From Dorea formicigenerans (GTDB lineage Bacteria; Bacillota; Clostridia; Lachnospirales; Lachnospiraceae): a stretch of 64,000 bases of DNA. Below the pieces are notes generated by a model. That model was not told where the DNA came from and ran no database searches. It saw nothing but the letters and a program-made list of their open reading frames with translations. The stretch spans positions 2,167,423-2,231,422 of the forward strand of contig NZ_CP102279.1 of the NCBI RefSeq assembly GCF_025150245.1. Reading direction: 5' to 3'. How positions within the stretch are numbered: the stretch's first letter is position 1; each line of letters begins with the position of its first letter. The position numbers and the translations under genes are program-made. Of this stretch, positions 1 to 64,000 are shown piece by piece.

Positions 1-473
1 CCCATAGTTGTCGTCATCAGTGTGGACATACAGATCAGATCTGCATCTACCTCTTTTGCCTTCTCAATAAACTGGTCAAGCGGAACGTCTCGTCCAAGAT
101 CATACATCTCGAATCCTGCTGTCTCCATCATAATCTTTACCAGGTTTTTACCGATGTCATGAGTATCTCCTTCCACAACACCAATAACTGCTTTTTTCTT
201 CGTCTGATCATCTGTATTTTCCAGATGCGGACGAAGTACATCCAGTCCCGCATACATTGCATCAGAGCAAAGGAGTACATCTGTTACAAAATACTCTTCT
301 GCATCGTAAAGCTCACTGGCCTTGTTCATACCATCTACAAGACCTTCCATAATTCCGTCAAACGCCGGATATCCGGCCTCAATATATTCTTTCGCAACTT
401 CTACGACTTCCTCATCTTCCATCTCTACTACACACTCTGATAATTTTGCTAATAATTCTTCTTTAGATGCCAT
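1..473 (-). CDS. Corrinoid (B12-binding) protein of a methyltransferase system, 3' end outside window
   Basis: The first 157 codons of a cobalamin-binding protein of the MtaC/MtbC/MttC type are present; the C-terminus runs off the left edge. Residues 1-90 form the helical cap domain. The B12-binding signature GDTHDIGKN is at about 102-110, with His105 as the expected lower axial cobalt ligand (DxHxxG). The start is supported by GGAGG just upstream of ATG at 473. Such proteins carry a methyl group on cobalt between a substrate-specific methyltransferase and a UroD-fold corrinoid:acceptor methyltransferase. The UroD-type gene at 5316-6386, on the same strand with only a MoxR/VWA/GTPase module between, is a natural partner. 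The methyl donor cannot be told from this window. Confidence 0.85.
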   Translation of the reverse strand, partial: MASKEELLAKLSECVVEMEDEEVVEVAKEYIEAGYPAFDGIMEGLVDGMNKASELYDAEEYFVTDVLLCSDAMYAGLDVLRPHLENTDDQTKKKAVIGVVEGDTHDIGKNLVKIMMETAGFEMYDLGRDVPLDQFIEKAKEVDADLICMSTLMTTTM

Positions 474-651
474 ACTATAAATCCTCCATAATCTAAATTT
501 TTATTTTGTTAGAAAATACCTCATAGCCCGCAAGCTGTTTTTTCCTGACATTCTCATCTCTTGACGTGTTTTATCTTGATACATTTTAACATTAATTACA
601 CATATCTTCAAATTGAGCACTTCCATATATTCGTACAGACATTTATCCATT

Positions 652-1992
652 CTATATGTCATCCATCAGATAACGAATCGCCCAAGCCGGCACTTCCGGA
701 ATCTCATCCAAAACTTCACTATCATATATAAATGCCACTGGATACTCCGGTTTTTTTCTCGGATAAACACCCATTCCATCTGTAAAATACAGCATTCCAT
801 TCAAGTTCGTAAGTTCTCCATTTTTTCGAAGTTCTTCTATATACTCAAATGCCGGTCTGAAATCAGTTCCTCCCCGGCCATAAAGTGTCAAATCTTCCAT
901 CACCTGCTCCAGTTCTTTCTCTGATGTAATCTTCACATCCTTCTGAACCAACGCATCACACTGGATCAGATGGAAATTCACTCTGTCTTCGCTTTTCTGC
1001 CCACTTTTTAATATCTGGTACGTTTTTTCCAGAAATCTCCGAAGTTTTTCTTCCTCCACTGACCCTGAAGTATCAATCACAGTCACAAATGTTTTCACTA
1101 CCCGGACATCCTTGTACTCCAACGGCTCGACCAGCGGCATATTTCCATACAGTTGCATTCCATAAGTATAGAAATTATAATCAAATTCCTCATCATTGAT
1201 CTTCATACGTTCCCCAAGCCTGGTGAACTTTCTTAAGAATGCACTGTAGTCCTGCTTCTTTCTGTTCGCAAGCTTTAAATTCACCAAAAAATCACCGGTT
1301 TCACCACTCCGGCTTTTCATAAATGTCTCAAGATCCACCTGAATCTTTTTCGCAGCCTGCTTCCACAGCTCTTCCAATTTTTGATTTGAGAACATGACCT
1401 CCCGGTTCTGATTCACCTGCCCTGATTTCACCTGGATTACATCATTCCTGTTTTTTGTTTCGGGATACCAGAAGCTATGGTCATCCCGACGGAAAATTTT
1501 CTCCAGCCAGTCTATTTCTGACTCTTTTGTCTTTTTCAGATATCCATAAATCTTTTCCGCATTCATAAGTCCCACATTTTTCCGGATGCGGTCAAGTTCG
1601 CGCTTTTCATCTGCCCCGGCACTAATGTCTGCAAAGTCCAGTTTCCAGCTTTCGATGATATATTCTGTTGCCATATCGCATGCAAGATCCCATTTTCTTT
1701 GCTCGATCTGTGGATTTACAAAGAAATGTCTGAATATTCCATGCACGACTAAATGCAAATACATTCTGCTGACGAAACCTTTCTCTTTCTGATATGCTCT
1801 CAGTACGTATTCCGGATTATAGTAAAGATTTTTTCCATCTGTTCCCATACCATATGAACGATTACACATACATTTAGAGGGACTCTCCGTCAGCATCCGA
1901 ATTGCCGGTTCCAGAAACCTCATATTGACCAACGTTCTCTGTCCGCTAAAGTTCAGAACTTCTGAAGCCACTTTTATTATTTCCACACACAT
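652..1992 (-). CDS. VWA-like protein with DUF2201-type N-terminal metallopeptidase-like domain
   Basis: 446 residues. The N-terminal part resembles the DUF2201 putative metallopeptidase domain, but the place where family members show HExxH reads HLVVH (residues 80-84), so the catalytic Glu appears to be Leu and peptidase activity is doubtful. The C-terminal half is a VWA-like domain with a complete MIDAS: DTSGS at 307-311, Thr376 in GGTDF, and Asp405 in FTDG. VWA proteins of this kind work with a MoxR AAA+ ATPase, as in NorQ/NorD or CobS/CobT. The MoxR gene ends 5 bp upstream, so the two are almost certainly co-expressed. The substrate is unknown. Confidence 0.8.
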   Translation of the reverse strand: MCVEIIKVASEVLNFSGQRTLVNMRFLEPAIRMLTESPSKCMCNRSYGMGTDGKNLYYNPEYVLRAYQKEKGFVSRMYLHLVVHGIFRHFFVNPQIEQRKWDLACDMATEYIIESWKLDFADISAGADEKRELDRIRKNVGLMNAEKIYGYLKKTKESEIDWLEKIFRRDDHSFWYPETKNRNDVIQVKSGQVNQNREVMFSNQKLEELWKQAAKKIQVDLETFMKSRSGETGDFLVNLKLANRKKQDYSAFLRKFTRLGERMKINDEEFDYNFYTYGMQLYGNMPLVEPLEYKDVRVVKTFVTVIDTSGSVEEEKLRRFLEKTYQILKSGQKSEDRVNFHLIQCDALVQKDVKITSEKELEQVMEDLTLYGRGGTDFRPAFEYIEELRKNGELTNLNGMLYFTDGMGVYPRKKPEYPVAFIYDSEVLDEIPEVPAWAIRYLMDDI

Positions 1993-1997
1993 AAATA

Positions 1998-3509
1998 TTA
2001 CACCTGATCAAGCCCCAGATTTTGAATCTGATCCATAAGATTTTTCTGTCTCTCGTAGAACATCAAATTCTTATTATGTTTAAAATACTCCCGACATCCA
2101 TACTGACTGATAAATCTGGCCGTATATTCATTTTCCGTAAGTTCTGTCACAAGTACAAGAATCTCCTGTCCTTCTTCAAACACATCTTCACAAAAGTAAA
2201 ATGAGTTGGACAGACACCCCGATGCTTTTCTTGTCTGCTCTTGAAAGCTTTCTGTCAACTGGGCAAAATAATCTCTGAGAATTACAAAATCTCTTTCATC
2301 CGGAGTCCGTATGCCTGCTTTTTTCCGGCATTCTTCCAGATAAACAAGCACACGGTCATCTTCCCACACCTGGGCACGGGATAAATTACCGGCACGTTTT
2401 TTCTGTTTTTCTTGTTCCATTAAACATTCTTTTTGTTGTTCGATACAAGAAACAAGGTCTCGGCCTTTTTCCACATCTGCTTTTATCTTTTTCAGGCAAT
2501 CCCCAAATACAAACAATGCATTTTGCATCTCCATTGTCTCTTTAACAGTATCCGTAATTCCATCCATCAAAAGACCAAGGAAAGAAATCCTCTCATCAAA
2601 AGATGCTTTCATCGCCCTCTGTCTTACTTGCTCTGATGGAATGCCAAATAAGATACGGTCCACCTGATAATCATTTTTATATTTTTTGAACAAATCATAA
2701 TAAATTGCAAAGTCACGGGCAATCTGCTCATCCTGCACGTACTGGCTGATCAGATTCAGATCCACAGGCAGATTCTTCTTTTCACTCAGACACATGATCT
2801 GACTTAAATCTTCCCAGCCTCTTGCTGTCACAAAATGCTTTCCATCCACTGTATTTTCCACGGAATAAAATGCATCTTTCTTCAGATCCAGATAGGTCAG
2901 GATTGCCGGGTGCATCCCCTGCTCATAAGCATATGTTTTCCAGACACTATAATCAGGCTCTACATCCATTCTCTTTACGCGGTCCCAGGACGCAATATCG
3001 AATTCCCTCACAGAATGATTGTATTCTGGCGGATTCCCTGCAGTTACGATAATCCAGCCCTCAGGCACTTTGTGCTGTCCAAATGTCTTGTACTGTAAGA
3101 ACTGAAGCATCGCCGGCGCCAAAGTCTCAGATACACAATTGATCTCATCTAGAAAAAGAATTCCTTCACATATTCCCGTGTCCTCCATCACTTCATAAAC
3201 CGCTGCAATAATCTCACTCATCGTATACTCAGATACCTGAAATTTTTCTCCGCCATACTCCTTTTCTACAATGTATGGAAGTCCCAGTGCACTCTGCCTT
3301 GTGTGATGTGTCATCGTGTAAGACACAAGTGCTACTCCAAGTTCCTGCGCAACCTGCTCCATAATTGCAGTTTTACCGATTCCCGGCGCTCCCATCAAAA
3401 ATACCGGACGCTGCTTTTCTGTCGGAATTATATATCTGCCTTTTTCATCCTTTTCCAGGTACAATTTTACCGCATGTTCAATCTGCTCTTTTGCTTCCCT
3501 AATATTCAT
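1998..3509 (-). CDS. MoxR-type AAA+ ATPase
   Basis: 503 residues. The AAA+ core fills the N-terminal half: Walker A GAPGIGKT at 40-47, Walker B ILFLDE at 117-122, and a sensor-1 Asn in TAGNP near 159. The C-terminal 200 residues are helical and charged and not assignable by eye. MoxR ATPases act as chaperones or metal-insertion motors together with VWA proteins, and the VWA gene follows 5 bp downstream. The upstream neighbour, 5 bp away, is a CobW-like GTPase. That triad recalls cobaltochelatase parts (CobS, CobT, CobW), although no CobN-like large subunit is present. Function beyond ATP-driven remodelling is inference. Confidence 0.85.
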   Translation of the reverse strand: MNIREAKEQIEHAVKLYLEKDEKGRYIIPTEKQRPVFLMGAPGIGKTAIMEQVAQELGVALVSYTMTHHTRQSALGLPYIVEKEYGGEKFQVSEYTMSEIIAAVYEVMEDTGICEGILFLDEINCVSETLAPAMLQFLQYKTFGQHKVPEGWIIVTAGNPPEYNHSVREFDIASWDRVKRMDVEPDYSVWKTYAYEQGMHPAILTYLDLKKDAFYSVENTVDGKHFVTARGWEDLSQIMCLSEKKNLPVDLNLISQYVQDEQIARDFAIYYDLFKKYKNDYQVDRILFGIPSEQVRQRAMKASFDERISFLGLLMDGITDTVKETMEMQNALFVFGDCLKKIKADVEKGRDLVSCIEQQKECLMEQEKQKKRAGNLSRAQVWEDDRVLVYLEECRKKAGIRTPDERDFVILRDYFAQLTESFQEQTRKASGCLSNSFYFCEDVFEEGQEILVLVTELTENEYTARFISQYGCREYFKHNKNLMFYERQKNLMDQIQNLGLDQV

Positions 3510-3514
3510 AAATA

Positions 3515-5251
3515 TTATGACAACGCTGCCAGAAGCTGATCAAGCTGGCTGCCCGTCTCCTCCTTCTTATCCTCATTTTGGATTTCATCCTGATAATTCA
3601 ACAGCATGCTGCGGATCTCCATATCGGATTTTTGCAGTGACTGATCCAGAAGTCTGTTCACTGCCTGTTCCGCCAATAAATTGTAATGAATGAAAAACTG
3701 TAATAACTTTTTATTTTCTAATAAAAGGACTTCATAGGAACTCCGGTTTTCTTTCAGATCCTTCACATAAGAATCAAGGATTTCACTTCTTACATCTCCC
3801 TGTTCTACCAGGTAATCTGCAAGTCCTGCTGCCGCCCACATTCTCCATTCTTTTGCAAATCTCGTAATCCTCATATTCGGTGCAATGATTTCTTCCATAT
3901 CATAGCAAGTTGTCCACATATCCCAGTCCTGAAACACTTCTTCATCCACCGGATTTCCTTCTATATACACTCGTTTTAATGCAGAACATTGTGAAAAGAT
4001 GCCTTTGCCAAACTCTGTCACCCGTTTTGGGAAATGAAGTTCTTTTAAATTCGTACACCGGTAAAACACCTTGCGTTCTACCACCTCCAGTCCTTTTGGC
4101 AAATGTACTTTCTCCAGACTGACACAAGTCACAAAAGCACCTTCTTCAATTCGCTTCACACTCTCCGGTAAATCCACCTGTTCCAGTGCCGCGCACCCGG
4201 AAAATGCATGAGCCCCAATCACTTCTGTATCATGCGGCAGTATTACTTCCCGCAGTTTTCCACAATCATTAAATGTATCATGCGGAATCTCCACCAGATG
4301 TTCTGGAAACTTCGCTTTTTTTAACATCCTGCAATAACGGAATGCACTGTGCCCAAGTTTCTGCAAATTCTCCGGTAATTCTATATATTCCAGAGGTGTT
4401 CCGCTGAAAGCATAAATGTCGATTGTTTTTATGCTTTCCGGTAAATGTATCTTTTTGATTCCACTCCCCTGAAAGGCATGCTTTCCAATTCGTTCCACTG
4501 AATCTGGCAAATGCACTTCCTGCACTTCCATGCAATACTCAAAAGCACTGTCTGCGATGATCTGGATACCATCCGGCACTTCTACAAATGCGTCAGCTCC
4601 AAGATATTTTATAAGCGTATCTCCTTCTATCTGAAGATTTTGATCTACGCTTCCAGATTCCATTACACTTTTTAATACTTCCCGTGCATTTTCACTTTTC
4701 AACGCTTTCGTATTCAGTCGTTCCAGCGCTTTCCAGCCTTCTTCTATTTCCTCCAATTCCACATCGTCTGAATCAATATTGTTGACCAGAATTACATCTG
4801 CATGTTCAATCTGGTCTACATAAAATTCTCCCAGTCCGGAGGCATATGCCTCCACCATGCCAATGTCTACAACGGTAACATTCGGTCCGATCACCATCTC
4901 AAGATGTTCCTTCTCTTTTAGCTGCGTACATACTTTCACGACATCGGACAGTTTTCCAAATCCAGATGCTTCTATAAAAATTCTGTCCGGGCAATCTTCC
5001 ATGGCAATCCGGCGCATCTTTTCTTCAAACTCAAGTGCCATCCCACAGCAAATACAGCCCTCACCGATTTCTTCATAGATCAAGCTGCCTTCTGCATTTT
5101 CCCGGTCAACTGCCTGTGCACCAAAATCATTTTGAATTACCGCAGTCTTTCCCTTTACCTGTTCTATACATTGATTTAAGAATGTTGTTTTTCCGGATCC
5201 CCGAAATCCAGATATGATCTGAACAACCATGTCCTGTTTATCTACCTCCAT
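3515..5251 (-). CDS. G3E (CobW-like) GTPase fused to BspA-type leucine-rich repeats
   Basis: 578 residues. Residues 9-170 are a G3E/CobW P-loop GTPase: Walker A GFRGSGKTT (15-23), the metal-binding CxCC motif GCICCG (65-70), the switch-like EASGFGK (94-100), and NNID (157-160) in place of NKxD. From about 220 to 450 there are at least eight BspA-type (LRR_5) repeats of about 23 residues with the pattern LPxSVxxIGxxAFxxC. The usual CobW C-terminal domain is missing and a helical tail follows. There is no signal peptide, so the repeats should be cytosolic, which is unusual because BspA-like LRRs are mostly on secreted proteins. A second ATG at 5230 is possible. The role is probably a metallochaperone or activator with the downstream MoxR/VWA pair; this is inference. 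Confidence 0.8.
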   Translation of the reverse strand: MEVDKQDMVVQIISGFRGSGKTTFLNQCIEQVKGKTAVIQNDFGAQAVDRENAEGSLIYEEIGEGCICCGMALEFEEKMRRIAMEDCPDRIFIEASGFGKLSDVVKVCTQLKEKEHLEMVIGPNVTVVDIGMVEAYASGLGEFYVDQIEHADVILVNNIDSDDVELEEIEEGWKALERLNTKALKSENAREVLKSVMESGSVDQNLQIEGDTLIKYLGADAFVEVPDGIQIIADSAFEYCMEVQEVHLPDSVERIGKHAFQGSGIKKIHLPESIKTIDIYAFSGTPLEYIELPENLQKLGHSAFRYCRMLKKAKFPEHLVEIPHDTFNDCGKLREVILPHDTEVIGAHAFSGCAALEQVDLPESVKRIEEGAFVTCVSLEKVHLPKGLEVVERKVFYRCTNLKELHFPKRVTEFGKGIFSQCSALKRVYIEGNPVDEEVFQDWDMWTTCYDMEEIIAPNMRITRFAKEWRMWAAAGLADYLVEQGDVRSEILDSYVKDLKENRSSYEVLLLENKKLLQFFIHYNLLAEQAVNRLLDQSLQKSDMEIRSMLLNYQDEIQNEDKKEETGSQLDQLLAALS

Positions 5252-5315
5252 CAGATTAGTTTTCTGATTTTATATCTTTTTATTCAAATTTGGCAGATTA
5301 TCTTTCCGACACATT

Positions 5316-6386
5316 TTACTCAAAGTTCTTAGGATCTAATGGCCATTTTCCATACTTTCTTGCTGCATTCATAAACGCTTCAATATTCTCCAATTTTACC
5401 TGACCGGAAAGATCACATCCAGAGGCAAGAATATAACCATTCGGTGAATCCCATGCTTTCTGCAAACACCTCTTTACAGCTGCATCCATTTCTTCCTTTG
5501 TTCCCTGAATAAAATAGTCGACCGGTGCCACATTTCCAAGAATCGGCATCTTCTGCCCTGCTGTATTTTTTACATGCTCCAAATCAACGACATTGTCCAC
5601 ACTGATCATATCACTTCCTGCATCTGCCATGTCATCAATTGTTTTGGTCGTATCCCCACATATATGATAGCAGACCATTCCTCCTGCATCATGAATTGCC
5701 TGATTTACTTTTTTTGCATACGGAAGCACAAACTCCTGATACTGACTCTTTCTCAAGATTGTGCCAGAAGCGAGTGGATCACATTGTAGGATCAATACCC
5801 CTTCTTGAATGAACTCTTTATAAATATCGATAAGACAATCTGTTGTAAACTGCACAAGTCTGTGAACCTTTTCTGGTGATTTCCTCATGGCACGGAACAG
5901 CTTCTCTGCTGGATAACAGCTTGTGGCAGCTGTATATGGTCCAGTAATCAGAACCCCGACCGGTACTTCATCACCAATTTCTTCTTTTACAATGTGGCAT
6001 GCCTCCAGACAATGTCTTAGGTGCGGATCATTTTCTTTTTTCAGACGTTCCGGATCCAGCTTGTCAATATCATCCAAACTTTCAAGCGGATACGTTGCGA
6101 TTGCAGGTGTCTGAAACTCCGGATCATTGGTCGTTCCCCCAAGCCCAACTCCTACCATGTGAAGCCCGTATTCAATGACTGCAAGGTCATTACCAAATCT
6201 TTTGTACGCTTCAATCTGACACTTTGCCTCATTCTCCGGTGAGCTTCTTTTCTCGCGATGAGTCATCCCACATACATCGCCTGACATAGATACTATGACC
6301 GGCATTGCAAGCATTCGATCCATCGATTGTCCTGTCATAAAAGCATTCAGTCTTTGATTCGGTGTCATCTGGTCTAATTCGTGCAT
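5316..6386 (-). CDS. Uroporphyrinogen decarboxylase-fold methyltransferase (MtaA/CmuA-like)
   Basis: 356 residues from ATG at 6386, chosen because AGGAGG lies 7 bases upstream; an ATG 24 bases earlier lacks a site. The protein has the UroD fold of corrinoid methyltransferases such as MtaA, MtbA and CmuA. The zinc-binding pattern HxC...C is visible as YHICGDT near the centre of the C-terminal half and SGCDL near the C-terminus. It is unlikely to be a haem enzyme because it sits downstream of a cobalamin riboswitch with a corrinoid protein on the same strand. It is expected to move a methyl group from a corrinoid protein to a thiol or folate acceptor in the cytoplasm. The acceptor is not known. 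Confidence 0.85.
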   Translation of the reverse strand: MHELDQMTPNQRLNAFMTGQSMDRMLAMPVIVSMSGDVCGMTHREKRSSPENEAKCQIEAYKRFGNDLAVIEYGLHMVGVGLGGTTNDPEFQTPAIATYPLESLDDIDKLDPERLKKENDPHLRHCLEACHIVKEEIGDEVPVGVLITGPYTAATSCYPAEKLFRAMRKSPEKVHRLVQFTTDCLIDIYKEFIQEGVLILQCDPLASGTILRKSQYQEFVLPYAKKVNQAIHDAGGMVCYHICGDTTKTIDDMADAGSDMISVDNVVDLEHVKNTAGQKMPILGNVAPVDYFIQGTKEEMDAAVKRCLQKAWDSPNGYILASGCDLSGQVKLENIEAFMNAARKYGKWPLDPKNFE

Positions 6387-6504
6387 AAATCTCCTCCTCG
6401 TATTATACATGCAAACAATAAGTTTCTCAATATTCCCCCTGGATTTTATACACTATAACTTCTATCACTGTCATGAACGATCAGTATAAAATATTTTTCC
6501 ACTA

Positions 6505-6551
6505 AAAAAGGCAGGGAAAATAAAACGAAGTGTCTGTTCTTTTCCCTACCG
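6505..6551 (-). terminator. Intrinsic terminator (expression platform) of the first cobalamin riboswitch
   Basis: On the minus strand GGTAGGGAAAA pairs with TTTTCCCTGCC, followed by six T residues at 6510-6505. It directly follows the aptamer and precedes the methyltransferase start by about 120 bases, the expected layout for transcription attenuation when cobalamin is bound. Confidence 0.75.
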
Positions 6552-6726
6552 AAAATCCCAATTCCTATATAGCAGGTTTCCTGGCTTGATTTCATCCTCT
6601 GCTTTCCTCTTCCCGGCTTATATTACTGCTGTTCTGTTGCAGATATAAATACCAGTGACTTCGTTGAAGCTTCGTCCATCTTACAGTAGAATAGGCTGCC
6701 CTGTATTCTCACCAGATTCCCTTTTA
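6552..6726 (-). promoter_or_regulatory. Cobalamin riboswitch 1
   Basis: Read on the minus strand, the element starts with GGGAATCTGGTGAGAAT, continues with the conserved GCCTATTCTACTGT block, and ends with the B12 box GCCAGGAAACCTGCTA at 6571-6588. A terminator hairpin follows. The downstream gene is the UroD-fold methyltransferase, and because gaps to the next four genes are small (65, 5, 5 and 178 bp), the whole corrinoid/MoxR/VWA run may be under its control. Riboswitches of this class usually switch off genes when adenosylcobalamin is abundant. Confidence 0.85.
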
Positions 6727-6941
6727 AATGTCAAATCCATCACTAATATAGTCTTCTGCATCCAGTATAATTATTAAGCACGCTTATTTCAAATAAATAA
6801 TATTGATATATCTACCCAATTATCGTTTTTTCAAATAAAATACACTCAGTCTTCATGGAATTCCTAAAAAGAATAAACTCATAAAAACCAAGTGTACATA
6901 ATTAAGAATGGCTCTACATTCCTACTTGCGAAACTATATAC

Positions 6942-8165
6942 TTATTTTTTTCTTAATGCTTTCTTTTTCTCAAGATTTGTGACAACCATGCAGCAGCTTG
7001 CATCACCTGTGATGTTTACTGTTGTACGTCCCATATCAAAGATACGATCCACTCCGGCTACAAGAGCGATTCCATCTACTGGAAGTCCTACAGATGTAAG
7101 TACCATTGCCAGCATAACCATTCCAGATCCCGGCACACCTGCTGTTCCGATAGATGCCAGTGTTGCTGTCAGGATAATCGTCAGCATCTGTGGAAGTGTC
7201 AGGTTGATTCCATAACAGGACGCGATAAAGATTGCACATACTCCCTGATAAATTGCAGTTCCATCCATGTTAATTGTTGCTCCAAGCGGAAGCACAAATG
7301 AAGTCACTTCTTTTGATGCTCCCATGTTCTCTACACACTCCATATTGATTGGAAGTGTTCCTACGGAAGAAGCACTGGAAAATGCAAACATCATTGCCGG
7401 AAGCATTCCTTTAAAGAATGCGATCGGACTCATACCGCCCATTGTCTTTACTGCTAATGAATATACAACAACTGCATGTATAATGTAGCAGACATACGCT
7501 GCTAAAAGCACCATTGCCAGTGAACCGATGATCATCGGACCATTTACTGCAATAACCGGGCACAACAGACAGAATACTCCGATTGGAGATAATCTTAAGA
7601 TCATCTCCATACATTTCATAAACATATCATTCAAATCATTACACCCCTGGATCAAACGTGGATTTTTCTCCGGTCCAATCAGAATAATCGCAAATCCGAA
7701 CAATACTGACATCACAATTACCTGAAGCATATTGGACTCAGACATCGGTGCAATAAAATTGGATGGGAAAATATTCACAATTGTATCCATAAATGATACC
7801 GACTCTGCTGCTTCATAAGTCAAGTCTGTTGTTGCAACGACCGGGAACATTCCTTTGAACAGATTTCCTCCAATCAATCCAAATGTGATTGCAAATGCGG
7901 TTGTACACATATAGTATACAACGGTCTTTAAACCAATTGCTCCTACTTTTTTAATATCCTGCATGGAAATAATCCCACACATAATGGAGAATAATACGAT
8001 TGGAACTACGATGAACTTTACAAGGTTCAGGAAAATTGTTCCAAACGGCTTAATGTAACTCTCTGCAAATTCTGCATGACTCTGCATCAGAAGTCCTACT
8101 ACAATTGCAAGAATCAATGCGATAAAAATCTGCATTGCCAAAGACATTTTTTTCTTTTGTTTCAT
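6942..8165 (-). CDS. Dicarboxylate/amino acid:cation symporter (DAACS family)
   Basis: 407 residues with eight or more hydrophobic segments. The two family signatures are clear: a serine-rich re-entrant loop SSASSVGTLPIN, then PLGATINMDGTA with the sodium-binding NMDGT core, and a C-terminal DRIFDMGRTTVNITGD matching the substrate-binding helix of GltP/DctA/SstT. These carriers import glutamate, aspartate, serine, threonine or C4-dicarboxylates with sodium or protons. Substrate cannot be settled from sequence alone. It is flanked by the two corrinoid cassettes on the same strand and lies between them without sharing either leader. Confidence 0.88.
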   Translation of the reverse strand: MKQKKKMSLAMQIFIALILAIVVGLLMQSHAEFAESYIKPFGTIFLNLVKFIVVPIVLFSIMCGIISMQDIKKVGAIGLKTVVYYMCTTAFAITFGLIGGNLFKGMFPVVATTDLTYEAAESVSFMDTIVNIFPSNFIAPMSESNMLQVIVMSVLFGFAIILIGPEKNPRLIQGCNDLNDMFMKCMEMILRLSPIGVFCLLCPVIAVNGPMIIGSLAMVLLAAYVCYIIHAVVVYSLAVKTMGGMSPIAFFKGMLPAMMFAFSSASSVGTLPINMECVENMGASKEVTSFVLPLGATINMDGTAIYQGVCAIFIASCYGINLTLPQMLTIILTATLASIGTAGVPGSGMVMLAMVLTSVGLPVDGIALVAGVDRIFDMGRTTVNITGDASCCMVVTNLEKKKALRKK

Positions 8166-8329
8166 GATTTTAACCTCTCTTTACTTGATTTCATTTCCAC
8201 GTTATATTTTACCCCAAAAAAGCACTGTCATAAGACAATGCCTATTCTCTGATATAAAATTATATCATACCTTATTCTGATTCATCAACCAGTTTTTTGC
8301 AAGTTCATGTGGAAAATTATGCATTTTTT

Positions 8330-8395
8330 GATTTGTTGGGGACGTAGCAAACTTTCAAAATACTACGTCCCCAACTGCGAAACACGGTGTCCCTT
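8330..8395. repeat. Palindromic interspersed repeat, copy 1
   Basis: A perfect 13-bp inverted repeat (GTTGGGGACGTAG / CTACGTCCCCAAC) with a 12-base loop is followed by CACGGTGTCCC. A diverged copy with the same order of motifs (TTGGGAACATAG, AACTACG, GGTGTCC) lies at 9588-9652. The two copies flank the interrupted UroD-type gene. The hairpin could act as a terminator for that gene, but the second copy argues for a mobile or REP-like palindrome. Confidence 0.55.
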
Positions 8396-8454
8396 TTTTG
8401 CCTCAAAATATCATTTTTGCATTTTTGTCGCTTCATTTGCACAAATTACATATT

Positions 8455-9573
8455 TTAATCTTCCAGAATACCTTTCGGAAGCTTTCCTAACTGCGCACCA
8501 CGACCGTATTTTCTTGCCGCATAGATAAATGCCTCCACATTTCTTTTCGGTGTACCAATCGGGAGCTGACATCCTGTATTCAAAATGTAACCTTTTGGAT
8601 TATCTCCACATTTTCTCAGGCAGTCTTTACATACCTCAATGACATCATCAATCGATCCATCTTTCATCACTTCGATCGGCGGAACGTTTCCGGCAAAGCG
8701 CATCCGGTCACCCACCTCACGCTTAGCAACCTCCAAATCCTCGCAATTATCGATACTGAATGAAAATAGACCTGCATCTGCAAGATCACTCTAAATAGGG
8801 CTTGTCTTACCACAAATATGAGCTCCCGGTCTTGATCCCATAATTTTCTCTGTTCCATCAATCAGTTTTTTAATATAAGGAAGCGAAAATTCATCAAATT
8901 GCTTCTTACTAATTACATCCATACAGGTTACCGGATCGGAAAAATTCGTTCCGACCGATCCGAACTCATGGTAAAATGCTTCAAACCATTTTAAAGAACA
9001 GACAACTGTCAAATCAAGCAATTTGTGAAGCATTTCCGGATTCTTTCTCGTATCGCGAAGAACCTTTTCAACTGGCCTGACTGCTATAGCTGTTGAAATC
9101 GGACCTGCCACACTCGTTGTCATACTAACATCCGGGAAACGTTCTTTCAATCTCTTGGCACTTTCCAAAATCGGTGCAAGAACTGGATTTTTATAAGGAT
9201 CCGTCACTTCCAATTTGTCGAAATCCGCATAATCCTGCAACACATGATGTTCAATATAATCAATTCCATGTTCAGGAACCCCTAACTTTGAACCAAGCGC
9301 AACGCCAATTGTGCGAAGACCTAATCCAACATTAAAGCTATCCAGACCAAATTCTTCTTTTCTTCGTCTGATTACTTCGCTTTTCACTTCAAAGTCTTTC
9401 GCAAATTGTGATGTTGTAAATCCAAAAATATCTGCCATAGCCGGATCAGGTGCCTGTAATGTATACGGGATATGATCTACCTCTTTCCCCTCGTTATAGG
9501 CCTTGATACGCTCCGCCGCAGTCATCTCAACCTTCTGCTCGCTCATTAATTTCTTTAATTCCGTATAATCCAT
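8455..9573 (-). pseudogene. UroD-fold methyltransferase interrupted by one in-frame amber codon
   Basis: From ATG at 9573 (GGGAGG upstream) the frame reads a UroD/MtaA-like protein to TAG at 8791-8793, after HICGKTSPI. The same frame continues at once with SDLADAGLFSFSIDN and runs open to 8455, giving a protein of about 372 residues that aligns throughout with the gene at 5316-6386 (HICGDTTKT / DDMADAG). The stop lies between the two zinc-ligand motifs, HIC and TGCQL, so a terminated product would be inactive. There is no frameshift or other damage. It may be a recent nonsense mutation, a strain polymorphism, a sequencing error, or read-through. Confidence 0.75.
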
Positions 9574-9587
9574 AACTTCCTCCCTTT

Positions 9588-9652
9588 CTTGAATTGGGAA
9601 CATAGTAAAACTCAAAAAAACTACGCCTCAATCTTTCAATATGGTGTCCATT
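9588..9652. repeat. Palindromic interspersed repeat, copy 2 (diverged)
   Basis: TTGGGAACATAGTAAAACTC, then AACTACGCCTCAA and ATGGTGTCC, follow the same layout as the repeat at 8330-8395. The inverted arms are weaker here. It fills the gap between the DUF1638 stop and the UroD-type start and overlaps the upstream non-coding extension of that frame. Confidence 0.5.
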
Positions 9653-10345
9653 TTACACGACATATGTTGTATGCAATGACTCTTTGTTTGTCATTCCAAA
9701 ATCTTCTTCTGTCATTACACCTCCTTTTTCAATAATCAAAAATTGGTCATCCCATTTCCCAGACACTAATTTTTCTAATATAATATTACTTCCCGGCACA
9801 TATTGATATGGCACATTTATAATTGCAGACTCCCTTTTTGCACGCTCTACATATTCTTTTGAATAACAATCATAAACACCTGTATCCACAATATCTACAC
9901 TCTTGTAAGCATCAAACCAGACTTTCATAACTCTTTTGGCTCTTCTTTCGCCATACTTTAAAACTAAATCTTGTTCCATCTGTTCAATAGACATCAAATC
10001 TCTGTTTTCAGTCAAATAAAAATGTCCGACTTCTTTTAAGTTGTAATGAAACTTTTCGTCCGTATGCATTAAAAGTGTAATACAATCATCAACTTTTGGC
10101 ATAATTGTCCGCCTTGGAAAAGTCCATCCTACTGATGCCCCTCCACAAACTCCCAGTCCCAAAAGCACGGTGTCTATTTCCTCCGGAAGTTGTTCCATGG
10201 CAAGAAATGCCAAATGCCAGAATTTTTCCGGTCTGCTATGCTTGGAATTATCCAGTTCAATAATGGGATAATTTGTATTCATTTTTTTCTGTGCTGCTTT
10301 CACATGATTTGTAAGTGTGGAGCAGACTATTATAGCAGTATTCAT
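9653..10345 (-). CDS. DUF1638 family protein
   Basis: 230 residues. The family is recognised from the N-terminal IIVCSTL segment, the LLGLGVCGGA motif near residue 65, and PKVDDCITLLMH near 85-95. DUF1638 proteins have no proven activity but often sit beside corrinoid methyltransferase genes. Here the gene lies directly downstream of the second cobalamin riboswitch and directly upstream of the interrupted UroD-type gene, so a role in corrinoid-dependent methyl transfer is likely. The conserved Cys and Asp residues could bind a ligand or metal; that is inference. Confidence 0.75.
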   Translation of the reverse strand: MNTAIIVCSTLTNHVKAAQKKMNTNYPIIELDNSKHSRPEKFWHLAFLAMEQLPEEIDTVLLGLGVCGGASVGWTFPRRTIMPKVDDCITLLMHTDEKFHYNLKEVGHFYLTENRDLMSIEQMEQDLVLKYGERRAKRVMKVWFDAYKSVDIVDTGVYDCYSKEYVERAKRESAIINVPYQYVPGSNIILEKLVSGKWDDQFLIIEKGGVMTEEDFGMTNKESLHTTYVV

Positions 10346-10382
10346 ATAATCGTCCTTATACTTTTTATATTTCTATGTATTA

Positions 10383-10427
10383 AAAAAGGCAGAGTAAAAA
10401 CAGCGTAACCGCTGTTCTTCCCCTACC
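10383..10427 (-). terminator. Intrinsic terminator of the second cobalamin riboswitch
   Basis: On the minus strand GGTAGGGGAAG faces CTCTGCC around an inner hairpin ACAGCGGTTACGCTGT, followed by six T residues at 10388-10383. It sits between the aptamer and the DUF1638 start. Confidence 0.7.
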
Positions 10428-10580
10428 GGAATCCCATACATATACATAGCAGGTCTCCTGACTTTGCATCCTCCTTTGATCATATCTTCCCCTTGCATCT
10501 TAGCCAGAGTGATTTTCCAGACCATCGTCCGCTTCACAGTAGAATAGGCTGTTCCAGATTCTCACTGGATTCCCTTTTCA
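10428..10580 (-). promoter_or_regulatory. Cobalamin riboswitch 2
   Basis: The minus strand reads GGGAATCCAGTGAGAAT, then GCCTATTCTACTGTGAAGCG, and ends in the B12 box GTCAGGAGACCTGCTATG. Layout and core motifs match riboswitch 1 at 6552-6726. It should control DUF1638 and the interrupted UroD-type gene. Confidence 0.85.
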
Positions 10581-10698
10581 ATGAATTATAATCATCACTA
10601 TGCACTCTACATAATTAATTTTAACCCATTCTACTCTCGCCAGCAAATAGCTTGTTTCCATATATATGTTTTATTATTGTTATTCTCTATCATATTGT

Positions 10699-11523
10699 CT
10701 AACTATTCTTTTCCCCGAACCAAATGTTCAGCTCTCCGCCGATCAAAATGCAATACATGCAGAAATACATCCACATCATGATCAACATGATCGTTGTCAG
10801 ACTTCCGTACATACTGGAAAATCCTTTGAACACATCCACATATACAGAAAACACCCAGGAAATGACCATCCATCCCAGCGTAGAAAATACTGCTCCCGGA
10901 AGTTGCCTTTTATATGTGTCTCTTCTATTAGGAAGGAATTTATATATCAACAGTAAAAATACAATCATTACAATCGGTGTAATGATATTCCTTGCCCGGA
11001 TCAGCCAGTCGGCCATATTTCTTAAAAATGGTACATGCTCAGCAATAAAAATATTCAGGCTGTTACCAAATACCGACAACACAAGTAAAAATATAATAAC
11101 GAGTATAAACATTACTGTATAAACAGTTGCTCTTATCCTAAGGAAAAAATAGTTACGTGTCTCACGGCAATTATACACACAGTTCAGTCCTGAACTCATG
11201 GCAAGTACACCTTTTCCTGCAGACCAAAGTGCTACCACGATCGTAATCGGGATAATACCAGATGACTGATTATAGACCTGATTGACAATGGATGTAATCA
11301 ATGAATCTACCGATGATGGAAATACCTGGATCACAGCCGTCATGACATCAGCCTTTGTGACGGGCGTATATTGCACCATAGTCAATAACAACAATATAAT
11401 CGGGATCATGCAGAGCATAAAGAAAAATGCTGTCTGTGCAGCGTATGCCCCTACATGGTCTTTCGTTATCTCTCCAGTCAGCTCCATGATGTCATCATAT
11501 AATTCTTTTATCTTTTTCATCAC
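10699..11523 (-). CDS. YihY/BrkB family membrane protein
   Basis: 274 residues with six hydrophobic segments. The first is preceded by the family-typical AAQTAFFFMLCMIPIILLL, and later segments include VALWSAGKGVLAM and GALTT-like GSLTTIMLIMMWMY. Members of this family (formerly and wrongly called RNase BN) are inner membrane proteins of unknown transport role. It stands alone between the second riboswitch leader and a SpoIID-type gene. The start at 11523 follows a GGTAAAAGTG spacer and is not strongly supported by a ribosome-binding site. Confidence 0.85.
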   Translation of the reverse strand: MMKKIKELYDDIMELTGEITKDHVGAYAAQTAFFFMLCMIPIILLLLTMVQYTPVTKADVMTAVIQVFPSSVDSLITSIVNQVYNQSSGIIPITIVVALWSAGKGVLAMSSGLNCVYNCRETRNYFFLRIRATVYTVMFILVIIFLLVLSVFGNSLNIFIAEHVPFLRNMADWLIRARNIITPIVMIVFLLLIYKFLPNRRDTYKRQLPGAVFSTLGWMVISWVFSVYVDVFKGFSSMYGSLTTIMLIMMWMYFCMYCILIGGELNIWFGEKNS

Positions 11524-11639
11524 TTTTACCTAGCTTTGTTTATGTTCCGGCGTTCTACTTTTCCCAGTGATACCGCCTGTTCTGAACAGTTACATAATTT
11601 TATATTTTACCCGATTTTATACATTTTGTCTACGAACAA

Positions 11640-12974
11640 TTATCCAATGGTGACGCCTTGATAAAAAAAAGTCAATATTTCCTGATAGTTTTTTCCGCAT
11701 TTTGCCATTTCATTCGCACCGGTCTGACTCATGCCAATCCCATGTCCGAACCCGCCGCCCTTTATGACAAATGTATCTCCGGACTTATTTATTGTGAAAA
11801 ATGCACTTGGAAGAAGCTTGCTGCTTTTGACTTTTGTACCGTCCTGCTTTATAATTGTGTATCCTTTTCCTCCAAGAGCACGCCGGATTTTATTTTCCGT
11901 TGAGACTCTTACACTACCTTTGTCACCGACAGCCTCTATTGTTAATACTACACCACCCGGTCCATTTTCCAAAATATTGATATTCTGCAACGTTCCAATA
12001 TCTTTGCCGGTATTTAGTCCAATCAAATTTGATAAAGTCTTTGCCTGAATCTTCGCCTCCCAGCGATACCATGGCAGATTTCTCTCATAATCACCGTTCT
12101 CATCTTTTACTTCTACAGACTGAAGATATCGGTTTCCGTCATTCGCCTCATTCCCCCAGGCTTTCATACTGGTCGTCTTTCCGCAAGAAGTGGAATAATA
12201 ATAAGTCGTCACAATCTCTCCGTCCAGACGCACGACTTGTCCTGCCGTCTCCTGAACAGCTAGATCTGCGCTGTCTGCCGGTGCACTGTTGCCGTAGACC
12301 TGATAATTCGTACTGTCATCCACATGAGCTTCATATTCCGGATATCCATATTCTGCCATCTGCCTGTAGGCGTAACTTCTGGCACAGACTGCCTGCGCTT
12401 TCAGCGCTTCTATTTCATAACCGGACGGCATTTCGCTGGGCACGACTCGGCACAGATAATTCTCAACGGGGAGTTCATTGATAATCGCAATTCCTTCCGC
12501 TGTTGTCCGGAGCTCCAGTATGCCTTGATAAGAAGGACTCCCGTATCCACGCTTCAGGCTATTTACCGTAATCTCCCCTTCTTTTGCCTGGATTCGGATA
12601 TTCCCACTCTGAAAACGGCTGTCATCTGGCATAAATGTCACTTCCATCCCCGCTTCACATTCTTCTACTTTCTCCCCATACGTAATAGAAAGTCCAGATG
12701 TTGAGCTGACTGTCACAGACGGATGAATGGTATTCTTATATCCATCCGTCATAAGAAGAACCCGGATATTCGGATTAGACACTACCTGCGTCTCTTCTCC
12801 CTGATTTTTCTGCTCCGTTTGAACTTCTTCCTGCTTCTGGTCAAATGCTTCTTTTTCCTGACGGTTTCCACGAACTCCGCCTTCGAGATTACTTGTTAGT
12901 CCTGCAATAATAAACACCAGAACCAGCACTGACATACCATAATAAAATCTCTTTTCTCCTCGAAAATGTTTCAA
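11640..12974 (-). CDS. SpoIID/LytB domain protein
   Basis: 444 residues. An N-terminal membrane anchor (about 12-28) is followed by a charged linker rich in Glu and Gln, then the SpoIID domain. Recognisable blocks are NYLCRVVPSEMP, LKAQAVCARSYA, and the C-terminal GGGFGHGIGMSQTGA with EILTFFYQGV. SpoIID is the peptidoglycan lytic transglycosylase of engulfment in sporulation; LytB-like members modify amidase action. It is not in a SpoIIQ/SpoIIID context here, so a vegetative or accessory paralogue is possible. Topology predicts one membrane segment with the enzyme domain outside the cell. Confidence 0.88.
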   Translation of the reverse strand: MKHFRGEKRFYYGMSVLVLVFIIAGLTSNLEGGVRGNRQEKEAFDQKQEEVQTEQKNQGEETQVVSNPNIRVLLMTDGYKNTIHPSVTVSSTSGLSITYGEKVEECEAGMEVTFMPDDSRFQSGNIRIQAKEGEITVNSLKRGYGSPSYQGILELRTTAEGIAIINELPVENYLCRVVPSEMPSGYEIEALKAQAVCARSYAYRQMAEYGYPEYEAHVDDSTNYQVYGNSAPADSADLAVQETAGQVVRLDGEIVTTYYYSTSCGKTTSMKAWGNEANDGNRYLQSVEVKDENGDYERNLPWYRWEAKIQAKTLSNLIGLNTGKDIGTLQNINILENGPGGVVLTIEAVGDKGSVRVSTENKIRRALGGKGYTIIKQDGTKVKSSKLLPSAFFTINKSGDTFVIKGGGFGHGIGMSQTGANEMAKCGKNYQEILTFFYQGVTIG

Positions 12975-13065
12975 ACTCTATTCTCTCCCTAATCATTATG
13001 CCCTATGATTGATTCAACACCCACTCAAGTAGAAGGGGAATCAAATAAATGTCCCCCTCACATTA

Positions 13066-13295
13066 GAAAAAGACAGCCGCATAAACGACTGTCCTTTATC
13101 TTTTGTATGTTCCCCAAAATGCCGGTTCCTGTATTTTGACTCCTAGCTGTCTGCTAGGTGGGTGTCCGCATTCGCTTTTCTGCCATCCTCTGCATAATGA
13201 AGGCTCGACATATTACGAAGATATAAGAGTCCCGTTTAAAGTGATGTAGGTTCAAAATAACAGGAGTTATCGTGCATCCCAGGTTCTTACTTCTT
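13066..13295 (-). ncRNA. ssrS: 6S RNA with its terminator
   Basis: The stretch between the SpoIID-type gene and the small membrane protein gene holds no frame. On the minus strand it folds as 6S RNA does. The ends pair over ten positions (CCTGGGATGC near 13283-13274 with GCATTTTGGG near 13122-13113), then TCCTGT pairs with ACAGGA. A large central bubble (TTTGAACCTACA side against the GGGTGTCC side) and an AACGGGACTC segment follow. A terminator with GACAGTCG/CGGCTGTC and TTTTT lies at 13095-13066. 6S RNA mimics an open promoter and holds the housekeeping RNA polymerase. The call rests on structure and remembered clostridial examples. Confidence 0.7.
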
Positions 13296-13385
13296 GAATT
13301 ATTATAACTCATTTACCCGTTTTTTACAACAGGTAGATTTATCTAGTTTCCATTTTATAAAATCTAAACATTACATTAAATATCA

Positions 13386-13784
13386 TTATTTTTTCTGCAG
13401 TGACTGAATTGCATTTACCAGATTCAAATATGAATCTTCTACCTCTTCCTGATTTGGCTTTCCCTGAATCGTTTCTTCGGCCTCTTCTTTTGCCTGATTT
13501 AAAGTATTTACTGTTTCATCTGTATAAACACTCTGATTAATCTTTCCGGCACTTTCAATCAAATCTTTCAGTTTGCTTTCGTCTACTTTTTCAGCATTAA
13601 TAACAAGCGCTTTTACTTCCGTCTGATTTTTTGATGTCTGCTCTTTACCAGCCATGCGGCTGATAGCAAAAACTGCTACCGCCGCAATGACTATGCATAA
13701 GATCAGGGCTGCCAGGATATAGGCTTTTTTCTTTTTATTCCGGTATCTTCGATACCGTCTTTTGTGTTTCATGTGATTATTCAC
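13386..13784 (-). CDS. Small anchored protein with FIVAR-like helical domain
   Basis: 132 residues. A very basic N-terminus (KHKRRYRRYRNKKKK) precedes one membrane helix at about 24-44, so the rest should be outside. The outer part is a helical pair with YTDETVNTLNQAKEEAEETI and a second EEVEDSYLNLVNAIQSL, resembling FIVAR-type repeats of surface proteins. It begins 5 bp after the InlB-repeat protein gene and is probably made with it. Its function is unknown; a role in assembling or spacing the neighbour on the wall is a guess. Confidence 0.65.
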   Translation of the reverse strand: MNNHMKHKRRYRRYRNKKKKAYILAALILCIVIAAVAVFAISRMAGKEQTSKNQTEVKALVINAEKVDESKLKDLIESAGKINQSVYTDETVNTLNQAKEEAEETIQGKPNQEEVEDSYLNLVNAIQSLQKK

Positions 13785-13789
13785 AGTTT

Positions 13790-16261
13790 CTAGATTGTTC
13801 TTTTTCTCTTAATCAGAACAATAATTGCTGCCACTGCTGCTCCTACAAGTGTAAGCATGTAAGCGATTGGCATACTCTCATCACCTGTTTTTGGAGCTTT
13901 TTTATTTTCGTTCTTTGCTTCTGCTTTCTTAGCTGCTGTCTTCTCTACCTTCTTATTGTCAGTAGTTTTGTTTGTAGTATTGTTTACTGTATTGTCTGTA
14001 GAAGGTGTAGCTGGCTGAGCTGGCTGAGTTGGCTCTGTCGGCTGAGTTGGCTCTGTTGGCTCAACTGGGTCTACCGGATCAACTGGAGTCTCATCTTTTG
14101 TAAATGTAGCTGTTACTGTGTAGTCATCTTCTACTCCATATGGGAACGCAATAGAGCTTGTGTTTGTGTCTAATGAGTATACTACTTCACCTGCTTTATT
14201 TGTTACTTCCCAGCCTGTCCATGTATATCCTTCTTTTGCTGTTACAGTTGGAAGGAATCCAAGTGTATAATCAGCTTCCTGAAGGTTATTGTTCTCGAGC
14301 TTTGTTGCTCCGTCATATCCTTCAAACTCACCCTTTTCAGGATCTACAACTACATTTGCATTAACTACTGCTGTTGTCTTATTCTCTGTAAATGTAGCTG
14401 TTACTGTGTAGTCATCTTCTACTCCATATGGGAACGCAATAGAGCTTGTGTTTGTGTCTAATGAGTATACTACTTCACCTGCTTTATTTGTTACTTCCCA
14501 GCCTGTCCATGTATATCCTTCTTTTGCTGTTACAATTGGAAGGAATCCAAGTGTATAATCAGCTTCCTGAAGATTATTGTTCTCAAGCTTTGTTGCTCCG
14601 TCATATCCTTCAAACTCACCTTTTTCAGGATCTACAACTACATTTGCATTAACTACTGCTGCTTTTTCTTCTTTCACTTCTTCGAAAACTGGCTCTACAG
14701 AAATGTATCCAACATTTTCTCCGTCATTAAAGTGAGCAAGGCCTGCAAATCCTAAAGTTGTTGCATTTGCATCAAGTTTGATTGACTCTTTTCCTTCTAC
14801 TGTCCATCCTGCAAGTCTGTATCCATCATTAGCCTTTACTTCTGGTAAAAGAATTGGTGCCTCAGCAAACTCATCAAGATCTGTATAAGTGATTGTAGCA
14901 TACTTATCATCTCTTCCTACAAATTCGCCTTTTTCAGGATCGATTGCAACATTAATTGTTACGCTTCTCTTAGCTACTTCAGCTTTTTTGAACTGAGCTG
15001 TTACAACAATATATCCTGTGTCAGATCCTTCTGGGAAATGAGCAAGTCCTGTAATTCCAAATGTCTTTGCATCTGCACTCCAGAAACCTTCTTCTTTTCC
15101 GTTTACTAACCAACCTGTAAACTCGTAACCTTCTTTAGCCTCTACTGTAGGTACAAGGAACTGATCTGCTGAATCTTCTTTAATTGTATATGTAACAACT
15201 TTTGCCCCTGCCGGATCTGTAAACTGTCCCTCTTCTGGAGCGACATTGAAGTTTACAATTACGTCTCTTGCTTCTTTTTCTTCTTTGATAGCTTTTACTT
15301 TTACATTGACATCTTTGTCTTTACCATATGCTACTTCCACGTCAGTTACATCACCAACTAATTCATAGCCTTCTGGAGCTGTAAATGATGTTGCAGCAAA
15401 TGTAGCTTTTTCACCTACTGTTCCATTCTTTGTTAATGAAACAATATACTGTGATCCATCTAATGGTGTACCGTTCTCATCTACATAATGAACACGTAAA
15501 ACAGCATCAGCTTTCTTAGCTTCTTTCTTAAACTGAGCTTCCAATGTAGCATATCCGTCATTACTTCCTTTGGCATAATAAGCAAGTCCTGTAATTCCAA
15601 ATGTCTTTGCATCTGCATCCCAGTTACCATCTGTTGCTCCGGATAATTTCCAGCCAGTAAATGTATATCCATTGATTCCTTCTACTTTAGGAACATTATA
15701 CTGTGTCTCTGAATACTCATCATCATCAAATTTTACATACTCAGCGTTCGCTGGATTTGTAAATTTACCCTTTTCCGGATCAACATTAAATGTGATATGA
15801 GCTGTTTTTTTCTTCTCTACCTTCTTTACTTCTGCTGTAACTGTAGTATAGCCTTCTGTCGCTGTAGCTGGGTAAAAGTTTGCATTTGCATCTTCGAAAG
15901 TAAAACTTTTTTTACTTGCTTTCCAAGTTGTGTCACTTTTTCCTGATACTTTCCAACCTAAGAACTCATATCCGTCATCTACAGTAACTTTCGGTAAATC
16001 CTGCGTATCTCCTGCACTCAACTTATACTGTGCATAGTTTGTGCCATTATCAAATTTACCGTTTTCAATGTTGAAATTAACTACCGCAACTTTTTCAGCG
16101 GTTGCATCTGTTTCTGCTTGCGTATTTGCACTTGACTCTGTTCCGTTAGTTGGCTCAGCAGCAAAAGTTGCTACTGAATTCCCCCCTACAAGAGCGACAG
16201 CCAGAGAAAACGCAAGCATTTGTTTAAGAACTTTGTTCTTCATACTTGTTTTTTTCCTCAC
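13790..16261 (-). CDS. Cell-wall anchored InlB-type repeat protein
   Basis: 823 residues. A signal peptide ends around ATFA|AEPT (about 35). The body is a series of roughly 80-96-residue units with the InlB/Listeria-Bacteroides repeat pattern (GKF...GY.F.GW.V), plus one MucBP-like unit (RVHYVDENGTPLDGS). The last two units are nearly identical. A Pro/Thr linker (EPTQPTEPTQPAQP) precedes a sorting signal APKTGDE, a hydrophobic helix and the tail KRKRTI; the motif differs from LPXTG at its first position. It should be attached by sortase and may bind host or neighbour-cell glycans. A divergent XRE regulator lies across the promoter. Confidence 0.85.
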   Translation of the reverse strand: MRKKTSMKNKVLKQMLAFSLAVALVGGNSVATFAAEPTNGTESSANTQAETDATAEKVAVVNFNIENGKFDNGTNYAQYKLSAGDTQDLPKVTVDDGYEFLGWKVSGKSDTTWKASKKSFTFEDANANFYPATATEGYTTVTAEVKKVEKKKTAHITFNVDPEKGKFTNPANAEYVKFDDDEYSETQYNVPKVEGINGYTFTGWKLSGATDGNWDADAKTFGITGLAYYAKGSNDGYATLEAQFKKEAKKADAVLRVHYVDENGTPLDGSQYIVSLTKNGTVGEKATFAATSFTAPEGYELVGDVTDVEVAYGKDKDVNVKVKAIKEEKEARDVIVNFNVAPEEGQFTDPAGAKVVTYTIKEDSADQFLVPTVEAKEGYEFTGWLVNGKEEGFWSADAKTFGITGLAHFPEGSDTGYIVVTAQFKKAEVAKRSVTINVAIDPEKGEFVGRDDKYATITYTDLDEFAEAPILLPEVKANDGYRLAGWTVEGKESIKLDANATTLGFAGLAHFNDGENVGYISVEPVFEEVKEEKAAVVNANVVVDPEKGEFEGYDGATKLENNNLQEADYTLGFLPIVTAKEGYTWTGWEVTNKAGEVVYSLDTNTSSIAFPYGVEDDYTVTATFTENKTTAVVNANVVVDPEKGEFEGYDGATKLENNNLQEADYTLGFLPTVTAKEGYTWTGWEVTNKAGEVVYSLDTNTSSIAFPYGVEDDYTVTATFTKDETPVDPVDPVEPTEPTQPTEPTQPAQPATPSTDNTVNNTTNKTTDNKKVEKTAAKKAEAKNENKKAPKTGDESMPIAYMLTLVGAAVAAIIVLIKRKRTI
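14090..14665. repeat. Tandem 288-bp duplication inside the surface protein gene
   Basis: Two head-to-tail copies, each 96 codons, start about 288 bases apart and differ at only a few positions (for example GTTGGAAGG versus ATTGGAAGG). The near identity at DNA level, unlike the other diverged units of the gene, points to recent duplication. Confidence 0.85.
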
Positions 16262-16322
16262 TTTCGTTTATTTAATTTCTGCCTTATCCCATTGCATGCC
16301 TATCCTAGCATTCCCATTATAT

Positions 16323-16368
16323 GTCTTATATTCTAAGACGTCAATATTTTTGTCGTTATTTTTAAGAC
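16323..16368. promoter_or_regulatory. Candidate operator between surface protein gene and XRE regulator
   Basis: An inverted repeat GTCTTA-5-TAAGAC lies at 16323-16339 and a further TAAGAC half-site at 16363-16368, in the 167-bp gap between the two divergent genes. A TATAAT at 16400-16405 lies before the regulator on the plus strand. Binding by the adjacent XRE protein is inference. Confidence 0.4.
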
Positions 16369-16428
16369 TTTTTAGGGTTTAAGAATTCCTTTACCTTAAT
16401 ATAATGATAAAAAGGAGTTTTTAGGCAT

Positions 16429-16761
16429 ATGAAGGATATTGGCGCTGTCTTAAAAAATGCACGAGAAAACAAAGAATTCACTCAGAAACAAGTGATGGAA
16501 CTAACCGGTATCAACAAAAAATCCCTTTCCGGTTATGAAAATAATGTTGCTGAACCAGATCTTCAAACATTCGCAACACTGATTAATTTGTATGGACTTT
16601 CGGCAGATGAAGTCTTAGAAATTAGCACTTCTGCTCCTTCTCTTTTACTTTCGAAAAAAGAAATTTCTCTTCTTTCTACGTTTAGCAAACTTGACTTTCA
16701 ACATCAGGAAGAAACATTATTACTACTACGGACTTTATCAAAATACCTTACACAAAAATAA
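16429..16761 (+). CDS. XRE-family transcriptional regulator
   Basis: 110 residues. Residues 5-60 form a Cro/C1 helix-turn-helix (LKNARENKEFTQKQVMELTG, then KSLSGYENN and PDLQTFATLINLYG). The remaining 45 residues are a helical tail. A strong AAGGAG lies upstream of ATG. It is divergent from the InlB-repeat surface protein gene and is the obvious candidate to control it, with palindromes in the shared gap. A bidirectional terminator separates it from the convergent ABC transporter gene. Confidence 0.85.
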   Translation: MKDIGAVLKNARENKEFTQKQVMELTGINKKSLSGYENNVAEPDLQTFATLINLYGLSADEVLEISTSAPSLLLSKKEISLLSTFSKLDFQHQEETLLLLRTLSKYLTQK

Positions 16762-16765
16762 AGAG

Positions 16766-16812
16766 AAAAAACAGTCCATACGCTCTTTTCAGATTGTATG
16801 GACTGTTTTTTC
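16766..16812. terminator. Bidirectional intrinsic terminator
   Basis: ACAGTCCATAC and GTATGGACTGT form an 11-bp stem flanked by an A run and a T run on either side. It serves the XRE gene on the plus strand and the ABC transporter gene on the minus strand. Confidence 0.85.
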
Positions 16813-16816
16813 TTTT

Positions 16817-19800
16817 CTATTCCGTTCGAAGTGCGGTCACCGGATCGCTCTTGGCTGCCTTCCTGGAAGGGATCAATCCGCCAAGTAATGTAAGTACGAC
16901 ACTTAAAAAAATCAGAACAATCGCCGGTGCGACTGGAAGTACCGCGCTGACCTGATTATTACCTGCAAGCGCATGGATCAGCATATTTCCCGGAATCAAT
17001 ATCAGAAGTGTCAGTCCGATACCAATGAGTCCGGCGCAGAGTCCGATGATAAATGTCTCCGCATTAAATACCTGCGAGATATTTCCTTTGGATGCTCCGA
17101 TAGCTCTTAAAATACCAATCTCTTTCTTTCGCTCCAGTACACTAATATAGGTAATAACTCCAATCATAATCGATGATACGATCAGGGAAATTGCCACAAA
17201 TGCAATTAATACATAACTGATTGTATTGATAATAGTGGTCACGGATGACATCATTGTTCCTACTATATCTGTATAAGAAATCACCTGCTCTTCTTTTCCC
17301 TCGTCTTCCATTTGCTGATTATAATGATCCAGAACCTCTACCACTTTTTCTTTGTTATCAAAGTCTTTTGGATAAATGGAAATGGAACTCGGATGACTGA
17401 AATCTGCATATCCGAGCTGCTGCAGATTATTATCATAGGAAGCGCTCTGTGTCCCAGACATGGACATCATAAGTTCCGTCAGATCATCTTCCGTCATATT
17501 GAACTGGAATGCATTTGCAAATGCATCCGCATCAAAATCCATAGCACCTCCAAGTGCATGTTGCAGATTTTCTCCTATCTGATTCATGGCAGATGTCATA
17601 ACCGTTTCAAGTCCACCGGCAAGCTGCGTGGTCACCTGACTCATAGCAGATGTCATCTGTGTACTGATTGCCTGAGAAATGGCACCGGTATATGCACCCA
17701 TGGACTGACCCATATAGCTATTCACGGCCGTACTGATCTGCTTTTGGAGACTATCCATATTGATTGCCTCTGAAAGTCCCTGATTCAGGCGTCTCTTTCC
17801 ATCATCCGTCTTTATATAATTCACAAAGTTCTCTGCCATCTTTGTCGGATCTGCATAATTTTTTTCCTTTGCATATGCAGTATAACCTTCTGCCAGTTCC
17901 TTTGCCATAGCTTGCAGTGTGTCACTGGAAATGTTGAAATCTATATCTCCAAATATTTCATTAGCCCATTTATTTACAATTGCATTGGCACGCCCGGTCT
18001 GTAGATACTGCTGGAAGTATGTTCCAAATTCCTCTGCGCCCGGATTAGCGTTCTGCTCTACAAGCCAGCTTTGAAAATCACTCATCACGCTGGTCAACAG
18101 TTCCTTAATCTGCTCTGGTGTAATCGTAACTTCCCCGTTATTTTTCAGAATGTCTTTCAAATATTTCTGAATAATGCCCTTTGCCTGATCGGAAGTCAGA
18201 TATTCTGCAATCTGATTTCCAAGATTGGAATAATCTGCTTCCGGATGACTCTTTACATATTCCTGATACCCTTCCGAAAGGCTAATTAACATTTTCTGCA
18301 TGCCATCCGCATTGACCTGTACATCCAGATTCGTAAGAATATCCCCCAAATTCATCTGTGGCATATTGCCCATGTTGATTTCTACCTGATCCAGATTCAC
18401 CATACCGGACAAATCCATAGAATTTCCGTCCATCTGAAATGCCTTGGAAAGATCAAGTCCCGACAGATCCATGGAACTTCCAAGATTGTTCATGGCGCTG
18501 CTGTCAAAACCAAATGCATTTTTCAGAGCATCCTCATCTATACTGAACAGAGAATTCATGTCAAATCCATTGTTCCCATCTGTATTGCCAAATTCTTCCC
18601 CGGTAAATACATTTACATTCGGGTTCGCAAGCTGCTGTTTTACAATCTCGCTGTCTTTTGCCTGTTCTGCCACATGATTTACAAGATCTGAGGTATAGTT
18701 AATTCCCGGTGTCAGTGATGAAGCCTTCGCATCTTCAGCTGACTGCACGATTCCCACAATTTTTACATTCTCACCGTCTTCGACCAGTTTTTTCATGTAA
18801 TCCGCATTGTCAGTTTTGTCTTTCCACACCTGATATTGATCGTCATATTCATAATAATCTGAAGCATTTACCAGTTTAAATGTCTTTCCCAAAATATCAT
18901 CATAAGTATAAGTTCCGATGTTTTCAGGCGTTTTTATCGTCTCTTCGTTGATGAACTGCTTAATCATATTATCGAGTTCAACCTGGTCTCTGAGTCCCAA
19001 TGTATATAATAAGAAGTCGCTCATAGAACCATCCGGCGTCAGTACAAGAACGCATTCATTATATTTTTTCGGCCATCTTCCGGCTTTTACATCATACTGT
19101 TCTTCATAGAGATCCGTATTTTCCGGCATCTCAAAGAACACATTAGTACTCATCATGGAGGACATCAGACTATTCGAACCTGCAGATGCACCAAGTCCCA
19201 ATGAGGAAAATGACTGATCCGGATTGACCTGACGAATATTGTCACCGTCCTGTCGGAACAACTGCGGCATCACATTGTAAGAATATTCTATTGCTTTTGT
19301 ATAGTCATGAATCTTAGATTCACCACTGTCCAGATATTTTTTTAAAGCACCAAGGTCATTGGAATCCATCTTTGAAAACATATTGGTGACTACCTGCATG
19401 ACCTTTACCTTATCTTTATCTTTTCCACTTTTCTTATCATCACTGCTTCCGGAATCCCCATTCATACCCACCATCATGGAAGTGAGATCAAATCCGGTAC
19501 TTTGTATCTGCAGTGGATATTCAGACAATGTCTCCTCCTCAATAGACCGGATATAAGCATTGACTCCATTTGAAAGAGCCAGAATCAATGCAATCCCGAT
19601 AATTCCAATAGATCCTGCAAAAGAAGTCAGAAGAGTTCTTGCTTTCTTTGTCCTTAAGTTATTAAAACTCAGTGACAGTGCCGTCAGAAGAGACATGGAA
19701 GATTTCCCCATATTCTTATGCTCCGGCGGTGCCAGATTTTCCTCTTCCATAATATATTCATCGGTATCCGAACGAATCTTTCCATCTTTCAGATTGACGA

Positions 19801-20428
19801 TCCTGGTCGCATACTGCTCTGCCAGTTCCGGGTTATGTGTGACCATAACGACCAGACGGTCTTTCGCTACCTCTCTAAGAAGATCCATGACCTGCACACT
19901 GGTGTCACTGTCCAGTGCTCCGGTCGGCTCATCTGCAAGCAGGATCTCCGGATCATTGACCAGCGCTCTTGCAATTGCAACTCTCTGCATCTGGCCTCCC
20001 GACATCTGGTTCGGCTTCTTATGAAGCTGCTGCCCAAGACCCACCTTCTCCAGTGCATCCACTGCACGCTTTCTTCGTTCTTCCTTCCCGACTCCCGAAA
20101 TTGTCAATGCCAGCTCAACATTCGCAAGCACCGTCTGATGCGGGATCAGATTGTAACTTTGGAATACAAAACCAATCGTATGATTACGGTACGAATCCCA
20201 ATCTCTGTCCTTATATTTTTTTGTGGAAATGCCATTGATGATAAGATCTCCGCTGTCATAGCGGTCCAGTCCTCCGATAATATTCAGAAGCGTGGTTTTA
20301 CCGGAACCACTGGGACCTAAGATTGCTACGAATTCATTATCTCTCAGATTCAGACTCACATCGTCCAGAGCCTTCTGTACCAGACTTCCAGTCCGGTACT
20401 CTTTTTTGATGTGTTGTATTTGAAGCAT
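16817..20428 (-). CDS. ABC transporter, ATPase fused to FtsX-type permease with very large outer domain
   Basis: 1203 residues. Residues 1-225 are a LolD/MacB-type ATPase: Walker A GPSGSGKTT (38-46), signature MSGGQ (142-146), Walker B ILLADE (162-167). One membrane helix near 260-285 follows. Then comes an outer region of about 770 residues with many Met-, Gln- and Asn-rich helical stretches, and at the end three FtsX helices with the characteristic SVLERKKEIGILRAIGAS. ATPase and permease in one chain matches MacB-like layout. Type VII ABC proteins of this kind do not always transport; they may relay force to outer partners or confer resistance to peptides. No partner gene is adjacent. Confidence 0.88.
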   Translation of the reverse strand: MLQIQHIKKEYRTGSLVQKALDDVSLNLRDNEFVAILGPSGSGKTTLLNIIGGLDRYDSGDLIINGISTKKYKDRDWDSYRNHTIGFVFQSYNLIPHQTVLANVELALTISGVGKEERRKRAVDALEKVGLGQQLHKKPNQMSGGQMQRVAIARALVNDPEILLADEPTGALDSDTSVQVMDLLREVAKDRLVVMVTHNPELAEQYATRIVNLKDGKIRSDTDEYIMEEENLAPPEHKNMGKSSMSLLTALSLSFNNLRTKKARTLLTSFAGSIGIIGIALILALSNGVNAYIRSIEEETLSEYPLQIQSTGFDLTSMMVGMNGDSGSSDDKKSGKDKDKVKVMQVVTNMFSKMDSNDLGALKKYLDSGESKIHDYTKAIEYSYNVMPQLFRQDGDNIRQVNPDQSFSSLGLGASAGSNSLMSSMMSTNVFFEMPENTDLYEEQYDVKAGRWPKKYNECVLVLTPDGSMSDFLLYTLGLRDQVELDNMIKQFINEETIKTPENIGTYTYDDILGKTFKLVNASDYYEYDDQYQVWKDKTDNADYMKKLVEDGENVKIVGIVQSAEDAKASSLTPGINYTSDLVNHVAEQAKDSEIVKQQLANPNVNVFTGEEFGNTDGNNGFDMNSLFSIDEDALKNAFGFDSSAMNNLGSSMDLSGLDLSKAFQMDGNSMDLSGMVNLDQVEINMGNMPQMNLGDILTNLDVQVNADGMQKMLISLSEGYQEYVKSHPEADYSNLGNQIAEYLTSDQAKGIIQKYLKDILKNNGEVTITPEQIKELLTSVMSDFQSWLVEQNANPGAEEFGTYFQQYLQTGRANAIVNKWANEIFGDIDFNISSDTLQAMAKELAEGYTAYAKEKNYADPTKMAENFVNYIKTDDGKRRLNQGLSEAINMDSLQKQISTAVNSYMGQSMGAYTGAISQAISTQMTSAMSQVTTQLAGGLETVMTSAMNQIGENLQHALGGAMDFDADAFANAFQFNMTEDDLTELMMSMSGTQSASYDNNLQQLGYADFSHPSSISIYPKDFDNKEKVVEVLDHYNQQMEDEGKEEQVISYTDIVGTMMSSVTTIINTISYVLIAFVAISLIVSSIMIGVITYISVLERKKEIGILRAIGASKGNISQVFNAETFIIGLCAGLIGIGLTLLILIPGNMLIHALAGNNQVSAVLPVAPAIVLIFLSVVLTLLGGLIPSRKAAKSDPVTALRTE

Positions 20429-20552
20429 TCAAATTCTCCTATAGTTATATTTTGACTGTAATTTTTAGTTCATCTAATTATAGCGTAAATTTGTATACTT
20501 TTTCACACTGAGAAATGTTTTTAATAAAAGTTTTAGATATGAAGCTGATATA

Positions 20553-20744
20553 TTACATCTGATGTCTTACAATGCGGTAATCATCCCCATTTCGATAATA
20601 CGGGCACTGGTAATGCTGGTCAGAAATCAGACGCATATATTCATCCTCATCCATATTCACATCACACATATAGCTTTCATATTCTTCATCATATGTATAA
20701 TACGTACAAGTCTCACAACTACCTCTCTGAGTGGTCTTTGCCAT
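20553..20744 (-). CDS. DUF6472 family small cysteine-rich protein
   Basis: 63 residues. Four Cys residues in the pattern CETC...C...C (positions about 10, 13, 28 and 48) suggest a small zinc or iron-sulfur site. The acidic middle (DEEYESYMCDVNMDEDEY) matches the DUF6472 family of Clostridia. The function is unknown. It lies upstream of the ABC transporter on the same strand with a 124-bp gap, so co-transcription is possible but not shown. Confidence 0.65.
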   Translation of the reverse strand: MAKTTQRGSCETCTYYTYDEEYESYMCDVNMDEDEYMRLISDQHYQCPYYRNGDDYRIVRHQM

Positions 20745-20824
20745 TTTCTTTCTTCCTTTCCCATATAAATTATATTCTATAATTTTATTATCCTTGTATA
20801 AATGTTCCTACATATCATAACATA

Positions 20825-20873
20825 AAAAGCGTCCGGAACAAGTACGAATTTCTCCTACTGACTCCGAACGCTT
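20825..20873 (-). terminator. Intrinsic terminator after the DUF5808 gene
   Basis: On the minus strand AAGCGTTCGGA pairs with TCCGGACGCTT followed by TTTTAT. It starts just after the stop codon at 20880. Confidence 0.75.
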
Positions 20874-20879
20874 TGTTCA

Positions 20880-22304
20880 TTACTTTAATGCCTGATACCA
20901 TGCATTCATCTCATCTTCATCTTTACTATTTATAAACACTGTATAATCTGTCGCCTTAATTTCAATCACATTTTCCTGGTCCAGCCACACATACATCCGG
21001 CATTTTCCAGTCTTCTTTCCTTCAAATTTTCCCAGCAGCTGTTTCTCATCTGAAAATCCATTTGTCCGGTTGTAATGATCCTCCGGCAGTCCGTTCTTTA
21101 ATAATTTTACACTCCGAATCTCTTTTTTCTTCATAGTTGTATTCGTATATCCGGAAGTAATTCTGACTTCCGCTCCGTCTGCCACAAGACGAATCGGTGT
21201 AAAATCCATTCTTAAAAAGACAATACACATCCAGAACAAAAGTACTACAACTACAATACAAATGCCACCGAACATATACCTTCCTGCCGGCTTTCCAACG
21301 TTTGTTGTATAATTCATACTGTTGAATCTGTCCTGCACAAATAATCTTGGATCACCCGGATTATCATACCAGCCATTTCTCCAATAGTAATCATCATCCA
21401 TATACATTGGCGTTTCATCTTCACATTGTAGTACATTTTTTTGTTTCTTAATCCACATAGCAGTTGCTATAGCAATTATTGCAGGTACACACAGCACTGT
21501 GGCATATATAATAATATCCAGATTATAAATCCATTCTTCTTTTGTCATTCTATATGCAAGATAGAGCCATGCAATCGCATTACAAATATTTGCCACAAGA
21601 AAGCAGATACTCCAGCTCTTCTTTTCCAGATAATTAATTCTGAAATTCAGCTCCGAACTCTCACTGTAAATCCGGTTCGCTCCTCTTTTGAATATCCATG
21701 CAATCCACAGAAATACAACGCCGACAATTACAGAGGTCAAAAATAAAATCCAGCCCTGTGAATTCTCGGAAAACGTTCCAAGATAAATTCGAAAGCCTTT
21801 AAAAGCAAATGGAACTGCCAGTATTAGAATCAAGACAATATGATACCACAATGGCAGACTCATTCTCTCACTATGCATCATAGTCTTAGTATCGACCCCT
21901 GTCATTGCCGTGCTTTCTTCTGTATCTTCTCCCGACGTTCCCCATCTATATTGAATTTTCAAATCATAAAGTTTCCTGTGATTCCTGAACATGACACCGA
22001 CTGCGCCCACAATATAACACAGAAACCATACACACCACACACACATAAATATTGATGTATACCAGAAACACAATCCACAAATAACAACTCCGGATATACC
22101 AAGTCCCAAATAAACCTTCCGTACATCTTTTTTATAATTTTTCATAAATTCTACAAGTACTGGATCTTCCTGCTTCTCACGTCGTATATGTACTCCAAGA
22201 ACCATTCCATCACTGTAACCTTCTACTGCTGTTCTTCCATACACTGCATAGGCAATTCCCACCATAAAAAGATCTGTTATTAAGAATATGATTGCTAAAA
22301 TCAT
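20880..22304 (-). CDS. DUF5808 domain membrane protein
   Basis: 474 residues with about eight membrane helices in the first two thirds. A DUF5808 motif follows (DPRLFVQDRFNSMNYTTN, about 320-340), then a last helix and a C-terminal PH-like beta domain (about 385-474). Proteins of this type are commonly encoded with a YtrA-type GntR repressor, as here: its start overlaps the stop of the upstream GntR gene by 4 bp (ATGA). By analogy with YtrA-controlled loci it may respond to envelope stress; no substrate can be named. Confidence 0.7.
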   Translation of the reverse strand: MILAIIFLITDLFMVGIAYAVYGRTAVEGYSDGMVLGVHIRREKQEDPVLVEFMKNYKKDVRKVYLGLGISGVVICGLCFWYTSIFMCVWCVWFLCYIVGAVGVMFRNHRKLYDLKIQYRWGTSGEDTEESTAMTGVDTKTMMHSERMSLPLWYHIVLILILAVPFAFKGFRIYLGTFSENSQGWILFLTSVIVGVVFLWIAWIFKRGANRIYSESSELNFRINYLEKKSWSICFLVANICNAIAWLYLAYRMTKEEWIYNLDIIIYATVLCVPAIIAIATAMWIKKQKNVLQCEDETPMYMDDDYYWRNGWYDNPGDPRLFVQDRFNSMNYTTNVGKPAGRYMFGGICIVVVVLLFWMCIVFLRMDFTPIRLVADGAEVRITSGYTNTTMKKKEIRSVKLLKNGLPEDHYNRTNGFSDEKQLLGKFEGKKTGKCRMYVWLDQENVIEIKATDYTVFINSKDEDEMNAWYQALK

Positions 22305-22696
22305 GAAAATGCAACCTCCATTCCCTGAAATGCCTTACGGCATAAATCCATAAAATCATTTTGATCCATGCCTCGAATCGTTGCCTCTGCGCTCAGAAGC
22401 TCCAGTTCATCTGCAAGCTTCTCCTGAAATTCTCCATCTGAACTTCTTCTAGAATCCCGTAAATTACAGACAACAGTTCCCTTTCTCCGGTCAGTCTCGA
22501 TAAAACCTTCTGTCTTTAATAACTGATATGCTTTACTGACGGTCATTGTATTTACCCCAAGTTCCATAGCCATCTGACGGACAGTTGGCAATGATTCACC
22601 AATCTCAAACTCACCTTTTCCGATTCCCTTCACAACCTCATTACGTAGCTGCAGGTAAATCGGTGTCTCTGATTTTGTATTGATCTTAATAATCAT
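22301..22696 (-). CDS. GntR-family regulator, YtrA type
   Basis: 131 residues. A GntR winged helix-turn-helix fills residues 8-75 (PIYLQLRNEVVKGI, ESLPTVRQMAMELGVNTMTV, YQLLKTEGFIE). The C-terminal part is short and helical, as in the YtrA subfamily, with no ligand domain. It is translationally coupled to the DUF5808 membrane protein and probably represses its own operon. The AT-rich stretch 22740-22830 upstream holds ATATTATTT-type repeats and may contain the operator. Confidence 0.85.
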   Translation of the reverse strand: MIIKINTKSETPIYLQLRNEVVKGIGKGEFEIGESLPTVRQMAMELGVNTMTVSKAYQLLKTEGFIETDRRKGTVVCNLRDSRRSSDGEFQEKLADELELLSAEATIRGMDQNDFMDLCRKAFQGMEVAFS

Positions 22697-22862
22697 GATT
22701 GTCTCCTTCTGAATCTATTATCTTATCTTGCAACAAGGATTTTATATCTTCGCTTTTATTTGTATTATATCACATAATACAAATAATACAATCTTTTTAT
22801 ATTATTTCTTGCAATACAAAAATATAGTGGTTCAGAAAGAAATATCAGTCTTTCATAACTCT

Positions 22863-23477
22863 TTACAGCCCTGCAAGCTTTCTCCGCACTCTCTTATCTC
22901 CGGTCTCATCTACCCAGTCCTTCCACTTGACTCTGCCCCGACATTCCACTCCGTCAAACCATGCCAAAATTTCTTCCATACTGACTGGTGAATATCCATT
23001 TGCATCGACTCCGACATCATAACGATATAATCCCTGCATACGATTCATCTCATTATAAAGACTCCCCTCACTATGAATATGACCATGTAAATGAATTGAC
23101 TCATGTGACATAGACTGCCAGTCTGCCATTGGAAAATGTGAAAGGACATACTTTCTTCCATCGATTTTCAATACTGTGATTGGCTGCTCAACAATAAAAG
23201 TTCCTTGTACGAGTTTGTTATTCCAGTCCTTGTCATGATTTCCTGGCACAAGATGAACTTTTTTACAATAGATTTTCTTTCTGAGTGCTGCTGCCTCTAA
23301 AGCTGTAATCTTAAAAGAATAATCCCCAAGTATATATAACTCGTCATTTTCTTTCACCTTTTCATTAATATTTGCAATAATTCCTTCATTCATTTCATCA
23401 ATCTGATTCCATGGCCGACATGTGAAGTCCAATGCCTTCTCATGTCCGAGATGCATATCTGATGTAAACCAAATCAT
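22863..23477 (-). CDS. Calcineurin-like metallophosphoesterase
   Basis: About 204 residues from ATG at 23477; an in-frame GTG at 23489 is an alternative, and neither has a strong ribosome-binding site. Metal-binding motifs of the family are in order: SDMHLGH (DxH), GDYS (GD), GNHDKDW (GNHD), LSHFP and LHGHIH. The protein is most similar in layout to small phage-like or YfcE-type phosphoesterases of about 170-210 residues. The substrate is unknown. It stands alone between the GntR operon and the next terminator. Confidence 0.85.
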   Translation of the reverse strand: MIWFTSDMHLGHEKALDFTCRPWNQIDEMNEGIIANINEKVKENDELYILGDYSFKITALEAAALRKKIYCKKVHLVPGNHDKDWNNKLVQGTFIVEQPITVLKIDGRKYVLSHFPMADWQSMSHESIHLHGHIHSEGSLYNEMNRMQGLYRYDVGVDANGYSPVSMEEILAWFDGVECRGRVKWKDWVDETGDKRVRRKLAGL

Positions 23478-23489
23478 TTCTTTTCTCAC

Positions 23490-23743
23490 TTTCTAATTTC
23501 TTTTATAGTTTTTTTATTTCTTTTCATCTTTATAGAACTTTGAATGTCCTCGTCATTTTCATAATGCTCCTCTTTTGAATCTTTATCACTGTTTGTATAT
23601 CTGGATTATAAAAATTTTTAGACAAGCTTTGTCTGATTTTGACCCATAAGACTCTTTTTAATCCATTCCCAGGGAAAAATAATTTTTCTTTCCCTCAGTC
23701 ATTAGTTTCGGTTTGTAAAGTTGTTTTTTCTGTTTGCCATAAT
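23490..23743. other. Intergenic stretch without recognisable gene
   Basis: AT-rich non-coding sequence upstream of the phosphoesterase gene. I see no structured element apart from the terminator at its left neighbour. Confidence 0.5.
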
Positions 23744-23784
23744 AAAAGGCCTCCTATGATTCATTTTATCATAGAAGACCTTTA
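23744..23784 (-). terminator. Intrinsic terminator
   Basis: AAAGGCCTCCTATGAT and ATCATAGAAGACCTTT form a 16-bp stem with two mismatches; on the minus strand TTTTATT follows. It terminates the small gene at 23801-24163. Confidence 0.7.
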
Positions 23785-23800
23785 TATTTTACATAATTCT

Positions 23801-24163
23801 CTATCCCATCAGTTCCTCTTTCTTACTGAGAATTGCTTCTACTGCTGCGCATGCCGGGCAGTCACAGTACTTTGCTCCTGCTGCCTTGATCTCTCTTCCG
23901 TGCTCTGCTACACCTTTGGCTTTTTCCGCTCCGCCAAATACTTTTGCTCCTGCATCGGACTCTGCAAATGCGATCAGTCCATCAATTGGAATAATATCTT
24001 CTTCCATCTCAGCGATGAATTTCTTTGTCTCTTCTGCCTGCTTGTCCGTTCCCACTGCTGCAATCCACGCCTGGGCTGCTTCTTTTGCCTCTGCACTACA
24101 GCTCGGTGCTGCAATCAGCTCTTTTGCTTTTGCTACAACATACTCTAAAGTTTCTTTTGACAT
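23801..24163 (-). CDS. Small conserved Lachnospiraceae-type protein with CxCxxC motif
   Basis: 120 residues, mostly helical and Ala-rich, with a C-terminal CDCPAC near residue 98 and a Cys near 22. I recall close relatives in Lachnospiraceae carrying the label heat-shock protein Hsp90, but the sequence has no Hsp90 domain and that name should not be trusted. A strong GGAAGTATTTGTT leader precedes ATG at 24163. The motif could bind metal or form a disulfide. Its function is unknown. It begins just after the glycosyltransferase gene ends and has its own terminator. Confidence 0.6.
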   Translation of the reverse strand: MSKETLEYVVAKAKELIAAPSCSAEAKEAAQAWIAAVGTDKQAEETKKFIAEMEEDIIPIDGLIAFAESDAGAKVFGGAEKAKGVAEHGREIKAAGAKYCDCPACAAVEAILSKKEELMG

Positions 24164-24184
24164 AACAAATACTTCCTTTCCTGA

Positions 24185-25246
24185 TTATGCTTCCTGCTTC
24201 CACACACTTCTATGCAGAAGACCCTTATAAGTTGATTGTAGCACATTCACCCCAGACAGTCGATAGACAACTTTTAATCTTTCACCAGCACTTCGAATGC
24301 TTCTTTGTTCTGCAAGTTCTCTTGCATTTCCCTTTAATTCTTCTTGATCTTCCTTGAAAATATGCATCAAATTATGCTTATATTCTTCCAGATTATGTAC
24401 TTTATATGCCTGCATTTGATCTTGAATCCATTCTTTATATACAGGAATATCCCGCAGGACTACCGGCACTTCACAGGCAAGTGCCTCCAGCACTACTATT
24501 CCTTCCGTCTCTTCATAGCTGAAGAATGCAAATGCGTCGGCTCCGCAGTAGGCGTTCCGAAGTTCTTCTGCTTCCACATATCCGGCAAAGATTACATTTT
24601 CACTTTTCTTTTTTACTGCTTCTTTTACTTCTTGTGTCACCAGGCTGTCATTTCCGCCTCCAAACCAGATAAAGGTTGTTTCCGGCATCATCTTTGCCAG
24701 CTTTAGGAAATCCAGAATACCTTTTCTCTGAATCAGATGCCCTGCTGATACAACCACTTTACGATTCATTGGAATTTTATATTTCTCATGAAGCTCCTGC
24801 TTTTCTTTCTCTTTATTTCTGGATTGGAAAAATTCCGTATCTACTCCATTGGAAACAGCATAGATTTTCTTTTGGATTCCATAGCTTTTCAAAAGACCTT
24901 TGGAATACTCTGTCGGTGTAATGACAATATCTCCAAGACCGTAGCAGAAACAGATCCATTTCTTAAAAAGAGGTGCGAAACGGTTGGAACCGATAAAAGA
25001 GTTCCGGAAGTCCTCCATCGTTGAATGTCCATAATAGACGACTTTCTTACCTTGCATTTTTGCCAGACAGGCTGCCAGCACGGAATCTGGAAATACCGTA
25101 TTAATGTGTACAATATCCGCCTCTTTCCAGCTTTTTGCTTCTTCAATATCTGCCTGCTTCAACATATTCTTCTGGTGTTTGATTGCACTGCCCACACCAC
25201 TTTTTGCGACGATACCAAGACCGCCTTCGTATATATATGTCTTCAT
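24185..25246 (-). CDS. GT4 glycosyltransferase, diglucosyl-diacylglycerol synthase-like
   Basis: 353 residues with GT-B fold. The N-terminus has the KSGVGSAIKHQKNML block typical of the second enzyme in glucosyl-diacylglycerol synthesis (BgsA/LafB type). Donor-site motifs follow: SNGVDTEFF, SAGHLIQRKG, and EETEGIVVLEALACEVPVV with the EX7E glutamates. It is the third gene of a run with a TVP38 membrane protein and another GT4 enzyme. Together they may build the glycolipid anchor of the envelope. Substrate assignment is by family resemblance only. Confidence 0.75.
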   Translation of the reverse strand: MKTYIYEGGLGIVAKSGVGSAIKHQKNMLKQADIEEAKSWKEADIVHINTVFPDSVLAACLAKMQGKKVVYYGHSTMEDFRNSFIGSNRFAPLFKKWICFCYGLGDIVITPTEYSKGLLKSYGIQKKIYAVSNGVDTEFFQSRNKEKEKQELHEKYKIPMNRKVVVSAGHLIQRKGILDFLKLAKMMPETTFIWFGGGNDSLVTQEVKEAVKKKSENVIFAGYVEAEELRNAYCGADAFAFFSYEETEGIVVLEALACEVPVVLRDIPVYKEWIQDQMQAYKVHNLEEYKHNLMHIFKEDQEELKGNARELAEQRSIRSAGERLKVVYRLSGVNVLQSTYKGLLHRSVWKQEA

Positions 25247-25311
25247 AATTTCATCTCCCCATTCTTAATCTTTGTTCAAGGTGCAACATTTTACCTTCTA
25301 CCGATAACACA

Positions 25312-25917
25312 TTAGACTGAGAATATCATCCGAAATGCTGTCGTAAGTCCCAGACTGTAAAGTGCAATGGAACATGGTTTTCCAAGCAAAATGACAAGTG
25401 AGAACTGCTTCCATGTCATCTTCGTCGTTCCTGCCAGATAACATAAGAAGTCATCTGGTGCTACCGGAAAAAAGATTGCCAGTGTAAATAATTTTAAGAA
25501 CCGGCTGTCTTTTTCTGTCCAGGAATCATATTTCTGAATCAATTTTTCCGAGAACATCTTATGTAAAACCGGACGTCCCATCATTCTGGATATTCCAAAT
25601 GCTGCCAGTGAGCCAATACAGATTCCTATATAGTTATATAAAAATCCAAGCCATGGTCCGAAGAAAATCACTCCACCCAGGCAGCTGATTCCTCCCGGAA
25701 GAATCGGAATGACCACCTGGACAATCTGAATCAGTACAAAGATTGCCATTCCTCCATATCCGAACTTACTGATAAATGCCTGTAATGTATCCACAGAATT
25801 AAGAATACCGTTTTTGTATGCCCAGAATGCAAGTACTACACAGATCAATAACCCGGCAAGTGAAACCAGATTCCATATTTTCGCCATTTGATTTCTATCA
25901 TTAAGCCGCATAGACAT
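25312..25917 (-). CDS. TVP38/TMEM64 (VTT domain) membrane protein
   Basis: 201 residues from ATG at 25917, which overlaps the end of the upstream glycosyltransferase gene by 17 bp; a longer frame upstream is out-of-frame reading of that gene. Five or six membrane helices, with the VTT-domain signatures LPGGISCLGGVIFFGPWLG and FFPVAPDDFLCYLAG. DedA/TVP38 proteins move or scramble lipids in the membrane. Position between two glycolipid-type glycosyltransferases fits a lipid handling role. Confidence 0.83.
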   Translation of the reverse strand: MSMRLNDRNQMAKIWNLVSLAGLLICVVLAFWAYKNGILNSVDTLQAFISKFGYGGMAIFVLIQIVQVVIPILPGGISCLGGVIFFGPWLGFLYNYIGICIGSLAAFGISRMMGRPVLHKMFSEKLIQKYDSWTEKDSRFLKLFTLAIFFPVAPDDFLCYLAGTTKMTWKQFSLVILLGKPCSIALYSLGLTTAFRMIFSV

Positions 25918-27076
25918 TCCGTCTTTTTCTTTCTTCCAGCACTGCCAGGTAAACCTTCTCCACCCGCTTTGCAAAGCTCTCTTTGGAAAACTGGTCTGCT
26001 GTCCGAACTGCTGTATTGCGCATTCTCCTCTTTTCATCTTCACTGAACTCCTTCCATTTCTGTATACACTCAAGGTACATAGACTCTTTTTCATACTGCC
26101 AGCCATTCTTTCCTTCCGTAACTACCTCTTTCAGGCAATCATCTTTTCTACATAAAAGCGGTACTCCACCAGCCAGCGCCTCATCATATGTCATACCCTG
26201 TGTCTCGCTTGTTGATGCGCTGACGAAAAGATCTCCAATCTGATAATATCTGGCGACTTCATCTGGCGACACCATTCCTGTAAAGATTACACTATCTGTT
26301 ACTTGATATTCTTTTGCCTTTTCTTCCAGTGTAGTTCTATATGGCCCGTCTCCTACTAAGACAAGTTTTATATTGTTTTGTACACTTTTTTGATACCAAA
26401 GCAACTCTTCAATGTTCTTTTCTTTTGCTATTCTTCCAACATAAACGAAAACAATTTCTTCTTTCTTTATGCCATATCGTTCCCGAAGCGCCTCTCTGCT
26501 TCCATCATCAATTCGTCTTCTATATTTTTCTGTATCGATTCCAGACGGTACAACACTGACCGGACAGCTTACCCGGTAGCCTTCCAGAATCCGCTCTATC
26601 TTTCCACTTGGTGCGATCATGGCATCAACCTGATCTGATAATTTTCTTGTCATCATCTGTACCAGGCTCCTGCCCCATGCTTTCTGTGGTGAGAAATAAT
26701 GTGTGTAATCCTCGTATACAGTATGGTATGTGTGAATGATTGGAATATCTAATTCTCCTGCAATTCTTTTTGCCAGAAAAAATGTCGAGAATTCACACTG
26801 GGAATGAATCAGATCCGGCTTCCATGCAAGCAACTCTTCCATATATTCTCTCGCCACAACCGGAATCTTCACCCTTGCCTGTGGATATATCTTTCCCATA
26901 CCTACCGATCCTGCATAGATCACATTTTCCTCTTTATATGAATGACAGTTTCTGGAAAGCGTCAGAACCTTTACTTCATGACCACGTTTTTCCAATTGCT
27001 CTGTCAGATTTAACACGGAAGTCACAACTCCATTTATCACAGGTCTGTACCAGTCTGTTGTAATCAGTATTTTCAT
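25901..27076 (-). CDS. GT4 glycosyltransferase, monoglucosyl-diacylglycerol synthase-like
   Basis: 391 residues, GT-B fold. The N-terminal TDWYRPVINGVVTSVLNL matches the acceptor loop of 1,2-diacylglycerol 3-glucosyltransferases and related lipid glycosyltransferases. HTYHTVYEDYTHYF, PSGIDTEKYR, VYVGRIAKEKNIEEL and the donor-site ETQGMTYDEALAGGVPLL with EX7E are all present. It is the first gene of the three-gene run, starting after a long AT-rich leader. It probably adds the first sugar to diacylglycerol at the inner face of the membrane. Confidence 0.78.
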   Translation of the reverse strand: MKILITTDWYRPVINGVVTSVLNLTEQLEKRGHEVKVLTLSRNCHSYKEENVIYAGSVGMGKIYPQARVKIPVVAREYMEELLAWKPDLIHSQCEFSTFFLAKRIAGELDIPIIHTYHTVYEDYTHYFSPQKAWGRSLVQMMTRKLSDQVDAMIAPSGKIERILEGYRVSCPVSVVPSGIDTEKYRRRIDDGSREALRERYGIKKEEIVFVYVGRIAKEKNIEELLWYQKSVQNNIKLVLVGDGPYRTTLEEKAKEYQVTDSVIFTGMVSPDEVARYYQIGDLFVSASTSETQGMTYDEALAGGVPLLCRKDDCLKEVVTEGKNGWQYEKESMYLECIQKWKEFSEDEKRRMRNTAVRTADQFSKESFAKRVEKVYLAVLEERKRRNVYAA

Positions 27077-27242
27077 TGTTCATTACCTCCTCTTCCTTAC
27101 AGTAACAAGCTTATCATCCGGTTCTTAAAATAAACGCAGTCAATTCTAAATATTTCTTAAAGATTCCCGCAATATTTTCTTACTACAAGTACGATTTCTG
27201 CATGACGCTTTTTTATAATAGGAAATGCAATTTCCCATCATC

Positions 27243-27285
27243 AAAAAAATCCCTGCGAAGTTATCCATTCAAACTTCACAGGGAC
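27243..27285 (-). terminator. Intrinsic terminator after the CopZ-like gene
   Basis: On the minus strand TCCCTGTGAAGTT pairs with AACTTCGCAGGGA (one mismatch) and a run of seven T follows. Confidence 0.85.
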
Positions 27286-27342
27286 ATGTGTTCCGACCTT
27301 TTATTCCGAGATACTCTATTCTCTTGTTTTTATTTCTTACGA

Positions 27343-27600
27343 TTATTTCTTTCCAAAATGAAAGAATCCTTTTTTCTCATATGGCTCTGTATGGACGTCT
27401 ACCAGTTCATAGCCAATCTCTTTGATTTCCTTTTTCAGAAATGGGATATCCAGATTCTCTTCACTGATTACAACTGTCTCACCACCTTTTACGGAAGAAG
27501 TCACTTTCTTTACATTAAAATTCTTGCGTACCAGATCATTCATATGTGCTTCACACATACCGCACATCATGCCATTTACCTTTAATACCGTCTTTATCAT
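27343..27600 (-). CDS. Heavy-metal-associated (CopZ-like) protein
   Basis: 85 residues with the HMA fold. The metal motif MMCGMC (Cys13 and Cys16) replaces the usual MxCxxC with the same spacing. The rest follows the beta-alpha-beta-beta-alpha-beta pattern, and the tail EKKGFFHFGKK is extra. It would bind Cu(I) or another soft metal and pass it on. No copper ATPase is adjacent. A palindrome at 27727-27747, about 130 bp upstream of the start, resembles operators of copper regulators. Confidence 0.8.
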   Translation of the reverse strand: MIKTVLKVNGMMCGMCEAHMNDLVRKNFNVKKVTSSVKGGETVVISEENLDIPFLKKEIKEIGYELVDVHTEPYEKKGFFHFGKK

Positions 27601-27726
27601 AATTCTATCTGCCTCCTGTTATTGGTTTCTGCCAGATTATATTTTCTATTTGTCAACGAAGCATCTAATCTAATTAACAGTTGACTCTCCACTCTTAATC
27701 AGATTCTTCTCTCTGACGTTCTCATG

Positions 27727-27747
27727 TTATACCCCTCCAAGGTATAA
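27727..27747. promoter_or_regulatory. Candidate metal-regulator operator (CsoR/MerR-like)
   Basis: TTATACC and GGTATAA are perfect inverted arms around CCTCCAA. The form resembles CsoR or CueR sites. It lies upstream of the CopZ-like gene; the regulator itself is not in this window. Confidence 0.4.
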
Positions 27748-27888
27748 GTCAATGGTCTGGTTTTATTTACCTAACTGATGAAACTTTTTTATCAATAAGA
27801 AGAAGTGTACAAAGATTTTCTTTTATTATCTGAGACTTACTTTTTGTTATACTGTTCACTTTTTCTCTGCTTTTTTTCTCATAATAAC

Positions 27889-27944
27889 AGGCCTCCTTAA
27901 AACCAAGACTTTTTACTTTGTCTTCATTTTAAAGAGGCCTTTTA
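27889..27944. terminator. Hairpin downstream of thrC
   Basis: AGGCCTCCTTAAAA pairs with TTTTAAAGAGGCCT (one mismatch) around an inner AAGAC/GTCTT stem; TTTT follows on the plus strand. On the minus strand, which carries thrC, no clear T run follows, so terminator strength is uncertain. Confidence 0.5.
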
Positions 27945-28010
27945 AATACCCTGATATTAAATTCTAAACAATACTTAAACTATTTCATGTAAATTCATGA
28001 CATTTTTACA

Positions 28011-29498
28011 TTATACTCCAAGTATTCCTTTGACCGTATCTTTCATCTTATCCGCATCACATTCCAGATCATGAAGTACTTTTGCATCCAGAATATCTTT
28101 AATTGCCTGTGGCATCGGAACACCGGATACTTCCTGCAGTTTTGGAAGAAGATCAAATTCATCTGCATTTGCATTCTCTGCATCGATAGCACTCATCACA
28201 CTCTTTACGAATTTGTATGGGCTTGCTGTAGATGCAATGACACATTTTGTCTGATCACCACTCTTAGCACGATACTGTCCGCATACATGAGCTGCAACTG
28301 CTGTATGTGTATCCATGACATATCCTGTCTTCTGATAGGTATCATGAATACTTTCTGCCGTCTCTTCTTCTGTAGAATATCCGGCAGCAAAATCAGCTAG
28401 TTTTTCTTTCATTTCCAGTGTAATTGTATACTTTCCGGTTGTCTTAAGCTCTTCCATCAGCTCTTTTGTCTTCTCTGAATCTTCACCATAGATGAGATAG
28501 ATCAGACGCTCCAGGTTGCTGGAAATCAGAATATCCATGGAAGGTGATGTCGTTAATACAAACTCACGGTTCTTATCATACGTTCCTGTCTGGAAGAAAT
28601 CATATAATACTTTATTATCATTAGAAGCGCAAATTAATTTTGCGATCGGTACACCCAGATTCTTTGCATAGTACGCTGCCAGAATATTTCCAAAGTTACC
28701 AGTCGGTACGACTACATTAATCTTCTCGCCGTCTTTAATCTCTCCATTTGCAAGCAGTTTTGTATATGCATATACATAATAAGCGACCTGTGGTACAAGA
28801 CGTCCGATATTGATGGAGTTTGCTGATGAGAACTGGTATCCCTTATCAGCCAGTTCTTTTGCAAGTTCCTGATCTTCGAACATCTGCTTTACTCCACTCT
28901 GGGCATTATCAAAGTTTCCATGAATTGCAACTACATCTACATTTACCCCTTTCTGGGTTCTCATCTGGAGTTCCTGTACTTTGCTGACACCATTCTTTGG
29001 ATAAAATACGATAATCCTTGTTCCTTCTACATCTGCGAATCCTGCCATAGCAGCTTTTCCTGTATCTCCAGATGTGGCAGTCAGAATTACAATTTCATTC
29101 TTCACCTGATTCTTCTTTGCAGATGTTGTCATCAGATGTGGCAGGATAGAAAGTGCCATATCTTTAAATGCAATTGTTGCTCCATGGAACAGTTCCAGAT
29201 AATAAGTATCTTCTACTTTTACAAGTGGAGCAATTGCCTCATCATCAAACTTGCTGTCATATGCTTTTTCAATACAATTCCTTAACTCTTCTTCTGTAAA
29301 ATCTGTAAGGAAACACTTCATAACTTCATAAGCAGTATCCTGATAGTTCAGATCCTTCAGTTCTTCCATAGACTTTCCAAGTACCGGAAGCTTCTCCGGC
29401 ACAAAAAGTCCTCCATCCGGAGCAAGTCCTTTTAAAATTGCTTCCGATGCAGTCACTTTCAAATTAGAATTTCTTGTACTTTTATAATATAAATCCAT
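28011..29498 (-). CDS. thrC: Threonine synthase
   Basis: 495 residues from ATG at 29498, chosen for AAGGGTGG just upstream and because MDLYYKSTRN is the usual family start; an upstream extension is not conserved. The PLP lysine lies in HGATIAFKDMAL, and the phosphate loop and substrate motifs (TATSGDTGKAA, VPTGNFGNILAAYYA) are present. It converts O-phospho-L-homoserine to threonine, using the long (fungal/E. coli-type) form of the enzyme. It follows leuC and leuD on the same strand, with a 47-bp gap to the leuD stop. Confidence 0.93.
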   Translation of the reverse strand: MDLYYKSTRNSNLKVTASEAILKGLAPDGGLFVPEKLPVLGKSMEELKDLNYQDTAYEVMKCFLTDFTEEELRNCIEKAYDSKFDDEAIAPLVKVEDTYYLELFHGATIAFKDMALSILPHLMTTSAKKNQVKNEIVILTATSGDTGKAAMAGFADVEGTRIIVFYPKNGVSKVQELQMRTQKGVNVDVVAIHGNFDNAQSGVKQMFEDQELAKELADKGYQFSSANSINIGRLVPQVAYYVYAYTKLLANGEIKDGEKINVVVPTGNFGNILAAYYAKNLGVPIAKLICASNDNKVLYDFFQTGTYDKNREFVLTTSPSMDILISSNLERLIYLIYGEDSEKTKELMEELKTTGKYTITLEMKEKLADFAAGYSTEEETAESIHDTYQKTGYVMDTHTAVAAHVCGQYRAKSGDQTKCVIASTASPYKFVKSVMSAIDAENANADEFDLLPKLQEVSGVPMPQAIKDILDAKVLHDLECDADKMKDTVKGILGV

Positions 29499-29545
29499 CT
29501 GTTCCACCCTTCTATGATCCTGTAATTCTCTGCCTGGCATCACTT

Positions 29546-30040
29546 TTATTTTACTTTTTTACTATTTGTATATTTTACAAGTCCGCCTGCTGCAATCAGT
29601 TTCTGCATGAATTCCGGGAATGGCTGTCCCTTAAATTCCGTTCCTTTTGTACGATTATAGATCATACCATTATCAAAATCAACTTCCACTTCGTCTCCGG
29701 CTTCAATTCCTTTCGCAGCCTCTGGACATTCGATGATCGGAAGTCCGATATTGATTGCATTTCTATAGAAGATTCTGGCAAATGTCTCTGCTATAACACA
29801 GCTTACTCCTGCTGTTTTCAGACACAGTGGCGCATGCTCTCTGGAGGATCCACATCCAAAGTTCTTATTTGCCACAATCAGATCTCCCGGCTGTACCTTA
29901 TTTACAAATTCCGGATCAATATCTGCCATTGCATGGCTTGCAAGTTCCTGTGCATCAAAAGAGTTCAGGTATCTTGCCGGAATGATTACGTCTGTATCTA
30001 CGTTGTCTCCATATTTAAATACATGTCCTTTTGCTTTCAT
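29546..30040 (-). CDS. leuD: 3-isopropylmalate dehydratase, small subunit
   Basis: 164 residues, the short form of the aconitase swivel domain: [21 protein letters not shown] at the start, then the family hallmark [11 protein letters not shown] and [13 protein letters not shown]. Its start overlaps the stop codon of leuC by one base. With LeuC it converts 2-isopropylmalate to 3-isopropylmalate in leucine synthesis. The short form is shared with homoaconitase and citramalate-pathway enzymes, so a related substrate cannot be excluded; leuA and leuB are not in the window. Confidence 0.88.
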
Positions 30041-31317
30041 TATTCAACGACCTCCACTTTCTCAGGATTTGCGATGCATCCTGCAATTGCACTTGCTGCT
30101 GCTACTTCCGGTGATGCAAGATAGATCAGGGAATCTACATGTCCCATTCTTCCTACAAAGTTACGGTTCGTTGTCGATACACACTTTTCTCCTGCTGCCA
30201 TAACACCCATATGTCCACCCATACATGGTCCGCAGCTCGGTGTATTCACTGCACATCCTGCATCTACGAAAATATCCATCAGTCCTTCGTGGATACACTG
30301 TTTGTAAATCTTCTGAGTAGCCGGAATTACCATAACACGTACATCTTCGTGTACTTTATGACCTTTGAGAATTGCTGCTGCCTTTCTCATGTCTTCCATA
30401 CGTCCATTCGTACAGGATCCAATAACAACCTGATCGATCTTGATTGGCTCCATAGCCTCGATCTCATCGATCGTTTTTGCGTTTCCAGGAAGATGTGGGA
30501 ATGCAACGGTTGGACGGACTTCTGCAAGATCGATTTCAACGACCTGCTCATATTCAGCGTCCTCATCGGCTTCATAGACTGTATATTCTTTCTTTGTATG
30601 CTCATTCAGATACTGGATTGTCTTGTCGTCTACCGGGAAGATTCCGTTCTTTGCACCTGCCTCGATTGCCATGTTCGCCATTGTAAAACGATCGTCCATA
30701 GACAGATTGGCAATTCCGTCTCCGGTAAATTCCATAGATTTGTAAAGGGCACCGTCTACACCAATCTTTCCAATGATGTGAATGATAATATCTTTACCAC
30801 TTACATACTTGCCCGGTTTTCCAGTTAATACGAATTTGATTGCAGCCGGCACTTTAAACCACAGCTCTCCCATAGCCATTCCTGTTGCGATATCTGTTGT
30901 ACCCACACCTGTTGAAAATGCTCCAAGTGCTCCATATGTACAGGTATGTGAGTCTGCTCCGATAATCAGTTCGCCGGCTGCAACAACTCCTGCCTCCGGA
31001 AGGATTGCATGCTCTACTCCGGATTTTCCCTGTTCAAAATACCAGTGCAGTCCCTGTGCTTTTGCAAACTCACGGATTGCTTTTGAATTCTCTGCGGATT
31101 TGATATCTTTGTTCGGTGTAAAATGATCTGGTACAAATACTACTTTATTCTTATCGAATACAGTGTCGGACATCTGCTTTAAAATCGGCAGTGCCATCGG
31201 TCCTGTAATATCATTTGCCATTACTACGTCTAATTTTGCTTCTATTAACTGTCCGGCTTCTACATGATCCAGTCCAGCATGCGCAGCTAATATTTTCTGC
31301 GTCATTGTCATTCCCAT
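30040..31317 (-). CDS. leuC: 3-isopropylmalate dehydratase, large subunit
   Basis: 425 residues from ATG at 31317; AGGAGG lies eight bases upstream, and a GTG directly before the ATG is the alternative. Iron-sulfur ligands are visible in VIGSCTNGR and in [10 protein letters not shown]. Other aconitase motifs are [13 protein letters not shown] and DHFTPNKD. Length and motifs match the archaeal/clostridial type of about 420 residues. The gene begins only 24 bases after the stop codon of the surface protein gene at 31342-32928, with no terminator or promoter visible between. Confidence 0.9.
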
Positions 31318-31341
31318 CACGACAACCTCCTGTTCTTTCCA

Positions 31342-32928
31342 TTAGTGCTTTTTATGATGTTTCTTAGCTTTTCGCCATGCGTTCATTGTACCACACAGCA
31401 CAATCACGGTGCAAGAAAGAATCAGTATCAGGATAATTCCTGTTATATTTGCTACATCTCCCGTTTTCACAGTTGATGCTTTTAATGATTTCGCCGATGT
31501 AACTGCCGGTGTAACAGGTATCTGCGGTTCTTCTACTTTCGGTTCTTCCACTTTCGACTCCTCCACTTTTGGCTCCTCCGGTGTCGGTTCTTCCACTTTC
31601 GGCTCTCCCGGCTCAGGTTTTGGTTCTTCTTCTACTTTCACAGTCTCTCTGTCTTTAACTTCTTCTGCATTTTCAGAACACACAACTACTTCATTTTCAA
31701 TCTCTTTTCCAATTACGCTCTCGTCAGTAATTGCAACCTGATATTCTACCGTGTACTTCTGACCGCTTTCCGGTCCCTCCAGGAATTCACCTGCATGAAT
31801 TGTGTAAGAATTCCCCTGCACTGTAATCTTTGCGTCAGGAATTTTCTCACCGTTTTCATTTAACAATATCACTGAATTTTTCTGAAGTTTTACTCCTTCT
31901 GTAAGAATCGTATCCGTGATCACCACATTTTTTGCAATGGCTTTTTCAATCTGCTGAGTCACATCCAGCGTGTATGTAATAATATCCCCTAATTTATAAG
32001 TTTTACCGGACTTATCTGCATTTTTTTCTACCTGAAGCTCCGGCTTATCCAGCCATTTTACCTGCAATTCGATTGGTGATGATACAATCTGCTGCATAGA
32101 AGCTGTCCCAATATTCTGACTTCCATTTCCGGTCTTGACCAGAAGAATTTTCCATGATTTTGCAATTTCTCCCCTGATTTCACCACTGCTCCAAGTCGTT
32201 CCATTTCCATATGCAACATCTGCCCTTAAGTAAAATGTGTCTCCTCCCGATACTTTGACATTTCCACTTTCACTCGTGCCTCTCGTCTCATTAACAAGCA
32301 TGACTCCATCAGAAAGCGGAACGGTGATACTATTTGCCGTATCCCCTACAAGACGAATACTTTTGGTTCTCTGACATTTCTGCTCCCGGTCATAATAAGC
32401 CGTCAGCCCATTTTCAGAAAGTGCCAGCTCTGCATCTGGTATATCCGGAAGATTTTTTACATAATCCGCATACATGACTACCGCACTGGCAATGTCTGCA
32501 TTCAGGCCTTTAAACGCTGCACTGTTCTGATCACAGCCGTCATAAATGTATGATAATACACAATGGGTCAGACAATAAGCATTGGCATCTTCACCCCAGC
32601 CTCCGGTCAGTGAACTTTTGATATATTGCTCATACCCCGGTCCACCGTACATGTAATACATTGCTTTACTAAGATGTGACTTCGAATCCAATTCTGATGC
32701 GCTATATGCACCATTCCCCGGTGATTTCATATCTGGCTCCAGACAAAATGCCAGATTACCATCCACGTAATAATAATGGGTCGAATATCCCATATACCTG
32801 ATTGCATCCCCTTTTACAAGGGATACTTCCTTTGCTTCTGCATTCACTGCCGGCAAAATGAGTAACAAAAAGAACACCCCTACTGCCAAAATGAACTTAC
32901 GGGCAAAACAAACTCCTTTTTTCTCCAT
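31342..32928 (-). CDS. Thioester-domain-like surface protein with Pro/Glu stalk
   Basis: 528 residues from ATG at 32928 (GAGGAG eight bases upstream). A signal peptide (about 12-33) is followed by a TQxA-type thioester domain: LAFCLEP carries the candidate thioester Cys (about 62), but the TQ position reads LTHCVLSY, so Gln is replaced by His and bond formation is uncertain. Residues 290-430 are a DUF11/isopeptide-type domain (YKLGDIITYTLDV). Then come EPKVEEP-type repeats, a VKTGD motif in place of LPXTG, a membrane helix, and a KKHHKKH tail. It is probably a sortase-attached adhesin. It is upstream of leuC on the same strand. Confidence 0.72.
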   Translation of the reverse strand: MEKKGVCFARKFILAVGVFFLLLILPAVNAEAKEVSLVKGDAIRYMGYSTHYYYVDGNLAFCLEPDMKSPGNGAYSASELDSKSHLSKAMYYMYGGPGYEQYIKSSLTGGWGEDANAYCLTHCVLSYIYDGCDQNSAAFKGLNADIASAVVMYADYVKNLPDIPDAELALSENGLTAYYDREQKCQRTKSIRLVGDTANSITVPLSDGVMLVNETRGTSESGNVKVSGGDTFYLRADVAYGNGTTWSSGEIRGEIAKSWKILLVKTGNGSQNIGTASMQQIVSSPIELQVKWLDKPELQVEKNADKSGKTYKLGDIITYTLDVTQQIEKAIAKNVVITDTILTEGVKLQKNSVILLNENGEKIPDAKITVQGNSYTIHAGEFLEGPESGQKYTVEYQVAITDESVIGKEIENEVVVCSENAEEVKDRETVKVEEEPKPEPGEPKVEEPTPEEPKVEESKVEEPKVEEPQIPVTPAVTSAKSLKASTVKTGDVANITGIILILILSCTVIVLCGTMNAWRKAKKHHKKH

Positions 32929-33090
32929 ATGCAATTCTCCTCTTAATGATCAATGAATCTGTTGTTTATGGGTTACAAAAAAGACCTCCCTTCACCTGTT
33001 TTCTCGTTTTGGAAATCTGGGAAGAAATAAATTCCCTTCGTTGGGGATACACCCCATGATGTGTTACTGAAAATTAGAATTTCTTAGACG

Positions 33091-33138
33091 AGTGCTATTA
33101 TCATAGCCAGAATGCTATGATTTGTCAATAGCACTTTT
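33091..33138. terminator. Double hairpin at the C39-like gene end
   Basis: Outer arms AGTGCTATT/AATAGCACT enclose inner arms CATAGC/GCTATG. It touches the stop codon at 33137 and is a likely 3' end signal, but no long T run follows on the minus strand. Confidence 0.45.
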
Positions 33139-33757
33139 AAATAAAATATTCGATGGTTTTCTCAGACGTAAGCTCTGTGTTCTTATTAAAAAGGATGATT
33201 GCCTCCCGCCCCTGATAAGGCCCCAGAGAATAGACATTTAACGCAATTTTATTAAAATATTTCCACGGCACAATGCGATTATAGCGCGTCGGACAATTTT
33301 CGACAATCTGTATGTCATCAAGACCATATCCTTCCTGGTCATAATACGGATCAAACATGTAGACATGTTCCCCCTCTTCGCCTGTAAGAAGAACATAGTG
33401 CCACTCATCAGAAAACAGACGCAGCACAACAGCGCCTCCTCTTCTGAGAGCATCATTAACATAGCTTTCATTTCCAAGATACACTTCTTTTCCGGACAGA
33501 TAACGGCTTTTTACAGGGAGAATCCCCAGATCCCCCATGCTGTTCAGCCAGTTCGACAGAAACATCATGGCAGCGCAGGACGTTCCACTTTTTCCGGGAA
33601 CTCCTTCACTGCTATAGCAGTCCAGACAATATAGCATAATGTTGCGCAAGACTTCCGGTGGAATTTCCTCTCGTTCGAATAAAAAACTGATGGCATTCTG
33701 CATAGATGTCGGTCCGCAGTCATATTCTGAAAACTGATAATGTAATGGATTTTTCAT
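33137..33757 (-). CDS. C39-like cysteine peptidase family protein
   Basis: 206 residues. A papain-like C39 arrangement is seen: the catalytic Cys in YDCGPTSMQNA (Cys14), His in EWHYVLLTG (about 118), and Asp/Asn in YMFDPYYD. There is no signal peptide, ABC domain or membrane helix, so this is not a bacteriocin exporter. Related free-standing proteins process or sense peptides. It lies between a surface protein gene and the Rrf2 regulator, on the same strand as both, without obvious operon linkage. Confidence 0.65.
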   Translation of the reverse strand: MKNPLHYQFSEYDCGPTSMQNAISFLFEREEIPPEVLRNIMLYCLDCYSSEGVPGKSGTSCAAMMFLSNWLNSMGDLGILPVKSRYLSGKEVYLGNESYVNDALRRGGAVVLRLFSDEWHYVLLTGEEGEHVYMFDPYYDQEGYGLDDIQIVENCPTRYNRIVPWKYFNKIALNVYSLGPYQGREAIILFNKNTELTSEKTIEYFI

Positions 33758-33847
33758 GCCTGTCTCCTTTAGAAAAACTGACGGATACCTTTCGCATCCA
33801 CCATAAATAAAAAACTAATCTGTTGCATAAGAAACAAATTTCAATCT

Positions 33848-34294
33848 TTAGATATAATACATATCCTGTCCATAGTCTACATATGTCTGGTACTCTTTTT
33901 CCAGATCATAAAGTGTAATGCCTGTCAATATCTTCTCCAGTTCGTAATTCACCTTGTCTATGACCAGTTTTTGTATTGCCTCCGGTGCTGCTTTATAGTC
34001 ACAGTCTTCCGGCACATCTTCAGCCTCGATTCTATAATCACCTTCCAGGGCTTCGATCACCTCTGAAATTGTAATCTGTTCTGCGGGTTTATTTAAAAAG
34101 TATCCGCCCTGGGATCCTTTTATACTCTTGACAATTCCTGCTTTTCTAAGGCTCGCAAATACCTGTTCCAGATACTGTGGAGAGATATTATTTCTCTCCG
34201 CGATGCCCCCCAATGCTACCTGCTCATTTTTAAAATTTACTGAAAGATCAATTAATGCCCGCAGGCCATATCTGCTCTTCATCGAAAGTTTCAT
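33848..34294 (-). CDS. Rrf2-family regulator, CymR-like
   Basis: 148 residues. The winged helix reads MKLSMKSRYGLRALIDLSV, then IAERNNISPQYLEQVFASLRKAGIVKSIKGSQGGY. The C-terminal part lacks the three-Cys iron-sulfur pattern of IscR/NsrR (only one Cys), as in CymR of Bacillus. CymR forms a complex with CysK and represses cysteine synthesis genes. The cysK gene is immediately upstream on the same strand, which supports this role. Confidence 0.83.
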   Translation of the reverse strand: MKLSMKSRYGLRALIDLSVNFKNEQVALGGIAERNNISPQYLEQVFASLRKAGIVKSIKGSQGGYFLNKPAEQITISEVIEALEGDYRIEAEDVPEDCDYKAAPEAIQKLVIDKVNYELEKILTGITLYDLEKEYQTYVDYGQDMYYI

Positions 34295-34323
34295 AATCTT
34301 CTCTCCTCTAGTTTAACGTATCA

Positions 34324-34347
34324 GACAGCCGGCTTTTGCCCGCTGTC
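34324..34347. promoter_or_regulatory. Hairpin between cysK and rrf2
   Basis: GACAGCCGGC and GCCCGCTGTC form a 10-bp stem (one mismatch) with loop TTTT in the 87-bp gap. No T run follows, so it may attenuate or protect mRNA rather than end it. Confidence 0.4.
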
Positions 34348-34381
34348 CTACGTCAATATCTATTCACTCTCTTTTTTAATC

Positions 34382-35314
34382 TTACTCAGCGAACAGAGGG
34401 GTTGAATAATATCTGTCTCCGTTATCCGGAAGTAATGCTACAATAGTTTTACCTTTATTTTCCGGACGTTTTGCATAATCAATTGCTGCCCAGAGAGCTG
34501 CTCCTGATGAAATACCTACCAGAACTCCTTCGTGTTTTGCAAGAAGTTTTCCTGTAGCAAATGCATCGTCATTCTCAACTGTAATTATCTCATCATATAC
34601 TTTTGTATTCAGTACATCTGGAACGAATCCTGCTCCGATTCCCTGAATCTTGTGTGCTCCGCTCTTACCTTCTGAAAGTACTGGTGATGTTGCAGGCTCA
34701 AGTGCTACAATTTTAACATCTGGTTTCTTTTCTTTCAGATACTCTCCAACTCCAGTCAGTGTTCCACCTGTACCAACTCCTGCGATAAAGATATCCACAT
34801 CTCCGTCTGTATCATTCCAGATCTCCGGTCCTGTTGTTGCTCTGTGTGTTGCCGGGTTTGCCGGGTTCACAAACTGTCCCGGAATAAAACTGTTCGGAAT
34901 TTCTTTTGCAAGTTCATCTGCTTTTGCGATGGCACCTTTCATTCCTTTTGCCCCTTCTGTCAGCACAATCTCTGCTCCGTATGCTTTCAGGATATTTCTT
35001 CTCTCAACACTCATAGTCTCAGGCATTGTCAGGATAATTCTGTATCCCTTAGCTGCTGCGATTGCCGCAAGACCGATTCCGGTATTACCAGATGTAGGTT
35101 CGATGATCACAGATCCTTCCTTCAAAAGTCCTTTTTCCTCCGCGTCTTCAATCATGCCTTTTGCAATTCTGTCCTTCACACTTCCGGCCGGATTAAAATA
35201 CTCAAGCTTTACAAGTACTCTTGCTTCCAGTCCTAATTCTTTTTCAATATTCTTAACCTCAACCAGTGGTGTATTTCCAATTAAGTCAATTGTTCCGTTG
35301 TAAATCTTTGCCAT
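34382..35314 (-). CDS. cysK: Cysteine synthase A (O-acetylserine sulfhydrylase)
   Basis: 310 residues, full length. The PLP lysine is Lys47 in NPAGSVKDR. The substrate loop TSGNTG (about 74-79) and the phosphate-binding [10 protein letters not shown] are present, and [10 protein letters not shown] near the C-terminus is typical of CysK rather than CysM. It makes cysteine from O-acetylserine and sulfide. A strong promoter lies upstream, and the CymR-like regulator follows, so feedback through CysK-CymR contact is likely. Confidence 0.95.
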
Positions 35315-35693
35315 GATATCTTCCTACCTTTCCTATCAATGTAGTGTGTATTCGTCGTTGGTATTAATATAGCACCACATTTCAAACTTGTCAACTATGT
35401 TTTATATGTTTTATATTTTTTATATTTTTTCCACCTTTCCATCATCTATTTATAAATACTTTAAGTTTTTATAAATTCTATAAAATTAATTGATTGTCCG
35501 CACATTTCGTGATAATCTATAACCACTTTAAGAGAAGCAATCTGCAACTCTTTCAAAGTTCTAAGTCGTAAGACATCTCATTTCGGTGTTTCATGTTCGA
35601 AACTACTATCCGATATGAAGAGAAATGTAACTGTAGGCATAGATATTCTATTGCAAAGATGAATCGAAAACTTTATAATAAAAGGAGAAATGG
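35315..35693. other. Intergenic stretch upstream of cysK
   Basis: 379 bp, AT-rich, holding the cysK promoter on the minus strand. The rest, up to the nuclease-like gene, shows no gene or clear structure. Confidence 0.5.
35366..35394 (-). promoter_or_regulatory. Promoter of cysK
   Basis: On the minus strand TTGACA (35394-35389), a 17-base spacer and TATATT (35371-35366), about 52 bases before the ATG. Confidence 0.7.
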
Positions 35694-36605
35694 ATGGAGC
35701 AAAAGAGAAAGACGATAGAATGGCATCCGGCATTCACGGCTTCACTTCAGATTGAGTTCGAAGATGAAGCAGATAAAATAATATTTGAATCGGAACATTT
35801 GTTATCAAAGAAACCCATGCAGATTGATGAACTTGTAATAAAAGTTCATGACAATGAGAAAATCCAGAAAAATATAGGGAGAATATTTCGAAAGCATAAT
35901 ATTGTGGAATATAAAAGTCCGGAGGATTATCTGACAATTAATGATTTTTATAAAGTATATGGATATTGTTGCTTTTATCAGTCGGATACTGAACATGTAT
36001 GTGAGATTCCACCGGAAGAACTGACTATAACATTTATATGTAACCATTATCCGAGAAATCTGATACAGCATTTGGAAAAAGTTCGAAAGTTGCAAATAAA
36101 AAAAGAAGAGCCAGGGATATATTATTTTGTTGGTGATGCAATTCCAATTCAATTATTGATTACAAAAGAATTGAATCTGGAAGAGAACCGATGGCTTGGC
36201 AGCTTGAGAAGCAATATTAAGAATCAAAGTGAGATTGAAGCGATTCTAAAAGAATATGAAGAAAAAAAGAATTCAAAGTTGTATCAGGCAGCAATGGAAG
36301 TAATAACAAGAGCTAACTGGGAGGCAATAAAGGAGGCGAAACCTAGTATGTGTGAGGCACTAAAAGAATTAATGGCAGAAGAATTTCAGGAACTGGAAGA
36401 GCAAGTGACGGAACGAGTAACAGAACAGGTGACAGAGCAAGTAACAGAACGGGTAACAGAACGGGTGACGGAGCAGGTAACGGAGCAAGTAACAGAGCGG
36501 GTAACGGAACAGTTGGTAAAAAATTTATACGAAAATGTAGGCAATGCTGAAAAAGTTGCAGAAATGTTAAAATTGCCCATTGAAACCGTACGCAGAATAC
36601 TCTAA
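35694..36605 (+). CDS. PD-(D/E)XK nuclease-like protein with VTE(Q/R) tail
   Basis: 303 residues. The N-terminal 200 residues resemble Rpn/YhgA-like PD-(D/E)XK proteins common in Lachnospiraceae: Asp45 in QIDELVIK, then EYK (72-74) as the ExK motif, and DYLTINDFYKVYGY. Residues 238-273 are nine four-residue units VTER/VTEQ, which would form a helix, followed by a C-terminal helix NAEKVAEMLKLPIETVRRIL that looks like a small helix-turn-helix. GGAG lies seven bases before the ATG. Similar proteins are often misnamed as dehydrogenases or transposases. The cellular role is unknown. Confidence 0.65.
   Translation: MEQKRKTIEWHPAFTASLQIEFEDEADKIIFESEHLLSKKPMQIDELVIKVHDNEKIQKNIGRIFRKHNIVEYKSPEDYLTINDFYKVYGYCCFYQSDTEHVCEIPPEELTITFICNHYPRNLIQHLEKVRKLQIKKEEPGIYYFVGDAIPIQLLITKELNLEENRWLGSLRSNIKNQSEIEAILKEYEEKKNSKLYQAAMEVITRANWEAIKEAKPSMCEALKELMAEEFQELEEQVTERVTEQVTEQVTERVTERVTEQVTEQVTERVTEQLVKNLYENVGNAEKVAEMLKLPIETVRRIL
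36405..36512 (+). repeat. 12-bp minisatellite within the nuclease-like gene
   Basis: Nine tandem 12-base units (GTRACRGARCRR) encode VTER or VTEQ. Unit number is likely to vary between strains. Confidence 0.8.
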
Positions 36606-36652
36606 ATAATATGTGTTGCAGCGATTTTATCAAGCAAATATATGAGGCATGT

Positions 36653-36695
36653 ATTTTTTTAAACGGCGATCAAATAAATCGCCGTTTAAAAATAT
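36653..36695. terminator. Bidirectional hairpin between convergent genes
   Basis: TTTTTTTAAACGGCGAT and ATCGCCGTTTAAAAATA form long inverted arms around a seven-base loop, between the ends of the nuclease-like gene (plus) and pdxT (minus). Confidence 0.7.
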
Positions 36696-36709
36696 AGCAT
36701 CACATTTTC

Positions 36710-37264
36710 TTACATATTCAGAAAATATTCATGTATTCTCGTATCCCCGTCCAGTTCCGGGTGAAATGCTGTCACGAGCTGTCGTCCCTGTCTGGCAGCC
36801 ACAATTTTACCATCTACTTCTGCCAGAATCTCAACACCTTCCCCTGCCTGGGCAATATATGGTGCACGGATAAATGTCATCGGCACCTGACCAAGTCCAT
36901 CAAACTCTGCATCTGTATGAAAGCTTCCAAGCTGTCTTCCATATGCATTACGCTTTGCCGTAATATTCATAGTACCAAAACACGGAACTCCTGCTTCCAC
37001 TTCATCTGCCAGAAGGATCAGTCCCGCACAGGTTCCAAAAACTGGCAGACCTGACAGGATTTTCTCTTTTAAAGCATCGTAAATGTCAAGTTCCAGTAAC
37101 AGTTTTCTCATCACGGTACTCTCACCGCCCGGAAGAATCAGAGCGTCAAATGATCTGTTCAGATCTTTTTTCTGACGGATTTCAAAATAATCTGCTCCAA
37201 GTTTCTTAAGCATCTGTTCATGTTCCAGAAATGCTCCCTGAAGTGCCAGTACTGCTACGGTCAT
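36710..37264 (-). CDS. pdxT: Pyridoxal 5'-phosphate synthase, glutaminase subunit
   Basis: 184 residues. A class I glutamine amidotransferase: the LALQGAFLEH start, LPGGEST, the nucleophile Cys in FGTCAGLILLA, RNAYGRQ and the C-terminal AFHPEL with the catalytic His and Glu. It feeds ammonia from glutamine to PdxS. Its start lies one base after the pdxS stop, so the two are translationally coupled. Confidence 0.95.
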   Translation of the reverse strand: MTVAVLALQGAFLEHEQMLKKLGADYFEIRQKKDLNRSFDALILPGGESTVMRKLLLELDIYDALKEKILSGLPVFGTCAGLILLADEVEAGVPCFGTMNITAKRNAYGRQLGSFHTDAEFDGLGQVPMTFIRAPYIAQAGEGVEILAEVDGKIVAARQGRQLVTAFHPELDGDTRIHEYFLNM

Positions 37265-37265
37265 C

Positions 37266-38141
37266 TTATTTGCCCCTCTCTGCCATCAGAAGTTCAATCT
37301 CCTGTTCATTGATTCCGACCATTGCCTCACCAAGATCTGTGGAAAGTTCTGCGATCAGTTTTGCATCTGTATAATTAGTTACTGCTTTTACAATTGCTGC
37401 GGCACGTTTTGCAGGATCACCAGATTTGAAAATTCCAGATCCTACGAACACTCCTTCTGCTCCAAGCTGCATCATCAGTGCTGCGTCTGCCGGAGTTGCA
37501 ACTCCTCCTGCTGCAAAGTTTACAACCGGAAGCTTTCCATTCTCATGAACATATTCTACCAGTTCAACCGGAACCTGAAGCTGCTTTGCCGCCTCAAAGA
37601 GCTCGTCCTCTCTTAAGCTCTGAATTCTGCGGATTTCAGCATTCATCACACGCATATGGCGGACAGCCTGTACAACGTCTCCTGTTCCCGGCTCACCCTT
37701 TGTACGGATCATAGAAGCTCCCTCAGCAATTCTTCGAAGTGCCTCTCCAAGATCTCTTGCCCCACATACGAATGGCACTTTAAAGTCTCTCTTGTTGATG
37801 TGATATACATCATCTGCAGGTGAAAGAACTTCACTCTCATCGATATAGTCAATCTCAATTGCTTCCAGAAGCTGTGCCTCCACAAAATGTCCGATTCTGC
37901 ATTTTGCCATGACCGGAATTGATACGGCCTCCTGGATTCCGCGGATCATCTTCGGATCACTCATACGGGATACCCCGCCTGCTGCACGGATATCTGCAGG
38001 AATTCTCTCCAGTGCCATAACTGCACAAGCACCTGCTGCCTCTGCGATTTTTGCCTGCTCCGGTGTTGTTACGTCCATGATAACTCCACCCTTTAACATC
38101 TGTGCTAACTGCTTGTTTAATTCATATCTATTCTCTGCCAT
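37266..38141 (-). CDS. pdxS: Pyridoxal 5'-phosphate synthase, synthase subunit
   Basis: 291 residues, full length. Typical blocks: [21 protein letters not shown] at the N-terminus, [56 protein letters not shown], and [13 protein letters not shown]. PdxS condenses ribose 5-phosphate, glyceraldehyde 3-phosphate and ammonia to pyridoxal phosphate without deoxyxylulose phosphate. The two subunits form a 12+12 complex. Inverted repeats upstream at 38232-38284 may be a regulatory site. Confidence 0.96.
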
Positions 38142-38231
38142 AGTTTTTCACCTTTCTCTTCATCCGATTCTTTTCTTATTTTCCTAATATTTTTTCTCTG
38201 TGTTACGTAACTATGATACATATCATACTGC

Positions 38232-38284
38232 AAACTGGTATTTATTAAATATCCAGTTTTTACATTTTGTAGCAAGCCAGTTTT
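38232..38284. promoter_or_regulatory. Candidate operator upstream of pdxST
   Basis: AAACTGG (38232-38238) faces CCAGTTT (38253-38259), with a third CCAGTTTT at 38277-38284. Separate palindromes GTTACGTAAC and ATGATACATATCAT lie closer to the gene at 38202-38226. A PdxR-type regulator would be a candidate, but none is in the window. Confidence 0.35.
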
Positions 38285-38389
38285 AAACTTATCACAACAC
38301 AATCATAAAAAGATCCAAAAGATACCTTCTGAGATTGCTTACAATTACCAAGGTCGGAAGACTACTCAGACTTTGACTCGCCACTAACG

Positions 38390-38421
38390 AAAAAAAAGAA
38401 CAGATCCATCGACCTGTTCTT
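38390..38421 (-). terminator. Intrinsic terminator after the RidA remnant
   Basis: AGAACAGGTC and GATCTGTTCT type arms with a run of eight T on the minus strand. Confidence 0.7.
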
Positions 38422-38432
38422 CCTCGACTTTA

Positions 38433-38583
38433 TTATTTCTTCGCTATCAACTCAATTTCTATTAATGCATCTCCGCAAAGTCCTGTCACACCAACTGTTG
38501 TCCTAGTTGGATATGGTGCTGAATCTTCTTCTGACATTCCCATCTCATCAAGAATACTCAGAAGATTCTTAAAAAAAGTCTCC
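38433..38583 (-). pseudogene. RidA (YjgF) family remnant
   Basis: The minus strand encodes FFKNLLSILDEMGMSEED followed by APYPTRTTVGVTGL and ALIEIELIAKK, ending at TAA 38433-38435. The second part is the C-terminus of RidA proteins (PxPxRxxVxVxxLPxxxxVEIExIA) and the first part resembles the vxNLxxvLxxxG segment in the middle. The N-terminal half and about 50 residues in between are missing and there is no start codon. It is what remains after at least one internal deletion and the loss of the 5' end. Confidence 0.7.
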
Positions 38584-38591
38584 TTGTACTA

Positions 38592-39620
38592 CTATTTTTT
38601 TCTCTTCATCTTTTCTTTCAATCTCAGCTTCTCACGTAACTCGTTAAATGTCTCCTTATACTGTCTGGATTCCATACGTGGGAATGCCTTCATCAGACGT
38701 CTGGACACGGCTCCGCCCTGACCTGACAACTCTTCATACTTCTTACGAAGTTCTTCACTTCTTGCCTGAAGCTGCTGCCTTGCTTCGTCTGCGGTTCCAC
38801 CAATCCTTGTACGCCCCTCATTAAGCTTACGGCGGCTGCCTTCCGTTGCAGCTTCCAGTTTCCTGCGGCCTTCCTCTGTCGCACTTTCCAGTTTACGACG
38901 GCTTTCTTCCGTAACATTTTCCAGTTTCCTGCGGCCTTCTTCTGTCGCAGCTTCTAGCTTCTTGCGGCTCTCTGCTGTTGCTGCTTCCAGTTTCTTGCGT
39001 CTTTCTTCTGTTGCCTCCATCGTATCCATCATACCTTCATGGATATTTTCACCAAGCTTATCCGAAATCTCATGCAGCTCTGCGGCAATCTTCGCCATAG
39101 CTTCCAACTGATGATTCAGTTTCAGGATTCCGGCCGCAGTCATATACAGATCAACAAAAATACAGATTTCCAGTACTGCGAGCATTATAAGCCCTAATGT
39201 ATGTGGAATAAATGTCAATATTTTATGAATGACCGGATGAATCACACGGACGATTAGTACGCATGCTACTCCCCACACAAGGGAAAATATCAGGCAAACA
39301 TATCCACCGATATTCAGTGGCTGATTTGTATAATCCCACCATTTATGATGAAAAATCTTATCCATCAGATATCCGGTAAGCCCTTCCAGAACTGTCACCA
39401 ACACTGTGGACAACGCATACAGCAAAATCAAATTGTCCTTATACGGTGTCAGGAAATAGACGACTACCGTCACACCGACTCCATAAATCGGACAGATCGG
39501 ACCATTCAGGAAACCTCTGTTCACGAACTTTCTCTGCTTTGTTGTCGCATATGCAACTTCTGTGCACCAGCCCAGAAAACCATACACAAAAAAGTATAAC
39601 ATCAAGTAATAAATCTGCAT
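38592..39620 (-). CDS. PF06541-type membrane protein (putative ABC transporter permease) with coiled-coil tail
   Basis: 342 residues. The N-terminal 170 residues have five membrane helices and the family motif FFVYGFLGWCTEVAYAT, with RGFLNGPICPIYGVG. The C-terminal part is a long charged helix made of 11-residue repeats of the form RRKLEAATEEG, six times or more, likely an extended coiled coil in the cytoplasm. Family naming as an ABC permease is historical; no ATPase is nearby. The gene replaces the 5' half of the RidA remnant, only 9 bp away. Confidence 0.75.
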   Translation of the reverse strand: MQIYYLMLYFFVYGFLGWCTEVAYATTKQRKFVNRGFLNGPICPIYGVGVTVVVYFLTPYKDNLILLYALSTVLVTVLEGLTGYLMDKIFHHKWWDYTNQPLNIGGYVCLIFSLVWGVACVLIVRVIHPVIHKILTFIPHTLGLIMLAVLEICIFVDLYMTAAGILKLNHQLEAMAKIAAELHEISDKLGENIHEGMMDTMEATEERRKKLEAATAESRKKLEAATEEGRRKLENVTEESRRKLESATEEGRRKLEAATEGSRRKLNEGRTRIGGTADEARQQLQARSEELRKKYEELSGQGGAVSRRLMKAFPRMESRQYKETFNELREKLRLKEKMKRKK

Positions 39621-39661
39621 AAAATCCCCCTTTATGTTTATGAAATCCAGTATACTTCACA

Positions 39662-39690
39662 TTGAAGTTTTCGTCAATTGATGATATAGT
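39662..39690 (+). promoter_or_regulatory. Promoter of feoAB
   Basis: TTGAAG (39662-39667), a 17-base spacer and TATAGT (39685-39690), 55 bases before the feoA start. No Fur or DtxR-type palindrome stood out. Confidence 0.6.
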
Positions 39691-39744
39691 TAGTGGAGTA
39701 ACCGATAAATAATTCTCATTTACAATTTATAAAAAGGACAAAAG

Positions 39745-39972
39745 ATGACTTTAAAGCAAGGCAAAAATAACAAAACTTATCAGGTTCTTTCTATCAACAT
39801 TGAGCTTCTTCTTGAGAGACGTCTAGAAGCGCTTGGATTGACAGAAGGCGCCAAAATCACAATATTGAACAACAATAAAAAAGGTGCTCTTACCGCCAGA
39901 TTTCGTGGCACACGATTTGCACTTGGCAAAAGAATCGCAGACCACATCGAAGTGAAGGAGGTCACGGAATAA
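39745..39972 (+). CDS. feoA: FeoA-family SH3-like protein
   Basis: 75 residues, the usual FeoA length. The beta-barrel pattern reads MTLKQGKNNKTYQVLSI, then RLEALGLTEGAKITIL and TRFALGKRIADHIEV. FeoA binds FeoB and supports ferrous iron uptake. Its stop codon overlaps the feoB start by one base (TAATG), so translation is coupled. Confidence 0.88.
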   Translation: MTLKQGKNNKTYQVLSINIELLLERRLEALGLTEGAKITILNNNKKGALTARFRGTRFALGKRIADHIEVKEVTE

Positions 39973-42017
39973 TGGAAAAAATCATTAATGTAGGCTTCAT
40001 CGGTAATCCAAACTGTGGCAAAACAACACTCTTTAACGCTTACACCGGTGCAAATCTAAAGGTAGCTAACTGGCCCGGTGTCACAGTGGAAAAGAAAGAA
40101 GGCTTCACGACCTATGAAGATCAGAAGTTCCGTCTCATTGACCTTCCGGGAATCTACAGTCTGACTTCTTATACAATGGAAGAAACTGTATCTCGAGAAT
40201 GTATTATGAGTGATGAAGTTGATGTCATTGTAGATGTCATTGACGCTTCCAGTCTGGAACGTAATCTCTATCTGGCCCTTCAACTGATCGAACTTGGAAA
40301 ACCCGTTGTACTGGCTCTGAACATGATGGATATTGTAGAGAGCCGCGGCATGGAAATTGACTTGCACCGCCTCCCGGAAATGCTTGGAATTCCTGCAATT
40401 CCTGTATCAGCACGAAAAAAGACAGGACTTTCCATTCTGCTGCATGCCGTTTCCCATCACAGTGAATATGCCAGCCAGGGACCTTTTATTCATCATCACA
40501 AAGGAATGCATTCTGAACACCGGCATAATCATCACTCAGAATATGCCATGGTCTATTCCGACCTTATAGAAGATAAAATCGACGCACTGATTACTTTGAT
40601 CACCGCAACTTATCCGGAAATGGATAATATGCGTTGGCACGCCATCAAATATCTGGAAATGGATAAAAATATTCTGGATCAATATCCACTTGCCGGAATG
40701 GAACAAATTGTAGACAGAAGCTATGAAAAGGATATTATCAATCAAAAATATGACTTTATCGAAGAAATTATTGATGAAGTACTTGTCAATAAAGCTCAGA
40801 AGGCAGCCTCTACAGAAAGAATTGATAAGTACCTGACCGGAAAATGGCTTGGTCTTCCGATTTTCCTTCTGATCATGGCATTTGTATTCTTCCTCACATT
40901 TACTGTAGGAGACTGGATGAAAGGATATTTTGAGATTGCTCTTGAAGTATTCTCAAATCTCGTATCAAATGGTCTTGCTGCTGTCCACACAAGTCCGATG
41001 TTGACTTCGTTGATCGTAGACGGCATCATTTCAGGAGTTGGCGGAATTCTGACATTTCTACCAAACATTTTCATTCTCTTCCTGGCTCTTGCGCTTTTGG
41101 AAGACAGTGGATACATGTCACGAGTCGCATTTGTCATGGACGATATTATGAGCAGTCTCGGATTATCCGGAAGAGCATTCCTTCCATTGTTGCTCGGATT
41201 CGGCTGTACCGTACCTGCAGTCATGGCTTCCCGGGCACTTGAAAATAAAAGAGACCGTTTTAAGACTATCCTGATCACACCATTTATGTCGTGCAGTGCA
41301 AGACTTCCGATCTATGTCTTATTTTCCTCTATGTTCTTTGGAAAATATGCCATGATCGTCTGCTATTCCATGTATCTGATCGGCATCATTATCGCAATTA
41401 CAACAGCATTTATCCTGTCCAAAATCGACGGAAGCAAAGCGACACATGCCTTGTTGATCGAATTGCCGGAATATAAAACTCCAAGTGCCCATACGATTGC
41501 GATTTATGTATGGCAGAAGATAAAAGATTATCTTACAAAAGCTGGAACTGTTATATTTATCGCATCCATCTTAATGTGGGCAATCTTAAACTTTGGTCCT
41601 CATGGATATGTAACAGATATTTCTGAAAGCTTTGGTTCTGTCATTGGACGCCTGATCGTACCGGTCTTTCAACCGGTCGGACTCGGATATTGGCAGATTA
41701 TTGTAGCTTTGATCGCTGGTATTGCCGCAAAAGAAGTTGTTGTCTCCAGCTGCAGCGTACTCTTCGGAATTCAAAATATTACGACTGCCCACGGAATGAC
41801 CGCAATGGTGGCTTCTCTTGGTGCCATTGGTTTTGGCCCGGCAAATGCTTATGCACTTATGACATTTTGTCTGTTATATGTACCATGCACAGCAACCATT
41901 GCAACGATTCATCGTGAGTTGCAAAGCTGGAAATCCACTGGTTTTATCCTGCTCTATCAGCTGTGTACTGCCTGGATCATAAGTTTTGTAGTTTATCATA
42001 TCGCAAGTTTGTTCTAA
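39972..42017 (+). CDS. feoB: Ferrous iron transport protein B
   Basis: 681 residues. The N-terminal G domain has G1 GNPNCGKTT (11-19), G3 DLPGIYSL and G4 NMMD, followed by a His-rich stretch (HHHKGMHSEHRHNHH, about 173-187) that is unusual for this place and may bind metal. The membrane part has two Gate motifs (LLLGFGCTVPAVMASR and a later CTATIATIHRE). It imports Fe(II) under anaerobic conditions. The divergent promoter and convergent PHP gene mark it as a two-gene operon with feoA. Confidence 0.94.
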   Translation: MEKIINVGFIGNPNCGKTTLFNAYTGANLKVANWPGVTVEKKEGFTTYEDQKFRLIDLPGIYSLTSYTMEETVSRECIMSDEVDVIVDVIDASSLERNLYLALQLIELGKPVVLALNMMDIVESRGMEIDLHRLPEMLGIPAIPVSARKKTGLSILLHAVSHHSEYASQGPFIHHHKGMHSEHRHNHHSEYAMVYSDLIEDKIDALITLITATYPEMDNMRWHAIKYLEMDKNILDQYPLAGMEQIVDRSYEKDIINQKYDFIEEIIDEVLVNKAQKAASTERIDKYLTGKWLGLPIFLLIMAFVFFLTFTVGDWMKGYFEIALEVFSNLVSNGLAAVHTSPMLTSLIVDGIISGVGGILTFLPNIFILFLALALLEDSGYMSRVAFVMDDIMSSLGLSGRAFLPLLLGFGCTVPAVMASRALENKRDRFKTILITPFMSCSARLPIYVLFSSMFFGKYAMIVCYSMYLIGIIIAITTAFILSKIDGSKATHALLIELPEYKTPSAHTIAIYVWQKIKDYLTKAGTVIFIASILMWAILNFGPHGYVTDISESFGSVIGRLIVPVFQPVGLGYWQIIVALIAGIAAKEVVVSSCSVLFGIQNITTAHGMTAMVASLGAIGFGPANAYALMTFCLLYVPCTATIATIHRELQSWKSTGFILLYQLCTAWIISFVVYHIASLF

Positions 42018-42036
42018 GTTCTTATAAGGGCGCACT

Positions 42037-42093
42037 AAAAAAGAAGTATTCTGACTTTGAGTAAAATCTCATTTATCAGAATACTTCTTTTTT
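42037..42093. terminator. Bidirectional intrinsic terminator after feoB
   Basis: AAAAAAGAAGTATTCTGA and TCAGAATACTTCTTTTTT are perfect 18-bp arms. It also serves the convergent PHP gene. Confidence 0.88.
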
Positions 42094-42098
42094 ATTTA

Positions 42099-42914
42099 TT
42101 ACATATATTTCAACTCAATCGGATCGATCGGATCGACAGGATTCTCAATCTTTCCATTCAGCATACGTTTTCTCTTACGCATGATTGTACCGGCCTTATT
42201 ATAAAACCAGAAAGAATATGTCAGAATCTTATCCGCCTTTCCCATCTTGTCTTTTGTCGTCTTTCCATACAGACTGCCACCTGTCTCAATCACTGAAGAT
42301 TTTGACCTGATCAGTGCGATCAGCTCTGTCTCACATGTCACTCGCTCTGGCAGAATGGTATACCCCATACCTACACAATTAGGTCGGTGTGCGTCACTGC
42401 CACCGATTCCCGGTTTCTTATATTTCTGTGCAAGCTTAAGGGCTCTCGCATTAGACTCTGCTGATTCACATGCATTAAATACTTCAATAAAGTCAAACCG
42501 CTTAAATAACTCTGGTGATTTGTAATAACGCTTTGTGTTCGTAAAGCTTAAATATTTGCCCCCGCATGGATGTGCCGGCCCCAGAATTCCTCCGTGCTTA
42601 TGCACAAAATCAATCAATACTGCAACCGGAAGACCTCGGAGTTCCAAAAGTCTCATCTTCACGCCTTCTGGCATAATGCATAAAATATGTCCCCCGTCAC
42701 AAGTATCATACTCAATTCCTTTTAAGACTACAAAATCATCATGTACTTTTCCCTTCATCTGGTATTTCCAGTGTCGGTATCCTTTATACGTATCATGATC
42801 TGTAATCAGCATTCCGTCAAATCCACGTTCTTTTAAAAGTGTAATGTACTCGTCCAGGCTCACCTTGCTGTCAATGGACCCTTCCTTTACATGACAATGC
42901 ATGTCCAGTTTCAT
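42099..42914 (-). CDS. PHP-domain phosphoesterase
   Basis: 271 residues. Metal ligands of the PHP fold are seen in LDMHCHVKEGS (HxH), LITDHDTYKG, ILGPAHPCGG and GGSDAHRPN. The protein belongs to the free-standing PHP family with activity on nucleotides or phosphoesters (TrpH/YciV-like). It ends near the feoB terminator and follows a DUF4203 membrane protein by only 4 bp, so the two are probably co-expressed. Confidence 0.82.
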   Translation of the reverse strand: MKLDMHCHVKEGSIDSKVSLDEYITLLKERGFDGMLITDHDTYKGYRHWKYQMKGKVHDDFVVLKGIEYDTCDGGHILCIMPEGVKMRLLELRGLPVAVLIDFVHKHGGILGPAHPCGGKYLSFTNTKRYYKSPELFKRFDFIEVFNACESAESNARALKLAQKYKKPGIGGSDAHRPNCVGMGYTILPERVTCETELIALIRSKSSVIETGGSLYGKTTKDKMGKADKILTYSFWFYNKAGTIMRKRKRMLNGKIENPVDPIDPIELKYM

Positions 42915-42918
42915 AAGC

Positions 42919-43830
42919 CTATTCCTCGCTCTCCTTGTCAGATGGAATATCGTCTAAATCCAAATCCCTGATCTCGATATCCTCTGACTCATCATCTGAA
43001 AAATCCTCATCTTCATCCAGATATCCTTCCGGCTCTTCTGCCTCTTCCTCATCCAGATATCCTTCCGGCTCTTCTGCCTCTTCCTCATCCAGATATCCTT
43101 CCGGCTCTTCTGCTTCTTCTGGCTTCGCTTCGTCCTCATCCAGAATCATTCGGGCTTTCTCTACTTCATTCTCCATAGAGACCTGTTCCTTGATATGTTC
43201 AGATTTGATTCTCTCTTTCTTTCCAATCTTACTTGACTGCATCATGAACTGAATCATAAGTCCTACAAATGCAAGAACTGCACCTGCTGCATATTTTAAC
43301 CATGACGGATCTGTAATTCCAGCAAGGTCGAGAATCGCCGGACCTGCAAGAAATCCACCTGCTATACCGGTAATTACAATGATCATCGGCTCTGCAAATA
43401 TTGCAGCAAGAATCGCAAGCACAAGTGCCACTGCCAGTTCCACAATAGTAATGACTGAACTTTGTGCCGGTATCACTGCTGCCAGCACTCCCATAGAGCA
43501 GATGAATATCATCACAAATACACCCAGCCTGTATACAAGAAAAGACACTACTGCCAGCAATATCGCGCAGACTAATATAACCGCTACGGATGCAATACCT
43601 TCAATTCCCGCTAATGCACAGATTCCAGCTCCCACTCCTGCTCCAATCAGAAATCCCAGGAATGCCGCAACCACTTTCACCAGCTTCAAGCCGAAAAATC
43701 CAATTAAAATACCGATTGCTATCACAGCCGCAAACACTCCCACGCTTAGCTTTCCGGCAAGGAACACTGAAGTCGGTCCATCCATGGAGCCTATCGCACT
43801 TATGCCTTTCACCAATGTTGTCTCATTCAT
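42919..43830 (-). CDS. DUF4203/TMEM198-like membrane protein with acidic repeat tail
   Basis: 303 residues. About seven membrane helices span residues 25-200, rich in Gly and Ala as in TMEM198/DUF4203 proteins. The cytoplasmic tail holds three perfect 12-residue repeats EEPEGYLDEEEA, encoded by a 36-bp DNA repeat at about 43015-43125, then a highly acidic end. The function is unknown. It is paired with the PHP-domain gene. Confidence 0.7.
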   Translation of the reverse strand: MNETTLVKGISAIGSMDGPTSVFLAGKLSVGVFAAVIAIGILIGFFGLKLVKVVAAFLGFLIGAGVGAGICALAGIEGIASVAVILVCAILLAVVSFLVYRLGVFVMIFICSMGVLAAVIPAQSSVITIVELAVALVLAILAAIFAEPMIIVITGIAGGFLAGPAILDLAGITDPSWLKYAAGAVLAFVGLMIQFMMQSSKIGKKERIKSEHIKEQVSMENEVEKARMILDEDEAKPEEAEEPEGYLDEEEAEEPEGYLDEEEAEEPEGYLDEDEDFSDDESEDIEIRDLDLDDIPSDKESEE

Positions 43831-43928
43831 TCTATTATCTCCTTTACGTGTTAATTATTTTCTCCCGTCTCATTCATCTTTATTATATCAGTATCTGAAA
43901 CACACGTAAAGTCTCTTTCTTGTACCCC

Positions 43929-44921
43929 TTATGCTTTCTTCCTGTTGATGATCAGACGTTCAATGATTTCTATCGTCTCTTTGATTCCGTAGTTGGCACT
44001 GTTAATGCACAGGTCATAATTCTCAGGAGTTCCCCATTTTTCACTTGTATAAAATTCGTAATATTTTTTATGCTGGCGATCCATTTTTTTCAAAAACTTC
44101 ACCGCTGTCTTTTGATCCATCTCACGCACGTTCATCATATACTGCAATCTCACTTCAAATGGTGCGCTGATGAACAGACTGATATGTGGAATATAATTAT
44201 TGCGCAGAATAATATCCGCACATCTTCCAACTATAATACAATCTTCTGTTCGTGCCAGATTGCAGATCAGATCGCTCATATTAAAGAAGACGGCATCTTC
44301 TCTGTTAAGTCCATGATAACGATACATATTCCGCAGCTTTGATTTCAATGTTTCTCGTTTTTTTCCATATTTATCAAACTCTGTAAAGCACTCTTTCTCT
44401 TTAATGTGAAATTTTTCTTCTTCCTGACGTTTTAGTACCTGCTCGAAAATCTCTGAATCATAATAATTGATATGCAGCTTATCTGCCAGCTCAAATCCAA
44501 TATCATTTCCCGCACTTCCCTGTGTACGGCTGATACAGATAACGAGATGCGCATTTTCGTCCACTTCATCCCAGTGTGCAGCCGGATTCAGAGCCATTCT
44601 TTCTGCATTGACAATATCCGTTGCAGACATATCCGGAAGCTGCTCCATTGCTTTAAGAATCTCATTATATTCTGTCATCATACGGCTCTTATCTTCTTTA
44701 TTCTTAATCGTACGAGCCATGTTACTGATCAGCGCCAGCTCACTTCGCAAGAGATGTCCGTCAGGCTTCGTATACATCAACATACTAAGTGCACGAATCG
44801 TATTCTCTCTGCTTCCTGTAAATGTTCTTCCAAGGGAAGATCCTACACATTTATATACTTCACCATCCAGATCATAGATCCGATTCGCAAGTTCCATATA
44901 CATATCTTTATTATTTGCCAT
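43929..44921 (-). CDS. Cytidylate kinase-like family protein
   Basis: 330 residues. An N-terminal helical domain (1-125) precedes a P-loop kinase domain. The loop reads SRTQGSAGNDIGFELA, then INYYDSEIFEQVL, and IIVGRCADIIL, which match the AAA-like cytidylate kinase family of Firmicutes rather than true Cmk. An N-terminal 120-residue domain is extra compared with the 200-residue stand-alone form. Its substrate is unknown. The neighbour upstream is an antiporter 12 bp away. Confidence 0.78.
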   Translation of the reverse strand: MANNKDMYMELANRIYDLDGEVYKCVGSSLGRTFTGSRENTIRALSMLMYTKPDGHLLRSELALISNMARTIKNKEDKSRMMTEYNEILKAMEQLPDMSATDIVNAERMALNPAAHWDEVDENAHLVICISRTQGSAGNDIGFELADKLHINYYDSEIFEQVLKRQEEEKFHIKEKECFTEFDKYGKKRETLKSKLRNMYRYHGLNREDAVFFNMSDLICNLARTEDCIIVGRCADIILRNNYIPHISLFISAPFEVRLQYMMNVREMDQKTAVKFLKKMDRQHKKYYEFYTSEKWGTPENYDLCINSANYGIKETIEIIERLIINRKKA

Positions 44922-44933
44922 ATCCGTAACCTC

Positions 44934-46019
44934 CTACAAAAAGAACACAAGCATATCCAGTATAAATACCGGAACTAAGAATGCAAGCGACCATAAGATA
45001 TATCCAAAGAACGATGGCATATTGACACCATTTTCATCAGAAATCGCTTTTACCATAAAGTTCGGTGCATTTCCTATATATGTGTTTGCTCCCATAAATA
45101 CAGCTCCACAGGAAATAGCCTCTAGAAGATTCACCGGAATCTGTCCAAGAGCCGTTGTAATACCTCCTGTTAATCCAAGTGTTCCCGCAGTTGTCAGGAA
45201 TACAAGATAAGTCGGTGTATTGTCAAGGAAGCTGGGCAGCGCTCCTGTTGCCCAGAACATCTGGTACGGCTCGCTAATTCCAAGGTTTGGTCCAACAGAT
45301 TTTAACAGCATCAGTGCCGGCTGCATAGTAATAAAAATTCCAATAAACAAAACTGCAACCTCTTTGATTGCTCCCCACGTAAAATGGTTCTTTGTACGGA
45401 TTGAACTGTCTGTTGTCTTGAATGACAGAAATGCTGCAAGTAAAATAATCACGATCTCAATCAGCGCAGGAAGCGTCAGTGTAACTTCTCCGTACAGATG
45501 AATTCCTCTTACATTACCTGCAGCGTCCTGGAATGCTGACATTCCCGGAAGTACTCCACGCATAAATCCCATTAGAAGCGGCGGATCTCCGATTGGCGTA
45601 AGACAGCCACCCATATTGGAAATCAGGAAAATGAAAAATACCATAATATGTCTTTTTCTTTTTCTCCATGAATTCATCTTAATGACCGGACGAACCATGA
45701 GCATACTGGCTCCCGTTGTTCCAATACAGCTGGAAAGCAGCGTACCCAATGCCAACAGACATGCATTTACTCTCGGTGATCCTGCAAAATCTCCTCCAAC
45801 TGTAATGTTACCAGATACACAGAATAATCCAAATAACAGAACAATAAATGTCAGATAATCATTCACGATACATTTCAATACTGTTTCAAATGTATCGCCT
45901 GCACCATAAACGATTGCAAATGGCACTACAAGTAATATGATCCACATAAACACCACAAGTGGCTGGTGTGCTTCCCACCACTCAGCACGTAACAGTGGCA
46001 TGACCGCTATACATAACAA
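44934..46019 (-). CDS. Sodium/proton antiporter (CitMHS/NhaD type), 5' end unclear
   Basis: At least 361 residues. Motifs of the ion transporter superfamily are present: GASMLMVRPVIKMN, NMGGCLTPIGDPPLLMGFMRG and NTPTYLVFL with GANTYIGNAPNFM. The family normally starts with one more hydrophobic segment. Here the frame continues upstream as FTICFLLLCIAVMPLL to a TAA near 46035, so the segment exists but overlaps the terminator hairpin of the gene at 46072. Starts available are TTG at 46019, an ATG at 46001, or a CTG further upstream, none with a ribosome-binding site. It may be a gene whose 5' end was lost or one with a rare start. Confidence 0.75.
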   Translation of the reverse strand: MLCIAVMPLLRAEWWEAHQPLVVFMWIILLVVPFAIVYGAGDTFETVLKCIVNDYLTFIVLLFGLFCVSGNITVGGDFAGSPRVNACLLALGTLLSSCIGTTGASMLMVRPVIKMNSWRKRKRHIMVFFIFLISNMGGCLTPIGDPPLLMGFMRGVLPGMSAFQDAAGNVRGIHLYGEVTLTLPALIEIVIILLAAFLSFKTTDSSIRTKNHFTWGAIKEVAVLFIGIFITMQPALMLLKSVGPNLGISEPYQMFWATGALPSFLDNTPTYLVFLTTAGTLGLTGGITTALGQIPVNLLEAISCGAVFMGANTYIGNAPNFMVKAISDENGVNMPSFFGYILWSLAFLVPVFILDMLVFFL

Positions 46020-46059
46020 AAGAAAACAGATAGTAAAAGCCAGCTTTTACTATCTGTTT
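46019..46059 (-). terminator. Intrinsic terminator after the DUF6465 gene
   Basis: AAACAGATAGTAAAAGC and GCTTTTACTATCTGTTT are perfect 17-bp arms with a two-base loop, followed on the minus strand by TTCTTTTGTT. Confidence 0.9.
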
Positions 46060-46071
46060 CTTTTTATCTTC

Positions 46072-46608
46072 CTACTCGAATTCTACAGCTCCTGTTTCTG
46101 TTCCGTTGATCACATAGTAGACCGCATTCTCTTCCGGTTTTATGTAAAGATCCATCTCTTTAATGTCTCCGACTTTTTTACCAGATCTCGTCCATGCTTT
46201 TTTCACACGGGCAATGATGTCTTTCTCTTCTACCTGCTTACCATAATACTCAACAAATGCTTTTATTTTAATGTCTTTCTTAGCAGCTTTCTTTACAGTC
46301 TTTGTCGCAGTCTTTGTTACAGCTTTTGCTACAGTCTTTGCCGCACCTGCACCTTTCACTGCTTTTTTCGTAATCTTTTCTACTGTATCTGCAGCAGCCT
46401 TCTCAACTTTAGCTTCTACTTTCTCTTTTGTCTGTGGCTTTATCTCGGTCTTAGCTTCTGCCTCTACTTTCTCTTTTGTCTGTGGCTTTATCTCGGTCTT
46501 AACTTCTGCCTTTGCTTTCTCTTCTGTCTTTATCAAATCAGCCATAACATTTGCAGCTATTTTTACATCTTTTGTCTTTTTTACAGGTGTCCCTTTTTTT
46601 GTTACCAT
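46072..46608 (-). CDS. DUF6465 family protein with Lys/Ala-rich N-terminus
   Basis: 178 residues. Residues 1-110 are highly charged and repetitive (two copies of AKTEIKPQTKEKVEA, then AAKTVAKAVTKTATKTVKKAAK), resembling histone H1-like tails. Residues 112-178 match DUF6465: IKAFVEYYGKQVEEKDIIARV, DIKEMDLYIKPEENAVYYVING. This module is common in Lachnospiraceae and of unknown function; a nucleic acid or polyphosphate binding role for the tail is a guess. Confidence 0.72.
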   Translation of the reverse strand: MVTKKGTPVKKTKDVKIAANVMADLIKTEEKAKAEVKTEIKPQTKEKVEAEAKTEIKPQTKEKVEAKVEKAAADTVEKITKKAVKGAGAAKTVAKAVTKTATKTVKKAAKKDIKIKAFVEYYGKQVEEKDIIARVKKAWTRSGKKVGDIKEMDLYIKPEENAVYYVINGTETGAVEFE

Positions 46609-46750
46609 AATAAATCCTCCTCACAAAAAGGTATATCTCAAGTGTGAACATATTTATTATAGCACATCAAAATAGAAAATCAATTTCGAATATGTTAACC
46701 TTTTGTCAATTCGTGTCGCTTATCGACAGCGTTTTTCACAATTTGACAAC

Positions 46751-47602
46751 TTAAAATCCGAAGATCTGTAAAACCATTCCTGCAATCACTGAAAGTGCAT
46801 ATAAAGTGAGTACAATCTTTATGTTCTCACGTTTATCCCGATTGACCTTAAAAAGTACAACCAATCCAATTCCTGCTCCGGTACAGAGACCTGAAATGGC
46901 AGATGCGAATGAAATTGCACCGCTGATATAAAGCTGCGTGATTACAACAGAAGCCGCACAGTTAGGTATCAATCCAATAAGTGCTGCAATCACTGGCTGG
47001 AAAATACTATCTGCCAGAAGATATTCGGATAATGTCTGAATCCCAATTACTTCTATAATAAAATTCAAAATTGCTGTAAATACAAAAAGATAGAGAAATA
47101 TCTTAATTGTATGGCGAAGTGCTGGTTTTAAAAGTCCGGCGTGGTGATCATGACATCCACAGTGATCACAGAGATTTCCACACTCTTTTGGAGTTGCAAT
47201 TTGTTTCTGCAGGAAAAGATCAATGATGTATCCTGCTACGACCGCAATCACAACTTTTACCGCAAGGAGTGTCAGAACTGTCTTTCCCTGATCCGGATTG
47301 CCAAGCAAAATCAATACTGCTTCATCTGATGTTGCAAGAAATACAGAAAGCAATGTTCCTACCGATATAATCCCTCCTGCGTAGAGGTTAGAAGCCATGA
47401 CTGAAAATCCGCATTGCGGTACACAGCCCACGAGTGCCCCCACAACCGGACCTGCTTTATCTACATCTTCCAGTGCCTTTCTTGTCAATTTTGTCGAATA
47501 ATGCTCCAATCCTTCAATTAATAAAAATGCTACAAAAAGAAATGGAAGCATCTTTAAACAATCTGCCAACGCATCTGCAAGTACATCTATTATCATTTCC
47601 AT
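46751..47602 (-). CDS. PF11449-type heavy-metal exporter (putative manganese transporter)
   Basis: 283 residues with eight to ten hydrophobic segments in two halves. Each half has a GLIPNCA or GCVPQCGFSV motif, a family hallmark. The central cytoplasmic loop is rich in Cys and His (CGNLCDHCGCHDHH), likely for metal sensing or delivery. The family is annotated as a putative arsenic efflux or manganese transporter. It stands alone with a large inverted repeat upstream. No yybP-ykoY aptamer is visible. Confidence 0.75.
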   Translation of the reverse strand: MEMIIDVLADALADCLKMLPFLFVAFLLIEGLEHYSTKLTRKALEDVDKAGPVVGALVGCVPQCGFSVMASNLYAGGIISVGTLLSVFLATSDEAVLILLGNPDQGKTVLTLLAVKVVIAVVAGYIIDLFLQKQIATPKECGNLCDHCGCHDHHAGLLKPALRHTIKIFLYLFVFTAILNFIIEVIGIQTLSEYLLADSIFQPVIAALIGLIPNCAASVVITQLYISGAISFASAISGLCTGAGIGLVVLFKVNRDKRENIKIVLTLYALSVIAGMVLQIFGF

Positions 47603-47707
47603 ATTATCACCTCTAATTCTACGCCTTATTATCTAGTTACTTATTATGTTCTATTCTTAGTAACACAATCCGCAATATTATATCTTATTCTTTTCCAAAT
47701 TACAAGA

Positions 47708-47802
47708 ACTCCTCTGCAAATTTACAGGAAATTCGAGGCAATACTGTGAGGTACGGTACAAATCAAATATCACTTCATCATTCTGTAAATTTGCAGGGGA
47801 GT
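47708..47802. repeat. Large inverted repeat in the intergenic region
   Basis: ACTCCTCTGCAAATTTACAG and CTGTAAATTTGCAGGGGAGT form 20-bp arms with one G-T wobble, 55 bases apart. The region lies between the start of the metal exporter and the end of the XRE-GntR regulator. It does not have a normal terminator layout because the loop is long. Confidence 0.7.
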
Positions 47803-47881
47803 CCCTTTTCGATATTATATTCGAAACTTTTTTATTTCTTTTTCAATGTGTTAATGACTATGTAAACAGTTTTATGTAATC

Positions 47882-48880
47882 TTATCTATAATTATAACGG
47901 ACTTTTGATCTCTTCATGTGCTCTTCCATAGCTTCTGCAGCACCCTCTCCGTCTTTTGCAAGAATAAGACCATAAATTTTCTGATGCTCTTCATAAATTT
48001 CCTGAAGCTGCCGTCCGTCAATCATTCCCGTCTCACTGACATGACGCATCAGATTACTGATTGTCTGAAGCATACTGTAAATTACAGTATTCCCGGAACA
48101 CTCTGCAATACTGCTGTGGAACTCCAAATCTGCATCCAGAAACTTCTTATAATTCTGCTCTACATATGCCTGATGGATTTTATGTGATACATCATACAGA
48201 CGATTCAGAGCGCGATCATCTACGCAGTCAGCTGCCAGATAAGCGGCTTTCACTTCCAGAAGATCTCTCACTTCCAAAATAGACTCTGTCTGATTGCCAT
48301 TCATAAATAAAGACCAGGAAAGTGGAATGACGAAAAAATTTGCTTCATTTCCACTAATATAAGTTCCCTGCCCCGGCCGGATATCAATCATGCCAAGCAC
48401 ATCCAGAACTTTCAATGCCTCACGTACTGCCGAACGTCCAACTCCAAGTTTTGTCGCAAGTACACGATCTGACTCTATCTTATCCCCTTTTTTCAGACTC
48501 TTATCAAACATCTGCTCTGCAAAATACATAGTCAGGCGATTCAAAAGTTGATTAATGCTGCCTTTTTTAGACTGAAGCTTTCCAAGCGCTTCCGGGCTTA
48601 CATCATCCGGTAACAGAATATGTATCTTCTCGGCAAATTCTTCTGATGGCATAGAAAAATGCATAGAATCAATTCCAAGCTGTTCTGAGACACTGATAAT
48701 GACATCATTCATTCTGGGACCGTCTTTTGCCTCCAGGTTAGACAATGTCGCGATGCTCATAGTTGGCTTTCCTTCTTCATCCGACAGGAATCTGTCAATG
48801 AATTCTTTTTGAGTCAGCCTTAAAGCTCTTCTTAACAATCGTAAGTTTTCTCTTTTGTACATCGGATTTAATTCGCCCAT
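47882..48880 (-). CDS. Regulator with XRE-like N-terminus fused to a FadR-type GntR protein
   Basis: 332 residues from ATG at 48880; an upstream extension of this frame runs through the terminator of the allC gene and is rejected. Residues 10-75 look like a Cro/C1-type helix-turn-helix (LRLLRRALRLTQKEFIDRFL, MSIATLSNLEAKDG). Residues 125-185 are a GntR winged helix (DRVLATKLGVGRSAVREALKVL, RPGQGTYI). Residues 205-325 are the FCD ligand domain with Asp and His metal ligands. FCD regulators bind small carboxylates. It is the last gene of the ureide cluster and the likely regulator; the ligand could be allantoate, glyoxylate or oxamate. Confidence 0.75.
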   Translation of the reverse strand: MGELNPMYKRENLRLLRRALRLTQKEFIDRFLSDEEGKPTMSIATLSNLEAKDGPRMNDVIISVSEQLGIDSMHFSMPSEEFAEKIHILLPDDVSPEALGKLQSKKGSINQLLNRLTMYFAEQMFDKSLKKGDKIESDRVLATKLGVGRSAVREALKVLDVLGMIDIRPGQGTYISGNEANFFVIPLSWSLFMNGNQTESILEVRDLLEVKAAYLAADCVDDRALNRLYDVSHKIHQAYVEQNYKKFLDADLEFHSSIAECSGNTVIYSMLQTISNLMRHVSETGMIDGRQLQEIYEEHQKIYGLILAKDGEGAAEAMEEHMKRSKVRYNYR

Positions 48881-48901
48881 ATCTTTTTCCCCGTTTCTTT
48901 C

Positions 48902-48940
48902 TCGAAAGGCCGCAGGATATCTCTTCCTCCGGCCTTTCGA
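48902..48940 (-). terminator. Hairpin after the allantoate amidohydrolase gene
   Basis: TCGAAAGGCCG and CGGCCTTTCGA form a perfect 11-bp stem. The T run is short, so some read-through into the regulator is possible. Confidence 0.6.
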
Positions 48941-48971
48941 ATCACCATTCATAAATAATTATTTTTTCGGA

Positions 48972-50222
48972 TTACTCAGCAAGAAGCTTTTTAGCAAGAC
49001 CTGTCATAACAACAGAAGCTTTTGCAAATTCACTATACTTTGTAAACTCTACCGGGCAGTGACTTCTTCCGTCTTTACTTGGAACGAAAATCATAACTGT
49101 CGGAAGTACCTGACCAATCTCAAGTGCATCATGTCCTGCTCCACTAGGAAGTCTCATATAAGAATATCCTCTTGCTTTGCAGTCTTCTTCCATGATGTCA
49201 AGCATACCTTCATCCAGCATAACTGGCTCGATCACAAGCTTTGTATCGATGTCATAGGATCCACCCATAGCCTTCACTTCACGGTCTAATGCTGCACGAA
49301 TTCTGTTTGCGATGTCATTAATATTGTCGTTGCTCTTAGAACGAATGTCAACTGTAAATTCACATTTTTCAGCTACAATATTCATTCCACCAGGTATCGT
49401 GTTAATGTATCCGATTGTTGCAACTGTTCCGTCAGCTTTCTCTCTTGCCCAATCTGGGATTTTAGAAATAACCTTTGTTGCTGCATCAACAGCATCAAGA
49501 CGCATATCCATTGGAGTTGTTCCGGCATGGTCAGCTCTTCCGTTTACTGTTACCATATATCTCTGGATTCCAACGATACAATCTACAAGACCAATCTCAA
49601 TATTCTTTGCATCCAGAACCGGTCCCTGCTCAATATGGAGCTCAAGGAATTTTCCGATAGAACCTTCCGGCCATTTTGCATCTTCAATCTTCTCTGGATC
49701 AAGTCCATATCCCTTCATGGCATCATAGATAGAAATTCCGTCTGTATCTTTGTAATGTTTGCAATATTCAACATCTCTGTGTCCAAGCATAGCTCCGGAT
49801 CCAAAATATCCTGTTCCGAAACGCATACCCTCTTCATCGCAGAAACCAACGATTGCAAAGTTTCTCTTTGGTGTAAATCCTTCATCTTTTAACTGTCTTG
49901 CAGCTTCGATTGCACATACAACTCCGGCGATTCCATCAAAGTCTCCACCGTTTACTACTGAATCATAGTGAGATCCCATCATAACACATGGAAGATCTGG
50001 ATTCTCTCCTTTTAAGATACCGATTACATTTCCGGCCTCGTCCTCATGTACTTCAAGACCAGCCTCTGTCATAACCTCTCTCAGGTAATTTACGGCATCT
50101 CTAGCCTCTTTTGTAAATGGAAGTCTTGTACATCCATCTCCTGGTGTTGCTGTAAAACGTTTTAAACACTCTAAATTTTCAGCAATTCTTCCTGTTACTT
50201 CTTCAATTGCCACTGTTCCCAT
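48972..50222 (-). CDS. allC: Allantoate amidohydrolase
   Basis: 416 residues, M20/peptidase family amidohydrolase with two metal sites: GSHYDSVVNGGDFDG (His85, Asp94/96), FCDEEG (Glu130, Glu131), LHIEQGPVL (His near 193) and SGAGHDALEI (His near 366). The length and the ureide gene context favour AllC over N-carbamoyl amino acid hydrolases. It converts allantoate to ureidoglycine, ammonia and carbon dioxide. It is the last enzyme gene of the minus-strand run, with a hairpin after it. Confidence 0.85.
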   Translation of the reverse strand: MGTVAIEEVTGRIAENLECLKRFTATPGDGCTRLPFTKEARDAVNYLREVMTEAGLEVHEDEAGNVIGILKGENPDLPCVMMGSHYDSVVNGGDFDGIAGVVCAIEAARQLKDEGFTPKRNFAIVGFCDEEGMRFGTGYFGSGAMLGHRDVEYCKHYKDTDGISIYDAMKGYGLDPEKIEDAKWPEGSIGKFLELHIEQGPVLDAKNIEIGLVDCIVGIQRYMVTVNGRADHAGTTPMDMRLDAVDAATKVISKIPDWAREKADGTVATIGYINTIPGGMNIVAEKCEFTVDIRSKSNDNINDIANRIRAALDREVKAMGGSYDIDTKLVIEPVMLDEGMLDIMEEDCKARGYSYMRLPSGAGHDALEIGQVLPTVMIFVPSKDGRSHCPVEFTKYSEFAKASVVMTGLAKKLLAE

Positions 50223-50251
50223 AGTCTTTTTTTCCTTTCTGGTTACAATAA

Positions 50252-50452
50252 TTACTTATGTTTTGGTGTTAAGATAAACACTTTCACCGGTGAATAGAAC
50301 ATAGCTGCCATCATGATTACAAATCCAACTGCACAGGCTGCGGTTGTCCCGGTATATAAACCGAAAAGCATAATAGCAAATGCAATCATAATTACGATAA
50401 ATGCTAATGTCAGTCCACCTTCTTTAGTTTTAAAAAAGCTATTCTTCTCCAT
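50252..50452 (-). CDS. Small two-helix membrane protein
   Basis: 66 residues from ATG at 50452, preceded by AAGGAGTGCTGACA. Two membrane helices, at about 15-35 and 38-57, are separated by a short YTGTTA turn. It lies between the LctP-family permease and allC, 34 bp after the permease, on the same strand. Size and placement fit an accessory subunit of the permease, but I recognise no family. Confidence 0.5.
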   Translation of the reverse strand: MEKNSFFKTKEGGLTLAFIVIMIAFAIMLFGLYTGTTAACAVGFVIMMAAMFYSPVKVFILTPKHK

Positions 50453-50486
50453 TGTCAGCACTCCTTTTTCCAGATTCAAGACTTTC

Positions 50487-52097
50487 TTATAAAGCTGTCA
50501 TAACAAACAATACTGCTCCAATCAAAATCGTAGACGGTATTGTAATCGCCATAAGCTTTTTCATAACTTCGCCTTCGCTTCCAAGGATACTTGCTGTTGT
50601 CGTACCAAGAATAATCTTGCTCGGGCTGATTGCAGCTCCGATTGCACCACCAGCTGACTGCGCTCCAAGGATTGCAGCAGTATTAGCCCCAAGAAGTTTT
50701 GCGGTTGTCATCTGGAAACTTCCAAATAAAATATTGGAACTCATGTTACTTCCTGTCATAAATGTTCCAAGAAGTCCTACAAATGGTGCAAAGATAATGT
50801 AAACTTTTCCGAGTACATTTGCAATTCCATTTGCAAGTACAACTGTCTGTCCTGTTCCATCCATAATCTTTGACATAATAACAAGTCCGATAACTGCAAT
50901 ACCAGACGGCATTGTCATGGAAACAGATTTCACAAACACTCTCTTCGTACCACCTTCACCGATCCAGCCATGCTTTTTGTAATAAACAAGACCAATGATC
51001 GCTGATACAAACAAGAACATACTTGCATGAGTAAATGGAGCTAATGGTGAAAAGCAATCTACTGCTTTATTTACATAACCATAACCCGTAGATGTCTCCG
51101 GAAAAGCAAATCCAAATTTAAACTGTCCAAGCACTGTATTCAGTGGTTTTACAAGTAATACCACCAGTGTGATAATAGATAACGCAAAATATGGTACAAA
51201 TGCCTGAACAAGTGTCATATCCGGAATTTCTTCTTCTCCATCGGCTGCAGCAAAATCACGATTCATAATCGGGCTGTCCTCAATGCACCACTCATCTTTA
51301 TACATTTTTGTTCTTCCAAGAAGAAGAATGACTACCAATGAAATAACTGCTGGGATGAAACAAGCCAGTGTTGTGCTTACTTGTGTCAGCAGAAGTTCTC
51401 CGCCTCCCTGAATGACTGCCATAATTGCTACGGCTACAAATCCTTTTTTCAGTGCTTTTCCTTTACCGTAGAACCAGCATGTGGCAAAACCACCGATTGC
51501 TGTCCAGATAAATAAGAAAAATGCTGTCCACATAGCTGTTGTAAGATACTCACTGCTTCCTACAGCAAGTCCGGCTGACATAGCCAGAGAATCCCACGCA
51601 GCTCCAAGTGTACCGAATGTATTTCCCCACGCCTGACCGATAAGAGGGATAATAACTGCCCACAGCGGTTTCACACCAATACCGATCAAAAGAGGTGCTC
51701 CTACTGCAACAGGTACGCCGAATCCTGTGATTCCCTGAAGGAAACTCTCAAAAATCCAGCCCATTGCAAGTACAAGAAGCAATTCGTTTGGCAAAAGTTT
51801 ACGCATACCATTACGGATTACCAAAAATGCTTTTGCCTCATCTCCAACCTGATACATCAGAATTGCAGTCCATACAATGATCAATATGATCAGTGCATTC
51901 CACACACCTTTCGCACTTTCGGAAGCAAGAAGCGTAATGTCTGCTTTATAAAAAGCAACTCCAGTAACTACCGTTATCAGTAATCCTACCGGTGCCGCCT
52001 CGGTCGCTCCCCAGCCACACTTGATCATTAAGATCAGAAGTGCCGCAATTGGAAGGAACGCCATAATCCACATAAATAGATTTACTGGTATATTCAT
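50487..52097 (-). CDS. lctP: LctP-family (L-lactate permease type) transporter
   Basis: 536 residues with 12 to 14 membrane helices. Family marks are LQGITGFGVPVAVGAPLL, the GQAWGNTFGTLGAAWDSL block, and near the C-terminus GTFMTGSNMSSNILFG followed by GAQSAGGAIGAAISPSKI. The family carries lactate, glycolate and similar short hydroxy or keto acids. Here it sits inside the ureide run between carbamate kinase and allC. Oxamate, the pathway end product, is a lactate/pyruvate look-alike, so export of oxamate (or uptake of a ureide acid) is a reasonable inference. Confidence 0.83.
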   Translation of the reverse strand: MNIPVNLFMWIMAFLPIAALLILMIKCGWGATEAAPVGLLITVVTGVAFYKADITLLASESAKGVWNALIILIIVWTAILMYQVGDEAKAFLVIRNGMRKLLPNELLLVLAMGWIFESFLQGITGFGVPVAVGAPLLIGIGVKPLWAVIIPLIGQAWGNTFGTLGAAWDSLAMSAGLAVGSSEYLTTAMWTAFFLFIWTAIGGFATCWFYGKGKALKKGFVAVAIMAVIQGGGELLLTQVSTTLACFIPAVISLVVILLLGRTKMYKDEWCIEDSPIMNRDFAAADGEEEIPDMTLVQAFVPYFALSIITLVVLLVKPLNTVLGQFKFGFAFPETSTGYGYVNKAVDCFSPLAPFTHASMFLFVSAIIGLVYYKKHGWIGEGGTKRVFVKSVSMTMPSGIAVIGLVIMSKIMDGTGQTVVLANGIANVLGKVYIIFAPFVGLLGTFMTGSNMSSNILFGSFQMTTAKLLGANTAAILGAQSAGGAIGAAISPSKIILGTTTASILGSEGEVMKKLMAITIPSTILIGAVLFVMTAL

Positions 52098-52166
52098 CTT
52101 GTTCCATCTCCTATTTTCTTCTCATTACTTACAGATGTGGGATAACTCCCACATCTGATATAACTA

Positions 52167-53102
52167 TTATTGATGGATCACAGTTCCTGTCTTTCCGGCA
52201 ATTCCTTCTGCCGCTTTGTCAAGAAGTGTAATCAATGTTCTTCTTCCTTCTCCTGACTCAGCAAAACGAATTGCTGCTTCAATCTTCGGAAGCATAGAAC
52301 CTTTTGCAAACTGTTCCTCGGCAATATACTCTTTTGCCTGTTCTACAGTCAGATCTGAGAGCCATTCCTGATTCTCTTTGCCAAAGTTGATCGCAACTTT
52401 TTCTACGGCTGTCAAGATAACCAGATAGTCTGCTCCAAGCTGAGCTGCCAAAAGGCTGCTCGCATTATCTTTGTCAATAACTGCGTTGACTCCGACCAGT
52501 TTTCCGTTCTCACTGATTACCGGAATTCCACCGCCACCGCATGTAATCACGATGTGTCCTGCATTTACCAGTGTCTTGATCGTCTCAAGCTCACGGATTC
52601 TCTGTGGCATTGGAGAAGCTACAACTACACGGTAGCCTCTTCCTGCATCTTCCATACAACGCACGCCATTTGCTTCATTTTCTTCCGCCTCTTCCTTAGT
52701 AAGGAACCTTCCGATTGGTTTTGTCGGATTTTCGAATGCCGGATCATTCTTATCTACTTCTACTTGTGAAAGGATTGTAGATACTTTTCCTTCAATGTTA
52801 CGGCTGTAAAGCTCGTACTTAATTGCATTCTGAAGATCGATTCCGATATATCCCTGGCTCATTGCCACGCTTGTCGGAAGCGGAACCTGTTTATAATTCT
52901 CATGCGTAACAACCAGGTTGTCCATAGCATTCTGGATCATTCCGACCTGTGGACCATTTCCGTGTGTTACGATGATATCTAATCCCTGCTGTGCAAGGTC
53001 AACAATTACTTTTGCAGTCTTAGCCACTGCCTCTTTCTGCTCTTCTACATCTTTACCAAGCGCATTTCCTCCAAGAGCAATGACAACTTTTTTCTTTTCC
53101 AT
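52167..53102 (-). CDS. arcC: Carbamate kinase (ureide-cluster type, AllK-like)
   Basis: 311 residues, full length amino acid kinase fold. Motifs: VIALGGNALGKD, THGNGPQVGMIQNA, VVASPMPQRI, CGGGGIPVI, VIDKDNASSLLA and LPKIEAAIRF. It makes ATP from ADP and carbamoyl phosphate. The gene lies 23 bp after the fused FdrA-YlbE gene, so the carbamoyl phosphate should come from oxalurate. In E. coli the matching gene is the former ybcF. This is the energy-yielding step of the pathway. Confidence 0.92.
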   Translation of the reverse strand: MEKKKVVIALGGNALGKDVEEQKEAVAKTAKVIVDLAQQGLDIIVTHGNGPQVGMIQNAMDNLVVTHENYKQVPLPTSVAMSQGYIGIDLQNAIKYELYSRNIEGKVSTILSQVEVDKNDPAFENPTKPIGRFLTKEEAEENEANGVRCMEDAGRGYRVVVASPMPQRIRELETIKTLVNAGHIVITCGGGGIPVISENGKLVGVNAVIDKDNASSLLAAQLGADYLVILTAVEKVAINFGKENQEWLSDLTVEQAKEYIAEEQFAKGSMLPKIEAAIRFAESGEGRRTLITLLDKAAEGIAGKTGTVIHQ

Positions 53103-53124
53103 GGCTGCCTCCTATCTTCCGGAC

Positions 53125-56100
53125 TTATGCCTCGAATCCAAGCTTCTTAGCGTATGCTACGATAGCTTTTTCGAAACACTCGATTGGCGGGTGAACTGTA
53201 CCTGCTCCAATCTGTCCTTTTCCTGCTACTTTGTTAGCAATACCTGTGTTGATTACTGGTGTGATACCTTTCTCAACTACAAGTCTTGCATCAATTCCAA
53301 GACAAATTCCCTGGAAATTCCATGTAGGAACTGTGAAGTTCGGGTTTCTGTCTGTAACGATTTCCATCATCTCGTTACTTGTACGAAGAGCATCCTCGTA
53401 TCCGCCAGCACCTACGAATCTTGTTACAGCCGGTGCTGCGATCATTGCCATACCACCGACACCAAATGTCTCTGTAATAGCACTGTCTCCCATATCCGGG
53501 CAAGCATCATCTGCATCATATCCTGTAAAGTACAGTCCCTGTGGTGTATTAACCGGACCTGTGAACCACTCGTCACCCATACCAGCAATACGGATACCGA
53601 ACTCATATCCGTTACGGCACATTGCTGTAACGATTGTTCCGTCTGTTCCTTTACGTGCATCATCCATAACAGCCTTACCTGTAGCCATCATGATGTTCAA
53701 GAAGAACTGATCTGTATCAGCAAGGAATTTGATAACATCATAGCGGTCTTTCTCGCTGATATCTTTCATCTCTGTAATAAGCGGAGCCATCTCTTTTAAG
53801 AATACAAGAGAAGCTGCAATATTTCTCTGGTGGAACTCGTCACCCATTGCGATTGCTTTTGCGATCAGTGGGTTAATTGCAAGTCCATTCTCCATAGAAC
53901 GAAGAGCTTTTCCAAGTGTTGGACCAAGAACATCTCTCATCCAACGAAGTCTGTTAACAACTTCCTCATCATAAGCTCCGAAACGAAGAACTTTACCAAT
54001 ACCCTCGTTCATTGTACAGTAAGCTCTGTTAGCTCCTGTCTCGTTCTCAACTACAAATACTGCCATGTTAGGAGATGTGATTCCACCCATAGGTCCTACT
54101 GCGTTGCAGTGGTGGCAAGGGATGAATTTGATCTCGCCATTCTCAAGCATTTTTCTAGCTTCTTCTTCTGTCTCTGCCCACTCCTCGAACATTACAGCAC
54201 CTACGCAAGATCCCTGCATCGGGTCTGGCATATTCTTGTAATCTACCGGAGGACCTGCATGAAGAATTACTTTTCCATTATTTTCAGAAAACTCTGGAAT
54301 TACTTCTTTTGCACGAACGTTATCTTTTAATACTGGCTGGCTTGCTACAACCTTAGCAATCACTTCACGGTTCTTCTCTTCGATTCCTTCGTAATTTCTT
54401 AAGAAGTTCAGAGTCTTAATAAGTTTTACATTTCCGCCTGCCGGTGGAGCCCAGTCATACTGTACAACTTCGCATCCAAACTCTTCTACAACTTCTGCGA
54501 AGCTCTTCAGTCCGATGTTGATGATACGTGGTTTCTCAGAAAGAAGCTCTTTTAATGTCTCAGCTGGTGTATGTTTCTCACATGCAACAACCTCTTTTGC
54601 GCGAATCTCTTTCTCTGGCTCCTGGAAATCTCTTCCGATAGCGTGGATAGCTGTCTGACATGCAAGCTTATTGTTCTCACATACGATAACTCCAGCCTCT
54701 TTTAATTTGTTAACAGCCTCATCATATCCCTGATAATCTCTTCTTGTTCCACATACTGTAGCGATGAAGAATACTTTTCTTCCTGCTGCATCTGCTTTTG
54801 CCTGAAGTTCTTTGATTGTCGGGATCAATGATCCTGCCATATCTGCGTGTGAACCATATCCAAGCATGATGTCAAGAAGAACAACTCCTGTAGACGGATC
54901 ATCTACTGCTTCCTGCATACACTCAATACGTTTTGCAGGATCGATCATCGGATGTGGTTTACCCTGTGTATAAGCATCATCTCCAAGGTCAACTACTACG
55001 TTGCCATCTAACTGGAGCATATATCCTTCAACGTCCTCTGGTGGAACTTTGCAGTTCATTGCATCTTTGATCAGCATAGCTGCCTCATTTGCAAGTGTAC
55101 CACCTGAGTAGTAAGCTTTGATTGTCTTTCCGTCTTCTGCTTTGTAGAATTCAGACTCATCTACATCAACAGTAGCTTCCGGAACCTTTGTTCCTCTTAC
55201 AAGACCTACAGCAAGACGAGCTGCCTCATCCAGTGTGTATGCATGATAGAAGTTCTCCTCATGATACTCTGGTTTCTCTCCAACAAACAGAGTAACAACT
55301 GGTTTGCTGAAGTTAGAAAGTCTTGCAGAGATTTTATCTCTTACTTCTTTTGCAGGCGGTTTGGAAACGATTACAAGTACTTTCACTGTATCGTCATCTT
55401 CCATTGCATCGATCATATCCATCATTGTGATTCCACCGACCTCAGCCTTCAGGTCACGTCCACCGATACCGATAGCGTTTGTAACACCCTCACCAAGTCT
55501 GTCGATAATTGTTGTAAGCTCCTGGATACCTGTTCCTGAAGCTCCGATGATTCCGATAGAACCTTTCGCTACATTATTTGTAAATGCGATTGGAACTCCC
55601 TGAATGATTCCTGTACCACAGTCAGGACCCATAACTGCAAGTCCTTTTGAATGAGCTTTCTCTTTCAGAGCTTTCTCATCCTCGATTGTTACATTGTCAC
55701 TAAACATGAATACGCTCAGTCCCTCATCCAGTGCACGGTCAGCCTCTAATGCTGCATATGCTCCCGGAATAGAGATAACTGCCAGGTTTGCATTGGACAT
55801 TTTCTTCAGTGCCGCATCCCATGATTTTACACTTTCAGAACCTTTCTTTCCTTCTGCTGCTGTGGACTGTTTCTTTAAGAACTCCTCAACTTTGTCCATT
55901 ACAGCATCAAGTACTGCTTCATCATTAACATCAGCTACAACTACCATATCATTTGCTGTAGCGTCCATTAACTCATCTGTTGTAAGTCCACTCTCCTTAA
56001 AAATGTCTTTGTTCGCCGGTGTAGCCATCATAACCTGAATCTTGTTGACTCCATCCAGTGAAGAAAGCTCATTTGTCAGAAGCATCAGAACTACTGAATC

Positions 56101-56136
56101 CTGGTAACTGCCTTTTTTTACGACTGTCTTTAACAT
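53125..56136 (-). CDS. fdrA: Fused FdrA-YlbE protein (AllF+AllG), oxamate carbamoyltransferase subunits
   Basis: 1003 residues. About 1-510 matches FdrA: succinyl-CoA synthetase-like CoA-binding fold (SIGIIGASGTGIQELTTII near 193), then a ligase-like domain with VVLLDIMLGYGSHADMAG. About 540-1003 matches YlbE (DUF1116): HAGPPVDYKNMPDPMQGSC, PCHHCNAVGPMGGITSP and ERI-type tail. In E. coli these are separate proteins of about 555 and 419 residues that, with YlbF, form the oxamate carbamoyltransferase (allFGH). Here the first two are one chain. It converts oxalurate and phosphate to oxamate and carbamoyl phosphate. The carbamate kinase gene follows. Confidence 0.88.
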   Translation of the reverse strand: MLKTVVKKGSYQDSVVLMLLTNELSSLDGVNKIQVMMATPANKDIFKESGLTTDELMDATANDMVVVADVNDEAVLDAVMDKVEEFLKKQSTAAEGKKGSESVKSWDAALKKMSNANLAVISIPGAYAALEADRALDEGLSVFMFSDNVTIEDEKALKEKAHSKGLAVMGPDCGTGIIQGVPIAFTNNVAKGSIGIIGASGTGIQELTTIIDRLGEGVTNAIGIGGRDLKAEVGGITMMDMIDAMEDDDTVKVLVIVSKPPAKEVRDKISARLSNFSKPVVTLFVGEKPEYHEENFYHAYTLDEAARLAVGLVRGTKVPEATVDVDESEFYKAEDGKTIKAYYSGGTLANEAAMLIKDAMNCKVPPEDVEGYMLQLDGNVVVDLGDDAYTQGKPHPMIDPAKRIECMQEAVDDPSTGVVLLDIMLGYGSHADMAGSLIPTIKELQAKADAAGRKVFFIATVCGTRRDYQGYDEAVNKLKEAGVIVCENNKLACQTAIHAIGRDFQEPEKEIRAKEVVACEKHTPAETLKELLSEKPRIINIGLKSFAEVVEEFGCEVVQYDWAPPAGGNVKLIKTLNFLRNYEGIEEKNREVIAKVVASQPVLKDNVRAKEVIPEFSENNGKVILHAGPPVDYKNMPDPMQGSCVGAVMFEEWAETEEEARKMLENGEIKFIPCHHCNAVGPMGGITSPNMAVFVVENETGANRAYCTMNEGIGKVLRFGAYDEEVVNRLRWMRDVLGPTLGKALRSMENGLAINPLIAKAIAMGDEFHQRNIAASLVFLKEMAPLITEMKDISEKDRYDVIKFLADTDQFFLNIMMATGKAVMDDARKGTDGTIVTAMCRNGYEFGIRIAGMGDEWFTGPVNTPQGLYFTGYDADDACPDMGDSAITETFGVGGMAMIAAPAVTRFVGAGGYEDALRTSNEMMEIVTDRNPNFTVPTWNFQGICLGIDARLVVEKGITPVINTGIANKVAGKGQIGAGTVHPPIECFEKAIVAYAKKLGFEA

Positions 56137-56197
56137 GTCATTTCTCCCTTCTTATCTAGTTCATTGTTTTTATAGTTTGATATCATCTGTTTTTGAG

Positions 56198-56240
56198 ATG
56201 GGACCCGGGAAGCAGAGGAGTGCTCCACTTCCTGGTCCAT
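56198..56240. terminator. Hairpin between allD and fdrA-ylbE
   Basis: ATGGGACCCGGGAAGC and GCTCCACTTCCTGGTCCAT form imperfect arms. No T run follows on the minus strand, so it may be an mRNA stability or attenuation element rather than a full stop. Confidence 0.45.
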
Positions 56241-56264
56241 TGGAAATTGCACGAAATAAATGAA

Positions 56265-57317
56265 TTAGTCAGCGAATCTGTTTTTGTGATCGTATCTGTC
56301 AAAGTGAATTGCGTCACTCTTGAGATAATCAACAAGCTCATCTACGACTTCGATTCCACCTTCAGCATAAGCTTTGTCTCTTCTCATAAGAGCTCTCTGT
56401 CCTGGGTAGTATACTTTGTCAAATCCCGGAGCTGGTCTCATAGCATTTAACTCATCGCATGTCTGAGACATATTCTTCTTGAACTGCTCAGCACCGCAGA
56501 ATCTCTCTGGATCGATAACGATAATTGTCTGTCCAAGCTCACGTCCTTTAGAGCAGTCATGATACATGGAGCTTACATGTTTACCAAACGGTACTCCAAG
56601 AAGTACTCCTGAGAAGATGTCTACCATCATCATAAGTCCATATCCCTTAGCACCGGCAATCGGTACAAGAGCATTTACTTTATGTGGATCTGTTACAGGA
56701 GCTCCGTCCTCATCTACAGCCCAGTCTGCAGGAATCTCAGCACCCTGTGATCTCTTGTCCAGGATTTTTCCCCAAGCCTGAACTGTTGTAGCCATATCAA
56801 ATACAACATTACGATCGTCTGCTGTCGGGCAAGCAAATGAAATCGGGTTTGTTCCATAATAAGGCTCTGTTCCGCCGTATGGTACTGCCATCGGATCTGA
56901 CTGGCAGAATGTGATAGCTGCAAGTCCTTCTTTTGCACACATCTCTGTATAATATCCGATTGCTCCTGTATGAGATACATTAGCCATACCTACAATAGCA
57001 ACTCCGTTCTCTTTTGCCATCTCAATAGCTTTCTCAGTAGCTTTTGTTGCTACCCAGTAACCGATACCATTGTCTCCATCCATGATTCCTGAGCAAGGAC
57101 CTGTCTGCTTCCATGTGATGTTTGGCTCATGTGTGATTCCGCCTTTGAAGATTCTCTCACAGTAATACTCAACACGAACAGCACCATGTGAAGCAAATCC
57201 TCTCTCATGTGCCCATGTCAAAATTTCTGCTGTCTGATCAGCGTGATCCTCACGAAGTCCCGCCTGGATCAACTTGTTTTTCATTAAGCCCTTAAGCTCT
57301 TCTCTTGAAAGTCTCAT
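56265..57317 (-). CDS. allD: Ureidoglycolate dehydrogenase (NAD-dependent)
   Basis: 350 residues of the malate/L-lactate dehydrogenase (type 2) family. Blocks: LTWAHERGFASHGAVRVEYY, GDNGIGYWVATKATE, ANVSHTGAIGYYTEMCA, GGTEPYYGTNPISFACPT, and PIAGAKGYGLMMMVDIFSGVLLG. AllD oxidises (S)-ureidoglycolate to oxalurate with NAD. The neighbours allE and fdrA-ylbE carry out the steps before and after, which settles the choice within the family. Confidence 0.88.
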   Translation of the reverse strand: MRLSREELKGLMKNKLIQAGLREDHADQTAEILTWAHERGFASHGAVRVEYYCERIFKGGITHEPNITWKQTGPCSGIMDGDNGIGYWVATKATEKAIEMAKENGVAIVGMANVSHTGAIGYYTEMCAKEGLAAITFCQSDPMAVPYGGTEPYYGTNPISFACPTADDRNVVFDMATTVQAWGKILDKRSQGAEIPADWAVDEDGAPVTDPHKVNALVPIAGAKGYGLMMMVDIFSGVLLGVPFGKHVSSMYHDCSKGRELGQTIIVIDPERFCGAEQFKKNMSQTCDELNAMRPAPGFDKVYYPGQRALMRRDKAYAEGGIEVVDELVDYLKSDAIHFDRYDHKNRFAD

Positions 57318-57661
57318 TTTTTCATACCATCCTTTTCTTTATTTTCTCTCTTTATATACCATATAGTTACCTATATAATTATCTACGTGTTTTCTTTACA
57401 TGCAGTATTTTTCTAATTTATACATCTTCTAATTCACACTTTTTCAATTCATCTTTTCTATTTTGTCACATTATTGACAAACTCTTATATAGCATATACG
57501 CCGGTACACACAGTTTCTTTATTGCTCCCAGCAATGCCGCTCGCTTTTTTTACTGTATATACCGGCATATGATGTCAATCGTATATAATTTATATTCGAT
57601 TTTATTATGTGCTAAATATCATTTTCAGTGTAAGAACATCGTTCAGGCTATGTACTATATA
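57318..57661. other. Intergenic stretch between allE and allD with a strong structure
   Basis: 344 bp without a gene. The only clear content is the long hairpin at 57493-57571; the rest is AT-rich. Confidence 0.6.
57493..57571. promoter_or_regulatory. Nested hairpin in the allD leader region
   Basis: Outer arms CATATACGCCGGTACACACA (57493-57512) and its near complement ending in ACCGGCATATG (57552-57571) pair over about 20 positions with a two-base bulge. An inner perfect hairpin ATTGCT-CCC-AGCAAT lies at 57521-57535. A T run precedes the right outer arm. It could be a regulatory RNA structure, a terminator for allE, or a small mobile palindrome. Confidence 0.5.
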
Positions 57662-58453
57662 TTACAGAGCAACGTCTCTGTTGCAGTCTTTAGAGTAGAT
57701 GTAAACTAACTCTTCCTCACGTCCCTCATCGCCTACAGCGTAGCAAGCCTGTGGAACATAAGCGTCCATGAAGCAGTAATCACCTTTCTGAAGCGGTACC
57801 CAGTCATCTCCAAGTCTGTACATAGATTTTCCAGACAGGAAATACATACCATGCTGCTGAACATGTGTCTCGATATATCCATGAGAAGCTCCGATGTGGA
57901 ATTTCAGGATATGCATATTCATGTCAAATCCGATGTCATGAGCTGATGGAAGGAAATCCTGTACATAGCAGTTCTCCATTCCTTCATAGGACATCCACTC
58001 AAGATCATTAGCATTTCCAACTACTGTGTGAGCACTGTGCCCTGCAACTGGCTCATAACGGCGTCTGTATACATATAATGTAGCCTCGCCTTTAGCTTCA
58101 AAAGTAATGTTGTTACTTGCTGGTGAGTAAATGTATCCACCTTTTGTAAGTTCTGCGGACTGATCATCATTCTTTACTGAAAGTTCACCATCAACTACAT
58201 ATAAGAAGGACTCGATTCCCTCTCCACCGATTCCTGTATTCTTTCCACCTTCGTGAACATGTACAAGATAGTCAGCAAATGTTGCACCCATAGCCGGTGA
58301 GCCAAGAATTGTAACATCACAGTTCTCATATCCCGGAACTACATTCTTTACAAGTCCATCTGGATCAAGAACGATGTAATCTCCTTTTTTAATAATAGAA
58401 CGTGTGTCCAAAAGTGCATCACGATATCCTAATTGATTGTTTAAGTAACTCAT
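57662..58453 (-). CDS. allE: (S)-ureidoglycine aminohydrolase
   Basis: 263 residues from ATG at 58453 (GAGAGG upstream); a longer reading adds 21 non-conserved residues. A bicupin: the first cupin holds VHVHEGGKNTG and the second FHIGASHGYIETHVQQHGM with the manganese ligands Glu and His, ending in VYIYSKDCNRDVAL, nearly the same as in the E. coli enzyme (formerly ylbA). It releases ammonia from ureidoglycine to give (S)-ureidoglycolate, feeding allD downstream. Confidence 0.92.
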   Translation of the reverse strand: MSYLNNQLGYRDALLDTRSIIKKGDYIVLDPDGLVKNVVPGYENCDVTILGSPAMGATFADYLVHVHEGGKNTGIGGEGIESFLYVVDGELSVKNDDQSAELTKGGYIYSPASNNITFEAKGEATLYVYRRRYEPVAGHSAHTVVGNANDLEWMSYEGMENCYVQDFLPSAHDIGFDMNMHILKFHIGASHGYIETHVQQHGMYFLSGKSMYRLGDDWVPLQKGDYCFMDAYVPQACYAVGDEGREEELVYIYSKDCNRDVAL

Positions 58454-58570
58454 TACCAAATACCTCTCTTTCTTAATGCGGAACACAAAATCAAATTCAG
58501 GTTTTGTTGTTACCATGTTTTATGGTCTTATTATGTCATTAAAGCTTAAAATTTGCAATCGGAATTTTAG

Positions 58571-58602
58571 ATAAAAGGTTCAACCACTTTTTATCTACTT
58601 TA
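58571..58602. promoter_or_regulatory. Candidate ureide regulator operator
   Basis: TAGATAAAAG and CTTTTTATCTA are inverted arms around an inner GGTTCAACC palindrome. The 15-mers TTCAACCACTTTTTA and TTTTTATCTACTTTA found here both recur in the region between allB and the AllH-type gene. The inner GGT-N-ACC form resembles FadR-family sites. Confidence 0.5.
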
Positions 58603-58628
58603 TGGTAAATTTTGTCTAATGACTTCTC

Positions 58629-58656
58629 TTGAAAATGACATTTTTTGTGATATACT
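58629..58656 (+). promoter_or_regulatory. Promoter of the alpha/beta hydrolase gene
   Basis: TTGAAA (58629-58634), a 16-base spacer and TATACT (58651-58656), 135 bases before the ATG. The candidate operator ends about 27 bases upstream of the -35 box. Confidence 0.55.
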
Positions 58657-58790
58657 GTTAATTATTGGATAAAAGCCTATATATTTTAGCTATAATCGAT
58701 TTAATAAATATAAAAATAAAATAGTCGGAATTTGACCGGATTTTAATTCATTTTCAAATTTTTTGACAATTTATACAAAGGAGGATTTTT

Positions 58791-59663
58791 ATGTTAGATA
58801 AGAAAGAATTTGAGATTCCAAGTGAAAAATTCAAAAAAGGAGCAACCGTGTATACTGATTCAGACACACCGGTAAAAGCTGCTATCATCTATTTTCACGG
58901 AGGCGGTCTTTTATATGGAAGAAGAAAAGATCTTCCACGCCCTCACTTGAACACTCTGACTCAGGCCGGATATGCAATCATTGCTTTTGACTATCCTCTG
59001 GCTCCTGCCGCAAAGTTAGAAATGATCATGAATGATGTAGAAAGTTCCATTCAATATTATATCGATCACAGTGACGAACTAATTAAAAACCCTAAATCTT
59101 CCGAAGGATCTCTTCCATATTTTTTGTGGGGACGTTCTGCTGGCGCTTACCTTTGCCTGATTGCAGCAGCAAAAGGAACTTATACACAGGCACCTGCCGG
59201 AATTCTTTCCTATTATGGATATGGATTTTTATGCGACAACTGGTTCAAGGAACCAAGCAGACATTACTGCACGCTTCCGAAAGTTCCAGAAAGTGCTCTT
59301 TGTGTTATTCCAGAAGGCATTCACGCAGATGGCGATCTTGACACACACTACAGTGTCTACGTCTATGCAAGACAGCAAGGAAACTGGATAGATCTTTTTT
59401 ACGAGGGACGCGAAAAGTTTTTCTATCTGGATTATACACTTCGCGCCTGTGATAAACTTCCTTGCCCACTGTTCTGTGCCCACAGCACCGGAGACACCGA
59501 CGTACCATTTAGTGAATTCACAGAACTAAGTAACAAATATCACGCAAAAAGATTCATCGTGTCCGGAACAGAACACGACTTTGACAGAGACACAGAAAAT
59601 CCATTCACACAGAAAGTGCTGGACGAGACAGTGGCGTTTATTGAGAAGTGTTTAAATAAGTAG
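58791..59663 (+). CDS. Alpha/beta hydrolase
   Basis: 290 residues. HGGG oxyanion motif at 36-39, nucleophile elbow GRSAG (114-118, Ser116), acid Asp near 238 in TGDTDVPF, and His near 265 in GTEHDFD complete the triad. AGGAGG lies seven bases before ATG. It is divergent from allE, shares its promoter region, and so is probably induced with the ureide genes. It does not match known steps from allantoin to oxamate, so it may act on a precursor or conjugate. Esterase, lactonase or amidase are all possible. Confidence 0.75.
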   Translation: MLDKKEFEIPSEKFKKGATVYTDSDTPVKAAIIYFHGGGLLYGRRKDLPRPHLNTLTQAGYAIIAFDYPLAPAAKLEMIMNDVESSIQYYIDHSDELIKNPKSSEGSLPYFLWGRSAGAYLCLIAAAKGTYTQAPAGILSYYGYGFLCDNWFKEPSRHYCTLPKVPESALCVIPEGIHADGDLDTHYSVYVYARQQGNWIDLFYEGREKFFYLDYTLRACDKLPCPLFCAHSTGDTDVPFSEFTELSNKYHAKRFIVSGTEHDFDRDTENPFTQKVLDETVAFIEKCLNK

Positions 59664-59686
59664 TTTTTAGCTTTCTTTCAGAGAAA

Positions 59687-59730
59687 AAATTCCCCGCAAA
59701 TTGCTTTGATATACAATTTGCGGGGTTTTT
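59687..59730 (+). terminator. Intrinsic terminator after the hydrolase gene
   Basis: CCCCGCAAATTG and CAATTTGCGGGG are perfect 12-bp arms followed by TTTTT. Confidence 0.9.
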
Positions 59731-59744
59731 ATTTGTTTAATATG

Positions 59745-60113
59745 TTAGTCGTCAAAAATAGTTCCTTTTCGGAATCCTTTCTTCACTACTATGGAATCTG
59801 CTGACTTCTCACAGTTCGTTGTTACTAGGCTAGCGGAACCTCTGTGAGACCTCCACGCTTAAGGTGCACGCTCTTTCCTCTCATCTATCCGCCACATTTA
59901 CTCGTACTTCCAGCAACTTTTGGACTTCATCTTCTTTTGCAGACTTATCCGTATTTCCAATCCTTATATGTGATTTCTGTCCGTCGGACCAAGAGTTTGC
60001 TTACAGCTTTCTTCAGATTCCACCTCGCGATGGACCCTTGCTGTTCAGCTATACACTTCCTCGTTGTCTAGGCGTGTTCACGACTTTCACCCGTTAGAGC
60101 GCGCCCATGGCGC
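59745..60113 (-). mobile_element. Truncated group II intron, 5' part only
   Basis: On the minus strand the stretch begins TTTGCGCGCCATGGGCGCGC, then CGGGTGAAAGTCGTGAACACG, GGTGGAATCTGAAGAAAGCT and CGGACAGAAATCACATATAAGG, and ends with AACTGTGAGAAGTCAGCAGA and CCATAGTAG. These are the blocks of the 5' ribozyme domain of bacterial group II introns up to just before the maturase gene. No reverse transcriptase frame and no domain V or VI are present, so the element is a dead 5' fragment. Its first base sits directly after the T tract of the terminator at 60120-60160, a preferred kind of site for some group II introns. Assignment is from remembered sequence. Confidence 0.65.
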
Positions 60114-60119
60114 GCAAAC

Positions 60120-60160
60120 AAAAAGAAGACTAGACTTTTACGTCCAGCCTTCTTAACCTT
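60120..60160 (-). terminator. Intrinsic terminator after the NCS1 permease gene
   Basis: On the minus strand AAGAAGGCTGGAC pairs with GTCTAGTCTTCTT, followed by TTTGTTT. Confidence 0.8.
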
Positions 60161-60172
60161 TTTAATAATAAA

Positions 60173-61540
60173 CTACTTATTTTCCAGTGTTGTTCCTTTT
60201 CTGAAATTCTTACAACTCTTCATATATTTCATTCCAAAGTAGTAAACAAGTCCTGTAGGAATTGTTGCTGTAAAGAATGAAATATTTACATTCAGAAGTC
60301 CGATCACAGCTCCGATTGCAATTGCAAGAATTGCTGCCCAGTTGACACCTGCATGATTTCCATTATCATCATAGAGATCATCCAGATACTCTGGTGTGAT
60401 TTTTCTCTTATGAAGAATGAAGAAATCTGTAATCAATACTGCAAAGATTGGTCCGAAGAATGCAGTGTAAATCTTACTGAATAATGCAAGTCCTGCTGCT
60501 GAGCTGTCACTTGTCAGGATCCATGGGCAAGTACATACTGCCAGGATACCGATTAAGATAACTGCTGTCTTATGTTTCATCTTGAATGCATCCATAAATG
60601 CGTATGCAGGTGGAATTACATTACTTGCAAGGTTTGTTGTAAGCTGTGCAAAGATGATGAATCCAAGTGTTACGATCATTACGACTTTGTTGTCTACCAT
60701 ATCGGCAAAAGCATTGATTGGGTTTGCTTTTCCAGTTGCTGTAGATGCCATAGCACCGATAACTCCAAGAAGTACAGTAGCTGGTACCATAGATAAGAAG
60801 TAAGAACTTCCACGTTTCACTGTAGAATATCCACCTTTCATCTCACGGGAATAGTCACCAGCATTCAGCATAACTGTAGTACTGTTACCAAAGAATGCAA
60901 TGATTGCTGCGATAAATGGCATTCCCCATGTTCCAGACTTATTGATCAGTTTCTCACTTACAACATCGCCATACTGTGTAATGCAAAGGAATAACAGGTA
61001 AATCATAGCCAGAGAAATAACAACTCCTCCGATATTTCCAACCCATTTTGCACCTTGGAATCCTTTGATTGATAACAGGATCTGGATAATCTGGAATAAA
61101 ATGAAGAATAACCAGATATTATCATATCCAAATAATGCTTTTGAAATATTGTTGATTGCTGCTCCTCCAAGCCATGTCTGATAACCGTACCATACGATAG
61201 CCGGAAGTCCTCGAATCAAACTTGGAATTTTGTTACCTTTTGTTCCAAATGCACTTCTAAGCTGAACTGCATACGGTGCACCAGTCTTGTAACTAAACTG
61301 GTCATTCATTGCGATACCTACAACGAGGATCATAGATCCAATTGCTACTGCGAGGAATAACTGCAACAGGTTCAGTCCTGCTTCCATCTGTGCAGATCCC
61401 ATTGCTAATGTTCCGATAGAAATACATCCACCGAGCCAAAGCATTGTGTTGGATCCCCAGCCCATGATTCGATCTTTCTCAGGAATTGGCGCAAGGGAGT
61501 TTGTTTCTTCCTGTTTTACTTCTTTGTTTACATCACTCAT
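60173..61540 (-). CDS. NCS1-family permease, probable allantoin transporter
   Basis: 455 residues with 12 membrane helices of the LeuT-like NCS1 fold. Blocks include MGWGSNTMLWLGGCISIGTLAMG, QLRSAFGTKGNKIPSLIRGLPAIVWYG (conserved in Mhp1/CodB/PucI) and FGNSTTVMLNAGDYSRE. NCS1 carriers import allantoin, hydantoins, uracil or cytosine with sodium or protons. It follows the allantoinase gene by 36 bp and ends in a terminator, so allantoin is the most likely cargo. Substrate is inferred from context. Confidence 0.83.
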   Translation of the reverse strand: MSDVNKEVKQEETNSLAPIPEKDRIMGWGSNTMLWLGGCISIGTLAMGSAQMEAGLNLLQLFLAVAIGSMILVVGIAMNDQFSYKTGAPYAVQLRSAFGTKGNKIPSLIRGLPAIVWYGYQTWLGGAAINNISKALFGYDNIWLFFILFQIIQILLSIKGFQGAKWVGNIGGVVISLAMIYLLFLCITQYGDVVSEKLINKSGTWGMPFIAAIIAFFGNSTTVMLNAGDYSREMKGGYSTVKRGSSYFLSMVPATVLLGVIGAMASTATGKANPINAFADMVDNKVVMIVTLGFIIFAQLTTNLASNVIPPAYAFMDAFKMKHKTAVILIGILAVCTCPWILTSDSSAAGLALFSKIYTAFFGPIFAVLITDFFILHKRKITPEYLDDLYDDNGNHAGVNWAAILAIAIGAVIGLLNVNISFFTATIPTGLVYYFGMKYMKSCKNFRKGTTLENK

Positions 61541-61576
61541 GTTCTCTCTCCTATTCGTGTTCCTATGTGTATTCGT

Positions 61577-62980
61577 TTATTTTACCGGTGTTACATATTC
61601 GCCGTATCCGATTGCTTCATCTTTGTACATGCCATCCTGAGCAACTACTTTACCTCTGATCATTGTACATACTGGAGTTCCTTTTCCTTCCAGTCCATTG
61701 AAGCAGGAAACATGTCCTTTTGTAAGCAGTTTCTCCTGCTCACATTTCCATGTCTTTTCCGGATCAACGATTACGATATCACCGTCAAAACCTAATTCAA
61801 ATGCTCCTTTACGTCCATAGAGTCCGAATACTTTTGCCGGATTATAATCCATAACCTTTGCAATCAGACTTGGGCTTAAGCCTTTTTTATGAACAACCAT
61901 ATCGAACATCATTGGTAAGAAGAACTGGATTGAGTTAAGTCCTCCCCATGCATGCCAGATATCTTTTGTTGCATTATCTTTTTCTTCATCTGCTGCTGGA
62001 GAATGGTCGCTTCCTACACAGGAAAGTGTTCCATCTAAAACGTAATCCCACAGCTTCTCCATATCTTCTTTCTTACGCATCGGAGGTGTACATTTTGCCG
62101 GTGCACCTTTTTCAAATACAAAATCTTCTGTAAATCCAAGGTAATGTGGACATGTCTCAGCAGTAATCGGAAGTCCTTCATGGATTGCATCCTTAACAAC
62201 CTGAGCTACCATCGGGTGGCTGACATGGCAAATGTGTACGCGTCCGCCAGTTGCTCTAGCCATATCAATAACATTCTTTGTAGCAACATATTCTGTCCAT
62301 ACGTCATGAGAATCCAGGAAGTCACGAATCTTCTCTTCATTTGTTCTTCCTTCTTTTGCTTTTGCTTCTTTTTCTCTCTCAAGAACCTGTCCATATTCCT
62401 CACAATGGAATCCACAAAGTGCTCCATACGGTTTTAAAATTTCAAGAGCTTTACGAACATTTCCCATGTTAACTGTCGGGAACAGATCACCGTTTGGACA
62501 TGTAAATCCTTTAAATGCTGCAACTCCACAATTGTGAAGATCTACAAGATCATTCATATTATTCTTTACTGAGTCCGGTTTGTCATCATAATCTCCTACG
62601 ATTCCTCCCCAAAGTGCATAATCAACTAATGAGTGTTTGCTAATTTTTCCAAGCTTCAGGTCAAAAATCTCCTTATTCATAAGAGATGGATCATTATTAA
62701 GTGGCATATCAATCAGTGTTGTACACCCTGCAACAACTGCTGCTCTTGAACCTGTCTCAAAATCCTCACGATACTCAAATCCTGGCTCATTCAGATGTGC
62801 ATGACAGTCGATGATACCTGGAAATACATAATTTCCTTTTGCATCAATCACTTCTTTTGCATCTACCGGTGCTCCCTTTGCAAAAAATCCTGCATACTTT
62901 CCGTCCTGGATTGCAATGTCTGCCTCGTAGATACGATCTGGTGTTACAAGTTTTCCGTTCTTCACTAAAACATCATACAT
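61577..62980 (-). CDS. allB: Allantoinase
   Basis: 467 residues from ATG at 62980, nine bases after AGGAGG; an ATG at 62986 is only three bases after it. A cyclic amidohydrolase with all metal ligands: His60 and His62 in DCHAHLNEPG, carboxylated Lys157 in AAFKGFT, His192 in GFHCEE, His252 in HICHVSH, and Asp325 in GSDHSP. The CDxHxHLNEPG and SDHSP forms are typical of allantoinase rather than dihydropyrimidinase. It opens allantoin to allantoate. Confidence 0.9.
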   Translation of the reverse strand: MYDVLVKNGKLVTPDRIYEADIAIQDGKYAGFFAKGAPVDAKEVIDAKGNYVFPGIIDCHAHLNEPGFEYREDFETGSRAAVVAGCTTLIDMPLNNDPSLMNKEIFDLKLGKISKHSLVDYALWGGIVGDYDDKPDSVKNNMNDLVDLHNCGVAAFKGFTCPNGDLFPTVNMGNVRKALEILKPYGALCGFHCEEYGQVLEREKEAKAKEGRTNEEKIRDFLDSHDVWTEYVATKNVIDMARATGGRVHICHVSHPMVAQVVKDAIHEGLPITAETCPHYLGFTEDFVFEKGAPAKCTPPMRKKEDMEKLWDYVLDGTLSCVGSDHSPAADEEKDNATKDIWHAWGGLNSIQFFLPMMFDMVVHKKGLSPSLIAKVMDYNPAKVFGLYGRKGAFELGFDGDIVIVDPEKTWKCEQEKLLTKGHVSCFNGLEGKGTPVCTMIRGKVVAQDGMYKDEAIGYGEYVTPVK

Positions 62981-63628
62981 ATTCATGTTCCTCCTTAAAA
63001 ATTGAATCAAATCAGCCGTAACCAGCTCAATTTCTTTCTATAGTCGATATATTACTGGATTTTCCCCAAAAATACAATCACTATTTTCTTACATTTTTCT
63101 CCATCTTTTTATCTACTTTAGATAATTTCATCGCATTGTTTATTGATTTTTTTGTCCAATATGCATAAAAATACGCAAAGTAACCCTATCGTCTTGGCTA
63201 GGCTCCTTTGCGAAAATTTCAACCACTTTTTAATTTTTATTGATTTATATCAAAAATGATTGGTCAACCGTTTTTCAGTTTCTTTTACATATATTTTATC
63301 CTAATTTGATAATTTTCACAATGACCTATCCTCCAAAATATGACACATTTTTTTGTATAATATGCACAGTCATGTATTGTATTTTTATATAAACAATACA
63401 GTTTTATTGGTTAATTTTAAAATTTTTTATAATTTTCGTTATATTATTAACATTTTCTTCGGTTTTTGCCCATTTTTTCTTATTTAAAATTTGTGCAATT
63501 TTATTTAAAATTTCAAGAACCACATTTTATATTGTGTATTATATTGTGTACATTGTGATTTTTCGGCAAATCTGTTATGATAGTACCTGCCAGACAGGCA
63601 AAAGAAACATACACAGGAGTGCATAATT
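62981..63628. other. Long AT-rich divergent control region (allB / AllH-type gene)
   Basis: 648 bp with no frame. It contains TTTTTATCTACTTTAGATA (63106-63124), the hairpin at 63174-63212, TTCAACCACTTTTTA (63218-63232) and ATTGGTCAACCG (63259-63270). The right part has runs such as ATTGTGTATTATATTGTGTA. Unusually long for this genome, which suggests heavy regulation. Confidence 0.6.
63174..63212. promoter_or_regulatory. Nested stem-loop in the allB / AllH-type control region
   Basis: CGCAAAG (63174-63180) pairs with CTTTGCG (63206-63212); inside, CCTA (63185-63188) pairs with TAGG (63199-63202). Purpose unknown; the CGCAAAG block alone recalls c-di-GMP-I riboswitches but the other conserved parts are absent. 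Confidence 0.4.
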
Positions 63629-64000
63629 ATGACATTATTTTCCATTACAGATACATCTGACTATTTAAATGAACTGCTTTCGGGAGAAACAAGCGGGACA
63701 GTCCACTCTGTATATAGAAAAACTATCAACTTATCTATTGGTGGAACACTGGCAGCCTTACAGGCAAAGGGTTCACCCATCTCGCCAATCAGTCTGATTA
63801 CAACATTGACTTCCGAAAAAATGGAGAGTCTTGAAATATCTGCCGGAGATTTTGTTACTTTAAAAGAGAATATCATTACTATTTATAGAAGTAACCGCAC
63901 TCTTCAGGCTTCCACAGATATGAACACTCTTGATAATAAAAAGGAAATTGGATTTTCTTTTGAAGAAGCAACAATTCACAACTTACATTTGTTACATTCA
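63629..64000 (+). CDS. allH: DUF2877 protein (AllH/YlbF type), oxamate carbamoyltransferase third subunit, 3' end outside window
   Basis: 124 codons are present from ATG at 63629 (CAGGAG upstream) and the frame runs open to the edge. The N-terminal segment SVYRKTINLSIGGTLAAL lines up with VWRRAINLMTESGELLTL of E. coli YlbF (DUF2877) from memory, and the following ISPISLITTL and ISAGDFVTLKEN fit the beta-rich N-terminal domain. AllH is the third subunit of the enzyme whose other two parts are fused at 53125-56136. It is transcribed away from the rest of the cluster. The assignment is from a partial sequence. Confidence 0.65.
   Translation, partial: MTLFSITDTSDYLNELLSGETSGTVHSVYRKTINLSIGGTLAALQAKGSPISPISLITTLTSEKMESLEISAGDFVTLKENIITIYRSNRTLQASTDMNTLDNKKEIGFSFEEATIHNLHLLHS

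Follow-up and report, generated by a model that had tools for sequence, protein, structure and literature searches.

Judged by its sequence, one gene of the window (the whole 64,000-nucleotide stretch of Dorea formicigenerans DNA analysed here) fuses a G3E GTPase, minus its usual C-terminal domain, to the leucine-rich repeat (LRR) third subunit of a MoxR-VWA module. The MoxR and VWA genes lie directly behind the fusion gene, in an order different from that in relatives. The surrounding genes match the type 1 mlp gene cluster (MGC) for B12-dependent methyl transfer, and the arrangement points to two recurrent modules joined in one lineage by gene fusion. Our tentative reading, quite possible though short of probable, is that the window combines a type 1 MGC under a B12 riboswitch with a captured MoxR-VWA-LRR AAA+ module, which would help to assemble or repair the methyltransferase complex.

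Gene organization of the run

The preliminary description placed five minus-strand genes behind a B12 riboswitch, and the RF00174 and domain matches confirm all of them in the order given (Table 1). The gaps calculated from ORF coordinates are 64, 5, 5 and 178 bp, the first having been given as 65 bp; the riboswitch itself is present but extends to position 6763, past the end of the piece of DNA in which it had been described. Downstream of the aptamer is a hairpin with a T run, which we infer to be the riboswitch expression platform. This hairpin is absent from the list of our terminator scan, which allowed only loops of 3-8; within the same limit, the minus strand shows no terminator-like site between the genes of the run. 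The corrinoid gene had been taken as the last of the run, which in fact extends three genes beyond the window, with a UroD-fold gene, a RACo/AcsV-like activase and a second UroD-fold gene. The 5-bp gaps between the fusion, MoxR and VWA genes agree with the tentative reading above. GC content is 0.41-0.42 for the triad (fusion, MoxR and VWA genes) and 0.40-0.44 for the cluster genes. No match was found among plasmid records, nor, in the loci examined, a convincing relative of a 49-codon ORF between the VWA and corrinoid genes.

Table 1. Features of the riboswitch-headed run, in window coordinates
Feature	Position	Strand	Evidence
Cobalamin riboswitch aptamer	6554..6763	-	RF00174 67.7 bits, E 1.5e-14; gathering score 31.5
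Terminator-like hairpin + T run, 3' of aptamer	6504..6550	-	Fold of 6480-6560, -21.1 kcal/mol
UroD-fold methyltransferase gene UroD1	5316..6386 (ORF open from 6410)	-	PF01208 257.5 bits
Fusion gene: G3E GTPase domain + BspA-type LRR + helical C-terminus	3515..5251	-	cobW 103.4 bits, LRR_5 186.5 bits
GTPase domain of fusion, residues 1-205	4637..5251	-	cobW match at residues 10-181
LRR stretch of fusion, residues 209-435	3947..4627	-	Third-subunit profile, four stretches
Helical C-terminal stretch of fusion, residues 507-562	3566..3733	-	Common to third subunit (profile match)
MoxR-type AAA+ ATPase	1998..3509	-	AAA_5 34.5 bits
VWA protein, DUF2201 type	652..1992	-	PF09967 53.3 bits
Corrinoid protein, 5' part; gene runs past window start	3..473	-	B12-binding domains

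The methyltransferase cluster

By their domain content, the UroD-fold methyltransferases, the corrinoid protein and the reductive activase are a match to the published type 1 MGC. As in the clusters described in the main text of Kountz and Balskus (2023, PMC10418091), a corrinoid protein, a Ram/RACE-type activase and several UroD-fold methyltransferases are encoded together, and the gene order in relatives is Mlp1-Mlp2-corrinoid-Mlp3-RACE. The same text reports selenocysteine machinery in 87% of type 1 MGC hosts, and like most of these the present genome has selB (383 bits, cut-off 242.25) and selD (387.6 bits, cut-off 125). The window departs from the described clusters in its GTPase-LRR fusion and its inserted MoxR and VWA genes; the terms GTP, CobW and MoxR were not found in that main text.

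The activase aligns with RACo (3zyy, E 1.3e-95) and scores 474.5 bits with the AcsV model, below the cut-off of 800, and the full corrinoid gene reaches 205.2 bits with TIGR02370, slightly below the cut-off of 215.3. UroD1, whose closest solved relative is MtaA (4ay7, E 8e-22), is probably Mlp2, and UroD2 exceeds the PRK06252 cut-off (416.9 vs 244 bits); these tentative Mlp assignments come from the gene order of relatives and the PRK06252 score. The His-Cys-Cys zinc site expected of Mlps, except some Mlp1, has the expected distribution: H-x-C and a later Cys are present in UroD1 (by eye) and in UroD2 (where they align with those of MtaA 4ay7), and H-x-C is missing from UroD3, the presumed Mlp1. 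The substrates of the system are probably methylated selenium or sulfur compounds. A neighbouring UroD-fold gene (8458-9573) is interrupted by a single in-frame TAG; pyrrolysine read-through of this codon was rejected as far as tested, no PylS scoring above cut-off in four genomes.

The GTPase and its fusion

All nine of the closest relatives of the GTPase domain are found within corrinoid (type 1 MGC-like) clusters. Of 59 named cluster loci, 25 contain a member of its clade, and in 5 of 7 hand-picked clusters the GTPase has a B12 riboswitch just upstream. By these counts the link between the clade and corrinoid clusters holds outside this genome, and type 1 MGCs repeatedly include this GTPase. 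We found no mention of it in the main text of PMC10418091; one is possible in Haft and Gwadz (2023), which deals with selenoproteins in corrinoid-type loci.

The window GTPase is like G3E GTPases of the CobW/YjiA/HypB group in its cobW domain, P-loop and CxCC, the latter two being invariant in position with 21 relatives, and the GCICC motif is retained. It is unlike them in carrying an LRR in place of the C-terminal domain and in the loss from its clade of NKxD, the usual motif of G3E-group GTPases. Scores with the CobW (52.9 bits, cut-off 332.1) and ZigA (57.3 bits, cut-off 600) equivalogs are far under the curated cut-offs, and both identities were rejected. Foldseek neighbours of the modelled domain (Zn-bound YjiA, HypB, UreG and the IcmF G-domain) confirm only a domain of G3E type. 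The window GTPase is also unusually divergent, with a median of 39% to its relatives vs 61% among the relatives, and it deviates at 9 of 46 conserved columns; the other cluster genes differ much less. This divergence may be decay. The C-terminal domain is also missing from 3 of the 9 nearest relatives (ORFs of 202, 227 and 273 aa). Losing it therefore does not necessarily signal a new function.

The reading frame of the fusion is open across 578 codons. A profile of the third subunit matches the LRR (best c-E 4.3e-24) and the helical C-terminal stretch (c-E 2.3e-6 and 6.5e-8, each a one-sequence search), with no match to residues 436-506. The AlphaFold2 model of the fusion is good for no part but the GTPase domain, since the alignment extended over that domain alone; pLDDT is mostly under 40 in the LRR, and therefore the model supports no conclusion on the LRR or helical part. 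With the fusion protein as query (17 pattern stretches), no relative was found in the named genome collection, a second scan of which used the UroD3 alignment. Neither another GTPase-LRR fusion nor a MoxR or VWA gene adjoining the cluster was found in the loci of the nine relatives or in the 59 cluster loci. The genus is represented by a single genome among those available for comparison, and the arrangement is seen in one genome only.

The MoxR-VWA-LRR module in relatives

MoxR relatives are found in 110 of 200 genomes of the family. In the loci inspected, MoxR and VWA form part of a module that is widespread in clostridia and has as its third subunit a BspA-type LRR protein with a helical domain: the third protein accompanies MoxR and VWA in 37 of 39 loci, and its helical domain appears in 52 of 60 MoxR loci. 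In 4 of the 60 it is fused to VWA, independently of the fusion in the window, which argues for physical association. The window copies keep the conserved residues. MoxR departs once (T174S) from the columns that at least 95% of 40 sequences share, and VWA retains D307, S309, S311, T376, D405, H80, H84 and H89, which are kept in 37 of 37 sequences. At the thresholds used, the genome holds no further MoxR or VWA copy, and the module may therefore be carrying out its usual function in this place.

As in the MoxR-vWA ternary systems (Kaur et al. 2020, PMC7159879), a MoxR and VWA pair occurs with a third conserved protein. The third component listed there is VMAP, an inactive STAND, FtsH or a beta-propeller, and the LRR-helical protein lies outside these four kinds; the window MoxR scores 21.8 bits with the bpMoxR model, below the cut-off of 27. 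The module resembles these systems without being a member. The CobS/CobT likeness seen in the preliminary description finds no support: CobS and CobT models are absent from the NCBIfam matches of MoxR (22 families, with E up to 0.1) and from the Pfam and NCBIfam matches of VWA, and on these lists a cobaltochelatase identity was rejected.

The same description tied all three proteins to corrinoid genes, and this holds for the GTPase but not for MoxR, VWA or the LRR subunit. None of the 60 MoxR loci inspected has an adjoining corrinoid cluster, although in two a single B12-binding-domain protein of a different size lies within the stretch; none of 8 has a B12 riboswitch; and none of the 59 cluster loci has a labelled MoxR, VWA or LRR subunit. 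This is the outcome that the preliminary description had itself named as refuting its proposal. Thus there is no general machine of this kind, but one lineage with joined modules.

Possible roles of the joined modules

Under the capture that we favour, the GTPase domain would still recognise a component of the cluster, be it the corrinoid protein, the activase or a zinc methyltransferase. Docking on VWA would fall to the LRR and helical part, and MoxR would spend ATP to open or remodel the recognised component, so that it could take up cofactor or metal, or be freed of a cofactor in a dead state. The scheme would follow that of other MoxR-VWA maturation pairs, and the fusion would keep the client binder attached. 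Corrinoid proteins may be loaded, repaired or reactivated, as first proposed. The capture is supported by MoxR, VWA and the third subunit remaining together in the window despite their changed order, a point that also speaks against relocation without shared function, in which the only MoxR-VWA-LRR module of the species moved into the operon, its LRR gene became joined by chance to a GTPase gene undergoing decay, and the module continues its usual job. Such a relocation is a serious possibility, if a somewhat doubtful one. It would suit the single MoxR and VWA copy, the MoxR loci elsewhere with no corrinoid cluster, the strong divergence of the GTPase and the in-frame TAG in the neighbouring UroD-fold gene, which indicates an area in flux. 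It sits less well with the long open frame of the fusion, the kept P-loop and CxCC positions, and a triad GC content like that of the cluster genes.

The client could instead be loaded with zinc rather than corrinoid: the MGC GTPase would be a zinc chaperone for zinc-dependent UroD-fold methyltransferases, which the AAA+ module would open for zinc. CobW-group GTPases include zinc chaperones, Zn-bound YjiA and HypB are among the best Foldseek neighbours, GCICC is kept, and UroD1 and UroD2 have the H-x-C and later Cys, aligned with MtaA in UroD2. We nevertheless consider this unlikely, given the very low ZigA and CobW scores and the riboswitch, whose control points to corrinoid supply although it covers the whole operon. 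The general corrinoid machine of GTPase-LRR, MoxR and VWA first proposed agrees with the gene order in the window, but the counts at the MoxR and cluster loci make it highly improbable.

In titles and abstracts, we found no description of the GTPase-LRR/MoxR/VWA/corrinoid arrangement, and in the literature searched no described job for the MoxR-VWA-LRR machine. A functional fusion would identify a client of a remodelling machine encoded by about half of the sampled family genomes, and would mean that B12-dependent methyl transfer in gut anaerobes includes an energy-driven assembly step. It suggests a testable new route for assembling or repairing B12 enzymes. A wider proposal, which we rate as rather unlikely, is that Clostridia have an undescribed modular AAA+ machine of MoxR, VWA and an LRR/helical adaptor, the adaptor being placeable on client-specific proteins; the fusion would then reveal one client, the B12 methyltransferase cluster, and in this lineage the machine would be a device for loading corrinoid or metal and for repair. 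In relatives the adaptor is encoded elsewhere in the genome; here it is joined to an MGC helper enzyme.

Operon layout

As judged from sequence, the window joins, in one genome and through a fusion gene, two modules that each recur alone. The minus-strand run is as the preliminary description had it, with family models agreeing on a UroD-fold methyltransferase (UroD1), a GTPase-LRR fusion, MoxR, VWA and a corrinoid protein; by ORF coordinates the gaps are 64, 5, 5 and 178 bp. Beyond the window the run goes on with UroD2 (UroD-fold), a RACo/AcsV-type activase and UroD3 (UroD-fold). A terminator-like hairpin lies 3' of the leading riboswitch aptamer, ahead of UroD1, and a scan covering loops of 3-8 only listed no minus-strand terminator-like site inside the run. 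Promoter-like matches are near expectation (37 vs. a shuffled mean of 29.9, sd 5.7); one of extended -10 type falls within the 178-bp gap (611-583). The 49-codon ORF there has no convincing relatives among the loci compared.

Features located in the window and in the adjoining stretch (L006) of the same genome
Feature	Position	Strand	Remark
49-codon ORF	504-650	-	gap between VWA and corrinoid gene
Cobalamin riboswitch RF00174	6554-6763	-	heads run
UroD-fold gene	8458-9573	-	one in-frame TAG at 8791-8793
Second B12 riboswitch	10431-10617	-	Rfam search
6S RNA match	13107-13288	-	51.1 bits
Group II intron domain match	59865-60034	-	132.8 bits
Third B12 riboswitch	L006:9699-9908	-	

The corrinoid cluster and its GTPase

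GTPase-domain matches (E up to 1e-15) occur in 345 of 397 family genomes, own included, and are mostly ordinary CobW-type proteins. The closest relatives, from nine other genomes (37-46% identity, E 5e-43 to 1.7e-35), all sit in a UroD-fold gene cluster with a corrinoid gene; the activase is also visible in eight of these nine stretches (L109 being the one without). No UroD-corrinoid cluster surrounds the lower-ranked relatives in eight stretches (L118-L123, L125, L126), one of which holds a second CobW-type gene of the own genome. Searching named genomes with a UroD3 alignment gave 59 loci, several evidently from the same genomes as the nine GTPase relatives, so that the two sets are not independent. 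The clade GTPase is present in 25 of the 59, some being short contigs where its absence is not always meaningful. Its hosts include Lachnospiraceae, Clostridium, Sporomusa ovata, Tepidibacter, Anaerovirgula and Schnuerera. Among seven hand-picked cluster loci, five have a B12 riboswitch directly upstream, before the GTPase gene or before a DUF1638 gene preceding it (L138); L153 and L166 have none.

Clostridium and Sporomusa loci (L169, L171, L166) have the order GTPase-UroD3-UroD1-corrinoid-UroD2-activase. Without the GTPase, this is the order Mlp1-Mlp2-corrinoid-Mlp3-RACE (Mlp, UroD-fold methyltransferases; RACE, activase) described for the founding type 1 mlp gene cluster (MGC), that of Clostridium ljungdahlii, in the main text of PMC10418091. 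Type 1 MGCs are tied there to methyl-selenium or, in a minority, to methyl-sulfur metabolism, and a search of that main text found no mention of GTP, CobW or MoxR. Mlp assignments of the operon's UroD genes rest on gene order and models; UroD2 scores over the cut-off of the subfamily model for methylcobalamin:CoM methyltransferases, and alignment with MtaA (4ay7) places its H-x-C and Cys on those of that enzyme. The own genome encodes selB and selD. At L229 (genome C1:332570-333490), selD contains an in-frame TGA, so SelD is probably itself a selenoprotein.

The MoxR-VWA module

MoxR relatives (E up to 1e-20) were found in 110 of 200 family genomes, own included, five of them (G039, G092, G157, G163, G167) with weak or partial matches only; at class level (E up to 1e-40) the count is 16 of 291, again with our own, the nearest at 57%. 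We examined 60 MoxR loci (40, mostly high-ranked, plus 20) together with some kilobases on either side, or as far as the contig reached, using, as for all relatives, mechanical ORFs as gene calls and label thresholds that we set. VWA adjoins MoxR in 59 (57 from the ORF set of the C-terminal-domain search; L039 and L071 from separate labelling), and none was labelled beside MoxR in L056. Of 39 clustered loci (L039 was left out because its MoxR is absent from the ORF set), 37 encode a third protein that combines BspA-type LRRs with a C-terminal helical domain; its gene occupies position +1 or -2 in 34 of these. Profile search (full-sequence E up to 0.01) found its C-terminal domain in 52 of the 60, counting L069, where only an insignificant stretch is listed first, and L209, a fragment at the stretch edge. 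In four others of the 52, L213, L214, L215 and L216, the helical domain is fused to the VWA N-terminus, suggesting that it is the docking part for VWA.

None of the 60 loci has a corrinoid cluster near MoxR, and no MoxR, VWA or LRR subunit was labelled in the 59 UroD3 loci; by the refutation test set in the preliminary description, its wider claim of a dedicated corrinoid machine is thereby contradicted. A single B12-binding-domain protein of another size occurs in L052 (807 aa) and in L075 (590 aa), weak UroD-like ORFs occur in L042 and L220, and eight hand-picked MoxR loci gave no Rfam matches.

The fusion and its interpretation

In single-sequence searches, four LRR stretches of the fusion match the third-protein profile (best c-E 4.3e-24), as do residues 507-562 (2.3e-6), where the third protein's C-terminal profile also matches (6.5e-8); residues 436-506 have no match to the third-protein profile. 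By these matches, the fusion joins the cluster GTPase domain to the third subunit, namely its LRR and at least the end of its helical part. This portion replaces a C-terminal domain retained by six of the nine nearest GTPase relatives, those of about 305 aa and longer; the remaining three are ORFs of 202, 227 and 273 aa. The order fusion-MoxR-VWA is unlike that of every locus with both genes labelled, where VWA precedes MoxR and both share a strand. In a tree of 40 sequences, the window MoxR groups weakly with L046 (92/67), then L043 (90/36); in each of these two loci a large LRR subunit is encoded upstream.

We infer that cluster and module act together in the window. G3E GTPases serve in metal or cofactor delivery, and Foldseek neighbours of the GTPase domain with such roles are YjiA, HypB, UreG and the G-domain of IcmF, a B12 enzyme. 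The MoxR-VWA pairs NorQ-NorD, CbbQ-CbbO and CobS-CobT act in metalloenzyme maturation or reactivation. The same role is given for CoxD-CoxE in part of PMC7159879. The most economical functional reading, which we hold tentatively, is that the methyltransferase complex would be assembled or repaired in an ATP-driven step, with the GTPase domain binding the client. The main rival, almost as likely, is that the species' only copy of the MoxR-VWA module, with no second one in the genome at the thresholds used, was relocated beside a decaying GTPase. Median identity of the window GTPase to family relatives is 39% vs. 61% among relatives, a greater divergence than for UroD3 (68/74), UroD2 (64/79), the corrinoid protein (72/81) or the activase (66/74), counting loci with exactly one copy of the gene and families as we assigned them. 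Among the 46 columns that 20 or more of 21 relatives share, the window GTPase deviates in 9, and the divergence may reflect adaptation or decay. P-loop and CxCC positions are retained in the GTPase, as are conserved residues in MoxR and VWA, and GC content of the fusion, MoxR and VWA genes resembles that of the cluster genes.

Neighbouring features

The TAG-bearing UroD-fold gene is 87% identical to a gene of 374-389 aa that many MGCs carry behind the activase, and relatives have Trp at the TAG position. In the Dorea phocaeensis copy (L131) a single TAG occurs at a different codon; no PylS passed the cut-off in the two TAG-bearing genomes. The second riboswitch heads a DUF1638 gene, this same broken UroD gene and a gene of the dicarboxylate-symporter family (6942-10617, minus strand); DUF1638 is connected with B12 reactivation in another bacterium in part of PMC5764234. 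Directly downstream of the operon, the third riboswitch lies ahead of a large surface-type protein and of an ABC system whose permease is BtuC-like (L006:3204-9908, minus strand).
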